From Sipunculus nudus (taxonomy: Eukaryota; Annelida; Sipuncula; Golfingiida; Sipunculidae), in contig CM049313.1 of NCBI GenBank assembly GCA_026874595.1, forward strand, positions 22,438,008 through 22,502,007: DNA of 64,000 nt. Direction: 5' to 3'. The position numbers and the translations under genes are program-made. Of the stretch, positions 1 through 64,000 are shown piece by piece. Within the stretch, counting starts at the first letter, position 1. Each line of letters begins with the position of its first letter. Below the pieces are notes generated by a model. That model was not told the DNA's origin, did no database searches, and saw only the letters and a program-made list of their open reading frames with translations.

Positions 1-82
1 TCAGGGGTGAGACATGGACAGGGTAAATTTAGTTTGTTTTTGTAGGTATCCGGATAAATAGGAGGATCCAGTTAATTATTAC

Positions 83-118
83 CCTCGCGGAGGGATGCGC
101 TCTAGTGAGCGTCATTCT
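83..118 (+). repeat. Terminus of dispersed repeat family R2
   Basis: The segment reads GCGGAGG followed by an imperfect palindrome (GCGCTCTAG ... CTAGAGTGC). The same kind of end (GCGGAGGTA, then a ...CTCCGAGTGC-like hairpin) occurs in reverse at 4053-4090 and 58633-58665. I see only the end here; the body of the element is not recognisable. It is probably a truncated mobile-element relic. Confidence 0.4.
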
Positions 119-1298
119 AGAGTGCTGAGACCAAGTGGTACAAATTCCATAAATCCAAGGTTTCTCGTCATTATTCGGCTGCATTTTAGTAAATACAATC
201 CATGCTCTGATCGACTCCGTCAAACTATGTACACTTATTTAATGCATGAAGATAATTTTGGTAAAACCTCCAAAGTAGAAGGGGAAGCTTACAGGATTGA
301 TGATTTTATTTCTATACCAATATATATTTTGCAGTTGGACTTTCTTGGTTGCACCGAATACAAGTTTTTTCTTCTCTCTTCCAACCGTGTTGGCGCTAGA
401 TCTCAAATACGGCTAATATTGAAAATAAAAACGTTTCTGGGCACAATAATAGTCATAATTGACAAGGTTGCACCTAATATTTATTTTTTGCCTTAACATA
501 GTTTAAAATGTTCTACACTGCATATAGCCGAATCCTCATGCATGGTCGCCCAGTTGCAGGCGTTGGGGATTGTCTAATGCAAACTTCCAGTTTGTATAAT
601 CTTCTAGACTATTACACATTTCAGAGAAAACCTAAATTGGCATATGTATTGTTCATAAAACCAAGTGTGTGTCTTCCTACTTCTTTGGCCCTTTTTCGTG
701 ATCTGATGGACAGAATGTTTCCCTTCACATTATTGTTTTTGCTTTCTTTGGCTTTGATTGTTCACATTACAAATCATTTGGCAGCAGGTCAAATCTAATT
801 GTTTTTGCATCTGCTCAGAATTCTAATAACTTTGAGTTCGTAGATATTGTGTGAGGTTTGGTGTACCTTTTTATGTACAAATTAAGGCCATGCCTCAGGT
901 TTCAGTTGCAAAAAGTCTCTTACAATAACATTTTCTGATGGAAAACAATTGGAAACAGTTTGATCAGAGGATTATTAGATATATATAGTAACTAAAGTAA
1001 TTATAGTAATTAGAAGTATCGGCAAACATTCAGACTATGATACACAATACCGTTCGCTCCTGTAACTTGTGATGTCTAATAGAATTTAACATAAAATTAT
1101 TCTTAGATATTCTGAAAGATGTAGAGAAAACCTCAGTCGATGATTCAATAATATCACACATATAATGTGTGATATTTTTTGGCAAAAACACTACGATGAG
1201 TCAGCAAAAATCACTCGGTGTTAGCTCCTTTATGAGTAGTTATTTGGTAAATGATTATGTAGTCTCATATAATAAAATTTTATCTGTTTTCGCTTCTT
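119..1298. other. AT-rich non-coding stretch, nothing recognised
   Basis: Two short open frames (95-496 and 508-798, plus strand) lie here but have no recognisable domain or splice context. A small palindrome (ATATCACACATATAATGTGTGATAT region) occurs near 1150-1174. I see no RNA gene or mobile-element end. Confidence 0.5.
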
Positions 1299-1582
1299 AA
1301 TTGCCTCCACAAGGAGGGTAGGCGTTCATCTACGTTCAGGGTATTTCAGGAATGGACCAGTGAGGAATCGATTAGGTTTTGGAATGGATCCGGCACATGA
1401 TTTGGATTCAAGAACGTCATCAAGGCAAATTCACAAATGTGCAGTCAGTTATGCACGAATGAACCTGGGAATATTTGCCGAATAAGTGAATGCAAACATG
1501 GTTTTGGGAACATCCCACAATAGGGACCCCTGACCTCTCCACATGGCGGAGGCTTGCATTCTTTAGAATGCAGATTTCTAGT
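1299..1582 (+). repeat. Dispersed repeat family R1, copy 1 (internally deleted)
   Basis: It starts with AATTGCCTCC...GGAGGGTA and ends with GGCGGAGGCTTGCATTC, a GCATTC/GAATGC hairpin and TTTCTAGT. The inner part carries the family phrases GGATCCGGCACATGAT, GAACGTCATCAAGG and CGAATGAACCTGGGAATAT. Compared with other copies it lacks the CA/TG-rich stretch and the TTCACAACATAACTC block after the first 40 bp. The subterminal GCCTCCGC/GCGGAGGC inversion suggests a small DNA element (MITE-like), but no transposase or clear target duplication is visible. Confidence 0.8.
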
Positions 1583-2206
1583 ATTTCCTATATGTATGCA
1601 TGCTTGAACTTTCCTTTAACCGAAAGTAAAACAAAACAGGTTCAGGCGAAGGATGATGAATTTTGTGAGAAGTGATGAAAAGGATGACACGACACACAAA
1701 TTACATTATCTGTTTATTTTATCACGTTCCTTTTCTGATGCAAGAATTACTGAAAAATAATTATGAAGTCTTTGGAATGGAATGCATTCACGGATATAAA
1801 ACATACACGCACAGTTGTTATGCATTTTACTTGATGCAGTCAAAAACTAGTTTCCTGTGGTAAACTGCAAGAAACTAATATTGAAATATTACTACATGGA
1901 AATGTTTGCAATGGAAATGGTGTGACATCTCCAAAATTATGGCTCATATCTCATTAACCTTTCTTTGTGTCTATTTGTTTTGTTCTTTAAAATATTTGTT
2001 CACTTGGCTATTTTATTTAACATTTCTGAATGGACGGCTACAGGCTGGGATTGGAAGACTTTCCAAACTAGACTGCTCGAGAAACATATGCAACTCCTCT
2101 AGTTTTAACCTCCATGGAAATATACGGGGGTCGAATCCAAACAAGGATAGCATGCAAAAACTTTTTTATTACCGAGTCAAAAGATAACTCAACATTTGCA
2201 TTATAA

Positions 2207-2224
2207 TATATATACATATATATA

Positions 2225-2278
<54 letters not shown>
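2207..2278. repeat. (TA)n microsatellite
   Basis: An almost pure TA dinucleotide tract that continues on the far side of the MITE at 2463-2480. The MITE therefore sits inside what was one TA tract. Confidence 0.95.
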
Positions 2279-2281
<3 letters not shown>

Positions 2282-2462
2282 TGAAACTTCGTTGTGTCGA
2301 AGTTGAAGGGACCCTCAGAAAACTTCGACACATCCGAGGTTCGACACAAGCGGGTATTATTTGGTAATAATTTAACTAAAGTTGTCCGGAGTATCGAGTC
2401 TGTAACTTCGCCATAAGCGGGGTATTCGACTTAAGCGAGGTCGACACAACGAGGTTTCACTG
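2279..2462. mobile_element. MITE with pogo/Tigger-like inverted ends
   Basis: This is a 184-bp element. The left end is CAGTGAAACTTCGTTGTGTC and the right end reads CGACACAACGAGGTTTCACTG, an almost perfect terminal inverted repeat of about 20 bp. It is flanked on both sides by TATATA, fitting a TA target duplication of the Tc1/mariner/pogo superfamily. Internal phrases (CTTCGACACATCCGAGG, ACTTAAGCGAGG) are sub-repeats of the ends. It encodes no protein and so is non-autonomous. Family-level assignment rests on the CAGTGAAAC...CTCG end style and is an inference. Confidence 0.85.
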
Positions 2463-2480
2463 TATATATATATATATATA

Positions 2481-3664
2481 CATAAAGATATTAATATTTA
2501 CATTTATGATAATACTGTCTAGCACTCATTAATTCAATTAACATTTGATAGAGACCCCCATATACCCATCTTCCCTCGCGTATATATTATAACCAAACGT
2601 AATTACTCTTGACCTAAACACGTATATCAAGAATGGACAAAATACATCCATGATAAAAACCAGAATTCGATTAATTAATATTAATTATATTGTTAACTCA
2701 TTTGACTCACTCAGCTTCAACATCCTCAATTTGCACTCACGCCCGCCACTTCACATCAATGAAAAAAAAGGCAAAACGTGAAAGGACCTTATTAATTTGA
2801 ACATTCCATGTGAAAAACATAATCACAAAGGAGTCTACAGACGTATATAAAAACAAACTCATGGTCATATGTAATGTTGTATAAACAAAGAATTACGTGG
2901 TATTTACTTGCCTGTTATGAAGGTTCCGTATGTTTCCGCCAACTATATGCGTATTTGGTAAACCCCAGCTGTGTGCGTAGTTTGGACGATTTATCTCTCG
3001 CCCCGGTTCTACAGAATTTGTTGTTTCTAACTTTGTGTAACGTAAAGGCTTCAGAAAATGGCTATTGGCCCCTTTGATGTGTCAATGTTTAGGGTGCAGA
3101 TAGATTGTTTCACACTTATCTGTACACGTAATGCCTCCGAAAGACTAGAGTTAATGACACACACGACGCCAACAGTAAAACTGACCTGTGCTTGCGCTTA
3201 GCAATGCAATAAACGTCCATAAGGTCAATTCTAGACGCGTGGGCTCGCGGCTGATATGTAGTGATCATTAGATCTAACTGCGAGCCAGAGCTCGCCGGGA
3301 ACGTTTGATTTGTTGCAGATAATTTCTGCGTCTAATAGATTTTAACAAAACCTGTCTGTTTAGTGAGTCTCGGTGGCGCATTCAGTTCTACGGAAGATCT
3401 GACTAGGATTATGGGGCCTTAACTTGCAACCTCCATATACATAAAGCCTCTTGTCTTCATTGCCGGCAGAACTGCTGGTCGCTTATACACTCAAAGTTAC
3501 TAGCTTGCTAGCCATTAAACGAACCATGCCCTATATGTTATAGTTTATATTCCATTTGGTAGTATCCGCTTATTCCACGAGGCCATGACCGTAGGATTAA
3601 GCATTTCAGTATATTTCTAAACTGTATAACTGGTATTTTAACGTCATATGTCAACATCAAAGTG

Positions 3665-3665
<1 letters not shown>
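2481..3665. other. Non-coding stretch, nothing recognised
   Basis: AT-rich sequence with one 67-codon open frame (2874-3077, plus) that matches nothing I know. A GC-richer patch around 3220-3300 has no recognised motif. Confidence 0.4.

Positions 3666-3734
<69 letters not shown>
3666..3734. repeat. (TA)n microsatellite
   Basis: Pure TA dinucleotide tract of about 69 bp. Confidence 0.95.
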
Positions 3735-3738
<4 letters not shown>

Positions 3739-4052
3739 TCTGCTGCGACACCGTATTATCTGTACATTTTGGGCTTAACATTTCATTTGATTGGCTTCAA
3801 AATGAGTAAACATTTATACAGATCTGAGTAAAACCACAGAAAAAGCAGTATATATGAAACACATGCACTTTTACATTTATATCAACATGTTATGATATGC
3901 TAAATATATACTTTTCTTCTTTAAAAAGCACTTTAGATACTAACAACCGTTACAAAGCTAGGAATACTTGTGAGTATGACGTTGAAGGTTTTGAAGTTCC
4001 CTTTGAATCAGAGCTTTAAACCACGGCAATAATACACTGATTAATCAATTAG

Positions 4053-4090
4053 AGGGCACTCGGAGAACGCAGTTACCTCCGCCAACCAAC
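4053..4090 (-). repeat. Terminus of dispersed repeat family R2, reverse
   Basis: The segment GGGCACTCGGAGAACGCAG followed by TTACCTCCGCC is the reverse complement of a GGCGGAGGTA + hairpin + GAGTGCC end. A second diverged copy is at 58633-58665. It lies 130 bp from an R1 copy in the same orientation. Confidence 0.5.
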
Positions 4091-4221
4091 AACGTTTCCT
4101 CTCTTTCCCAACTGGCCTCTCCAAAAAATCAAGTTCAATTTCCTATATTTCCAGGAAATGTAAATGGTATTATTGAATTCTTGAACTGTATAAATATTTG
4201 CAAACGTACAAATAGACAAAT

Positions 4222-4577
4222 ACTAGAATTCTGCATTCTAAGGAATGCATAACTCCGCCATGTGGGGGTCCCTTTTGTTGGACGCTCCCAAAACCATGTT
4301 TGCATATGCTTATTCGGTCCTTATTCCCAGGTTCATTCGCGCATAAGTTTTCTACATTAGTGAATATTCATTGATGGCGTTTCTGTGTCCGAACTATGTA
4401 TTAGATTCCACACCAAAATCTATTCGATTATTCATTGGCCTAATACCGAAATGCCCTGAAAATTTCATCAGATCCGTTAGTGATTGCGTGAGTTATGTTA
4501 TGACAAAACACAAACACACACAGGCAAACAAACACACGAACGGGAGTGAGCGCATACTCTCCTAGCGGAGGCAATAT
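4222..4577 (-). repeat. Dispersed repeat family R1, copy 2
   Basis: A near full-length reverse copy of about 356 bp. It begins CTAGAATTCTGCATTC, AAGGAATGC, then ACTCCGCCATGTGGGGGTCC, and ends CTCCTAGCGGAGGCAATAT. It contains the CA-rich block (ACACAAACACACACAGGC) that in plus-oriented copies appears as a TGTGTGTTTG stretch. Length and both ends agree with copies at 8301 and 26695, so this is one of the best references for family boundaries. Confidence 0.85.
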
Positions 4578-4661
4578 TCTGACACCAGTATTTTTTAGGA
4601 CTGTCATTAACATGCATGTGACTTAACTGTTAACACTTATCCATAAATGGATGGTATATGG

Positions 4662-4975
4662 TATGTTAGCGCGGTGGTTGGGTAGAGAGTAGTTGTATAA
4701 TGGTTATGGCTACGGAGTTTGGATCGCTAGGTAGCGGGTTCGAATCCCGGTCTGATGATCGCTCCGGCGAAGACCACTGGCCAAGACCATAACCACAAAG
4801 GAGCGCCCTCCTTACCCAACAGTGAAGTGCTACTGGTCATAAGCGGGAAGCATGAGAAAAATTGTTAACCTGTTAGCGCTTTTATAGCGTGTTTGACCGT
4901 ATGCGGATTAGGGAGCAAAGGAAAGCTATACAAATTAAGAGTTATACGGGTATAGTCGGTTGAGACTGACAGTGC
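4662..4975 (+). mobile_element. tRNA-derived SINE, family S1
   Basis: A B-box (GGTTCGAATCC) at 4737-4747 is preceded about 35 bp upstream by an A-box-like TATAATGGTTATGGC. The 3' part (GAAGACCACTGGCCAAGACC, CCACAAAGGAGCGCCCTCC) is not tRNA and would be the SINE body. The head cannot be folded confidently into a functional tRNA, so this is a SINE or tRNA pseudogene rather than a tRNA gene. The 3' border is uncertain. A similar CCACAAAG-CGCGCCCTC phrase recurs at 63560-63583. Confidence 0.65.
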
Positions 4976-5026
4976 CCGTGATATATATAAGACCATAAAC
5001 ACTATATATCAAACCTAACCTTTACA

Positions 5027-5235
5027 CTTGAGAGCCTAGACAATCGAGTGGTAAAACGTTCAGCTCTCTCAACTGGCGACCCTGCTTTGATTCCCAGAAT
5101 AGCCATGAGAGAGGGCTAAACTAATCCATCCAAGGGTTGGCTGTTTCCCGGTGTCCTTCAACCCCTACACACAACCGAACGCCACCGTCCAAGCCACGGA
5201 GGGTGCCTCGCATCTGTTTTTACAACTAGTTGTAC
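5027..5235 (+). mobile_element. tRNA-derived SINE, family S2, copy 1
   Basis: The head has GAGTGGTAAAACGTTCAGC (A-box) and GCTTTGATTCC (decayed B-box at 5084-5094). The body has AGCCATGAGAGAGGG, a TTTCCCGGTGTCC phrase, and ends near GGAGGGTGCCTCGC. The same order of phrases occurs at 32705-32910, which shows one dispersed SINE family. The GG-TTTTCTCNGGGTTCTCCGG-like core resembles a segment shared by many metazoan SINEs, which is an inference. Confidence 0.75.
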
Positions 5236-6764
5236 AACACATATTAAATAAATGAAGTTTTATCAGAAAAAAAAACTGACCTTTATTCATCGGAGCAAAA
5301 AGGTATAGAAGTAGTGCAACTAATTGTTAATGGTGGTTTCAACCTAAGCTGAAGACTGATACAACTGGGGGCATTAAAGCTGTCGCCAAACTTGATAGCC
5401 CGGAAAATAATTCAATTCCCGGTTTATTGAAGTAATGAACACATCGGCAAGCGTAATGTAACTCAATATCACATCTTAATCACCGAAAGCTTGTAATTAT
5501 CAGCGGAATGAAAGGGAAATTTTATGACGTGTTGTTTACGCTATGGTTTTTGCACGAGATAACGCCGGGCTAATTAGGTCGCCAGCTATGAGATCTCCCC
5601 CATACTGTGACTGGCACTGTAATCAACGAAGGCGGCTTAAATGACTCTAGTCTAATACTACAACTGACGTGTTATTACAAATCTGTGAACATATGCGGAC
5701 GGATCCAGATCTTAGAAAGCTGGGAGGCGTAAATATTCAATTGAGACATATGTAATTATATGTATTATATAATATATATAATAATTATATATTATTATTA
5801 AATTTAATAAATATCCCTCCTTAATGGGTGTTTGGTCTCAGGAACCAAAAGGAGTACTATATGACACAAAATCATTTAGGAGTTAATATAAAAATTTCAT
5901 GAAAAATTTTAATTGACGGGATGACGGACGTCGGCAGACGCTAGACATTAAAACCATCTATATATTCAGTGCAAAAGTATAACAGTAGAACAAATGTGGA
6001 TTATTTTTCATGTTCTTGCTCCTAAACTTTACATATATTGTAAGATACTCATTTGTAACACAAATACATATTATGAAAACAGGGTGTCAGGGGATATACT
6101 TACCCCGTACTTTCCGTGTATACACAAACACACACACACATATGTATATACATTAGTTTTTGTGATGACTGAATGCCCCTTACTTCTGCTGTATACATGC
6201 ATATGTTTCATGAGTAATATGAATTTACAGACTTTTCAGTGTTTCAGGTAAAAGGAAGGAACAAAAAACATGGATCCGCTTACACACACATGACTGAATT
6301 TCAATGCTGCGATGTCGGTAGCATGCTTTCTGTAATTGTAATAAACATAGAGCGCTGTGTTCCTGCGGAGGAAAGACTGCATTCTCGCAGATCATTTCTA
6401 AACACAAACACACACATATGTACAATAACTTCATAAATACAATAATGCACAAGTTTCAGTACCCGCAGGGTTCGTGCTCACTCTGTGGCACTCATCAAGT
6501 CACTGAGTTGTGTTGTTTCATGTTTGGGTGCATTTGTGAGATTATTTACGGTTGATTGGTTTTTGCTGTATGATGCCTGCAAGTGTGAAGATCGCACACG
6601 CACCCATACATGAACAAACACAAACCAACACCGTTCAGTCACCTAATGCGCACGAAACCTACAGGTAGTGACATCAATGCATTGATGCATTTTTATGAAC
6701 TTATAGCAGCTCTACTTTATGTAAGGAGCACTTTGATCCTGGAATGGCAAAGAAACCCTTTCAG

Positions 6765-6765
<1 letters not shown>
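5236..6765. other. AT-rich non-coding stretch
   Basis: No gene recognised. A TA/AT-rich patch lies at 5755-5805. A GACGGGATGACGGACG phrase at 5914-5929 resembles the tail of the dispersed repeat at 55338-55600. Short CA-rich runs at 6125-6140 and 6410 account for the short open frames found here. Confidence 0.45.

Positions 6766-6839
<74 letters not shown>
6766..6839. repeat. (TA)n microsatellite
   Basis: Almost pure TA dinucleotide tract of about 70 bp. Confidence 0.95.
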
Positions 6840-6935
6840 ATCCGTTTCTCAATGATAATCCCTGCCTGCATGGGTGCCGTCCCCGCTACCTCTAGACTTA
6901 CGGATGCGATTCTGAGGGGGCCGTTAACCTACTTT

Positions 6936-7169
6936 CTGTTATTGTGATAAACAACTGATCTGATAAACATCCTTCTGTTATTGTGATAAACAACTGATCT
7001 GATAAACATCCTTCTGTTATTGTGATAAACAACTGATTTGATAAACATCCTTCTGTTATTGTGATAAACAACTGATCTGATAAACATCCTTCTGTTATTG
7101 TGATAAACAACTGATCTGATAAACATCCTTCTGTTCTTGTGATAAACAACTGATCTGATAAACATCCTG
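6936..7169. repeat. 39-bp minisatellite, six copies
   Basis: Six head-to-tail copies of a 39-bp unit (CTGTTATTGTGATAAACAAC, then TGATCTGATAAACATCCTT) give 234 bp. Copies are nearly identical: the fourth base change group is GATTTG for GATCTG in one copy and GTTCTTG for GTTATTG in the last. Because 39 is divisible by three, the minus strand stays open in two frames and reads as a 13-residue repeat peptide. This is an arithmetic effect and not evidence of a gene. Confidence 0.97.
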
Positions 7170-7775
7170 TTTTGCATTTTCTATTCCCGCAAACCTTATG
7201 GAACTGTCCCTCTTGAACGACTTGTCTTTACGTTAAAAAAAGCGATAACATGAAATAAGCACTGGTAAAATGTTCTCAAACATCTAACTGCGTGACCCTC
7301 GAATTAGCCCAGTTCTGTGTCTTTGGTTAAAGTATATTTGTTCCAGTTTTCAGCCAAGCCGACTGAAAGGCAACTGAGGTATAGGAATGGCGCTTTGTCG
7401 GTCGTTCGTCGGTGAGCAAGGCACAAATCGTAACCGCTGACACTGGAAGGTTTCAAGTGAAGACCTTTGGCGATCAATTAAAATCTCTTGAAAACCTGAA
7501 ATGAGGTCACTGCGACCTATATCCGCTTAGGTATGGGGCTTGTAAGTACATCCCAGAATAATTGAATATTTGATACAAAACCTCCAGTATCCTGATAATT
7601 AATGCATGGATTGCCATGAATCTATCTTTTAAGGATCGACCATGTCTAGTTTTGTCTGTTCCCGAAAACTAGTGACGCCAACTGATTTTTTTACGATTTA
7701 TTTTCTGGGTTTTTTTTAAACGGTCAAATGACAGCAATCATGTCAGTTTCTCAACTGTGGTTTCATATAGTGTCC
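7170..7775. other. Non-coding stretch, nothing recognised
   Basis: Contains a TTTGTCGGTCGTTCGTCGGT phrase (7392-7411) of dispersed-repeat style and no other recognisable feature. Confidence 0.4.
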
Positions 7776-8245
7776 CGAAACCTGGTGTGTATCATAAGCG
7801 GGTGCCTTATAGTAATCACCCTGTCCGTCTGTCTGTTCGTCTAAGCGTGTCTCTGTCCATCCGTCTGTCCACAAATTCGTTTCTGGATGATAAGATTTGG
7901 ATTGACATTTGGATTGCAAACTTGATTTAAACATGGCCCACTAATAAAGCAAGAACTCATTCGATTTGGAGGTCATGAGGTCAAAGGCCAGGGTCGCTGG
8001 ACCCACTTATTTACAAAGATTGTTGATGCATTTAAAGCAAAACATTTCATCTCATACCTTCCATCTTGTGCATAAATTTGACCTGCTAATAGATAAGGGC
8101 TTAATTGTATTTGGAGTCACAAGGTCAAAGGTCAAGGGGTCATCTGTCTACAAAGTTGTTTCCGGAAGATAACTACAGTTTGGATCGACAAATCGATTGA
8201 CATGTGAACTTGACTTTCATATGGCCCACTAATAAAGCAAGAACA
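7776..8245. repeat. Dispersed repeat with 288-bp internal duplication and DR1 motif
   Basis: The phrase ATGGCCCACTAATAAAGCAA occurs at 7933 and again at 8221. GTTTCTGGATGATAA (about 7879) and GTTTCCGGAAGATAA (about 8158) also repeat, so two diverged units of about 288 bp lie in tandem. GTCTGTCTGTTCG-type runs sit at the left end. AGGTCA-A-AGGTCA (8122-8134) is a perfect direct-repeat-1 hexamer pair followed by a third AGGGGTCA. Repeats with GGTCAAAGGTCA cores are common in mollusc and other invertebrate genomes. The superfamily is unknown to me. Confidence 0.7.
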
Positions 8246-8300
8246 TGTTTTGTCAAATATTATGTTGTTAGAGCAAAAAATTATATAAAAAGGAAAAACA

Positions 8301-8657
8301 ACTAGATATCTACATCCTAGGATATACAATCCTCCGCCATGTGGGTTGTCCCTATTATGGAATACTCGTAAAACTGTGTTTGCCTTCACTTAATCGGCCC
8401 ATATTCCCAGGTTCATTCAGCATAAGTAATTGTACATTTTTTTTTTATTTTTCCTCGATGACGTTCTTGAATCCGGATCATGTGCCGAATCCACAACAAA
8501 TTCTAATCGATTCTTCATTGTCCCATTCCCGAAAAGCCCTGAATATTACATAAAAATCCGTTTTTGATTGCTTTTTTCGTTATGTTGTGAACAAATACAC
8601 GGATACAAACACACTCACGAACAGGGACGAAAGCATATCCTCCCTGCGGAGGCAATT
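8301..8657 (-). repeat. Dispersed repeat family R1, copy 3
   Basis: A near full-length reverse copy of about 357 bp, starting ACTAGATATCTACATCC, with TCCGCCATGTGGG next to the decayed hairpin, and ending CCCTGCGGAGGCAATTAAA. The hairpin (CATCCTAGGATATAC) differs in sequence from GCATTC/GAATGC but remains partly palindromic. A (TA)n tract abuts the GGCAATT end within 6 bp. Confidence 0.85.
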
Positions 8658-8658
8658 A

Positions 8659-8662
<4 letters not shown>

Positions 8663-8714
<52 letters not shown>
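8663..8714. repeat. (TA)n microsatellite
   Basis: TA dinucleotide tract directly beside the end of R1 copy 3. Confidence 0.95.
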
Positions 8715-8716
<2 letters not shown>

Positions 8717-8838
8717 ATATGTACATACATTTATTAAATAAATACCTTCCTGAGATCATAGTTTGATAAAAAACGTTTTTTTTCGATGAAGGGCTCAGTT
8801 ACTGACTAGGCTAGCTTAATAATGGAATGTATATTGAT

Positions 8839-8975
8839 TGTTACGGGGTGACATGAAAGCGGACCGTTTGCTTTGCTAGCGAAGCGGTTGGTACGCCGGA
8901 CTTGTGCGCCATCCACATGGGTTCGAATCTGGGATCGGCCCAATGTTTTCCCCTGAACACTTTGTCTTAGTAACA
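8839..8975 (+). mobile_element. tRNA-like unit with TGTTAC/GTAACA ends, copy 1
   Basis: Begins TGTTACGGGGTGACATG and ends TCTTAGTAACA. Inside is a tRNA-like segment with GCGGTTGGTACGCC (A-box-like) and a B-box GGTTCGAATCT at 8920-8930. A diverged copy with the same order and ends is at 9128-9252. It could be a SINE, or part of a larger terminal-repeat element spanning both units. The anticodon arm is not convincing, so it is not called as a tRNA gene. Confidence 0.6.
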
Positions 8976-9127
8976 AAATAGGGGCTCGCCCAACGTGACG
9001 GCAAACTCTGTGTGGCCAGAGGAATGGTGGTTTGAAGTAATAAGGAAATTTCCGACACCTAGTTCACCGATGGTGTGACTCCTTGGATAGTCTTGTTTTG
9101 ATAGCAGAACGCTCTAAAGAGGGGGTG

Positions 9128-9252
9128 TGTTACGGGGTGTCATAAAAGCGGACCGAACTCCCTCGCTAGAGAAGCTTGCTTTACTCCACCGACATGGGTT
9201 CGAATCCAGGATCGCCCAAGGATTTTCCCCTGAACAATCGGTTTTCGTAACA
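9128..9252 (+). mobile_element. tRNA-like unit with TGTTAC/GTAACA ends, copy 2
   Basis: Begins TGTTACGGGGTGTCATAAAA, shares GCGGACCG with copy 1, has a B-box GGTTCGAATCC at 9197-9207, shares TTTTCCCCTGAACA, and ends TTTTCGTAACA. The A-box area is more decayed than in copy 1. The two copies lie 289 bp apart in the same orientation. Confidence 0.6.
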
Positions 9253-9547
9253 TTTTACAATTAAAGATATCACAGGAGTCCTTACAGAAGATAATCTATT
9301 TAAAGTTTTTATTGGGAACACATAACATTGGAATTATATCTTAATAAGTGTGAATGTGTGTTTAAGCGTACGTGTTTATATACCAATATTTCTATCCTAT
9401 AATCTGTTGGATTATATGTGTACTTATAGCAAGCGGAATAACGTGCTGAATAATACACAAATTAAATAGAAAATAAATAGAATCAATTTGATGTTTTAGT
9501 TGTTTTCTCCTACTGAAAATATAAATTTTGAAGATGTTTTATAACGT

Positions 9548-9550
<3 letters not shown>

Positions 9551-9620
<70 letters not shown>
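9551..9620. repeat. (TA)n microsatellite
   Basis: Pure TA dinucleotide tract of about 70 bp. Confidence 0.95.
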
Positions 9621-9623
<3 letters not shown>

Positions 9624-9735
9624 TAGTACAAGATTATAGAATCATAATTAGATCGAGAAGCTAAAAAGTAGTTAAGCATTATGGAATAGGTAGTATAGAA
9701 ACTAACATAGACTCAGAAAGCACTTTGTATTACAG

Positions 9736-9987
9736 CGGAGCAGTTGTCCTCGCAGAGCGAATGTACTCTCTGGCCCGCTGCAGGTTTCAGGAACAGGTCA
9801 GGCGCAAGTTCGTCAGAGAGTACAAGTGTTGTTTATAAACAACCTCAGGCATCCGGGGCGATGATCCGAGTGGACCTCAGCTGTGAGCTCCATAATTTAG
9901 CTAACGACCTTGGATATCTCCAGGACAGCTGTTCAGTGCAACGGTATATATCTAGTCATTCGTCAACCATCCTACAAACGTCACATG
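9736..9987 (+). other. Weak exon-like segment, product unknown
   Basis: A patch visibly richer in G+C than its surroundings lies between an acceptor-like TGTATTACAG (ending 9735) and a donor-like ATG/GTACGTAC (9985/9988). One frame is open across the whole segment and on to 10019 (from ATG 9744). Another frame, open from 9737 to a TAA at 9836, would give a basic amphipathic C-terminus (RFQEQVRRKFVREYKCCL). I recognise neither product. The upstream pyrimidine tract is poor and the two frames compete, so this may simply be chance or an old repeat. It is recorded because it is the most coding-like sequence in the window. Confidence 0.18.
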
Positions 9988-11319
9988 GTACGTACACAAT
10001 GCACAGGGTAAAAGACTAACGCAACCTGATATGTGTAACGTTACACCCCCAACAGTATATTCTTACAGTAATGGACCCAAAGAGGGGGTGAAGACCCCCT
10101 AGACCCCCTCCCCTCGTCCCTCTCCATTATTTTTATAAGGGTTTCAAATCATTTGGTGGTCTAGAATACTTTCCATCCACATCCCTTTCCGGACTTACAG
10201 AATTTAAAAAAAAAATTCTCATTAGTCTTCCTAGGTTGGATCCCCCCCTTCCCATCTTTCAATAATCCTGGTGCCCATTCACCTACCTTTCTGAAAAGAA
10301 TTTATGTGATTTATATATTAATGATCTAAGGGTAATTTTGGTTTCTTATATAAGGCCTTCGTGAAGGATGTATGAACTTGTTTATCAACAACATGTTTGT
10401 AAACACAGCAATTATGTTGACAAACGGGAAAACATGTAACCTAAGGTGGTAGGTTGCATATATGCAGAGGTAGATGGGGTCACTTGTTGCAAACAGCCAT
10501 ATGCAAAGCTCTGGCTTGTCTGACCTGATGCCAGATGCATCCCCTTGTTAAATTTGTTATGATTATTTTGGCGGGCCCCAACGAATTAAAAACACATTGG
10601 TATAACCATAAAACAAGCAGCCTGTACGTGATGATATCCACGTTTTCTTGTTTATTTTTATAAAAGCCCCAAGGGATTGCCTTTAGTTTATTAAGGTCAG
10701 ATAGGTGATTTGGGCCCTTTAAAAGACGTCGTAATACCTTTTTTTTTGTTTGTACGTCCCAATGCTACAGGCCAAAGCCATTCACGGCTCACAAAGCCCT
10801 TGAGAAATTCAAATAAACGAGTCTTAGGTTGGATTTCTCACGCCCTCTCCCATGTATACTTGCATGGTCTATAAAGATGTCGTAAAAACCCTGCCAGGGA
10901 AGGTCTTTATTTCACATATAACTTGCGTGCGTAATAGAGCACATTTACAACAATCTTATGTTTCATTTTAATTATACCTATTTATCTTTGGGATCGACAG
11001 GCTTTATTAAGCAAACCGATGGCTGACTTAGTCAGCTGTTCATATTAAACATTATGACTACATGTTAAATAAAATGTCTGTATGAAACATATATACGAAA
11101 GTATATTCATCTGCGTGAAGATACAAGCTGTTTAGAAATAAGATATATACCTATGAACTATCACAGTCTATAACACATAACAGGTCAGATAAGTATATAT
11201 TTCTACATAAGCAGCCCCCCCCCCCCCCCCCCTTCGACTTAAAAATACAAAAAATAGTAGAAAATCACGCTTTATACCGAAACAGCGCCCGAATATGCGT
11301 CTCGCATCGTTCAATTCTT
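9988..11319. other. Non-coding stretch with hAT-like debris
   Basis: No gene recognised. The run GGGGGTGAAGACCCCCTAGA near 10084 followed by CCCCCTCCCC, and TTGGATCCCCCCCTT near 10233, resemble interior and end phrases of small hAT-like elements, at low confidence. An 18-base C run lies at 11215-11232. Confidence 0.35.
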
Positions 11320-11324
11320 AGGCT

Positions 11325-11797
11325 GGGTATCGCTCAGCCTATTCAGGTACAATACGTATTGCGATAATCTTAAATCGATACCCGATACGTATTTCCGATA
11401 CGCTTCATTTTTCTTTGTGTATCATTTCTAATAAAAAGCTCTGTAGATAAAGTTTTCTGAAAACAAAAATTTTAAAAAAAATCATAATATTTGTCTACCA
11501 TCGCTCACAGGTATCGGCTTGTCATGGAAGCACCGACAATGGTATTAACATTCCTTATCCAGTCGATCATACGACAGTACGTGATCTTATTTAAGTATTA
11601 AAAGATCAATATAAGTAATAAAAATCAGCTTAAGCTTGATAAATAACTCCGATTACAGTCAAGGTTAGGGTATATATTTGTGAGCATTGTTTGTGTTTCA
11701 TCGATACGACGATACAGCATGCAAAGCGTTTTGGTAATCGTATCGATGTGGTGTATCGATATGTATCGATATATCGGTATATTGATACAGTCCTAAT
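11325..11797. mobile_element. Probable degenerate hAT-like non-autonomous element
   Basis: The left part has AGGCTGGGTATCGCT, then ATACGTATTGCGATAATC and ATCGATACCCGATACGTAT. The right part has ATCGATATGTATCGATATAT and ends GATACAGTCCTAA. The style GCTGGGTATCG...CGATACAG-CCTA, rich in GATACG/CGATAT words, is typical of old hAT-like MITEs. A related fragment is at 62095-62455 and a shorter one at 36555-36610. Ends and target duplication are not clean, so the boundaries are approximate. Confidence 0.45.
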
Positions 11798-12194
11798 CAT
11801 TTTCCTTTTTCTGCAGACTCCCCCCCCCCCCCCCGCAACCACATCCCCCAAACCCCCAACCACCACCGCGAACACACCAATAAATAAGATATTCCATAAT
11901 GAACTTCCAATCACATTTTCTAATTAAAATAATGTTGAAAGCGCTGGAAGGGGAGGGGCGAGTAAGTATATTTTTATGGATGCGAGACTGTCGAGGTGTG
12001 TATCGTGGGTGTTGGATGTCGAAAGAGGTACCCCCTTGTGTGGTGTGGACATTTATGAGTGATTTTCATTCAACGTGTTTTAAGCAAGTTTGAATCAATT
12101 TTCAGTCAGAAAAACCAACAACAAACAAAAAAATAAAAAATGTTGGCCCTTGCCCTTCACAATGGCCATTAATTTCCGATTTTAATCTTTAAAA

Positions 12195-12320
12195 CCTGCA
12201 TTAAGTATGTCATTTGTGCGAGTAATGGTTGGGTTCCACAATGTTATAGAAATGGATAAATAATGTCATATTATCTCTTACGTTGATGTTTTAGTCATTC
12301 CTAAAGTTCATTGATATTTG
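12195..12320 (+). repeat. Diverged dispersed repeat pair A, copy 1
   Basis: The order ATTTGTG-GAGTAATGG-TGGGTTCCA-AATG...CATATTATCT...TTTTAGTCAT is repeated in the same orientation at about 60905-61010 (ATTTGTGGGATCAATGGC, TGGGTTCCAAAATGG, CACATTATCTATCG, TTTTTTGTCAT). Visual identity is roughly two thirds. The element type is unknown. Confidence 0.55.
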
Positions 12321-12836
12321 AGAAAATGAGCCAGAATAAGATATATTGACTTTACGGTGTGAAAAGAGACCCAATTTCAATTGCAAAATGACTCTTTTTC
12401 AATTGGCAAAATTTGAGGAGGAATATAACATGGTATGTCCCTCTGATTAAAATATCGGTGGGACATGTCCCCTCACCCCTCCCCGTACCAGCACTAAATC
12501 GTGCCCATGACATAAATATGGATCTTCCACATATAATAATTGGATAATATTGATATGGACATGAACAGGCCGGGAAGTGGGTGTAATGAATAAACAAGCT
12601 CGTTTACAACATGGAGGGTTACTCCACGTGAATCCGGAAATAAATGTCATAGTCCTATATGTATTTACATGACCTGGACTCACAAATCTTGATATTAAGT
12701 AGTAAATGGTTAGGCTTGCTCTGGATGGGGTTAACCATTGTGAAAGATAGCTTTAAAGGCCCACAGTGTTTGTTTTTTTTTCAAGTTCAGCAAAATTTCA
12801 AACAAAAATGACATAATGATATATTGTCATATATTC

Positions 12837-13010
12837 TTTTTCAATTTGTGGCCAATCAAAGACTTTGTTTGGGATTGCTTGGAGAAGTAATTATAGTTTC
12901 TCTGCATTCGAAACAGAATTGTGAGAAAACGAAATACACAAGCACTGATATTTCTGGCTTTATTTGATTGTAAAAACAAAAATTTACCAAGTGGTTTAAT
13001 ATCAAAATTC
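12837..13010 (+). repeat. Diverged dispersed repeat pair B, copy 1
   Basis: AATTTGTGGCCAATCAAAGA, GGATTGCTTGGAGAAG, ACAGAATTGTGAGAAAA and ATACACAAGC are matched in order by 26453-26625. No open frame is shared. It is probably a fossil mobile element. Confidence 0.6.
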
Positions 13011-13126
13011 AATTTTAAAAGTTTTTCAAAAGAGACCCAGACTATAAGACATATGTAGGTGTAAAATAGGAATAGTAAATACAGCCATGAGTCCCAATCA
13101 CAAGAACCCGACGCGGTGTCGATGGA

Positions 13127-13270
13127 CATGACGGAGTCTGTCTGACGTCATTTTATCTTCACTCGAAAAAAAAATGTTTGTCAGTTTTTTTATACAAATT
13201 CATAAATAGTTAATTGTTTACGGTTATTCTCTCAAACCCGGCTGTCTGTTTAGTTATGTGTTTAAACGCA
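13127..13270 (+). repeat. Left flanking direct repeat of the 49-bp minisatellite
   Basis: CGGAGTCTGTCTGACGTCAT followed by TTTATCTTCACTCG is repeated at 13962-14110 as CGGAGATTGTCTCACGTCAT and TTTATCTTCATTCG. Resemblance continues for roughly 140 bp. The spacing is about 835 bp, with the minisatellite between the two copies. Confidence 0.65.
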
Positions 13271-13452
13271 TAAGTATATTACAAAAGATTATAAAAATAT
13301 ACTGTTTATAGCTGTTAAACTCCCATGTAAGATTCACTAGAGATCTGGTATGTGTTCCTTGACCAAGCATGTGAAAATCAAAATAAATTCTACACCGAGT
13401 GTAATTTCTTCAGAATCGAGTCATACAAGTCACACAGCTACGTATCAGCTAT

Positions 13453-13940
13453 GTCAACACAACGCAGGGTCAGCGTTGTAGTACAATCAAGAGATGCTAG
13501 TATCAACAGGGCGCAGGGTGAGCGTTATAGTGTAATCAAGATACCCTTGTGTCAACAAGACGCTCGGTCATCGTTGTAGTGTAATCAAGAGACCCTACTG
13601 TCAACACGACGCTCGGTCAGCGCTGTTGTGTAATCAAGACACCCTAGTGTCAACACGACGCTCATTCAACGTTCGGGTGTAATCAAGTGACCCTGGGGTC
13701 AACATGACGCTTGGACAGCGTTGTATTGTTATCAAGAGAACATATTGTCAACACGACGCGGGTCAGAGTTTTATTGTAATCAAAAGACCCTTGTGTCAAC
13801 ACGACGCTCGGTCAGCGTTGTAGTGAACTCATGAGACCATAGTGTCAACGATACGCTCGGTCGGCGTTGCAGTGAAATCAAAAGGACCTATTGTCAATAC
13901 GACGCCCGGTCGGCGTTGGAGTGTAATCAAGTTATACCAT
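13453..13940. repeat. 49-bp minisatellite, about 10 diverged copies
   Basis: The unit starts GTCAACACGACGCTCGGTCA, continues GCGTTGTAGTGTAATCAAGA and ends with GACCCTAGT. Starts at 13453, 13502, 13551, 13600, 13649 and onward to 13893 give a 49-bp period with at most a one-base slip. Copies differ by several bases each, so the array is old. No protein frame is maintained, since 49 is not a multiple of three. Confidence 0.95.
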
Positions 13941-13961
13941 TCTATACCATTCTATTCACAT

Positions 13962-14110
13962 TACGGAGATTGTCTCACGTCATTTTATCTTCATTCGTTA
14001 AAAATCGTTTTCAGTATTTTGTTTATATAATGTCTTAAACAGTATGATGTTTACGCTAATTCTCTTCACCTTACATCACACGTTTACCGTTTGACTGTCT
14101 TCGTTTCATG
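13962..14110 (+). repeat. Right flanking direct repeat of the 49-bp minisatellite
   Basis: Diverged copy of 13127-13270; see that entry for the shared phrases. The arrangement suggests that array and flank were part of one duplicated segment. Confidence 0.65.
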
Positions 14111-16329
14111 ATGGTTAGTTTCGTCTATTTAATATTGTAATGGATTCGTATCCTAGTTCAATCTCCATCGTATAATTAAATATGTGAAAGGATATTCCCA
14201 GACCCACTGATATCTTCTGGTGAACCGTATGTAAATACCACACATAGATCAATATCCTGATATTATTTATCCATGATGCTGGCGGAGGTATGCGATCTAT
14301 GACTGCTTTCTTGTAGTACCTGTTTGTCCAGGAGAGTCGGGTGACATAGAGCATGCTAATTGTCAAACAACTCTGATTGTGGCTTATTTGCACACTGTGG
14401 TCTGTTTCTCGGATAAGGCATGGTACACAACACCATTATGGTACACCACACCATTAATTCTGTTGATTATTTATTAAAAGAATAACATTCTCTTGGCATG
14501 AAACCGTCTCCCACACGGTAAGACAAAAATTGACGTTCATATGAATTCGTTATATAAAAACCGAAAGCGTACATGTCGCATTTTTATGGATATATTTTCT
14601 GCCTCCTTCACCGCACTAACGTCACAATTTTGCAGACCTTAGTCCTTTGGTCTGTTTTTATTTAATATTTTTTTAATTTTTCATGTTGGAATTTTCCATG
14701 AATCAGTACATGTATTGGCGCTGTCTTGGTTGGAGAGGGGACACTGAAAACTAGATTAGTGACAACAAGGAGTAATCACTGCATATGGCAAGTCTGACCT
14801 AGCGGGAACGCCGAATACAAGCTAAACAAATAGTGCACTACGTCATCTCAGTGTATAATAAGCTTACATGAGAGGAGAGGTTAGTGCAGGGCAAGTTCAA
14901 AGTCCACAGTGTAATGAACACGCATAGAGTGTCCCGGCCAGAGCAAGTGTGGACACTCCAGAGAAAAAAAAGGCCCCAGGTGCCTGGTATATAAGCATTT
15001 GTTCAGGCAGTTATACATTTAATAAACGTTTTGAGTTTATATTGCAATGTGTTAATTATTCCTGTTTAACTGTATTTCTCTTAAGTCGTGTTACAATTAA
15101 TAAACCTTTGATTTCAAAGCCATTGTTTTCTTCATAGTGATAAGTGTTTGCATCCCCAATTGTAGTTTTGTAGTTGAGTTTAAATCATGTGTGTCCTTCA
15201 TGTTATATTTGAATTTGCTTTACAGTTAACACATGTTTAAGTTAAACATTCTAAAACTTACAAAGCTCCGACGTTGTAACACTTTCCCCAAAATGTGCCC
15301 TCTCCTTTTCAATTATCCTAATAGCTAGGGAGAAAAGAACTGATGAGTAAATAAAGAAGAAGGGTGACGCTCATAAGATGACTCTTTTTCTCTCTTTTCA
15401 TCCGCAATCATTTAAGCTTATATATATATATATATTTACTTTTAAGTAATTTGGATATTCGAGTTACGGGCATTGGAAATCCTAGCTATACGGGCCAGTT
15501 TTATCTGTCCCACGATTGTATCTGATATGGCTATGTGCTTATGTGTCCGAAAATATGGTCATAAACGTAATTTGTGAATAAGCCATTATTCAGGACACAT
15601 GTCGTTTTGACATGATAAATTTGCTTCAATTCACTGATCACTGAAGTCCTCTCAAGAGCCGTACTCACATAATGTGTTCTCGTCATTGTAGCACCCTTTT
15701 ATATAGATCCCATTTACCTAATATCATTACAAAGGTGACATGTGACAAAGTGATCAAGATACTTGACATGTGATCTTTTATTCATATCAATTTGATGTAC
15801 ATATGATGAGTTGTTCTCCCAGTGGAGTTAATAGTACGCTCAGTGGGGAGAGAGGACATCACGTGAATGCACGTATAGGGACTTCATACAAACCGCCCGC
15901 AGTTTGGTCGGTCATTTGTAAGTTTCTTTTATCTTGATAACGATTGCAGATATATAAGAGTACTTGTTAACAGCGAACAGTTTAAATTTCTTTCAATGCA
16001 GTTGATGATTGTAGTCACGGTTTAGAACACTCCGGTTTTTCCTGTGCTTGGTCTTGTGCGAACTCCGGTGAAATCATGAGAACTGTTGAGAAGGCAAATC
16101 TGCTCATTACAGCTCGAAATAAGCTACCTTATAAGCAGTCAGTGCCGGGACAAGAGGAATGCAAGCTAAAAGAATCAACCCACAATGTAGCATTTAACAC
16201 CTTAATGTTAAGGTTCGATAGGCATGGCGTAATTAAGATATTCCACTTCTCAAAATACAATAGAATTTCGCCAACAAAATCAAGTATTTGAACTAGATCT
16301 ATATACTGGTTAGTGATCACTGTAAGGTA
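14111..16329. other. Non-coding stretch, nothing recognised
   Basis: AT-rich. An imperfect duplication GGTACACAACACCATTATGG / TACACCACACCATTA is at 14420-14455, and a short TA tract at 15418-15435. Open frames here are under 95 codons and carry no motif I know. Confidence 0.4.
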
Positions 16330-16642
16330 ACCCATCCGCCGCTTCCCCGTTTGTGTGTATGTTTGTGTGTTTCTTTACAAAATAACTCATGCAATCATGA
16401 ATGGAATCTCATGAAATTTACAGGACATTTCTGGAACGGGCTAGATAGGAAAAGTTTACATTTTGCTGTAGATCCGGGGATTAATCCGGATTCGGGACCG
16501 TCATCAAGGAATATTCACAATATACAGTCACTTATGCACGAATGAACGTGGGAATATGCGCAGAATAAGTAAAGCATCCCAACATTGGGACCCCCTATCC
16601 CACACGGTGGAGGCTTGCATTCTTAGAATGCAGATTTCCAGT
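16330..16642 (+). repeat. Dispersed repeat family R1, copy 4
   Basis: Contains TGTGTGTTTCTTTACAAAAT, AACTCATGCAATCATGAATGG, CATGAAATTTACAGGACATT, AGATCCGGGGATTAATCCGG, ATGCACGAATGAACGTGGG and GGTGGAGGCTTGCATTC, then the palindromic end and TTTCCAGT. The left end is eroded (CCGCCGCTTCC). A frame from 16351 to the TGA at 16543 is open, and its peptide (CNHEWNLMKFTGHF...SLMHE) resembles those of the other copies. Confidence 0.85.
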
Positions 16643-17917
16643 TTTAAATTCACTCTCCACCAAAACATCTTCACCATTAAAGTTTGATGCTGGGATGCCT
16701 TTAAAAAGCTACTATCTTCTAGATTGCAAATATTTTCCTAGGAGGGCCCATTACTCCCACTTTAAATATAAAATATGTGCTTGAGCATTCCTTTACTTCT
16801 CCCAACAATTCTAGAGACCCTGAAATGTGTAATTAAATGCACCAAAATGCACCAGTTATATCCCGACACACATCATATGATGTATCATCTCCTAGCCGGG
16901 TCTTGCTTCGCAGTGTAAAATGCTTTTCATGGGCATCCTACATGAGCATCAAGTAATATCTAGATAGTTTCATAACACTCCCAACTAGACATTTATTGTC
17001 AAATTCGATTGGTAAAGGTCGTAGGGGTACTACGTGAAATACATTGACATCATTATTAATAGTCCATGTCTCGCGATTAAATTTTGTAAATGAGACTCAT
17101 TTATCTTTAATCAATTTAAGAATTTTATTAAATGAAAAACGCCATATCGATTAAAGTAAGTCCTGCTGAGTCTAAAAGATGAGGAATGACCTCGGATTTC
17201 CCGTCCGTGGTTTGTTATTATGTCTCATCATGAATGCACCTCTTATTATGTAAACAACCGCGTGGACCTAAATATAATCACGTACATATTCGTAGGTATC
17301 AAAATCTGACAACATGGAACATGTCAGTTATGATATGTAACCACAAGAATTACGTGTATAGGATATTGTATAATCGCCGGTCCCTGCGTAAGGTCACCAA
17401 CCGGAAGTGATGTCAAGGACGTCCACGCATGCCTAGTGGCTACGGATATTGGTCCCTGTTAGACCGACAAGTAGAAACCCACGTAGATTCCGACAGTATC
17501 ACCTGTTAACAGTTCCGGCCGGAAGTTGGGGATTGGTAATTAGCATACCTAGGATGCAATGGTACGTGAATGGGATTTAATAGCATTGGTCAGGCTCGCA
17601 ACGAACGCATAATAGGCCCATTGTTCCTAACAGTAAACACGACAATCAATCTGGTATAAAACAAACAGGTCATTCAGCTCGAAATCCTGTTTTCTCAAAT
17701 ATTCTCAAGAGATCAGATGTTATTCTGTGTGTGATTATTCAGTTGATATTGTGAACAAATGCTATGAATAATTCAGATTCCACAATAATAAAATTAGCAA
17801 ACTGCGCAAATAAACTTTCTATTTATATTTTACAAGTAACTGTTGTGTTGCGTCAGCGTTGAATGCAAGGTGATCCAGAAACGTATAATGACCTGGCGTA
17901 CTGCACGGACATATCGA
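16643..17917. other. Non-coding stretch, nothing recognised
   Basis: AT-rich intergenic-type sequence. No repeat end, RNA gene or coding signature seen. Confidence 0.4.
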
Positions 17918-18284
17918 TTAATTGCCTCCACTAATAAGGTATGGTTAATCCCCGCTCGTGTGTGTTTGGGTGTGTGTTGTTGGGTGGGTGTTTGTTCACA
18001 ACATAACTCTTGCAATCATGAACAGAACTTCATGAATTTTCAGGCATTTCGGGTTTGCGCCAATAAAGAATCGATTATATTTATGTTTGGATCCGGATTT
18101 AATAACGTCATTAAGGAATAATAACTAATGTAAGGTCAGTTCTAAAGAATAAACATGGGAATATGGGCCGTATAAGTGAACGCAAGCACGGTTTTTGGAA
18201 CATACCAGAATATAGATCGACCCCCCACCCCCACCCCCCCACACACACACATACACACACACATTGCGAAGGCTTGCATTCTAG
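17918..18284 (+). repeat. Dispersed repeat family R1, copy 5 (with CA/CCCC expansion)
   Basis: Starts TTAATTGCCTCCACTAATAA and carries TTGTTCACAACATAACTC, GCAATCATGAACAGAACTTC and ATGGGAATATGGGCCG. The normally G/C-rich 3' phrase GGACCCCCACATGGCGGAGG is replaced by a CCCCCACCCCCACC and CACACACACA run before GCGAAGGCTTGCATTC. The terminal hairpin is broken. Confidence 0.8.
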
Positions 18285-18824
18285 TTGCGGAATGTGATTT
18301 TACTAAAGGTCTGGATGCTTGTGTCACTTGTACATGTATAGACCAGCATGAGATATTGTTTGTGTACAATACGACACTACAAAGCAGTGATCAAGTCGAG
18401 ACCACAACATCAGAGTTCAAGTCCGAGTACAAACAAATCGTCTATTTAAAAGAAATTTTAAACGGACATTTGAGATTATCATGTGTATTTTTATGTTAGT
18501 TTACAACTGTTTTTACTTTATGCTTTATTACTTTTAGATTCCAATGCACTACTGTAAACTTGGTGAATATAGTCTTTTTTGTAGGCCTAATATTACCACG
18601 TATTACGCTTTATATTATATGACAGAGCTCCCTCCTTACTAAGAGTTTACGTCCTAGTCCTTTTATACGTGGCCTCAAGTTTTTCTTATCATACCATCAT
18701 TTGTGTACAGATTTATTCTCCACAAAATTAAAAATTCTTATCATCACCAAGAACACAAACAGGTATTGTACTTTAGAGTTAGTGTCCGTGTCGCTTCGTC
18801 ACGGCGAGCACTTTGATATTATCA

Positions 18825-18829
<5 letters not shown>

Positions 18830-18889
<60 letters not shown>

Positions 18890-18896
18890 CTCTCTC
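18830..18896. repeat. (CT)n microsatellite
   Basis: Almost pure CT tract with two CTTT interruptions near the right end. A pyrimidine-biased region (TTC/CAT-rich) follows to about 19380 and creates a 199-codon plus-strand open frame from 18813 that reads as a Ser/Leu/Phe-rich low-complexity peptide. I do not regard that as a gene. Confidence 0.95.
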
Positions 18897-19383
18897 ATTA
18901 ACAAACACGCACACCTGCACACAATTATCAATCAATTCTTTCGTCCTACATTGTCTGTAAAGTCAGTCTATACTTCCTTTGTTCATTCATTGCCTACATT
19001 CTTATTTTCTTTCCTTTCATTCTATCGATGCGATCATGTCCATCCTTTTCTTCTTCATTTCCTTCATGTTTTTATCCGTTTTTCAGTACCTTCGTCAATC
19101 CTACCATTAAGTCATTACCAGTTTCTCCCTTGTTTCTTTGTAAAACTTAACCCATACTTACCTCCTGCCTGTCTTCTCTCCTTCTTTCTTCTCATCTATA
19201 AGCATCTAACCAACCATCCATCCATTTCATTATTCGTCCTTCTCCCCTTTCCGTCCTTTCTATCCATTCAATCCTTTTTACCATTCATCCACATGCCAAT
19301 CCATGCTTCCATATTCATTCCCCTCTTCTTATTTCTATTTTTTCCCTTTTCAGTTTCTCCATGTCTTACTCTCACATTCAATT

Positions 19384-19440
19384 ACAGTGAAAGCCGCTAT
19401 GTGCACTCCTAATACAAGGGGAATTATCTGTTACTTCCAA
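19384..19440 (+). mobile_element. Possible half of a pogo/Tigger-like MITE
   Basis: TACAGTGAAAGCCGCTATGT starts like the TA + CAGTGAAA ends at 2279 and 30441, but no matching right end is found. Low-confidence relic. Confidence 0.3.
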
Positions 19441-19904
19441 TGAACACTTAAGATATGCGTTTTTGTTTTCGCCTTAACGGAGTATCAGGGAGACGAGGTC
19501 CTTATCTGTCACACACTCGACTCTTTTTAAACACTGACGGCAAATTTCTTCTGATTTATATAATTCTTTCGGCACAGAAACAAAGAGTAAAACACGATTA
19601 GCTGAATGTTGAACTACACGGAAATTTAACGGGTGCATGAAAAAGGGACATGCTCTGTGACCAAGATACAGGGACATGTTATTCTAAGTTACAAAAGAGT
19701 TTGGTAATTCGTAAGGGAGTAACACTTTACACTGTCTGGCAATTCTTTTGCATTTTAATACTGGGAACAGTTTCCTTGTCTGATTACAAAATAAGGTAAG
19801 ACTGTAAGAGTAAACGCTATGCATGCCACACCGGACATTATTCTTGAATGATAATGTATCGTACATACTTGAATACTTACATGCGCCCAAATATATAGAA
19901 CAGA

Positions 19905-20510
19905 GGCAACCACACATGTAATACAGAGGCACACACATCGGGCACAGAGGCACACACACATAGAACAAAGGCACACAGATCGGCACAGAGGCACACACAT
20001 ATAGAACAGAGGCGCACAAATGTGTTACAGAGGCACACGTATATGGCTAAGAGGAACAAACATATGGCAAGAGGCATTCACATCGGACACAGAGGCACAC
20101 ACATATAGAACAGAGGCACACACATGTGGTACAGAGGCACACGTATATGGCAAAGAGGAACAAACATATGGCAAGAGGCATTCACATCGGACACAGAGGC
20201 ACACACATATAGAACAGAGGCACACACATGTGGTACAAAGGCACACGCATATGGCAAAGAGGCACATACATATGGAACAGATGCACACATATCGGGCACA
20301 GAGGCACACACATAGAATAGTGGCACACACATGTGTTACAAAGGCACATACAGAGGACACATGCAGTAGCACATACAGAGGGAACAAAGGAGCAGATACA
20401 CTCATGTGTAACATAGGATACACAAATATAACACAAAAGCTCACACGTATGATACGGGGCACACATATGACACGGACACACACGTTATACACGGACACAC
20501 ATACGTAACA
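19905..20510. repeat. CA-rich array with about 21-bp subunits and 104-bp higher-order period
   Basis: The basic unit is AGAGGCACACACATATAGAAC and variants. A longer block starting GAGGCATTCACATCGGACAC occurs at 20071 and 20175, a 104-bp period made of about five subunits. The array decays to the right (20340-20510). Both strands stay open for 162 codons (20020-20508 plus, 20025-20513 minus), which follows from the 21-bp unit lacking stops. A weaker related patch is at 20690-20860. Confidence 0.9.
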
Positions 20511-20689
20511 CAAAATGACAAAACCCCATACAAGCTCATGTATTCATGGGGCTTACTCCTGTTTTTTTTTACGATAACCCCCACTACTTTTCGTTTTATA
20601 TTATTTAAGTTATTAATTTTTTAATGACCCAAATGAGTTAATACGGACTAATGTGTGAGTTTTTAAACACATGTTAATTGGCACACAAT

Positions 20690-20860
20690 ATCACATACAA
20701 ATACGTACGCATGATATACGCAAGACACTAAAGCACATACGCATGACAAAAAAGCACACACACAAGCTCACACGTATGATACACAAGCACACGTGTGACA
20801 CACAAGCACACACGTATGACTCAAGCAAATTCATGACACGCAAGCACACACACAAATGAA
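20690..20860. repeat. Diverged CACA(CG)TATGA-type repeat patch
   Basis: Runs of CACACAAGCTCACACGTATG, ACACAAGCACACGTGTGACA and CACACAAGCACACACGTATG. Same style as the array ending at 20510, separated by about 180 bp of unique sequence. Confidence 0.7.
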
Positions 20861-20879
20861 ATAGATCATTCATTGTCAA

Positions 20880-21349
20880 GATGTATCCTATAGCAAATGT
20901 AAGAAAATATCAGACAAACAACCAAACAAGAGCACAACAGATCGGTAAACAAATAAACGACGACGTGATAAAAGGCCCGGGAAGCGACTTAACTGCCTGT
21001 GGGTTAATAGTTTCTCAGTAAACGGCTCAAAATAATTCTAGAAATATTGAAGTTCAGGAAAACTATCTCCTGAAGACCAATTATGCAAACTCCTGTAAAT
21101 TGTTCCTGGGACAAAAATATGTGAGGTACCTCTATGAATTTCTGAGTACTTGGTCGGTTCAGTTGATATCGCTTTCAAAGTAAATGCAACAGATATGTAC
21201 TTACTCACTTTCCAGAGATTCTCCGCTGTAGATTTTGTACATCTATATTATGTATTATGTTTTTATCGTCTTGGGTTCGTTGTCTGGTCACAAGATGGAT
21301 TTTTTTAAAAACCTTACTGAAAACAACAACAACGGACTTTCATGGTTGA
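20880..21349. other. Non-coding stretch, nothing recognised
   Basis: No repeat end, RNA gene or coding signature identified. Confidence 0.4.
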
Positions 21350-21350
21350 A

Positions 21351-21471
21351 GTGTTACGGAACAATTTATTAAAATTTTGGATCTTCGGCGGAGGGCGAGA
21401 GGCAAATACTGGTATAAGGACCACAGCAGATCTCAGCCATGATCCAAACAAAGAGTTGGTGACCCGTAACA
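21351..21471. mobile_element. Short element with GTGTTACGG/CCGTAACAC ends (tentative)
   Basis: A 121-bp segment bounded by a perfect 9-bp inverted repeat. It resembles the TGTTACGG end of the solo LTR at 53126 and the tRNA-like units at 8839 and 9128, but has no clear target duplication. It may be a truncated LTR or a MITE. Confidence 0.35.
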
Positions 21472-23229
21472 CAAATTGTCCTATGAAGCATGCCCGCCCA
21501 AAAGTTTGATTATTAACCTGGCGGAGTTATCTTTGTAGTCTCTAACTACTAATCTAGTTTAGCAATGTGTTCATCATTGACTACGTCTGCCACAACACCA
21601 CACTCCTCCGCAATTAATACATCTAGAGTTTACGCGACATAATGATATATCAAAGATATGAGATTTTCGGTAATAAGGGGAAACAGGATTGGTGGTTCTA
21701 ACAAAAAAAAAAAATACAATTTTCATATAAGGTGTAACAAACGAAATAAGATTTATTCAGATTATTCTATTCCCCATTGCACAGAATTCAACAATCAAGT
21801 CTTAATCAAGATATCTAAAGGCAAAGTAAGCAAAGCTGCATGAAACCCATAATTATAGTTTCAAAATCGCTAACCAAAACAATGCTTTCTTCTACTATCG
21901 CTCAAGCCTATGGGACATACCTTACTATATTCCATATATCCTTACATAAGCACATCTCTATTTCACTATGAGTGGACTAACCCATTAAGACCCCATATGA
22001 TAAAATAGGCTACCCTCTAGGGGACTTCCCTTTTTAACTGAAGCTGCTACCAGACTGCACATTATGGCACTGGGCAGGTCACTTCTAGTAACTAGTTAGT
22101 TACTAGGGCCCCAAGATACGTGGCCGTATTTATTTTCCCTAAATAACATCTACTAAACACCTGAGGTTAAGGCCTCTTTTAAATAATTTTCAAAATAAAT
22201 TCTGATATAATATTTTTTTTTTTACCTGTGAATTCGTTGTTTCTAAAGTCAAACTAGGCCAAGAAAATCAGGGCTTGTGTTTCTCACAAGACGTCCCAAA
22301 CAATCTAAGGACAACATGTCATGATTAGCCACAGATTTAAAAATATCTAACTGATACCATCAATTTTCTTTGAGATTATACCAAACATACCTTATAACCA
22401 AACAATAGGTTAATACAAAGGCCTCCTAGCATAAAGGCTTGAGCCAACCAGAGCAGGCCAAACCATTCACTACTCTCCTTCAGGTTTGGCTTCGTGACCC
22501 CAGGTCATGTAAACAAATAGGACAATGTGACCTCCCAGCGTAATAAGGAAACGAATGAAGTTAAGCACTGGCTAAGCTTAGTAGCCAGGCGACTCTCTAT
22601 ATCGCATATATCCAGGTACTTGCAGTATGATATTTTTTTTTTCGATATAAACAATATATATATATATATATCAATCTAATTCCAACAGATCTTTAGGCCA
22701 CTCTGGAAATGTTAAACTAAATTTTGTTGTCGTTGTTTTTATCCATCGGAGAATTCCTGCGATACATCGCAAATAGAGGTATAGATCATGACTACGACGA
22801 AAACTGGAAGAATTTCCTGGGACAGTCGTGGAGGTTTCGAGCGAAATTCCAGGTGTTTTGCTGAAAATTGCATCATAGACCCATGTCGTAGAGTTTTGAA
22901 CCTGTTCTATATTTTCTTACCCTCGTTTTGTGTAATCTGCATCATCCTGCGTTAAAGCACGACGTATGCTCCGAAATCATTGTAAATTATACAAATTAAA
23001 TCCTATCTATTACTACTACTGCCGTATGAACAACCTCCGTTTTAACTCCGATAGCCATGACCATGACAGAGGCACAACATAAGTTTTATATGTGAACTAC
23101 GACTTATCAAGTCAACCGCTCCGAGACCAATTTGTCAAAGAGAAAAAACGCTTACATTAAAACGAAAAGGCTTGAACTGCAGGTATGTTACTACTACGCT
23201 AAATTTATACGTAAGCTTTCATCGTCACA
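21472..23229. other. Non-coding stretch, nothing recognised
   Basis: AT-rich with poly-A/poly-T runs (21703, 22208, 22631) and a short TA tract at 22656. A GAAGTTAAGCA word at 22557 recalls a 5S rRNA segment but is too short to call. Confidence 0.4.
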
Positions 23230-23295
23230 TTCTGTAATCTTTACCCACAATGCACCAGGCTTCTAAATACAACAACGGCGTATACACATAATGTT

Positions 23296-23490
23296 GGTAT
23301 AAGAGGGCAATGTAGTCCGTTAAATTATGTCGGACAAGAATCATTTCAAGGCAAATTACATAAACATAGGTGTTTTTGTGGTAAGGGACTCACGGAATAA
23401 GTAATATTTTGTAAGGATACGACTGTGTAATGTAAACAGAAAGTGTTTCCTTGAAATGTAATAAATTTTGATTGTATAAGTTTGACATTT
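23296..23490 (+). repeat. Diverged dispersed repeat pair C, copy 1
   Basis: ATGTAGTCCGTTAAATTATG, GACAAGAATCATTTCAAGGC, AATTACATAAACATAGG, GTAAACAGA and TTCCTTGAA are matched in order by 38686-38880. The resemblance may begin earlier with CCCACAAT (23247 and 38629). No shared long open frame is seen. Confidence 0.7.
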
Positions 23491-23618
23491 AAGACATGAA
23501 GTCCCTGTCGCCATCCCACAATGCCTGAGAATGAACGGCCTCTGGCAGGACGGTGCTCAGTGAGTTGCGGACAATTCTGGGTTAATAGAATAGTTACTCG
23601 TTGTACATGAATAACCAC

Positions 23619-23646
23619 ACGTCCCGGAATCTTGGATCCGCCCCTG
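23619..23646 (-). mobile_element. hAT-like terminal fragment
   Basis: TTGGATCCGCCCCTG ends a segment that in reverse reads CAGGGGCGGATCCAAG, a typical hAT-style terminal inverted repeat. The same end occurs at 54716-54731. No partner end was found nearby. Confidence 0.45.
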
Positions 23647-24584
23647 CATACACACGAATTTCGTAAGTTTCCTAATTCTTTCAAAATGTGAATATGATAG
23701 TTCTTGCTTTCGGGTAGCGCCGTGCGCACGGTGCAAGCTAGTGTTTACAGAAAAGTGAAGCGACGTCGGGTAAGAGAGATAGGGTGCTTGAAGCAAATTG
23801 AAACTAGAAATAGCTGGCATCTACAAAGAAGGCCAAGCATAGCCTATCCACCATCGATGAAGGTTTATTACTTCTAATCAAGGCACTGAGGGCATTCCAC
23901 TAATAGCACATCATAATACAAGGGACAATAGGGTTTTAGTTCCAGACACCATGTCTCAGGGGTCCATTCACTCGGTCACAGAAGGCCGGTACGTCAGCAG
24001 ATTCAGATAGTATCCCCGACCGGCCGAGCTATCATGCTGCCCGACGTCATGCTGCACATCTATATGTAACATTCCAAACGCTCAATTATCATAATGACAC
24101 TGTGGATAAAATTACTTAAGATGTGTTGAAAGGATAAAAACCTGAGGTTTCTTCTACAAATGTTGTAACAACTATATTTTCTTAAATATCTATAAAAATC
24201 CTTGACAATATTTAGCATTCAACTGATGTGTTTTACGATGTATAGGAGCTCTTTCTTATGTGCTTCAGTTTATAGTGTGCCGTAAATTACTTTTAATGCT
24301 TTTAGAAAAAGTATCATTTACGTGCTCTCCTATTCCGGCATGTTTGAATAATTGGATAAAACATGTTGGATTTCATTTTCAAATGTAAAATTTAACGGAT
24401 TGTTTGTAACTTATGAAATCATGAGTAAAAATTGTACTGTCCGTAGTGGCATTTTATACCTGTACAACTGTATTTACGTACGTATATACACTTGACCTAA
24501 ATACAATAGTGATCTCCATCTAATTTTAGAATATTCAGTTTCCTTTTAACATTTTGATCGCCATATCTTGATTCAATAAAGCCG
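23647..24584. other. Non-coding stretch, nothing recognised
   Basis: Ordinary AT-rich sequence with a GC-richer patch at 23950-24055. Confidence 0.4.
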
Positions 24585-24905
24585 GCTTCTGTGTCTCAGA
24601 GGTATAGCGCAGGACTCAAGGCCGGGAGATCGTGGGTTCGAATCTCAGCCGAGGCGGTGAGGTTTTTCCCGGTCGGCCCCCACCCAGGAGGAGCGCTCTG
24701 CAGGCTTAATGGGAAAGCTGTGCCCTACAGCCGTGAATCACCCATATGCGAGTGCGTCTTTTTGGATTCCTCCGTGTTATGACCCAGCAATGGGGATGAT
24801 AACACATCCAGGACCCGCAGGTGCGGTAGACACCGGGCCTGGGTAACACCAGGATACAAAAACAAAAAATGAAAGGAAGCGAGTGCTACCGCCCTGTCAA
24901 GTAGT
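24585..24905 (+). mobile_element. tRNA-derived SINE, family S3
   Basis: Head: GTCTCAGAGGTATAGCGC (A-box) and GGTTCGAATCT (B-box, 24635-24645), in tRNA-like spacing. Body: GGTTTTTCCCGGTCGGCCCC, GAGGAGCGCTCTGCAGG and GGACCCGCAGGTGCGGTAGA. It ends near AACACCAGGATACAAAAAC, an A-rich tail. A tRNA-like start plus an unrelated body plus an A-rich tail is the SINE pattern. The B-box is nearly perfect, so this copy is fairly young. Confidence 0.8.
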
Positions 24906-25600
24906 CCCAAACCGATAATAAAACTCTGCAGATGTACTTACTTAGTTAAGAATTAGATAAGTCAGCATTAAAAATGGAAGCGGTTACATCCACGAAAAAA
25001 CAGTCATTCATTTTAATTCGTACAACATACATTTACCGATCGAAAATAGATATTAAATACATTTGGATTTCTACTATTATCAGAGTCATGGGGGAATAAA
25101 CTTATAAAATGTTATCCGGTAGTCAGGTAATGTTATTCCAGAAGAACTTGCAGACACTTAAGTAATTACAAAATAATTCTGCGTCTATTTATCTAGGAAA
25201 CCTGAATAAAAGGATAAATCATAATTAATCATCTAAAATATCTGAATGTTTTGGTTAATTTGGATCATACAAAAATATTTTTCATCGAAATAAAGTCCTC
25301 GGTAGATGGCGAGTTTTTATTACATTTAGACAATCAATGTAAAATTTTACATTACTAGGAAAACAATTCTTGAATTTGAGCAACGAAAGGTTAAGTCCGT
25401 TTTGCTTGATACAAATATGCATCTTTAAAAAGAAGCTACGTTAGAATTCCAGTAAAGAACATAGTACTTCGCCGAACAATCTACATACCAAAAAATGTTA
25501 TAGAAATGAATACCTTTAAATACTTCCATAAAATGTTCTAAACAAATCTTTTATAAATTAAAGGTTGAAAATTCTTTCCTTTCTCTTGGAATTTGATTAT
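24906..25600. other. AT-rich non-coding stretch, nothing recognised
   Basis: No motif, repeat end or coding signature identified. Confidence 0.45.
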
Positions 25601-25920
25601 AACTGCCTCCGCCAGTATGGTCTGCGTTCATTCACGTTCAAGTGTGGGTATGGGTGTTTGTGTGGGTGATTGTTCACAACAGAACACATTCAATCTTGAA
25701 CGGAATCTCATTAAAGTTTCAGGTCATTTCGGGAATGAAGTAATGAAAACTCGATTAGAATATGGTGTGGATCAGGCACATGATGGGGTCCTGGAACGTC
25801 ATCACGTAATATTCACAAAAGAAGAGTCACTCATGCGCGAATGAACCTGGGAATATGGACCGAATAAATGAATGCAACACATGGCGGGCTTGCACTCCTT
25901 AGAATGCAGATTTCTAGTAT
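25601..25920 (+). repeat. Dispersed repeat family R1, copy 6
   Basis: Begins AACTGCCTCCGCCAGTATGG and carries TGGGTGATTGTTCACAAC, GAACGGAATCTCATTAAAG, GTGTGGATCAGGCACATGAT and AATGAACCTGGGAATATGG. It ends GGCGGGCTTGCACTCC, TTAGAATGCAGATTTCTAGT. The 3' GGACCCCCACATGG phrase is partly deleted. A frame ends in SLMRE followed by TGA, as in other copies. Confidence 0.88.
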
Positions 25921-26452
25921 AGTAATGGGTCCACGTAGGACAGAAATTTTCACATGCCTGAGTGTTGATTCGAATATGCAGGTCTTAATCCACCCGGGCG
26001 CATTGAACATGATACGCGCGTAAATTTCAAATATGAATAGAAATTATAATAAGAACAACTACAGAAAGCATTAAATATGAGTCTATGGTGTCTGATATCA
26101 TCACCAAGGTTTATAAAAATATTTCCATGTCTCTAGTCGTAATTCTGAACAAGGTTTCAATTTAAGGATTTTCTTTATTAATATCCATTACAAATAATAA
26201 GTTGAACAAGAAAGATAAATGAACAAATGCTAATTACAAATAAATAGATAAGATTTGAACTAGAAGAGCACTCACTACAGCGCACATACCTCCGACAAGA
26301 CAAAATCAGACTACTGGCTCTGCTCTTTTTGGGAAATAATACAATATAAGATTTTAGTGTTTTTACTCCCCAAAGCGCATTACTGAAGTGGCCATAGAAG
26401 TTGTGCTTCAAGTACAGAGCCTTAACCTTGTTACTGAAGTGTGCCGCTTGGG

Positions 26453-26625
26453 ATTTAATCTGTGGCCAATCAAAGACGTTATGTCCAGATGCTTGTTTTG
26501 GACTGCTTGAAGGGGTCATTTTACTTCATTCAGGTCAGAATTGTATGAAAAAGAATAACACAAGCTGTGAGCTCTTCTTATTACCTTATGTTAGTTACAA
26601 ATTCACAGGGAAAGAGGTTTCAAAT
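26453..26625 (+). repeat. Diverged dispersed repeat pair B, copy 2
   Basis: TTTAATCTGTGGCCAATCAA, GGACTGCTTGAAGGGG, GTCAGAATTGTATGAAAAAG and AACACAAGC align in order with 12837-13010. It lies just left of R1 copy 7. Confidence 0.6.
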
Positions 26626-26694
26626 CAGAGTTAAGATTAAAAGCTGTTCATAATAGGCCCAAAATTCAAGTTTTTTATAGATGCTATAAAGGTG

Positions 26695-27030
26695 ACTAGA
26701 AATCGGCATTCTAAGGAATGCAAGCCTCCGCCATGTGGGGGTCACTATTGTTGGATGCTCCCAACCCGTGTTTGCTTTCATTTAATCGAACCATATTCCT
26801 TGGTTTATTCGTGTATGAGTGACTCTACATTTGTGAATATTCCTTGATGAATTTTCTGAATCTGAATCATCATCCGGATCCACACCAAATCTAATCGATT
26901 CTTCAATGGCCCATTTCCGAAATGACCTGCAATTTTCATGAAATTCCGTGTGAATGTGTGGGTTCTTTTAAAAAAAACACACACACATACAAACGGGGAT
27001 GAACGCATACCCTCCCGACAGAGGCAAAAT
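26695..27030 (-). repeat. Dispersed repeat family R1, copy 7
   Basis: Begins ACTAGAAATCGGCATTC, then TAAGGAATGCAAGCCTCCGC and CATGTGGGGGTC. It ends ATACCCTCCCGACAGAGGCA. It keeps all internal family phrases in reverse order. On the minus strand a frame ending at 26805 reads FMKIAGHFGNGPLKNRLD and ends SLIHE plus stop, matching the other copies. Confidence 0.9.
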
Positions 27031-27587
27031 ACCCCATTTCCAATAGACAAGATGCCGACTTACGTCTGTATATCAAAGGGATAGAAGGGGGGGGGGGGAG
27101 TCGCCGATACCACTCATCCCACAACGCGTCATTCCTAATAGATAGCCCCTTATTTATTGACCAGTGCGCTGACAGATGCCGACAAGGTCTTATGGTTGTT
27201 AATTTGATCACAGCATTGTACATCCTCTCAGTTCTGTTCGCTCACATTAAACTAATTAACTTGCTTCATTTGTCCAATGAGTAATCACTAACACTACATG
27301 ATGAATGCCAGACGCTGTGCTGGAACATGTCAGCAACCTTATTGCTTGGAAGGTCCGGGCTTCATGATACTGACTTTTGATAAACTCGAAGATCTCAAGA
27401 TCTCTGTGTCTTGTACAAGAGAATAGAGTTTAAGTAAACCTGACTTTAATGATAAATACAACTTAATTATAGATAAGTGTTTTATACACATACTCACGTC
27501 CAAATTCGGTCAGAATTTCGATTTCTTTTTACTCATCTCTCCCTCCTCTACATTCCATTGACTGTTAATCGTTTCATTCGAACCAGC
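27031..27587. other. Non-coding stretch, nothing recognised
   Basis: A run of 12 G lies near 27087-27098. Nothing else recognisable. Confidence 0.4.
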
Positions 27588-27646
27588 CTCTCTCTCTCTC
27601 CCCCCTAACCCTCCCCCCCCCCCCTCACTCCGACTCTCTCTCTTCC

Positions 27647-27727
<81 letters not shown>

Positions 27728-27731
27728 CTCG
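27588..27731. repeat. CT / CTAT pyrimidine-rich microsatellite
   Basis: A CT-rich tract with C runs (27600-27624), a pure CT section (27650-27694), then seven or more CTAT units (27694-27727). A compound simple repeat of replication-slippage type. Confidence 0.95.
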
Positions 27732-30361
27732 CTGCGTATGTGTGTTCACATTTTTGGAATATCCTTTTCAGCTGATAAAGCAGTTACAAAATATATAAAG
27801 AAACAGAAATGCGAGCGCATATCTTTCTTTTAAATGTTGAATCGTGATTGCCTTTGAATGATTTATTTCGATTTCCACATTGAAACTTTACAAGGTTAGT
27901 AACCTTGCAGCTTGTCCTATCAGTGTGCAAATCTGAAAAAAAATAAACTAGAATAATTAAGTGTCTACTGTGGCTCTGTCTCCATCAACAACTCCTGCGT
28001 ATTAAAAAGCCAATAAATATTCAATCAAACATTAAAACTTTTTTATAATATAGTTATAAAGCGTATGGACAACCCGGCAGACTTCCTATGTTTAACGCAT
28101 GAAGAGATTGAAAGAGAAGACTCCATGAAATGTCAATTTCAGTTAAATAAAGCAGCCGGGGTTGTTTATACTGACAACCTTATTACAGAGGGCAACTAAA
28201 AACATACACAAATGTCAAAACCAATATCTTTTATTCTGATCTCATTGCGAGTTTTGAGTACAAGCAATGTTTCACATCAGCTGTTACGCTTACATTGCAA
28301 AAAGTCGCATTTGAATTCCTGAGATAGTAAATGTATCCAGACGTCGACATTTTATTTTTCTTCTTAATTACATTACCCGCTATATTTACTTTTTACATGG
28401 ACCTCTGCATCTAGTGTCCAATATCTACCACACGAAATCAGATGTTTTAAGTCATAGATCTATGAATTCCTATTTCAGTGAAACTAGCAGAAACCAGTAC
28501 CCTCTGCTATTTTATTAGGTTAAAAAAGACAACGCATGCGATGCTTAGGTCGCAGGGGGCTGCTTGGGCACTTAACGCTGTTTCCACTGTTATTTTTCAA
28601 AGTATTCACTTCTGTCTCTTGCTCGCTTTTGTTCAAGACTTAGTTAAATAAATCTTTAAAAAACAACGGAGGTGTCTTTTAAACTGCACGCTACCTACTA
28701 TAAAGAATTTCAACAATAAAACTCGATCGAATTTGTGTTTTTAGAGTTTCCCTTACCTGTCGTTTCTTATTTTTTTTTCTATTAAAAAAAACGCAAAGAA
28801 TTTATTCCAGATTCCCAATATCGTTCATTACAATGACGAGGATACCAGCAGACCAACCTTTAATTGTTTTATTTTTTTTCGATTTCCTCTCAGAGACTGA
28901 GTGCTTCAGTTTAACTAAACGTTGGCGTTCCGGCACACGGCTAAAGGTTGAGCGTTTTTCAAACAAATTACATGAAACGTCAAGCACCCCTTCTTTAAAT
29001 TTTAGTGTCCTTACGCAGAGAATACAAGGGTACGAGGGAAAGTAAAAAGAGTTGGAGTATTATCTTATGAAATGCAGTTCCTATTGACCGCGTATGGAAA
29101 AATGTTATATCGCAAATACTTTTAACATAGAATGTGCAAAAAATTGCTTGCGAGTCGTATGGAATCTCATTGTGTTTTTCTATAAAAAGGTGATACTTTA
29201 GGACGCAGAAATTTCAATGAAGGCATTAGATATACACTGTCACAGTCGCAAAGCTTTGCTATAGCGAATCTCGAATATGCACTGTATATGTCTATTAATT
29301 TTTTTTTTTTTTTTTTTTGCTTTCAAACATACAGCTCACGTGTTTGCTTTGACAATTGTCATGTTCCTACTTAGCAAATCATGTTTTCGCGGTTTATTTT
29401 TCTGTATCATTTTTCAGTCTCTGGCCCTCAAATTAAATAAGCAGTCCTTAGAAATCGCGCCGGGAGTTCCCCCACAAATGAAAACAACAACCTGTTGATT
29501 TCACACCTAGCACCGCTACGCATCGGAAAATATTTCACTTTACGTGAATGAAGTACTTGTTTTTATTTTACTACGCACCGCGGGGTCGTGTACTTTAAAA
29601 CTCTATGGTTAACAAAGAATATCCAATGGTTGCTTGCTATGTAATATATGACACGTTGTATGGAAGACCGACCCTCAAAATAAAACATACTTTTAAAAGT
29701 ACCTGGGTTAAAAAACCTCATTGAATTACGTCATATAAACTTGCGTATTTGCTTTGCGTTGAGGTAACACACTGTTTGCTTCTCGGAAGGTAAAAGGTAG
29801 GAAAAAAGGCAGGGAACCAGACTATTTTATAAATTAATTTGACACCTGAACTGCGAAATTTCATTATGGAAACATTTATTGTGTTATAACGTTTTAACTG
29901 AATCCAGCCAATGACATTGACGTGCAAACATCAGCGGTTTCATAAATCCTTTATTTTTCCTTATTTGTAATTTCTTGTTCTAATATCAGACAGAGCATCT
30001 AAACTCATCATACCACATCATCTTGGTAATATCAAGCTTATTTCGCCTGGTTGTCTTCAAATTGGCAGTTTTAAAATTCCTCTTGTTTTATTTTTCAGTA
30101 TTTTTCGACGGTTCCATGTTTGGTATCTCACTTCAAAATTTGAACTATTTGCCAAGCACACGTGACATTTATGTATGTAATATAACAGATCTTATAACGT
30201 TCAGCAAGAGTAATTCGCCCGTGTAGATAAAACGTTTTATTTACGGAGGTTTAATTTTCAAGATAATTGTCCTTTCGTGAATATTCGAATAAGAAATACT
30301 AAAAAAAAACAAAGTATGTATATAAATGCAAATAAATATAACAACATTGATACATATGTAA

Positions 30362-30363
<2 letters not shown>
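27732..30363. other. Non-coding stretch, nothing recognised
   Basis: About 2.6 kb without an identifiable repeat end or gene. A run of 19 T is at about 29300-29318. Open frames do not exceed about 75 codons. Confidence 0.45.

Positions 30364-30440
<77 letters not shown>
30364..30440. repeat. (TA)n microsatellite, left of MITE
   Basis: Pure TA tract of about 77 bp. Confidence 0.95.
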
Positions 30441-30445
<5 letters not shown>

Positions 30446-30626
30446 AACCTCTATAATGTGGGCACCCTTGGGACTGGGGCAAACTCCCCATTGTACAGAG
30501 GTGCCCACTGTATGGAGGTTATGACCGTAACAAAAATATTAAGAGCGAGAAAAATTAGGACTTTCAAAAACTTCCCACAAAAAAGAGGTGTCAAGTGTAT
30601 TGAAGTGCCCACTAGGAGAGATTTCA

Positions 30627-30628
<2 letters not shown>
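30441..30628. mobile_element. MITE with pogo/Tigger-like inverted ends
   Basis: A 188-bp element inside a TA tract. The left end is AGTGAAACCTCTATAATGTG followed by GGCAC. The right end in reverse reads AGTGAAATCTCTCCTAGTGG followed by GCAC. It contains CCCTTGGGAC and TACAGAGGTGCCCACTGTAT, phrases typical of this MITE style and partly shared with 39554. Second case in this window, with 2279-2462, of such a MITE embedded in (TA)n. Confidence 0.8.

Positions 30629-30629
<1 letters not shown>

Positions 30630-30708
<79 letters not shown>
30630..30708. repeat. (TA)n microsatellite, right of MITE
   Basis: Pure TA tract of about 79 bp, followed by a short GA run and a GACAGACAGA-type patch to about 30800. 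Confidence 0.95.
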
Positions 30709-30712
<4 letters not shown>

Positions 30713-31154
30713 GAGAGAGATTTTAGATAAGATTAGTCAGGCAGACAGACGGAAAGACAGACAGATAGATTGACAGACGGACAGATAAACAGACATAGAG
30801 ATAGGCAGATCGAAAGATAATGATCTAGAATGAACTATATACACAAGAAAGAAAGAACTTAGCATCCGGTGTGTAATCCGTTAAATGATGGAATAATACA
30901 ACACCGCACGCAAGAACCCCACGCGAGGCGTATTTACCTGAGGACCTGTCATTATGAACCAATCCTACGCGCGAACGGAACTCTCGTTTCATCATTACTG
31001 TTCGTTAACCGCAAGCGTCATTAATCTTTTGTGTACACGCAAGTTCACATCATATAGTTAGCCAGACATTATCGGTACAGGCTGCGTTCCCATTCGAAAC
31101 GTGCATCTGCATTAGGCACTGTGTTCGGGCAATCGCACCGACAGACAATAACTG

Positions 31155-31212
31155 TGCGTGTGTGTGTGTGTGGTGAGAGTGCGCGCGCGTGTGAAGGTGT
31201 GTGTGTGTGTGT
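31155..31212. repeat. (GT)n-rich simple repeat
   Basis: TGCGTGTGTGTGTGTGTGG, GTGCGCGCGCGTGTGAAGG and GTGTGTGTGTGTGTG runs; alternating purine-pyrimidine and so Z-DNA-prone. Confidence 0.9.
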
Positions 31213-31277
31213 GAAAAAAAACACGTTTACAACCCTAAATCGGCCTCAGCTCGCCATATATATATAAATATCTATCT

Positions 31278-31288
31278 ATAATATATAC

Positions 31289-31320
<32 letters not shown>

Positions 31321-31325
31321 TATAT
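31278..31325. repeat. Interrupted TA-rich tract
   Basis: TA repeats with single-base interruptions; a similar one is at 32033-32075. Confidence 0.85.
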
Positions 31326-32033
31326 AGATAAAAGATTATCGATAACTTCGACAAGAACCGAAATAGTTTTCTGACGTTAATCGATAACAATGCTGAGTAG
31401 ATAGTTGTATTGCAAAAAGGAAAGTTATTAAAGTTATTATCTCTTATCTTTTTATGGAACATCGCAGTTAGTTAGGTTTAATGGAAAAAGACTCAGTCAA
31501 CAAATGTTACTTACACCTTTTCAGCAAATTCAACTGTCTTGTTGAATAATACAACTCGGCAATCCCTCGTTTGATGTGAAATATACGAACCCTAGAGTCA
31601 AAAGTGTTCAGATCTATACTCGAATGAAAAAAATATATCATGAATTAGCATAGAGATCTTCTCACCTACTATTGAAGCAAGTCTTCGACTGAGTCTGCAC
31701 CGCTGACCGTGGAACGTTACAGGGAGAGCTCCTCGAGGAACAGTACCGATCACGTACGTGTATCGCTCCTCTGAATTATATGTACCGAAATGAGATGGAA
31801 TGTTATATTGTACACCTGATATACACCCTGACTCCAGCCGTCCAAAGATTCGGATAAATGATAACCCGATAAAAAATTGTTAACGGGAACCCTAATAGAA
31901 ATATCATTTATTTAAATTGTATCGTAGATTCATGAGTAGTCAAGGTGTATGGTAGTTTTAATGCACACAACCCAAGGTATAAAAAATAAATAAATACATT
32001 TTACCTGAGATAAACATATATATTTATATAAAT

Positions 32034-32066
<33 letters not shown>

Positions 32067-32704
32067 TTCTATATATAGATATGAGTTTGTCTGTGTGGGT
32101 GTGTGTGTACGCCGTGCAATGTTAACTTGATTATTTTACAAATATATTATTTATTTCTCATTAAGCGGGCATGGAAAGTCTCTCAATGTAACGCAGACCA
32201 TTTACAGTTTACAAAATTGTAATTGTAATTAAAATTGCCATTTTAATACGCAGACCGAGAGTACAATGATATTTTAAAATTAGCAAGTCCTTGGTCACTT
32301 ATAAGTCATGTGGACAAGGCAGGTTTGATGTTTTAGACTGTACATGTACTTTTTTTCAATTCCTCAGAAACAGGAAGTACGCGACAAAATTTTTAATTCT
32401 TGTTTTCTGTTTTGGTTCCTCCTCTAAGGGCCACGCCTTGTTTAAGCGTTGATCTGGAGATAGACTGCGTTGCTTCGGATCGTCACGTGGTATACACGGT
32501 AATAATTTCTCTCAAAACTGATACGCCCCAATACTTAAAAAAAATTACTTCTTGTGAAATGATAATCTGCAGCTGCGGACGCACCCTCCTTCTGACCTTG
32601 TATGTATTTGGAGAATTCTATACATAAAGTTTCAAAGGATTATGAAAAGGAATCACATGGCATTCGTTATGGTAGCACTGTCGGGTTAGCCAAATCGTTA
32701 TAAC
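31326..32704. other. AT-rich non-coding stretch
   Basis: No gene recognised. Contains the TA-rich tract at 32033-32075 and a short GT run at 32090-32110. Confidence 0.45.
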
Positions 32705-32910
32705 AGGCCTGGAGAGCTGAGTGGTAAAACGCTCGGCTCTCTCCGTTGGGGAACCAAGTTCGATCTCCGGCGTGGCTATGAGAGGGGGTTGTAGTTTCCG
32801 TCCAAGGCCGGTGATTTTCTCTGGGTTCTCCGGTTTCCTCCACCTCTACATCTACCGAACACTACAATCTGAGCCATGGAGAGTGCCGCGATTAGTTATA
32901 ATAACTAAGT
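32705..32910 (+). mobile_element. tRNA-derived SINE, family S2, copy 2
   Basis: The head GCCTGGAGAGCTGAGTGGTA has A-box GAGTGGTAAAACGCTCGGC and B-box AGTTCGATCTC (32758-32768). The body has GCTATGAGAGGGGG, CCAAGGCCGGTGATTTTCTC and TCTCCGGTTTCCTCC, then GCCATGGAGAGTGCCGCG. It matches 5027-5235 phrase by phrase. This copy is better preserved and defines the family core. Confidence 0.82.
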
Positions 32911-32938
32911 TTATACGTTTGCAATTAACATACATGTT

Positions 32939-33118
32939 TAGTGGAACCTGTCTGAAGGACCACCTGTTTAATAAGACAAACTGTCCTTTGAGACCATCCT
33001 TGAGTGAACAGAAATCATTCACGTTGGTTATAACAGACCTGTCTAATAAAACCACCTGTGTATTAGCACCATATTTTTGGCCAGTCCCACGGGTAGTCTT
33101 ATTGATATGGTTTCACTG
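32939..33118. mobile_element. MITE with pogo/Tigger-like inverted ends
   Basis: The left end is AGTGGAACCTGTCTGAAGGA; the right end in reverse reads CAGTGAAACCATATCAATAA. The end similarity is short (about 10 bp) but the interior has internal copies of ACAGACCTGTCTAATAA / CACCTGTTTAATAAGAC, the usual sub-repeat style. The right flank is TATATATA. Assignment is weaker than for 2279 and 30441. Confidence 0.6.
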
Positions 33119-33195
33119 TTTATATATACTATAGCCCTTCTGTCAGAGGTCCTTTCTACTCAAACTAACCTATTACAGTTAGGCAACGTGGGACT

Positions 33196-33784
33196 CCCGG
33201 TGTAAAGACTTCAGATTACCCCCCAACCCCCTTTAGGGTACCCCAGGTAATCTGAAATCGATTTCAGATTACCCCCAGGGGTAGCCTGAACCTGATTTCA
33301 GGTTACCCCCCTACTGTTCAGATTACGCCCCCCCCCCCCCCCGCCGATTAAGCTAATATGATTACTTTTTGTGTAGTTTGCTTGTCAGCTAGTTTAGCTG
33401 CAGTTTGCTTGTCAGTTGCCGTATTTTTTTTATCACAAGAGTTACATTTAAATTATTGATGTTATTATCATATCAGTTAATGTGCAAGAATGCATGTTTC
33501 ATTTATAGTTGGTGCATTCATGATCTAACCGGGGAGAGAATGTTTTGTACCTTTTGTACTGCGGGGATAATGACAATTTAATAATAATCATCATCATCGT
33601 TACTTTTAATATTGTTATTATTATAAATAGTAGAAGTAGTTGTGTTTTTTGTTGTTTTTGTTGTCAGGTTACTTAAGTTAATGTATAAGATAAGTATCTA
33701 AATAATCATAAGTAAACATTTTTTTTTGGGGGGGGGGGGGGTAATCTGAAATTAGAGGGGGTTATCTGAAATGGCTACGCCGGG
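33196..33784. mobile_element. Inverted-repeat element with internal TTCAGATTACCCC repeats
   Basis: The left end is CCCGGTGTAAAG followed by ACTTCAGATTACCCCCC. The right end in reverse is CCCGGCGTAGCC followed by ATTTCAGATAACCCCC and a second TTTCAGATTACCCCCC. The motif recurs inside the left arm, including a perfect 28-bp palindrome centred at 33259/33260. The centre (33350-33720) is AT-rich and featureless. It looks like a MITE or foldback element with subterminal repeats; I know no named family and see no clear target duplication. Confidence 0.65.
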
Positions 33785-33949
33785 AATAATTGTTTCAACT
33801 TTTTAACTTTTAAATCCATGTTCTGTCTAAATTTCAAATGCGTGTGCCAGAAAAATATTACTTATTCAGTGAAGGTCCTACCACAAAAACACGCATGTTT
33901 ATGTTAATTGTCTAAAACACGTAGAAATATAGAACAAGAATTCACAGAA

Positions 33950-34072
33950 AAAGTCGGAACACTCCGTATGGGAAACGAACCCATGACCCTCCGATTGCCG
34001 GTTGTTAACTCTACCACTGAGCTAACAGGGATCACCAACTGCCTCTGTGTGCCAGCACTATTTCATAGGAGC
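33950..34072 (-). mobile_element. tRNA-like sequence (SINE head or tRNA pseudogene)
   Basis: Read on the minus strand, TTAGCTCAGTGGTAGAGTT (A-box, D-arm) is followed by an anticodon-region GGCAATCGG and by ATGGGTTCGTTTCCCAT, a perfect 5-bp T stem with B-box GGTTCGTTTCC (33971-33981 on the plus strand). The anticodon stem does not close to five pairs around a seven-base loop, and the acceptor stem is not evident. It is therefore a pseudogene or SINE head, not a tRNA gene. Confidence 0.65.
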
Positions 34073-34185
34073 CACCGAAGTGACGTCACCACTACATACT
34101 ACATGTGTTGACACAGTGACTTTGCATGCAGCAGTGATTAAATGATTGCCTTTATTGTGTGCATCAAATATTATATAGAATTATG

Positions 34186-34692
34186 TTAAAGGGGCCCAAT
34201 CACCTAAAAGCATGTTGAGTTAACACGAAAAATAGCTTCTTCCCTTTAAAATAAATCTGTACCTGTCAAAATATTGCCCTAAAACCGTTTGCTTTCTCCT
34301 GTAAACAAATGTTAAAAACATTGGACCAGCCGCGAAGACAAGTATAAACAAAAACACAGCGCATGGGGCTGTGTGCATCGCTGAGCAAAAACACGTGTCA
34401 ATCAGGAGATGCGCTGACTGACTAGGCCCCAAAAAAATGTAATTCATGTTTCTGCAGGCTGAAAAACCGCGTGTTGCCCCTCTTAATCGGACCTCCGGTC
34501 ACATGGCCTTGGTATGGTAAACAGACTCTGTTTACCAACAAGCAGAGCCTTAACATGGTGTTAAACTGCTGTATGCAAGGAAATTTGACCGTGTGCTGGG
34601 ATGGTTTTGCTGGGAAACATTTGTATAAAGTAAAACTGAACTGATAGTATGAAAGAATAGGCATAATTTAGCTCCTGATTATGTCCCTTTAA
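34186..34692. mobile_element. MITE bounded by TTAA (piggyBac- or Kolobok-like)
   Basis: A 507-bp element including TTAA at each edge. Directly inside are AGGGGCCCAATCA on the left and, in reverse, AGGGACATAATCAG on the right, an imperfect inverted repeat. The TTAA target is used by piggyBac and Kolobok superfamilies (established knowledge); which applies is not decidable here. No transposase frame exists. The interior holds a GTTTACCAACAAGCAGAGCC area near 34530 that is palindromic with CAGACTCTGTTTACC. Confidence 0.65.
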
Positions 34693-34880
34693 GGGATGTT
34701 ATTATATAGGGGATTCTCTCCATATAATATTTACACGTACTTCACTACCCGCTTCACTGTATACATTTACACCTACGCCTCTGGTGTATTTAGAATCCCG
34801 GGTGCATTCTGGTGGTAGATTTTGACGTACACAAGCCAAGCAGAGTCAACCTCTGGAAAGTCCGTTTCGGTGCAGTGTGG

Positions 34881-34970
34881 TATATACTGTGGATGTCTTT
34901 TTCATTGCAAGGGTTTCAAATTCGCAATATTCACGAAAGTGAAATGATCGCGAAAATACACCTTTGTGTA
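34881..34970 (+). mobile_element. Possible MITE fragment with CGCGAAAAT motif
   Basis: TATATACTGTGGATGTC, TTTCATTGCAAGGGTTTCAA and ATGATCGCGAAAATACACC resemble the TACTGTGGAT...CGCGAAAAT ends of small elements known in many marine invertebrates. A GATCGCGAAAATGG phrase recurs at 35266. Boundaries unknown. Confidence 0.3.
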
Positions 34971-37679
34971 TAATATTCCTCATCTAGACAGGTGAACAGT
35001 CCTTTCTACACAGCCTGATTGGCATCACACGTACGTGATCGATAAAGCTGAAAGGCCGGTATTACAAAAAGGAACATATATTTTATGTTATATGTAAAGC
35101 AAAGATTGTTACTATAAACAATTTTGTATCATCTGTCAATAATGAAAAAGTATTTCCATTCCTTATGTTTTCCGTGTTTTTTTTTCAAATGGATAAGATT
35201 TTGCAAGCTGGTTAAATTGTTCATGTAATAATGGATATAATCTATGAGATACTGTTTGGTAAGATCGCGAAAATGGAACCTTTCTGAAACACGGAAAAAA
35301 TGGAAATCGCTAAAATTTTAACTCAGCGAATAGGAAGCCAACGACAGTATTATATAAAAATATGTACTTTATACATATATGTGAGGAGTTTTCTAAATGA
35401 GGAGAGTTTACTGCTACGCGTATCCTCTTGAATGTTTAAAACTAGTTTGTGCTCAGCTGACTTAATACAAAATGAGTTATATCGATGATGTCCACAGGTC
35501 AGACATTTTATATTGCATTTTACCCCAGGAAACATTTATAACATAAATAACATAGACGTTTGGTCCCTTCAGCGCAGAATCTATGGGTAATATATGTCCT
35601 AAAAATATTACACAGAATCAAGTCTTCCAACTTATGGGCAAAACATTATAACCAACAACCTACGGTTATAATATAAAATGTTAAATGCTGTTTGATAATT
35701 ATTAACAATTCCTCAGAATAGTTGTCACAGAAAATGTACAATTTACAGGCAAGCGCCAGTGAAGACAATAAAAAAAATTTACTTATGGTTTCATTAACGA
35801 TTCCCCGGTTGCACAGCGAGGTTCCTTTCGGAGAATCTGGTTATTATTTAATTCACTTGATAAAACCCGCGATTCCAAGTCAGATATCGCATGGGTATCC
35901 TCAAGGTTTCCTGTATCCATAAATAGACCAATGTATAACCCTGCCTTGGTGCAAGGCTAAGAATTTCACACCGGGGGACCCGGGGTCGGTATCATTTCAG
36001 TTATGACCCCATAACAATGTATAAAGTACCACAGATAGTCCGACATTTAGCTAGTGGCCTCTGGCGTTTAATAACAGCCATGTACTGCAGCTGCGTAGCG
36101 CCTGCAGGGCTAAATGTTAATGATCAGAAATTAGAAGACCGGTTTCTGGTTAAGTAATGGCTGCACGTTCGAACTAATTGAAATGGGTATTTTATTATTC
36201 AATATAGCAGTGTACTAATAATTCCGACATGCGACCTGTGACATCCGGATTTTAATGTGTACGCAAAATGGCAGCCCTTATGAGCTGAACTTGGACAAAT
36301 GGCAGCCCTTATGAGCTGAACTTGGACAATGAACCTGCCAGGGTTCGATAAGGGCACTTGGATGCCACACGACAGTACTCCAAGGACAGCGTCTAGGCGA
36401 GAAGCTATTTCCAGAGAAACTTTAGTAAAAAGGGGATATGCATCGGCAAATAATAGAGCGGAATAGCGTTTTTTTAACCACGCTGAAATCCTCGAATTAT
36501 GGTATGGTATGAAGACTTTTCTTGAATCTAAACTCTAATAAACTTTTTAATTATATGTGTCGTATCGTGAGTATTGCGATACGTTTTACGTTTTGTATCG
36601 TTAGATTATTAATTCACTGTAAGACGGAAGTATTTCGTTGAAAACACAGTTATAAAATTCATGTTGGCATTTATCATTACAAACTCGTTGAACTATAAAC
36701 AGCCGCTTTGTAAACATGTGCGTTGTTTTCATTTTCGATAGGCTATCTTTATGTTAGCACGTAACTCTGCGTGCCTACATGGTTAACATCCCATCGACTC
36801 CTACGTAAACCGCCTTAATCTATTCAACTAAACCATGTCCAGCTGTATTCTTTAACCTCGGAGGTGAAACTGCAAGTGAAGGTGCTTAATCCTTCAAGAA
36901 ACGTGCGTCCACTCGACAAACTTGGAAGACAATTGGTGCATTATCTTGTGGATGCAGATTGGCAAGGTTAGGATAGAACATTATTCATAGTGATATAGTT
37001 TCCTGCCTCTTATACTCGTTGTCCGTCAATCACTTATAACATAACACTTATTATTATTCTTATTACGATACATATGTAAATAAATGTTTTATGTCCCGGA
37101 CAGGTTTAATATTTAAATGAACTTTTTATTTTGTTTAAATTACATTTTCCTTATTACCATATTCAGTTAACTAAATCTAGTTTACCTTATAATCATCCTA
37201 AACCTTTGAACATGGACACGTCTTTTAGAGCAAAATCCAACAATCCACTTTTTGAACTTTCCTTAATTGCTCTTATAGAGATCTTTAGTGTAACTCCCAC
37301 AGAGTGCATGATAATGTTTTTTATTGTGTAAAGTTCTTAAAATTAATAGCTATTCCTAGATAATTATACTGGAAAAGCACATGCTCAAAAGGATGTACAA
37401 GATTTTTTTTGTACGTTTCATTCACATCATCATAAGTGTATTTTTCCCGAATAACATTTATTACTTATTTGTTATCCGTATTTAAATTTTAACTTTAATA
37501 TAAATTTAATGATATATCATTACCATCTTTTGAAATTCATTTACATTGTTTTGATTGAATAATGGGCGTGATATATTGTTAAACTAAGAAGCACTAAAAA
37601 AAACTTTAAGTGTGTGAAAAGTGTTGGATATTTCTGATGATAATAAAAATAATGATAATAATAATAATAATAAATTGTC
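34971..37679. other. Non-coding stretch
   Basis: No gene recognised. A two-copy 31-bp duplication (ATGGCAGCCCTTATGAGCTG...) is at 36268-36329, and a CGTATCGTGAGTATTGCGAT fragment at 36559-36610 resembles the hAT-like elements at 11325 and 62095. Short open frames (for example 35722-35922) carry no recognised motif. Confidence 0.45.
36268..36329. repeat. 31-bp exact tandem duplication
   Basis: Two identical copies of a 31-bp unit beginning ATGGCAGCCCTTATGAGCTG, with no divergence, so it is recent. Confidence 0.95.
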
Positions 37680-37810
37680 GTACCTCGGATATGCACGTTT
37701 TTTGTCTTGAACTGTCGGGAAATATGCAAAGTGTTTCCCAAAGACGAATCTCAACTTACTTTTCGTAAAGCTATCGCAGCGCCACCTCTCGGCAACTACG
37801 GTTGTGGTTC
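37680..37810 (+). repeat. Dispersed repeat pair D, copy 1, with CTCF-like core
   Basis: CGGATATGCACGTTTTTTGT, CTTGAACTGTC and GTTTCCCAA are followed by GCTATCGCAGCGCCACCTCT and CGGCAACTACG. The reverse complement of 60500-60662 shows the same phrases in the same order. AGAGGTGGCGC (reverse strand, within 37777-37792) resembles the conserved core of the CTCF motif, which is an inference. Confidence 0.75.
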
Positions 37811-38685
37811 AAGACAGAAAGCAGTTTGTTACACTGAATCAGTGGGATTAGGGCATTCCGCATCTTTCAATTTTTTATTCTCAAAGAGTCAGACATTACA
37901 AAGGGTTCCTTTGTTCCTAGAGAATCTGAAACAATTTGAATCTATTAATGAAATATGTGGTAAGAAGGGTTTGAAATAAACTTTTGTCATATCTTTGCTT
38001 ATCAATTTACAAATTATCTTTAGGCATGTTATAGTTTAGCCAGTCTTCATTATATTAAAAGCACCATCCGTCGTATTTGGAATAAAAGTAAACCGGTCTT
38101 CAGATTCAAAATAGCGAACGGTTAGACGCTATAGTTATAAATATTATAACAATCATTTTGTCGCAAAAAAATAATGAACATCTACCAAGTAAGTTATGTT
38201 GTATACGTTAAACCATTTAGCCATACATCCGTACAACTACAACCAACAAAATAACCGGCTTACACTCTATTTTTAATAACTTAATCAGAAGATTCCTGGA
38301 AAAAGGAAATTTTCCAAAACCACAACCACTGTTGCTTGGACCCTTCTTTCTTCCTGATTCAGTTTCGCTCTCAGTTACGTCAATGTCTGTATTTTAAAGA
38401 GAATCATCCTCCACAATACTTCCTTATTTGAGTCGATAAAACAGGAGTCACTTTCTAAAAAGATTTATAATCAGGTTTCAGTGGCGCGCAGGGATAAGAT
38501 ATATAAATCTATTTTCACGCCGATCGCATCTGTTCCCATGACAATGAGACTGATGACACACTACGCAGAAATGCACTAATAAAGTCCGACTCTGCTAGTT
38601 AGGGATTGTGGGTATAAGGAAATCCTTTTCCCACAATTCTCTGGGAATTCTTAATATAACAGCGGAGTAGGTATTAATTGAAGTA
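37811..38685. other. Non-coding stretch, nothing recognised
   Basis: No repeat end, RNA gene or coding signature identified. Confidence 0.4.
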
Positions 38686-38880
38686 AAGAGGATTATGTAG
38701 TCCGTTAAAATTTGTAGGATAAGAATTGTTTTAAGGCTAATTACATGAAAATGGATGTTTTATGGTCAGGACTTCATCGAATTAGTAATCTTTGCAAATC
38801 ATGCGCATATACCCAGTGTAAACAGACGAAGATTCCTTGAACTGTGACCAATGTTGATTTTGGGTTTTGACGGTTGAGAC
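38686..38880 (+). repeat. Diverged dispersed repeat pair C, copy 2
   Basis: TTATGTAGTCCGTTAAAATT, GATAAGAATTGTTTTAAGGC, TAATTACATGAAAATGG, GTGTAAACAGA and TTCCTTGAACTG match 23296-23490 in order and orientation, 15.4 kb away. Confidence 0.7.
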
Positions 38881-39553
38881 AAGTAGTTCAGGCCGTTCAA
38901 CAATTCCTATTGGAAAATGTTCGTTTTGAGTAGAAACGACTACTGGCGGATGGGTGTCTGATGAGTTCTAGGGCTTTCTACAATATTATTATTTATACAT
39001 TCTTAAGACCATGTACATATATATGTTAACAAATTATGTTGAACACGGGATTTGCATGTCGACCTAGTGCCTTGCCAAAGTCATAGCCAGTAAATTCATC
39101 AGTGTATATATGCTTATTGACTGGTACCCTGCAATATTTCTTCTACGAAAGGTCGTTTGCTCCGTTGATGTAGACTGATACCCTGCTCAGTTATGGACAA
39201 TCGCATCACAGTTCGTGTGCTCCCTGCATGTAGACAAGTGAAGAAATACATCAAGAGGAAACGTCGCTATTTATTTCTCAGTGAATACCATAATTTATGA
39301 AATATAAGTTGAAATGTCGGCACAGCCATACACTCAAATGATATATCATCGACTGCGAATGTTTCTATATAGAAATGGGCCACCTTAGTTACTATATATG
39401 ACACACATTCTTATATGCATACTAACCAGATCCAATGGTTAAATAAATATTTATGGTAACACGGAATAAAAAAGTATACAGCATACTTGATTCAGGAAGT
39501 GCCTTAGAAAACTGTCATATACTTGGAAAAATGAAGATTGGAACATTCTTATT

Positions 39554-39660
39554 CAGTGGAACCTATGAAATAAAACAACCCTTGGGACCGACAGAGAAGT
39601 GGTCTTTATTCACAGCGGTCTTGTTATATAGGTGGTCTTTCAGACAGTGTACATTTCAAG
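39554..39660 (+). mobile_element. Truncated pogo/Tigger-like MITE
   Basis: Starts CAGTGGAACCTATGAAATAA with CCCTTGGGACCGACAGAGAA, GTGGTCTTTATTCACAGCGG and GGTGGTCTTTCAGACAG, matching the style of 30441 and 32939. The right inverted end is missing. Confidence 0.55.
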
Positions 39661-39986
39661 TAAAATAAGAGTGTGGTATCATGTACATCCCCCCGATGAC
39701 GTGGACTAGATCATTCTTTTTTATCAAATCAGAAGGTAAACAAAACAAAACCACACTTGTATTTTCAGTGAATACAGATGACTGTGGTCGCCCAGAGGGC
39801 CATGCATTAGATTACACCAACACTTAACTAGGAAACATCGCCGTTTGGTCGGTCATCCAGTTAGAAATGAAAAAAAGCTCTCTCTTTCGCTTCATCGGTG
39901 CTTCCGATTGGTGACAGTTGCAATTGAAGTAGCGCCATTTCGGCCCTCTAACATCAGAAAATCTACCGTTAAAAATAACGGTTAGG

Positions 39987-42900
39987 TAGGTAGCGAGACT
40001 TATTATGTTTTACCCTTGTTATACCTCCGCTAGGTAGCGAGAGGTATTATGTTTTACCCTTGTTATACCTCCGCTAGGTAGCGAGAGGTATTATGTTTTA
40101 CCCTTCTTATACCTCCGACGGTAGCGAGAGGTATTATGTTTTACCCTTCTTATACCTCCGACAGGTAGCGAGAGGTATTATGTTTTACCCTTCTTATACC
40201 TCCGCCAGGTAGTGAGAGGTATTATGTTTTACCCTTCTTATACCTCCGACAGGTAGCGAGAGGTATTATGTTTTACCCTTCTTATACCTCCGCTAGGTAG
40301 CGAGAGGTATTATGTTTTACCCTTGTTATACCTCCGCCAGGTAGTGAGAGGTATTATGTTTTACCCTTCTTAAACCTCCGCTAGGTATCGAGAGGTATTA
40401 TGTTTTACCCTTGCTATACCTCCGCCAGGTAGTGAGAGGTATTATGTTTTACCCTTGTTATACCTCCGCTAGGTAGCGAGGGGTATTATGATTTACCCTT
40501 GTTGTACCTCCGCTAGGTAGCGAGGGGTATTATGTTTTACCCTTGTTGTACTTCCGCCAGGTAGTGAGAGGCATTATGTTTTACCCTTGTTATACCTCCG
40601 AAAGGTAGTGAGAGGTATTATGTTTTACCCTTCTTATACCTCCGATAGGTAGTGAGAGGTATTATGTTTTACCCTTCTTAAACCTCCGCTAGGTATCGAG
40701 AGGTATTATGTTTTACCCTTGCTATACCTCCGCCAGGTAGTGAGAGGTATTATGTTTTACCCTTGTTATACCTCCGCTAGGTAGCGAGAGGTATTATGTT
40801 TTGCCCTTGTTGTACCTCCGCTAGGTAGCGAGGGGTATTATGTTTTACCCTTGTTGTACTTCCGCCAGGTAGTGAGAGGCATTATGTTTTACCCTTGTTA
40901 TACCTCCGATAGGTAGTGAGAGGTATTATGTTTTACCCTTCTTATACCTCCGATAGGTAGTGAGAGGCATTATGTTTTACCCTTGTTGTACTTCCGCCAG
41001 GTAGCGAGAGGTATTATGTTTTACCCTTGTTATACCTCCGATAGGTATCGAGAGGTATTATGTTTTACCCTTGCTATACCTCCGCCAGGTAGTGAGAGGT
41101 ATTATGTTTTACCCTTGTTATACCTCCGCTAGGTAGCGAGAGGTATTATGTTTTACCCTTGTTATACCTCCGACAGGTAGTGAGAGGTATTATGTTTTAC
41201 CCTTGTTGTACCTCCGCTAGGTAGCGAGGGGTATTATGTTTTACCCTTGTTGTACTTCCGCCAGATAGCGAGAGGTATTATGTTTTACCCTTCTTATACC
41301 TCCGATAGGTAGTGAGAGGCATTATGTTTTACCCTTGTTATACCTCCGATAGGTAGTGAAAGGCATTATGTTTTACCCTTGTTATACCTCCGATAGTTAG
41401 TGAGAGGTATTATGTTTTACCCTTGTTATACCTCCGATAGGTAGTGAGAGGCATTATGTTTTACCCTTGTTATACCTCCGATAGGTAGTGAGAGGCATTA
41501 TGTTTTACCCTTGTTATACCTCCGATAGGTAGTGAGAGGCATTATGTTTTACCCTTGTTATACCTCCGCCAGGTAGTGAGAGGTATTATGTTTTACCCTT
41601 GTTATACCTCCGCCAGGTAGTGAGAGGTATTATGTTTTACCCTTGTTATACCTCCGCCAGGTAGTGAGAGGTATTATGTTTTTCCCTTGTTATACCTCCG
41701 CCAGGTAGTGAGAGGTATTATGTTTTTCCCTTGTTATACCTCAGACTGGTAGTGAGAGGTATTATGTTTTACCCTTGTTATACCTCCAACAGGTAGCGAG
41801 AGGTATTATGTTTTACCCTTGTTATACCTCCGACAGGTAGCGAGAGGTATTATGTTTTACCCTTGTTATACCTCCGCCAGGTAGTGAGAGGTATTATGTT
41901 TTACCCTTGTTATACCTCCGATAGGTAGTTAGAGGCATTATGTTTTACCCTTGTTATACCTCCGATAGGTAGTGAGAGGCATTATGTTTTACCCTTGTTA
42001 TACCTCCGATAGTTAGTGAGAGGTATTATGTTTTACCCTTGTTATACCTCCGATAGGTAGTGAGAGGCATTATGTTTTACCCTTGTTATACCTCCGATAG
42101 GTAGTGAGAGGCATTATGTTTTACCCTTGTTATACCTCCGATAGGTAGTGAGAGGCATTATGTTTTACCCTTGTTATACCTCCGCCAGGTAGTGAGAGGT
42201 ATTATATTTTACCCTTGTTATACCTCCGCCAGGTAGTGAGAGGTATTATGTTTTACCCTTGTTATACCTCCGCCAGGTAGTGAGAGGTATTATGTTTTTC
42301 CCTTGTTATACCTCCGCCAGGTAGTGAGAGGTATTATGTTTTTCCCTTGTTATACCTCCGACAGGTAGCGAGAGGTATTATGTTTTTCCCTTGTTATACC
42401 TCCGACAGGTAGCGAGAGGTATTATGTTTTACCCTTGTTATACCTCCGACAGGTAGCGAGAGGTATTATGTTTTACCCTTGTTGTACTTCCGCCAGGTAG
42501 TGAGAGGCATTATGTTTTACCCTTGTTATACCTCCGAAAGGTAGTGAGAGGTATTATGTTTTACCCTTCTTATACCTCCGATAGGTAGTGAGAGGTATTA
42601 TGTTTTACCCTTGTTAAACCTCCGCTAGGTATCGAGAGGTATTATGTTTTACCCTTGCTATACCTCCGCCAGGTAGTGAGAGGTATTATGTTTTACCCTT
42701 GTTATACCTCCGCTAGGTAGCGAGAGGTATTATGTTTTACCCTTGTTGTACCTCCGCTAGGTAGCGAGGGGTATTATGTTTTACCCTTGTTGTACTTCCG
42801 CCAGGTAGTGAGAGGCATTATGTTTTACCCTTGTTATACCTCCGATAGGTAGTGAGAGGTATTATGTTTTACCCTTCTTATACCTCCGATAGGTAGTGAG

Positions 42901-45900
42901 AGGCATTATGTTTTACCCTTGTTGTACTTCCGCCAGGTAGCGAGAGGTATTATGTTTTACCCTTGTTATACCTCCGATAGGTATCGAGAGGTATTATGTT
43001 TTACCCTTGCTATACCTCCGCCAGGTAGTGAGAGGTATTATGTTTTACCCTTGTTATACCTCCGCTAGGTAGCGAGAGGTATTATGTTTTACCCTTGTTA
43101 TACCTCCGACAGGTAGTGAGAGGTATTATGTTTTACCCTTGTTGTACCTCCGCTAGGTAGCGAGGGGTATTATGTTTTACCCTTGTTGTACTTCCGCCAG
43201 ATAGCGAGAGGTATTATGTTTTACCCTTCTTATACCTCCGATAGGTAGTGAGAGGCATTATGTTTTACCCTTGTTATACCTCCGATAGGTAGTGAGAGGC
43301 ATTATGTTTTACCCTTGTTATACCTCCGATAGTTAGTGAGAGGTATTATGTTTTACCCTTGTTATACCTCCGATAGGTAGTGAGAGGCATTATGTTTTAC
43401 CCTTGTTATACCTCCGATAGGTAGTGAGAGGCATTATGTTTTACCCTTGTTATACCTCCGATAGGTAGTGAGAGGCATTATGTTTTACCCTTGTTATACC
43501 TCCGATAGGTAGTGAGAGGTATTATGTTTTACCCTTGTTATACCTCCGCCAGGTAGTGAGAGGTATTATGTTTTTCCCTTGTTATACCTCCGCCAGGTAG
43601 TGAGAGGTATTATGTTTTTCCCTTGTTATACCTCCGCCAGGTAGTGAGAGGTATTATGTTTTTCCCTTGTTATACCTCCGACAGGTAGTGAGAGGTATTA
43701 TGTTTTACCCTTGTTATACCTCCGACAGGTAGCGAGAGGTGTTATGTTTTACCCTTGTTATACCTCCGACAGGTAGCGAGAGGTATTATGTTTTACCCTT
43801 GTTATACCTCCGCCAGGTAGTGAGAGGTATTATGTTTTACCCTTGTTATACCTCCGATAGGTAGTGAGAGGCATTATGTTTTACCCTTGTTATACCTCCG
43901 ATAGGTAGTGAGAGGCATTATGTTTTACCCTTGTTATACCTCCGATAGTTAGTGAGAGGTATTATGTTTTACCCTTGTTATACCTCCGATAGGTAGTGAG
44001 AGGCATTATGTTTTACCCTTGTTATACCTCCGATAGGTAGTGAGAGGCATTATGTTTTACCCTTGTTATACCTCCGATAGGTAGTGAGAGGCATTATGTT
44101 TTACCCTTGTTATACCTCCGCCAGGAAGTGAGAGGTATTATGTTTTACCCTTGTTATACCTCCGCCAGGTAGTGAGAGGTATTATGTTTTACCCTTGTTA
44201 TACCTCCGCCAGGTAGTGAGAGGTATTATGTTTTTCCCTTGTTATACCTCCGCCAGGTAGTGAGAGGTATTATGTTTTTCCCTTGTTATACCTCCGCCAG
44301 GTAGTGAGAGGTATTATGTTTTACCCTTGTTATACCTCCGACAGGTAGCGAGAGGTATTATGTTTTACCCTTGTTATACCTCCGACAGGTAGCGAGAGGT
44401 ATTATGTTTTACCCTTGTTATACCTCCGACAGGTAGCGAGAGGTATTATGTTTTACCCTTGTTATACCTCCGATAGGTAGCGAGAGGTATTATGTTTTAC
44501 ACTTGTTATACCTCCGCTAGGTACCGAGAGGTATAATGTTTTACCCTTGTTATACCTCCGCCAGGTGGTGAGAGGTATTATGTTTTTCCCCTGTTATACC
44601 TCCGCTAGGTAGTGAGAGGTATTATGTTTTACCCTTGTTATACCTCCGATAGGTAGTGAGAGGCATTATGTTTTACCCTTGTTATACCTCCGATAGGAAG
44701 TGAGAGGCATTATGTTTTACCCTTGTTATGCCTCCGATAGGTAGTGAGAGGCATTATGTTTTACCCTTGTTATACCTCCGATAGGTAGTGAGAGGTATTA
44801 TGTTTTTCCCTTGTTATACCTCCGCCAGGTAGTGAGAGGTATTATGTTTTTCCCTTGTTATACCTCCGATAGGTAGTGAGAGGCATTATGTTTTACCCTT
44901 GTTATACCTCCGATAGGTAGTGAGAGGCATTATGTTTTACCCTTGTTATACCTCCGATAGGTAGTGAGAGGCATTATGTTTTACCCTTGTTATACCTCCG
45001 ATAGGTAGTGAGAGGCATTATGTTTTACCCTTGTTATACCTCCGATAGGTAGTGAGAGGCATTATGTTTTACCCTTGTTATACCTCCGATAGGTAGTGAG
45101 AGGCATTATGTTTTACCCTTCTTATACCTCCGCCAGGTAGTGAGAGGTATTATGTTTTACCCTTGTTATACCTCCGCCAGGTAGTGAGAGGTATTATGTT
45201 TTACCCTTGTTATACCTCCGCCAGGTAGTGAGAGGTATTATGTTTTTCCCTTGTTATACCTCCGCCAGGTAGTGAGAGGTATTATGTTTTACCCTTGTTA
45301 TACCTCCGACAGGTAGCGAGAGGTATTATGTTTTACCCTTGTTATACCTCCGACAGGTAGCGAGAGGTATTATGTTTTACTCTTGTTATACCTCCGACAG
45401 GTAGCGAGAGGTATTATGTTTTACCCTTGTTATACCTCCGATAGGTAGTGAGAGGTATTATGTTTTACCCTTGTTATACCTCCGATAGTTAGTGAGAGGT
45501 ATTATGTTTTACCTTTGTTATACCTCCGATAGGTAGTGAGAGGCATTATGTTTTACCCTTGTTATACCTCCGATAGGTAGTGAGAGGCATTATGTTTTAC
45601 CCTTGTTATACCTCCGATAGGTAGTGAGAGGCATTATGTTTTACCCTTGTTATACCTCCGCCAGGTAGTGAGAGGTATTATGTTTTACCCTTGTTATACC
45701 TCCGCCAGGTAGTGAGAGGTATTATGTTTTACCCTTGTTATACCTCCGCCAGGTAGTGAGAGGTATTATATTTTTCCCTTCTTATACCTCCGACAGGTAG
45801 TGAGAGGTATTATGTTTTACCCTTGTTATACCTCCGACAGGTAGCGAGAGGTATTATGTTTTACCCTTGTTATACCTCCGACAGGTAGCGAGAGGTATTA

Positions 45901-47567
45901 TGTTTTACCCTTGTTATACCTCCGACAGGTAGCGAGAGGTATTATGTTTTACCCTTGTTATATCTCCGCCAGGTAGTGAGAGGTATTATGTTTTACCCTT
46001 GTTATACCTCCGATAGGTAGTGAGAGGCATTATGTTTTACCCTTGTTATACCTCCGATAGGTAGTGAGAGGCATTATGTTTTACCCTTGTTATACCTCCG
46101 ATAGTTAGTGAGAGGTATTATGTTTTACCCTTGTTATACCTCCGATAGGTAGTGAGAGGCATTATGTTTTACCCTTGTATACCTCCGATAGGTAGTGAGA
46201 GGCATTATGTTTTACCCTTGTTATACCTCCGATAGGTAGTGAGAGGCATTATGTTTTACCCTTGTTATACCTCCGCCAGGTAGTGAGAGGTATTATGTTT
46301 TACCCTTGTTATACCTCCGCCAGGTAGTGAGAGGTATTATGTTTTACCCTTGTTATACCTCCGCCAGGTAGTGAGAGGTATTATGTTTTTCCCTTGTTAT
46401 ACCTCCGCCAGGTAGTGAGAGGTATTATGTTTTTCCCTTGTTATACCTCCGACAGGTAGCGAGAGGTATTATGTTTTACCCTTGTTATACCTCCGACAGG
46501 TAGCGAGAGGTATTATGTTTTACCCTTGTTATACCTCCGACAGGTAGCGAGAGGTATTATGTTTTACCCTTGTTATACCTCCGATAGGTAGCGAGAGGTA
46601 TTATGTTTTACCCTTGTTATACCTCCGCTAGGTACCGAGAGGTATAATGTTTTACCCTTGTTATACCTCCGCCAGGTGGTGAGAGGTATTATGTTTTTCC
46701 CCTGTTATACCTCCGCTAGGTAGTGAGAGGTATTATGTTTTACCCTTGTTATACCTCCGATAGGTAGTGAGAGGCATTATGTTTTACCCTTGTTATACCT
46801 CCGATAGGAAGTGAGAGGCATTATGTTTTACCCTTGTTATGCCTCCGATAGGTAGTGAGAGGCATTATGTTTTACCCTTGTTATACCTCCGATAGGTAGT
46901 GAGAGGTATTATGTTTTTCCCTTGTTATACCTCCGCCAGGTAGTGAGAGGTATTATGTTTTTCCCTTGTTATACCTCCGATAGGTAGTGAGAGGCATTAT
47001 GTTTTACCCTTGTTATACCTCCGATAGGTAGTGAGAGGCATTATGTTTTACCCTTGTTATACCTCCGATAGGTAGTGAGAGGCATTATGTTTTACCCTTG
47101 TTATACCTCCGATAGGTAGTGAGATGCATTATGTTTTACCCTTGTTATACCTCCGATAGGTAGTGAGAGGCATTATGTTTTACCCTTGTTATACCTCCGA
47201 TAGGTAGTGAGAGGCATTATGTTTTACCCTTCTTATACCTCCGCCAGGTAGTGAGAGGTATTATGTTTTACCCTTGTTATACCTCCGCCAGGTAGTGAGA
47301 GGTATTATGTTTTACCCTTGTTATACCTCCGCCAGGTAGTGAGAGGTATTATGTTTTTCCCTTGTTATACCTCCGCCAGGTAGTGAGAGGTATTATGTTT
47401 TTCCCTTGTTATACCTCCGACAGGTAGCGAGAGGTATTATGTTTTACCCTTGTTATACCTCCGACAGATAGCGAGAGGTATTATGTTTTACTCTTGTTAT
47501 ACCTCCGACAGGTAGCGAGAGGTATTATGTTTTACCCTTGTTATACCTCCGATAGGTAGCGAGAGGA
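39987..47567. repeat. 44-bp satellite array, about 172 monomers, with higher-order structure
   Basis: Head-to-tail monomers of the form AGGTAGCGAGAGGTATTATG, TTTTACCCTTGTTATACCTC, CGCT cover about 7.58 kb with almost no length change (one monomer lacks two bases near 40116, one lacks a single T near 46178). Each monomer holds ATACCTCCGCT-AGGT-AGCG-A-GAGGTAT, able to fold into an about 11-bp hairpin with a single bulge. Variants mix CGCTAGG/CGCCAGG/CGATAGG/CGACAGG, TAGCG/TAGTG, GGTAT/GGCAT and TTTAC/TTTTC. Rare variants recur at exact block distances: 616 bp (14 monomers), 1936 bp (44 monomers) and about 2112-2156 bp (48-49 monomers). No open frame of note occurs on either strand. It could be a local tandem expansion or part of a chromosomal satellite (centromeric or subtelomeric); the window cannot tell. 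Confidence 0.98.
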
Positions 47568-48278
47568 AATATTATTTGTAAGCGATTGATGTTTTTTGAG
47601 TTCAAGCACTGATACACGCTTATATTACATTGTCTAACGTTAATATTTGGCAAAAGTCCTGCGTGCCCTCCTGATAATTTTACCGCCATATCTATTACTC
47701 TAGATTATGCTTTTTTTTTTTATCGTGTATATTCGATTTCCTAACAACTATTGTATAGAAAACAGTTGATTATGACAAAATTCTAGATAGGATGACACCC
47801 AAAAAGCCTTTATTTATTTTTTTGTTTTGGAGATAATCGTGTAAACAAAATACGTCTTTTTGTTCAGATCCTTTGGCTTTTTGGGACATCGTTATTTTTA
47901 TAGCAGCCAAAGACAAGGGCTATTCACTGGTTTTAGGGCTCCGCTTTTTCCACAACTCCCTAGTGATTCGGACTTAGGTATTTGAACCGTGACACGCACC
48001 ACAAAGTTTGACTGGGATCCTAGCGCAGGTGAAGATGTAGTCTCGGCCTACTTTTCTTATTTTATTTCTTTCTAAGCAACGTTGTGTTGAAAGTATGCTA
48101 TTCAATCCCAATAGGTTAAAAATATAAATTTTTCTGTTAAATTATCAAGAAACATTAATAGAAAAGGGACTGAAATGGATGGTATACACCAATCCTTTAT
48201 GTTTCACTTGGAATTTTTATGATAATAAACTATGTCTGTGGTTCTACATTCTTTCTTGTCAGCAAACGGATAACAATT
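47568..48278. other. Non-coding stretch right of the satellite
   Basis: AT-rich with T runs at 47711 and 47817. No feature recognised; the satellite stops sharply at GAGAGG/AAATATT. Confidence 0.45.
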
Positions 48279-48560
48279 AAGTTAGATACGCATGCATTTA
48301 CGTGTTATTGTGACGTTACGGTTAACCCCAACCCCCCCCAACCCCCCAATAAAATTAAGTTAGATACGTATGCATGTACGTGTAATTGTGACGTTATCGT
48401 TAACCCCTCCCCCCAATAAAATTAAGTTAGATACGCATGCATGTATGTGTGATTGTGACGTTAACGTTAATGCCCCCCCCCCCCCACAATTAAATTAAGT
48501 TAACTACGCATGCATGTATGTTTATATGTGACGTAAACGTTAGCCCATCCCCAACCCCCC
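48279..48560. repeat. Four-copy minisatellite with C-rich spacers
   Basis: Units start AAGTTAGATACGCATGCATG at 48279, 48356, 48423 and 48497 and contain TGACGTTAACGTTAA followed by variable C runs. Spacings of 77, 67 and 74 bp differ mainly by C-run length. GCATGCATG and AACGTT palindromes are inside each unit. Confidence 0.9.
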
Positions 48561-49303
48561 TCCCATTTTTCACGTTACACGAATTTCACGAAAGTGAATA
48601 CTACCTGCTCATTAACAGCCCTCACACCTCTTATTAACAAATTCATGAAGATTTGGGACGATAAACCAAACATTTAAATACAGGACCAGATTTTTTTTTT
48701 TACTAGTTGACCTGCGACCCTCAGCGCTTTAGTACCTAGCTCTGAGGCCTGATTCTACAGACTGACACAGATAAGTGTTCATGGACGAATAAATAGAAGT
48801 GTACTTATGTAATGGCAATAAACATCGTTGCTGTTAAATAGACGTTCTGTTTAAATTACGTATGGGCTTCGTTGGCATGTAAAATAAATGGTGTTTATAA
48901 CTCACGATCAACCCCCCCCCCCCCCCCCCCCGGCCGCTGGTAATCATGTGCCCTTCCCCTTAACCAGAGATGCTGGTTTATTATGGTCAGACTGCAGTAG
49001 TTAGATTTGCCTTCGCCCTAGTCTACACATAGTACCTATATGCCACTCCATTTAGTGTTTGACAGGCATTTTTACAAATATGTTGACTTTTCCTACACTT
49101 AATGTTGTACAAGAGTTTAAATGCAGTGGATAATATGTTTCTGTTGCAGACATCATTGCTGGTAAAATAGTAGGTTAGACATTAACATGTATCCGCGTAT
49201 GACTATATATAGTGTACAAGTGTCAGTTATAAAGATGATATAAACACATTTTAGTTCTGTGTATTACTCAGCATATATCTACATATATTTATATATATAC
49301 ATA

Positions 49304-49306
<3 letters not shown>
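48561..49306. other. Non-coding stretch with a 19-base C run
   Basis: The C run is at 48913-48931. CACGAATTTCACGAAAGTGA near 48578 resembles the motif at 34935. Nothing else recognised. Confidence 0.4.
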
Positions 49307-49344
<38 letters not shown>

Positions 49345-49360
49345 TAATAATAATTATAAT
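49307..49360. repeat. (TAA)n microsatellite and AT-rich tract
   Basis: About 12 TAA units followed by GATAATAATAATTATAATAG. A GATGATGATAATG-rich area extends to 49630. Confidence 0.9.
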
Positions 49361-50449
49361 AGTACCAATGCTGATGCTAAAGTTGATATGATAATAGCGA
49401 ATGTGATGACAATGTTAGAACCATGTGTTTGAACGGACAGTACTGATGTAAAAGTGAATGCTTTACTGGTGTTACTGGTGATGTTAATAACAATGATGAT
49501 GGTCTCAATTAGAGTGACCTTCCGTATATTATCTATTATGAAACATAATACTGACGATAAAGCAGATGACGATGATGTTTATAGTATTCGTGATAATGAT
49601 AATGGTGACTGAAAGATAATGATAATGAGGAGAGGTTTTATATATATATTACTAAAAGTATATATATATATATATATATATTAATATATGTATGATGCCT
49701 CAAATATCTAAAAATTTTGAATTAAATGTCAGACAACCGATGTTCAATCAATAAAAGACCAAAGATGGTAAACCCAAAATCGCATTTTTTTCTGATTACA
49801 GTCAATGACCCAGCAAAAATCGGAAGTTTGACGTCTATTTTCGGTAATGTTCAAACACCAAGCCCACGTTGCGTTGTTTCTTTTTTTCTCGTATAACAAC
49901 ATACGTAATATCCTCGCTGGCCGGGGACGAGCCACTCGCTAATCTTATCTCGGGCTGACAGCTTCCTTCAAGGAGAAGGCTACATCAGGTGTAAAGCCAT
50001 TTGTCACCCTTACCGTCACTGTACGGCCCCCTGTATGCCTGTATTTTTTTCCACAATCTCACGTTTTCCATACTGGGCAAGCGTTACTTGCAAACACAGA
50101 ATGGGCCTGTCTGATACTTAGAATACTGTCCTTTTGATGGATTCATTAAATATAACTGAATGGAGAATAATCATATTTGGCGAGCTTCAAATTTACTCGC
50201 TGGTTACACGTTTGCGTATTAATTATAACCACACCTTAAATTCTCGACTATTAGGCCTTGTGGCACCAGTGGTACCAACATTGATTATTATTGAAAATGA
50301 GTTATACTTAAATAGTACATACCTAATTGCATTGACAGTTGTGTCTTAACTATGAACAAGTTAATAAACTACACTTAAATTTACCACCAGTAACCAAATC
50401 GTATGTGTTCCCTTAACGACCCTCATATTTATGACCTACTTATGTATAT

Positions 50450-50880
50450 GAGAGAGAGAGAAAAAAAAGAGCGCGGGGGAAACATATAGGTAGACAAAAA
50501 GAAAGATAGATCCTAGACGAGCCTAGTAATGCAAAAAATGATAACAGTTATTCCTGAGAGAAAAAAAGAGACAGACAGGTAGAGGGAGACAGAACAGAGA
50601 GAGACCCCAGGCAAACATAGCAAATAAGAAATAGAAAAATGTTTGTTTCTGAGAGGGATAGGGACAGAGGCATATACTGAGAGATCCTAGAAATCCTAGT
50701 AGTGAAAAGTAGGTGTGTTCATGAGAAATATATATATAGCGAGAGAGAGATAGAGAGAAAGAGGGAGACAAAGAAAGAGAGAAAGACAGGGAGAGACAGA
50801 AAAACAGAGACAGAGAGAAAGAGAGAGAAAGAAAAAGAAAGAGAAAGAAAAAGAAAGAGAGGGAGGGAGGGTGTGTGTGT
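50450..50880. repeat. Purine-rich (GA/GAAA)n region
   Basis: Strong purine strand bias, with GAGAGAGAGA, GAAAGAAAAAGAAAGAG and GACAGACAGG runs, densest at 50738-50870. A loosely repeated phrase GATCCTAGA...CCTAGTA (50509-50527 and 50684-50702) suggests an older duplication. The bias produces the Glu/Arg/Lys-rich plus-strand frame at 50702-50989 and a Ser/Leu-rich minus-strand frame; neither is a credible gene. Confidence 0.85.
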
Positions 50881-52532
50881 GTACAATGTCGTTATATTAT
50901 TTGCAGGCGTTAAAGTGTGCATCATCCACAGAAGGGGTATTGAGTTACAAGACCGCCTATTGAGTAAATTAATCATTAATATGTGGTGAAAAGGACACAA
51001 CAGGTGTGGTGACATGAATTTGTTTTTATTATTAACCAAACACATGTATAATCCTACACAGTCTAACCTATAGGCTATACACCAACACCGACTGATAAAC
51101 CCAATCAAAATACGAGTTTATAAAAGATAAATGGCCTGGCGTGACAGGAAGTGTAAATTGTTTTGCAACTCATGATTTTATAACTCATACAGTATGAGTA
51201 ATCATCTTATGATTTTAGTCACACAGATGTCATCAAAATGTGTTAAGAGTTTCTATGATTTAAACTAACACTTGCTGTTTAGTAATTCTGCGGGGTCGTT
51301 GCATGACATGAAATGGTTTCGAAAGAATGTTTTTAAAAAATGACTCCGTTATCATCCTGTAACTTTCGCTGACGTTTGGTCATATCCCGCCTCTCGCTCA
51401 CACGCATGCCACCCTAACAAACACACATGCCCACCCAGGCTTTCACACAAACATGCATTAGTTTATGCGATATACTCTTATTATTGACCACCGATAAATT
51501 ATGTGAGTTACAAAATATGTATTATACCCCCCCCCCTCTTTTGATCTTCAAGGTCAAATGTGCTTAAATCTAGAATCATTGTTTAGAGATTGTGCAAATA
51601 TAAACCCCTAATGTTTTGGGATGTCCCAAGGGGGGGGGTACATATATCTGTTTTTTTGCGCTGCCATTCCAGTTTATATTGCATTTAGACTAAAGAGTTT
51701 CAGAATGTATATGGACTTTTCGGTGAATTTAAAATTTCATAACCGACGTTTCGTTTTGTCCTCATATCGCATACCTTTGTAAGTAAGAAATTCTTGTCGT
51801 AGAAGAAAACGAGCCAAAATATAATAAACAAACCCAGTTTCATGAGGTGGTATATCCAAAGGTAGGCTGGATAAGGTAAACTGCCTACACATAGGCAGGT
51901 TTGTAAACATCTATGCGGCTAACTATGCGTTGTAAATATTGTATTCAACCACTGGGCGCGTTCGCATGTACTAACAACTATATGAGTTCAGAAAAAAAAT
52001 GTGTATTGATCCAGATTTTCCTTGGTTGGTTTGTCTGTCAGTAACTCAACGCAAGAAGTTGTGAATCCCTGATGAATTTTTGTCGTTAACAAAATAAGAA
52101 CGATTCATTAACATACAAGGTTATCTGGTTCACCATAATAATTTTAATTCAAAGCTTATATACCATTGTAACATAAATGGATTCCTCTGCCCCAGTGTAG
52201 ACACCGCCCATTCATAGGTATTAGGGATAGTATTTGTTCTGCATATGTTTCGATGAAACCTGAAGCGTGATACTGCGTCAACACATTGAAATGTATTAAG
52301 TTTATTTTTGCAGAGGTTTGTAGGCTCCGACCACACAATCTATATTGTGAATGTGATTGTTCTTCGTATGGTTTACCTTCGAGTGAGCTAAATAAATGTC
52401 GTATTTTTTTGTAAGTAAGAACGCAAATATTAAGTTTAATCATATGTTCTTATCAGCGTGTAACACTCACTGAGATTGTTAATAAGCGACATTGGGTTTA
52501 CTAACACACACGCACAAACAAACGCACCGTCA
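50881..52532. other. Non-coding stretch, nothing recognised
   Basis: A C run at 51527-51535 and a G run at 51632-51640 flank TTCAAGGTCAAATGTGC. Otherwise ordinary AT-rich sequence. Confidence 0.4.
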
Positions 52533-52830
52533 GACTAGAAATTCTAAGGAATGCATACCTTCGCCATATGGTGGGGGCCATATTGTGGGACGCTCCGAAA
52601 ACGGTGTTTGCATTCACTTATTTGGTCAACATTCATAGGTTCCTTAATTCGTGCATAAATGATTGTACAGTTGTGAATATTCCTTAATGACGTTCCTGAA
52701 TCCGGATAATGTGCCGGATCCTAACAAATATCTAATTTATTTTTCATTTGCCCATTCCTAAAATTCTTCGGATTCTGATCATGATTGCAGTATGAGCAAT
52801 TACCAACACACACTCACATACAAAAGCAAT
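52533..52830 (-). repeat. Dispersed repeat family R1, copy 8 (one end truncated)
   Basis: Begins GACTAGAAATTCTAAGGAATGC (part of the hairpin deleted), then CCTTCGCCATATGGTGGGGG. It holds the family phrases in reverse, with GCCGGATCCTAACAAATATC. The CA-rich block (ACACACACTCACATACAAA) is reached but the CCCTCC...GGCAATT end is absent. Confidence 0.82.
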
Positions 52831-53286
52831 GTCAAATAATGTTTCCCACATGCATATTTTTACATGCACCGCATTTATTTATCTTCACTGTGATTATTCT
52901 CTGTCACAACCTAAGATCTCTAAAGGCAACTTCATTACAAAATCGGGACACTTAATCAATCCTAATTAAAAATTGAAAAAGAAGTACTAATTAATAAGAA
53001 AAACTATAAACTTAATTTATCACTTAATTCATTAACTTATAATGTTTAATTTTCACAAATTGAAATATCATCGTTAATTATCAATTTATCGTTTGCCGTT
53101 TTCTTCACAATATTACAGTGTCTATTGTTACGGAATCTAATATCAACAGATCACGTATGCGTGATGAACATAAATTTTGTCAAGGAGATAAAAAAAAATC
53201 AGATTCTGTAACATTAGGCAGCGTGAAATGTCTAGGGGAATGAATAAAGAAGTCAGTGTTTTTTTTTTGTTAACAAATAACTATAA

Positions 53287-53292
53287 TTTATT
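53287..53292 (-). promoter_or_regulatory. Polyadenylation signal of the solo LTR
   Basis: AATAAA on the minus strand, about 345 bp downstream of the LTR TATA box, in an AT-rich context. Expected position for the R/U5 end. Confidence 0.55.
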
Positions 53293-53629
53293 CTTAAAAC
53301 AACCCTAACATTACAATACAATTACAAAGTATAACAGCAGTATAACAACAAATCAATACAATCACACAGTAAAATAAGTGCACAGTACCTGGATACCACC
53401 ACTGTCACAGCGATAAGTTCTTTAAAATGTATAAGCCGGACGAACAGTTCACACAAATGCTCTCGGAGAATAACAGTCCAATGTAAAGCTCTTGTAACAA
53501 TCCCGAAAATATACTGAAGACCAAATAAGATCCGTAACAAACCAGAAGAAAATCTATAAAACCGACACACACGCTTCTGTGTCGGCTAGAATATTCTCTC
53601 ACCTCTCTCTCGGCTTCAAAACACAGCCC

Positions 53630-53638
53630 CTATTTATA
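53630..53638 (-). promoter_or_regulatory. TATA box of the solo LTR
   Basis: TATAAATAG on the minus strand, 252 bp inside the LTR start, followed by GGGGCTG. Typical core promoter placement for an LTR. Confidence 0.6.
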
Positions 53639-53894
53639 GCTTCTCATCTCAAGCCGAGAACTTTCTATTTCTCGAACAATCTAAAGAATCTAACATAATA
53701 GAAACGAATGCCGTGTCTCTACAGATCAGGGTTTACAGTGAGCTCCCGGCACGGCCAGGCGAGAAAGCCCTAGGCTAGCATGACAACGAGAGTTCAACCA
53801 GTACGGATTAAACTGAGAGTGCAACACCCGGCCAGGCGAGGCCGCTACAACACCAGTTACGCCCGTGTCACACAAAAGACATCTGTAACACTAT

Positions 53895-54715
53895 ACCTTG
53901 TGTCTATGGACAGAAGAGGCCAATACCCGGCTTCTCATTGTCAAACTGATGAATAATGGCGGTGACGACGTTATTGCCAATATAAATTGATAGAATTGAT
54001 TAATGCCTGACAGTGTAGGATTATTATCAAATGGAAAGAATATTTTAGTATAGGCAAACAAGTAGGATGTACAGACAGGGGCAATTTTGAAATTTCACGG
54101 CTACAGTTTAACCACCACAAACCTTCACTACTTATTGTCAGTGATGCCCATTAGGACCCTTGAATATCCATTATAGACGGTGCCACCAAACAGTTGTCAC
54201 GCAACTCCTCTACGGCCGCGCTCAGCCGGTTTTGGTCTTGGAGTATGGCTTATTATGGAAACAAAGCCTCGTGTATCCTAATGGAGCTTATTTTCCATAT
54301 TTTCAAAATAAATCCAGACGAATATGACATAATTTCCCGAATGACCTATCGCAGCGCAACCTATCAAAACTGCACCAGTGTATCCATCATGTGAACTTGT
54401 AGGGCCATCTGTCATATTTAAAATGAGACTGGACCTCACGACGAAATAATGAGGAAATAATATGAAAGTAATGGTAAAATTAGGCAAATTTTACTATTGA
54501 TAATGACTAGTTATAACAAGATAAACACGTGGTCCTCGAAGCTGTGGCCACATATAAAAGGTGAAACGTACAACGAACCTGAACCCCTAAGACCTAGTCT
54601 ATTAAGTGCTACTGAAATCGGAATTCACAAGTTTTAAACGCTAGATTTAGCTTTAAATTGATTGCCGAGAGCGGGGGCGGGGAGGTCATGCCCACCAACC
54701 GTCCCCAACTATATT
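53895..54715. other. Non-coding stretch, nothing recognised
   Basis: No gene or repeat end. A GC-richer patch is near 54210-54240. Confidence 0.4.
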
Positions 54716-54731
54716 CCTGGATCCGCCCCTG
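54716..54731 (-). mobile_element. hAT-like terminal fragment
   Basis: CCTGGATCCGCCCCTG; in reverse CAGGGGCGGATCCAGG, the hAT-style end also seen at 23646. The adjacent GTCCCCAACT...GCGGGGAGGTC area may be interior. No partner end found. Confidence 0.5.
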
Positions 54732-55337
54732 ACTTCAAGGTCCTACAATATATACACTGGCTTCCTTGCTTACTTTGCCTTTGCATTTTACCATTATCTC
54801 TTAGCATAAAAGTAAAATGTTTCAAGTATTATAAATATATATTTTGCAAAATACTTATACACAAGTCACTATACTCTCGCCATCAACATCCCGACGAAAG
54901 AAGCCCTGTCTAAATATAATCATAAGATAGATATTCATTCTCGAGGGAAAGAAGTATACTTCTTACTTGAATCCACGCATAGTTTCACTTTCACATGGTT
55001 CCTTTTGAAAGTGAAACCGGTTTCACAGTAGATGTAATACAGAGAAAAGCCTCATGAGAACAGAATGGGTACTCCAAACTTTAACTAAAATTTTCTAAAT
55101 ATAACATAGTCCAGGTATTATGCGTAGGGGTCACCTACGTGTGTCTTCGGTTGATATATTTCAAATTTGATATTGTCTTCGGATCAATTTAGAGGTGGTG
55201 ACCGTACTAGCCGTGACAACCCGACTCAGTAGGCAATGATTATTGGGCTGGAAAGCCTAGTTGAGTCGTGATACAAGCAATGTCGAGAGATTTTTTGTGT
55301 GTCATGTGTAATTTATCGGGGATGGAGCCAACATAAG

Positions 55338-55600
55338 TTCAAATCACCCCTGTGACTTGAAGAAAGGTCCTGCATGTTGTTGTTATGATATTGCGCGTGA
55401 AATAAAATCACCGATTGTGCTGTGGTCGCCATATTGGAATTCCGACAGGTCAGTTATTCGGTAGGTCTGGAGCCCTCATAGTTACCAATGATCCCTGTGA
55501 ATTTGAGAAAGATCAAGCATGTTGTTGTTAAGATATCGCGCGCGTCACTGACGGGAGGACGGGTGGTCGGAAGGACGGACAGTCGGACTGACACGGTGAT
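55338..55600. repeat. Dispersed repeat with 142-bp internal duplication and GGACGGACAG tail
   Basis: CCTGTGACTTGAAGAAAGGT + GCATGTTGTTGTTATGATAT (about 55349) is repeated as CCTGTGAATTTGAGAAAGAT + GCATGTTGTTGTTAAGATAT (about 55491). The tail reads GACGGGAGGACGGGTGG and GGACGGACAGTCGGACTGAC. Such GACGGACGG-tailed units are widespread in invertebrate genomes. Superfamily unknown to me. Confidence 0.6.
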
Positions 55601-55774
55601 CACTGTAATAAACTGGTAGCCAGAGATAATAAAACATATTATTATAGATGCATGTGTGCCCCTGAAGTACATGAGGCACAACCATTGGAAATTTGTTAAT
55701 CGCCAGTTATGCTTAATAAATTTGACAATTTGAAGTAAATATTTATATAAGAAAAATATACCCAAAAGTAACTG

Positions 55775-55802
55775 AAAAGTAATTGTTCAAACAATTACTT
55801 TT
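55775..55802. repeat. Perfect 12-bp inverted repeat and AATTACAATTACTT cluster
   Basis: AAAAGTAATTGT-TCAA-ACAATTACTTTT forms a perfect hairpin. Further GATTACAATTACAATTACTT words continue to 55910. This word cluster is typical of old DNA-transposon debris. Confidence 0.7.
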
Positions 55803-55919
55803 CAAAAGCAATCAATTACAATTAAAAATACTTTACAGGATTATAAAATGTTATCGATTACAATTACAATTACTTGAAAAGGTAATTTTAATTACAATTA
55901 CTTCAAATACAATTATACT

Positions 55920-57694
55920 TGGACCTAGCTCTGCTTCGCACTAACGCAGTGTGAACACGCGTTCAGTAGGATGCGTGTAGAATATGGTTTAAGGGCATGC
56001 GTAAGAGATGCAAACTAAAACAGTATTGGGTCCAATATTTGAAACGCGTCTATTTGTGGATGAGAAATGAGTCGAATGCTTTATTAGCTACTTTAATGAT
56101 TACGTGTTTTTCTGATGCAATGTGAACAGGAAGTGCATCGAATACAAAAAGCTGAATTCGATATTTTAAATTAGAAATCGTATTCGACAAGCGTGTAGTG
56201 TAAAACGGATTAAGTTGAACATATATCGATGAAGAACTGAGCAAATGTATTCTTATCACGTCACAGGAAAACTTAATGTTCTTACAAGTAGCACACAAAT
56301 AATAACTTGGATCAAATATTTTTCATTTGTTTTGTTTTTATATTTTGAGGTACCATTGAAAACTCTCTCACGTGCAATAATATTTAAAAAAACCTTGTTG
56401 ACATAACGAAATGTGGATATATATCTGCCTGTTTTTTATCAGTGCTTTTTGTCGATGTGTTGTGGGGCCCTACCCTTTGATCACATGACTGACATGAAAT
56501 ACACTGAAAACTCGACAATCACAATTACTCACATGCCTGCCGACGTTACTTCCATATACTTGTCACGAACACTACTTCGTGTAATAGATGTATGGGGTGT
56601 AAATTAGCTTCGTTGACTCAAATTTATACTTTTTCGTTATTCAGTCAAGCTTTTAATAAGTTTTGCTTTACCGATATCTCCATAAGGGTCTTCCAATAAA
56701 AAGTAAATTAGTTTCAGAACGACCTTTAAAATATCAGTCTTCAGTTATCTTTAAAAAACACTGATATTAACAATTTTGTCTAAGAAATTTGTAAAGCATG
56801 TATACGCGTAGGCCTCAAGAAAATCTGCTACTTCTTAAATGAATTTTAAACATGAGAAAGTCAAATTCACTGTACTGAGGATTTTAAGATGACGTTTGTC
56901 TTTAAAAGTCCTGAATTAATTTTAACCCCCCTTCATAACCGGTCATAGTACATAATCAGAAACTAGTAGATAATGAAAATATATTTGATTTACAAACACG
57001 TGAATACTCCACAATCGGTAGCTCATTCCCGTACTAAATACAAACAGAAATACATATATCTGATCCCACCCCGCAAATAGCCTCATAACATGACAATTTA
57101 GAAAAGACAATCGGTGCATGACGCCTGTAATGATAACAATGATTTTTTTATGGATTTACAAACCCAAATATAGAAAAAAAAATTTTGATAAAAGGTCACC
57201 CAAAAAGGCAGTCTTTCACTCTCAACTATCAGATAAGTGCGGATGGTGTTTCTAATTACGGGAAATCACATGACCTTTCAGCAGAATTCCATTATCGCGC
57301 TGGAACGAGGTCAAATAGCGGAGGTACAATTGAAAGATGTATTGTTCAGCATGGGATATATGTATTTTAACTGCAACGAACAAAATTTTGTTTACATTTT
57401 GAATTTTCAAGTTTTTTTTCTGTATTTGCATTAAAAAGGTACATGCATTAAAATAGTTTAAAATAAAAAAAAAATATTAAGATTTTTTATATATCTAATA
57501 TTTTTCTATTAATGATATTGTATATTAACATATGCAGTTTAGGTAAATGATTACTGAAATATGTTTCACGGGTTTTTAGAATTTGGTGTATTTTAAAATA
57601 TTCTATAAATTAATTCTTTTTTTTATTTGTTTGTGGGTTTCATTTCCTGTTCTCCTGAACAGTTAGCGAGTGTCAGGTTGTGTGGTTGACCACG
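55920..57694. other. Non-coding stretch, nothing recognised
   Basis: AT-rich; open frames of at most 82 codons without motifs. Confidence 0.4.
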
Positions 57695-57911
57695 ACAGGA
57701 GGATATGCTTTCATCCCAGTTCGTGTGTGGTGTTTGTTCACATCATAACTCACGCAATCATGAACGGAATCTCATTAATTTTTCAGAACATTTCGGAAAA
57801 GGGTCATTGCGGAATCGGCTGGAGTTTGGTGTCGATCCGATTTCAGGAATGTAATGAAGGAATTTTCACAAATGTAGAGTAACTTATGCACCTTGAATGT
57901 AGATTTCTAGT
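57695..57911 (+). repeat. Dispersed repeat family R1, copy 9 (decayed)
   Basis: CGACAGGAGGATATGC, GTTTGTTCACATCATAACTC, GCAATCATGAACGGAATCTC and ATTTTCACAAATGTAGAGTAAC are present. The segment from the CGAATGAACC phrase to the GCATTC hairpin is deleted, leaving TTGAATGTAGATTTCTAGT. Confidence 0.78.
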
Positions 57912-60499
57912 GAACACATCTGGTTTAAGGCCCACAGGAGGGCATGGGATTCAATGACTTCCTTACTGGTTATATACATGTACACTGAAAAGAAAAATGT
58001 GCAGTCGTAATTTTGGATTTGTGCAGTTTTAAACCTAAAAGTTTTATTTATTCACCTAGTGAAAAAAATACTTTTTTCCATAATGAAATGATTGAATGTC
58101 ATCCATCACTCACATCAAGGCTAAACACCTGATAATTTTCTCTGGGATGATTTTGCTAACACTCTGTTATTTTTCTGTAATAATTATATGTAATTTTACA
58201 TATTTTCATTCAAAATTTGTTGTTAACTTTGACATTATATATATACAGTTAGGCCGAATAGGCCTCATGAAATGCTGCCTGCGGAACGATTAATTACTAG
58301 CTTTTGCAGCTATAAAATTTCCTTAGAATGTATAGCCTGGCTGGGTTTAATGGGCACCAGGATTTGGTGTGTTCACGCCAATGAAAGTGGGACCAATGAT
58401 ACAAGACCCCGCCATAATTGGTTCACACATTCTTGGAACTGTGCTAACTCCTTGGAGAGGATACTCATTGTGATATGCTGCAGGAAGCAGTGGTTAAATG
58501 GTATATTTTTCTTTCAAATGTAGCGTATAACCACTGTGTAATTTGTGCATGGTCTTTTCCATGAAGTCCATTATTTACTATGCTGATATTTTTTTGCGTG
58601 TAGATAAATACACTGATAAATCATAATGCAAACTAAAAGGAACTCAGAGAACACTTACCTCCGCTCAGCTGTATCTGCAACATGATCTGCCTTAAACTTA
58701 ATCAAAACATATACCTACATTCCACATTAAATCACTGAAGTTCATTAAAAACATTTCGATATATCCACTTTTACTATAATACAAAACCAATTCCAAATCC
58801 CCATCCTGCCAAAAAAAGTTAATTCGTATATGTTACGGAGCATTTGAAGATTTTGTGTTATGACAATAGTGATTGATGATGAATTTAAATATAAAGTGTG
58901 ATGAATTAGTCGGCATTGGTGGTAGGGGTGTTTTAGCTGGCCATCCGCTAAGCTATTTAGACTCGAGTAAGAAATTAAGTAAGCTTGGAACGAGCGAATT
59001 CACCCGGAGAGCAGCTACGCCATCCACCAGAAAGGGTTTAATTGCCTAGCCTGTATGAATGTATTCATCAATTGTTGCTTTATGATATATGAAATTTAAC
59101 ATGTACTGTAATGGCTAGATTTAGGAGTATTGGGTTGGGGGGGGGGGGGGACTGTGGGACGCACCGTATATAAAAATCCCAAAGGCCGTAACAACCAACA
59201 AACAGCACTTTGTCAGGACGTTGACGTCCCATAACGACGACACCCTGTCAGTTGCTCACTAAATCCAATGAATATTAAAAGTACATGTTGAGCGCACGAT
59301 ATTTTTAAAAGATTTTAAACTGATTTTGATAACATTTTGTGGGCCACAGAACTAGGAAGATATGTTTAAATTCTGGGATGAATTTGTATTTTTTATGATG
59401 TTGTACACAAAACACACGAAACAGAAGACAAAAAGGAGGGGCGAAGGTGAATGAATATATATCCTTATCAGCATACCAAGTGCACCGATCCGTCCAAAAA
59501 GTAAACGTTTTCGCTCACAAAATTCCATTTAATTCTACCCATTGGCTCACACACAAATACTCGGACAGAAACACACAAACACGCACGATCGCATAACCCC
59601 CGTCCAGCTTAGATTGCGGAGGTAATTTTTCAACTAGAAAGACCCAGGGGAAGTAAAAAAAGCAAAATTGCGTGTACTATGCGTATGTTATTGAGAGCTG
59701 ATAATAGGTCTAAATACACCAGGAAGGGAGGTCAGCTATATAGCCTTACCGCCTGCTACACACCTGTTCACTAACATTAAGGTGTGTGATTTATAATGTC
59801 CACGTTAATGCCATGAACCGGACGTACTTGCACACATATGGCACGTGCGGGCGTGCTTTTGAATATGGGTATGAAGATTTGGATGGTAAATGATTTATTT
59901 TTTCCGGAAAATGGGGAAATAATTGCGCGCTTGTTAATCTTAACAGTTAGACTTTGCACCCGATAACACACCATTAGCCTTAACAAGATAACATCAAAGC
60001 ATTTCAACTTTAATTAATAGTTTTCTCACGTCCCGATGACGATACTAATACAACCCGATAGCGTGTATTATCTATTTATATTATATCTCCATGAATCATC
60101 CATGCACTCGGTCAAATGGCAATGCTGATTGTACGTTAATTTAGTTATTTTGTCCACCATAAACATTTGCTGAAGGGATTATTAATTATATCTTATCCAT
60201 CCCGTTAATTATTTTGCACGAAAAAACCATGTTGTTTAATTTCATCTTAAACACGACAGATGGGGCTTTAAATATAATGAAGACTGGCTAAACTATTTTT
60301 ATAATGATAGATAACACAACAACGCACCCGTGACAGGTGAACGTTTTGTCGCACATGCTTAAAGATAATTCGTGCATTTATACTTAACTGATAAGACAAA
60401 AGCTCATCTGGAAACCTATTTATGTATTCTATTACTAACATCAAAGTAGGCGGACGGTATTTGATTAAGAATAATAAACGGCTTTCTACTTTGGTACAG
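57912..60499. other. Non-coding stretch with scattered repeat ends
   Basis: An R2-type end lies at 58633-58665 and a 14-base G run at 59137-59150. A degenerate CA-rich patch ending GCGGAGGTAATTTTT (59540-59630) may be an R1/R2 relic. No gene recognised. Confidence 0.4.
58633..58665 (-). repeat. Terminus of dispersed repeat family R2, reverse
   Basis: CTAAAAGGAACTCAGAGAAC followed by ACTTACCTCCGC corresponds to the R2 end at 4053-4090. Confidence 0.45.
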
Positions 60500-60662
60500 G
60501 ATCGTAGTTGCCGACAGGTGGCGCTGCGATAGCCCCCCCCCCCCCCCCGAAAAATAATATCAGATATCTTTGGATTTATGGATAATTAAGAAAAATGACC
60601 TCCATTGGGACACAAATGGCATTATTCAGGATAGTTCAAGATCAAAAACGTGCATATCCGTG
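60500..60662 (-). repeat. Dispersed repeat pair D, copy 2, with CTCF-like core
   Basis: Inverted copy of 37680-37810: ATCGTAGTTGCCGACAGGTG + GCGCTGCGATAGC on the plus strand, later TTCAAGATCAAAAACGTGCA + TATCCGTG. A 16-base C run and about 60 bp of extra sequence separate the two halves here. CCGACAGGTGGCGC (60511-60524) is the CTCF-like core. Confidence 0.75.
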
Positions 60663-60904
60663 ACCACCAGAGTTCAGTGAGAAATGATTAATGCGACCAC
60701 CATCAATTATAATATAGATCATAATTATTATTTACTTTTCTTTGAGTTCTTTAGAATTTTTATAACGTTTTATTATTTATTTCAAAATTAAAGCCATTAT
60801 GAAACGCTTAAGAAATAAAAAAAATATTTAATCTAAACCTTTTCCCCTTCCGCATCCCTAGAATCGCAATATCAATTTATTTATTTTAATTCCTAAAGCT
60901 GGCT

Positions 60905-61010
60905 TGAGTTAATCAATTTGTGGGATCAATGGCTGGGTTCCAAAATGGTATGAAAACCGGAGAATCGTGTCACATTATCTATCGTATAAGTATTTTTTGT
61001 CATATTTGAA
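60905..61010 (+). repeat. Diverged dispersed repeat pair A, copy 2
   Basis: Matches 12195-12320 in order and orientation; see that entry. Confidence 0.55.
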
Positions 61011-61139
61011 TATTCGACAATGTGACGTTGGTTTGTTGAAACATTTTAAATGACCGTTTAAATATATTGCATAAGTTATATATGGTTTTCTATTATTTTA
61101 ACAAATGGATAAGGTTTCCATAAATTTAATTTGTTTATA

Positions 61140-61235
61140 GCGTACACCTCGAAAAAGATGGTGATGACAATACTTCAGATGGTCAAATTCGAAAAGGTCG
61201 TTTTACTGGGGTGTATGTTAAGCGGGGGAACACTG
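61140..61235 (-). mobile_element. Possible half of a pogo/Tigger-like MITE
   Basis: Read in reverse, the segment starts CAGTGTTCCCCCGCTTAACA and contains ACGACCTTTTCGAATTTGAC, similar in style to the MITE at 2279. No partner end. Confidence 0.35.
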
Positions 61236-62094
61236 TATTCTCATTAAAGTTCTATTATATACACGAACTTAAACCACAATCAACAGCACATCTGCTCGCA
61301 CGCTTACAACAGTCCATTAATTGAACATTTTCTTTATTCTGAACTGCAGGCCAAAAGCACATTGAATCCTAAATCCCTAAGATATAAATATCTTTTAAAG
61401 AGAGGTCCTCATTTCTTGACATCTTCACATTTTTATTCTGAGGGAAATTTCGGTATTAACAACGGATGTGCAACTGGTCTTATCAATTTCGTAATACTGT
61501 TAAATCTCAGAAATGAGACAAGTTATTCCAGAAGCGCCTGGTACCTCTGAGACCTGTCAAATACAGGGGGACTTTTAACACCTTTTATTTTACTCTTAGC
61601 AGATGAACTGCCCGCTGTTTTAGAGAATGTCAAATCTGAAAAGGCAGTATTCGGGATAAATTACATGAAAAGCCTAAAACATGCATTTAAAACTCACATC
61701 AGGTTTGCTGTATTGAATGAAATGTATTATTGGATATTTGAGTGAAAGTGACCCATTGCAGCGGGTTTAAAAAAAGATGAAACTAAAATAACCTTATAAA
61801 TTCTTATATTTTTAGGGATTATAAATACAATTTTTTAAGTAGATTATAGCTATGAACAATGTTAGCATTAACGACATCATGACTAGCTGATGCATGTGGT
61901 TCATGCACGACATGATATCTTGTATACGAAGGGTCACACGAGTACGACCAGCAATATATTCGCGCTGCCTTTCGAGTGTCCCTTGAAACTTCGGGTCTGG
62001 ACCTCTTTGTGATCAGCATCTATGCTTGTACCATTAGACGAGCTGGAGGTTTCCAGACCTCAAAAACGGCCCATCGGTTTTGGGTCAGTAATGA
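61236..62094. other. Non-coding stretch, nothing recognised
   Basis: No repeat end or coding signature identified. Confidence 0.4.
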
Positions 62095-62455
62095 TTCAAT
62101 TAAGCACTGATACATCGCGATAATTAGAGAAATATCAGATCAGTATCGTAAGATGTTCTTGTTCCGATACGTAAACGATACGTGATTATCCAATAGACAC
62201 GTCAAGCATTTGAAAATAGTTTCTCAGCGTCACTTAAGGTATCTAAGGTGATTGGTAAGAAATGGCAACTGATTGGCTAATCCTTTGGGATTCAATTTTG
62301 GTTTGGAAACAAATAATTGGAGAGTAAGTTTATTTACATAGAAGGAAAAATTCACCGTTGAATCTAAATCATAATGTACCATTTATGCATTGTATCGTGA
62401 GCAAAGTGTCGCGATATGTATCGTATCGTGACATTATATATCGTTACAGCCCGAA
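62095..62455. mobile_element. Probable degenerate hAT-like non-autonomous element
   Basis: The left part has ATTCAATTAAGCACTGATAC, CAGTATCGTAAGATG and CCGATACGTAAACGATACGT. The right part has GTCGCGATATGTATCGTATC and ends ATATATCGTTACAGCCC. The GATACG/CGTATC word use and the CAGCCC end match the style of 11325-11797. Boundaries approximate. Confidence 0.45.
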
Positions 62456-63450
62456 TATGATATTATGCAGTGTGATTACAGATCGATTACTGTTCTTGAC
62501 TGAGTTGCATTCATATGAATAAAGATGGAACATATAATTCATGATTTTTAAACCATTTGATTAGTAATGCTTTTTGTGATTCAAACATTACATTCATCAT
62601 TAAATCATGTATATTCGTCGAAATATTCATATATAATTATAAAAATTTTATCAAAAACATGCCCCCAACATGCTTTATAACACGACACGGTGAATATACA
62701 TCTTCCTGATTTGTTCCATCACAGTTCACAGAGCAAATCCGGGTTTTACATGTCCGGGAGGCAATCCATTAACAAGAGTGGGTGTTATTGAATTCATTGG
62801 GAGAACAACAAAATATTTCGATATTGCATAATACCCAATTCGATAATTAGCAATGCAATGTAAAACCAGGCTTATCTCAGGGCTATTTAGATCTCTGATT
62901 GCTGGGTTAATTAATATTCGATAATCAAGGCGGACATTTCTTCCTGATTGCTAGTTATTCTTCATTGTTGTTCATTATCTTGCCCATTGTGAAGTGATTT
63001 GTTAATTAAAATGAAGTACAACATCGTTGATTCACAATATTTCCCAATAATGCTGAGAGTGCTTATTGTCTTCAAGAACAGATGGAACATTAAATTTAAT
63101 ACACGCCAACGTCTACGCGCTGTTGTTTAAATTATTGATTTCTTGTTGAAAAACAATAGCTTAATATATTTATGTCTCAATTTTTCCTAATTATCAGTAT
63201 GCAAAGCATTTAAAACGTCATGTTTATGCGAAATATACCAAGACAAAATCGTAGCAGTGGAAGTAAACCAGTATAATGAAGCGATATGATTAAAATTGCA
63301 GCTTAGTGTAAAAATGTCTATGTTTGACGTCATTGTATTATCTATTTAGAATAAAAGCGTAGGGTACAAATCTACTATATTCTTTACAGCACATTTGGTC
63401 AAAGTGTGATATGAATAATCATGGAAACCAATAATCATGATTATTCTGTT
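62456..63450. other. AT-rich non-coding stretch, nothing recognised
   Basis: No repeat end, RNA gene or coding signature identified. Confidence 0.45.
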
Positions 63451-63459
63451 CATGAGTAA

Positions 63460-63590
63460 ATGGTTTGGCGCAGTGGGTCGGGGTTGCCTTGTGTTTAGCG
63501 TGCTGTACTTTGGACCACAAGGTTTAGGACTTGATGACACCTTCCCCGCAAAGACTCTTAACCACAAAGCCGCGCCCTCTGTTACGGCCT
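63460..63590 (+). mobile_element. Possible decayed SINE related to family S1
   Basis: TTGGCGCAGTGGGTCGGGGT resembles a SINE start, and CTTAACCACAAAGCCGCGCC + CTCTGTTA resembles ATAACCACAAAGGAGCGCCC + TCCTTA of 4662-4975. No B-box survives. After it, TATTGTAATAA/ACCCCTATTGTTATAA phrases repeat loosely to about 63760. Confidence 0.35.
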
Positions 63591-64000
63591 CTATTGTAAT
63601 AACGTCCTCTATAAAACTAATTATTACATTTGGGGTTACAAATGAGCTGTTTCTCATAACCCCTGTTGTAATAAAGAGCACTATTGTTATAATTATTACA
63701 TTACGGTTTGTATTTGCAACCCCTATTGTTATAAGACTTTCTTTACATTAGGGGTTGCGGTTGCAATTTTTTTTGCGAACCATTTTTGGTGAAAAAAATG
63801 TGAATACGGTGGAACAACGGATATATATCGATACCTCATGATAACATGAATAATTTGTTTTCAGCATGGTATATCAGCATTTTAGTGCGATATTGTAATG
63901 GTACATCTATCAGATATAAAAATGACTATTGCAAATACAGCCCCTAATGTAATAATTATAACAACAGTGCACGTTATTACAAAAACAGTTCATTTTAACC

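Follow-up and report, generated by a model that had tools for sequence, protein, structure and literature searches.

Nested two-copy block duplications in a 44-bp minisatellite array of Sipunculus nudus

A tandem array of a 44-bp monomer, located in a window of 64,000 nucleotides from Sipunculus nudus, contains nested tandem duplications in two copies, one with a block of 44 monomers and one with a block of 48/49, together with a more weakly marked duplication of 14 monomers. In all likelihood the array is an ordinary, probably neutral non-coding minisatellite that owes its growth and its continuing homogenisation to in-register recombination among its repeats. This recombination could have proceeded by unequal sister-chromatid exchange or by synthesis-dependent strand annealing. 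Block duplication is the usual mode of growth of such repeat arrays, and in this case the history is unusually legible. As a natural record the array is compact, and individual growth events, with their sizes, and one crossover junction can be made out directly from it.

TRF places the array at positions 39987-47566 of the window, with a period of 44, 172.3 copies and 94% matches. Monomers were delimited by cyclic alignment to the consensus, which gives 172 monomers and a truncated one that forms the right edge of the array; two one-base gaps precede that edge. A single T had been reported lost near position 46178, and the alignment indeed has a one-base gap there, at column 33 of the monomer that begins at 46146 (monomer 141). 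The 172 monomers comprise 54 distinct sequences, and at seven columns (1, 8, 15, 26, 32, 35 and 44) a minor variant is found in at least 10 monomers. On average, monomers are 92.8% identical when all pairs are counted and 94.8% identical when neighbours are compared.

Minisatellites are built of head-to-tail units of roughly 10-100 bp and have a total length in the kilobase range. The array, with its 44-bp unit and a length of 7.6 kb, has this form. It also has the interspersed variants (54 of 172) and the changes by whole blocks (14, 44 and 48/49 monomers) and by single units (a one-monomer difference between block copies) of a minisatellite. The word satellite had been used for it by a sequence-only reading of the same DNA; the tandem array is real, but the term is a strong one for a single array of 7.6 kb, and minisatellite fits.

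Comparing every monomer with every other reveals the block diagonals that this reading had led one to expect. They are strong at offsets (lags) of 44 and 48/49 monomers; the one at 14 is weaker. Identical monomers make up 32 of 128 pairs at lag 44 (25.0%), 29 of 124 at lag 48 (23.4%) and 23 of 158 at lag 14 (14.6%). Among lags 1-80 and the top 12, most lie at 2-10%; the others above 10% are lags 1, 15, 22, 26, 34, 49, 81, 82, 93, 107 and 129. Lags 49, 93 and 107 among these arise from the same blocks by a shift or a sum. The excesses and the diagonals bear out the earlier proposal that the array grew through the copying of blocks of several monomers.

The best segment scores are 97 at lag 44, 84 at lag 48 and 26 at lag 14. 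When the order of monomers was shuffled, the maximum was 18 in 200 full shuffles and 24 in 200 local ones, so that lag 14 stands barely above the local shuffles. A second scoring gave 72.3 for lag 44, 55.3 for lag 48 and 14.1 for lag 14. The corresponding nulls peaked at 11.5 in 60 full shuffles, at 14.1 in 60 local shuffles and at 54.1 in 60 runs of a first-order Markov model. The Markov null, which resamples monomers with the real neighbour transitions, is harsher than the shuffles. On the second scoring, lag 44 lies above every null maximum and lag 48 narrowly above the Markov maximum, while lag 14 ties with the local-shuffle maximum and does not pass the Markov null.

The first copy of the 44-monomer block spans positions 40558-42493 (monomers 14-57) and the second 42494-44429 (monomers 58-101). 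The two are 99.0% identical, with 19 differences in 1936 bp, and identity at lag 44 falls to 91.3% and 90.7% just outside the block. Two rare variants had been put forward as markers of this spacing. CCAGATAGCG is present at 41261 and 43197 as described. CGAAAGG has the claimed spacing of 1936 bp, but its copies begin at 40599 and 42535 and not, as given, at 40601 and 42537, a shift of 2 bp to the left; two further copies of the motif lie outside the array (25384 and 39146).

The second large block, described earlier as one of 48 monomers, does have an offset of 48 in its right half, but an offset of 49 fits better in its left half. Copy 1 lies at 43330-45441 (monomers 77-124). Copy 2, at 45486-47552 (monomers 126-172), has one monomer fewer and stops at the right edge of the array. 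Monomers 77-101 match monomers 126-150 at 98.6% at lag 49 (15 differences in 1100), compared with 97.0% for monomers 77-95 at lag 48, and monomers 102-124 match 150-172 at 99.6% at lag 48 (4 differences in 1012). Before the block, in monomers 64-76, identity is 93.2%. The change of lag from 49 to 48 is a single duplication whose copies differ by one monomer in length. The markers GTACCGAGAGG (44521 and 46632) and GTTATGCCTCC (44725 and 46836) lie exactly where they had been placed. Because the length of each large diagonal is close to its offset and identity drops at its ends, each large block represents a single two-copy tandem duplication.

The 14-monomer block is nested in the first copy of the 44-monomer block. 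Its copy 1 lies at 41306-41921 (monomers 31-44) and its copy 2 at 41922-42493 (monomers 45-57), the 14th position being past the later junction. Monomers 31-44 and 45-58 are 98.2% identical at lag 14 (11 differences in 616 bp), and identity just outside is 91.6-91.7%. A still smaller duplication, of seven monomers, is suggested by monomers 9-15 (40338-40645) and 16-22 (40646-40953), which are 98.4% identical with flanks at 89-90% at lag 7; the lag 7 score of 8.7 is below the full-shuffle maximum of 11.5.

All six copies of the marker CGATAGTTAG, confirmed at 41391, 42007, 43327, 43943, 45483 and 46099, are explained by three nested events, with no need for three kinds of higher-order unit. An initial duplication of 14 monomers would give two copies of the marker. 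The 44- and 48/49-monomer duplications would then each carry the pair along, in either order, to give six. The spacings of the marker in monomers fit this scheme: 14, 30 (44 minus 14), 14, 35 (49 minus 14) and 14. Monomers 33-57, 77-101 and 126-150 are mutually equidistant, with 9, 7 and 8 odd sites.

Removing the second copies of both large duplications leaves a remnant of 80 monomers, in which three alignments score at least 12 (22, 21 and 19); the maximum in 100 shuffles of the remnant is 12. All three alignments fall among 14-monomer units. In the whole array there are eight units of this type, each 12-14 monomers long and with a similar order of variants, and they are pairwise 97.2-99.5% alike (gaps not counted). 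Random 14-monomer blocks, compared with gaps, already reach a mean of 96.4% and a 95th percentile of 99.7%, the latter raised by true copies in the draw, so the evidence for the 14-monomer units is the order of their rare variants.

These units raise the question of how far the array resembles alphoid higher-order repeats, to which the sequence-only reading had likened it. Alphoid higher-order blocks are described as reiterated at 97-100% similarity and as consisting of monomers 50-70% alike (PMC7463522). The likeness is that blocks of several variant monomers were duplicated as units and that their copies are near-identical, being more alike (98.2-99.6%) than the monomers are (92.8%). Unlike those alphoid blocks, however, the large blocks here occur twice each rather than many times head to tail, their diagonals being one offset long, and they are made of monomers with an identity of about 93%. 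Arrays of the alphoid type are also very long and centromeric, whereas this one extends over 7.6 kb. The likening to alphoid higher-order repeats is not supported.

A true higher-order array in the alphoid sense, with the 14-monomer unit as its homogenised repeat, would agree with the similar variant order of the eight units and with the persistence of three of them once the large duplications are undone. It is nevertheless very unlikely, given that the units are not continuous (monomers 58-74, 103-110, 125 and 151-158 intervene), that random blocks of the same size already average 96.4% identity, and that the two larger duplications account for five of the eight units, carried along as passengers. 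A related reading is that of a higher-order repeat at birth, in which 14-monomer duplications, perhaps preceded by one of seven monomers, would have seeded the 44- and 48/49-monomer duplications and so spread the 14-monomer unit. If true, this unit would be on its way to becoming a new repeat. Only an outside chance is given to this idea, and it is placed so low because the 7-monomer step lies within the range of the shuffles.

Hypervariable human minisatellites provide a second comparison. Like the array, MSY1 and INS have ordered variant repeats, and block duplications are described in some of their alleles, with intra-allelic duplications in other minisatellites (PMC2674676). In MSY1, boundary switches and conversions have been attributed to synthesis-dependent strand annealing (PMC2599865). 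The array differs from MSY1 as described in that study in having 172 repeats against 77 in the progenitor allele, and in having large blocks, of 44 and 48 monomers, where the changes in MSY1 involve 1-3 units. Unlike MSY1 and INS, it is known from one allele.

If the duplications arose by in-register recombination between repeats of the minisatellite, their junctions should retain a trace of it. Unequal exchange of this kind would leave a hybrid monomer at the junction, resembling the last monomer of the block on its left side and the monomer preceding the block on its right. For the 44-monomer event, the predicted parents are monomer 101 (left) and monomer 13 (right). The junction monomer, 57 (42450-42493), is an exact single-crossover fit to these two, the changeover from one parent to the other following a column somewhere in the range 12-34. 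Its sequence is unique in the array, and 168 of the 29,241 ordered pairs of monomers are able to yield it.

Of the two junctions compared with their expected parents, only that at monomer 57 is a clean chimera. Monomer 125 (45442-45485), which precedes copy 2 of the 48-monomer block, is not clean: its agreement with monomer 76, the right parent predicted for it, starts no earlier than column 16. An alternative pair of parents is the truncated end monomer, for the first 7 columns, and monomer 77, for column 5 onwards. Such an origin predicts that the next monomer is like 78, but monomer 126 instead resembles 77.

The differences between block copies are unevenly spread. Outside the 14-monomer tract, 6 of 1760 positions differ (99.7% identical), against 32 of 2288 inside it (98.6%); the Fisher p of 0.0004 belongs to a split made post hoc, with the stretch 77-101 entering two of the comparisons. 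Changes at the common columns and singletons both contribute to the excess, which would be accounted for by local exchange among like units.

The same block copies can be looked at as possible products of assembly, with one or both large duplications created by an assembler that joined haplotypes, or places in a repeat graph, within the array. Copy identities of 98.6-99.7% would be compatible with two haplotypes of an outbred invertebrate, mis-joins within identical k-mers would likewise yield in-register chimeric monomers, and the longest exact shared runs, 556 bp at an offset of 1936 bp and 512 bp at 2111 bp, exceed short reads. Yet the duplicated blocks are internal to the array, and no copied flank emerges from a self-comparison in which the array was masked. 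Moreover, the smaller 14-monomer block is nested inside the large ones, and an array of 7.6 kb would fit in one modern long read. An assembly artefact is, on balance, unlikely, and the duplications appear to have arisen by recombination in a living genome rather than during assembly. An origin of the large duplications in the assembly is compatible with recombinational growth for the smaller blocks.

How ordinary such an array would be was explored with simulations. The model combines random in-register duplication and deletion of blocks of whole monomers, with sizes following a power law up to 60 monomers, and point mutation. Nine settings were run six times each, followed by four settings, chosen near the observed identity, with 100 runs each. 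In these four, the top diagonal reached at least 97 in 15, 9, 31 and 16 of 100 runs, and the second diagonal also reached at least 84 in 8, 3, 26 and 13. Among runs within 2 points of the observed mean identity, both diagonals were reached in 1 of 54, 1 of 44, 6 of 54 and 8 of 54. Simulated arrays contain on average 27-35 distinct monomers compared with 54 observed; with too few distinct monomers, the model serves as a plausibility check and not as a fit. The array is well suited as a small test case on which to try models of tandem-repeat growth, and beliefs about these models are left unchanged by it.

The array could also lie within a mobile element and have been amplified by it, for example by a Helitron carrying tandem repeats at its centre, a situation met with in oysters. 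Satellite arrays associated with Helitrons are common in Crassostrea gigas (PMC8268682), and a small hairpin with 7-bp arms (39965-39982 in the centroid fold) abuts the left edge of the array. Pacific oyster satellites resemble the array in forming short arrays, which are scattered through the genome and not in large blocks (PMC8268682); here no mobile-element ends were recognised around the array. No 44-bp monomer is found among CgiSat01 to CgiSat28 of the 52 oyster families (PMC8268682).

The flanks speak against this origin, to which a slim chance is given. When about 2.5 kb on each side were compared with each other, those of the best 15 matches that were better than E 0.16 were TA- or ATA-rich, and the other short ones (17-43 bp, E 0.16-1.4) were at chance level; among these 15, no shared element ends appeared beyond simple repeats and chance matches. 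Inverted repeats inside each flank are small or TA-rich. To the left, the nearest dispersed match (38625-38859, with 23239-23473) stops 1.1 kb from the array. Taken with the inverted repeats, the 15 flank matches make a mobile element seem improbable.

The consensus monomer has 7-bp inverted arms, which brings up a function selected at the level of the sequence, such as an array of binding sites or a hairpin-forming element. This is highly improbable. The hairpin of the monomer has only a small advantage over shuffled sequence (z -1.07, -1.18 and -1.64), the C at column 15 in 52 of 173 monomers breaks it (z +0.57), and Rfam gives no match at E up to 1 in 39800-47800. A hairpin or RNA function was rejected on the near-shuffle folds of the monomer and this Rfam result, and the array is most simply regarded as being without function. 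No function is assigned to the small hairpin at the left edge either; the 71-base stretch that holds it folds no better than shuffles (z -0.68).

Elsewhere in the window, candidate remnants of the 44-bp monomer were limited to matches at E 2.7 or worse. Among the literature matches listed, no title or abstract opening was recognised as describing this 44-bp repeat. A degenerate 35-mer of the repeat had no exact match in viral_contigs or genome_contigs, which are prokaryotic and viral collections, and blastn of 41200-41900 found no match in plasmids or phages; both results have little bearing on a eukaryotic repeat.

In the window as a whole, Rfam yields one marginal tRNA match, at 33960-34031 (29.6 bits, with a gathering score of 29, and E 0.042), which is absent from the ARAGORN list. 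The window has 77 stop-to-stop frames with a length of at least 80 aa; the 10 of them that were compared with Pfam gave no match at E up to 0.1. Low G+C content (30-43% per kb), abundant TA, CT and ATA repeats (TRF) and a shortage of long reading frames suggest eukaryotic DNA. Open reading frames of at least 150 aa that begin with a start codon number only three in the window (199, 162 and 162 aa); one of them overlaps a CT repeat and two overlap a 21-bp array.

Two tandem arrays in the window were examined for multimers, that is, repeats whose unit comprises several basic units. The array of 21-bp units at 19893-20352 is possibly a small multimer repeat. The tandem-repeat finder TRF gives 87% matches at a period of 104, which is five units minus one base, against 71% at 21. 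Plain lag identity, the percentage of identical bases when the array is shifted against itself, shows a smaller gap (67.4% at 104 versus 63.1% at 21). For the 49-bp array at 13452-13931 (9.8 copies by TRF), additional TRF periods of 98, 147 and 244 are reported. Plain lag identity peaks at 49 (70.5%), and thus no clear multimer structure was found by these two measures.

Self-comparison of the window, with the main array masked, reveals a dispersed family whose nine copies, on both strands, occupy about 4% of the window (1335-1596, 4207-4577, 8301-8658, 16344-16645, 17919-18213, 25600-25920, 26695-27030, 52541-52764 and 57698-57891). Copies measure roughly 190-370 bp and are about 68-83% identical across aligned parts.

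Self-comparison also finds a 67-bp inverted repeat (arms 2234-2300 and 2441-2507, 87%), partly TA repeat, whose arms look like the termini of a short inverted-repeat transposon. Two related copies (8839-8975 and 9128-9252, 74%), with a tRNA-promoter-like stretch, are possibly a SINE.

Lying 0.7 kb to the right of the main 44-bp array, a TRF repeat of about four copies (48270-48560) has a unit period of 67-73 bp, the unit closing with a C-rich run.
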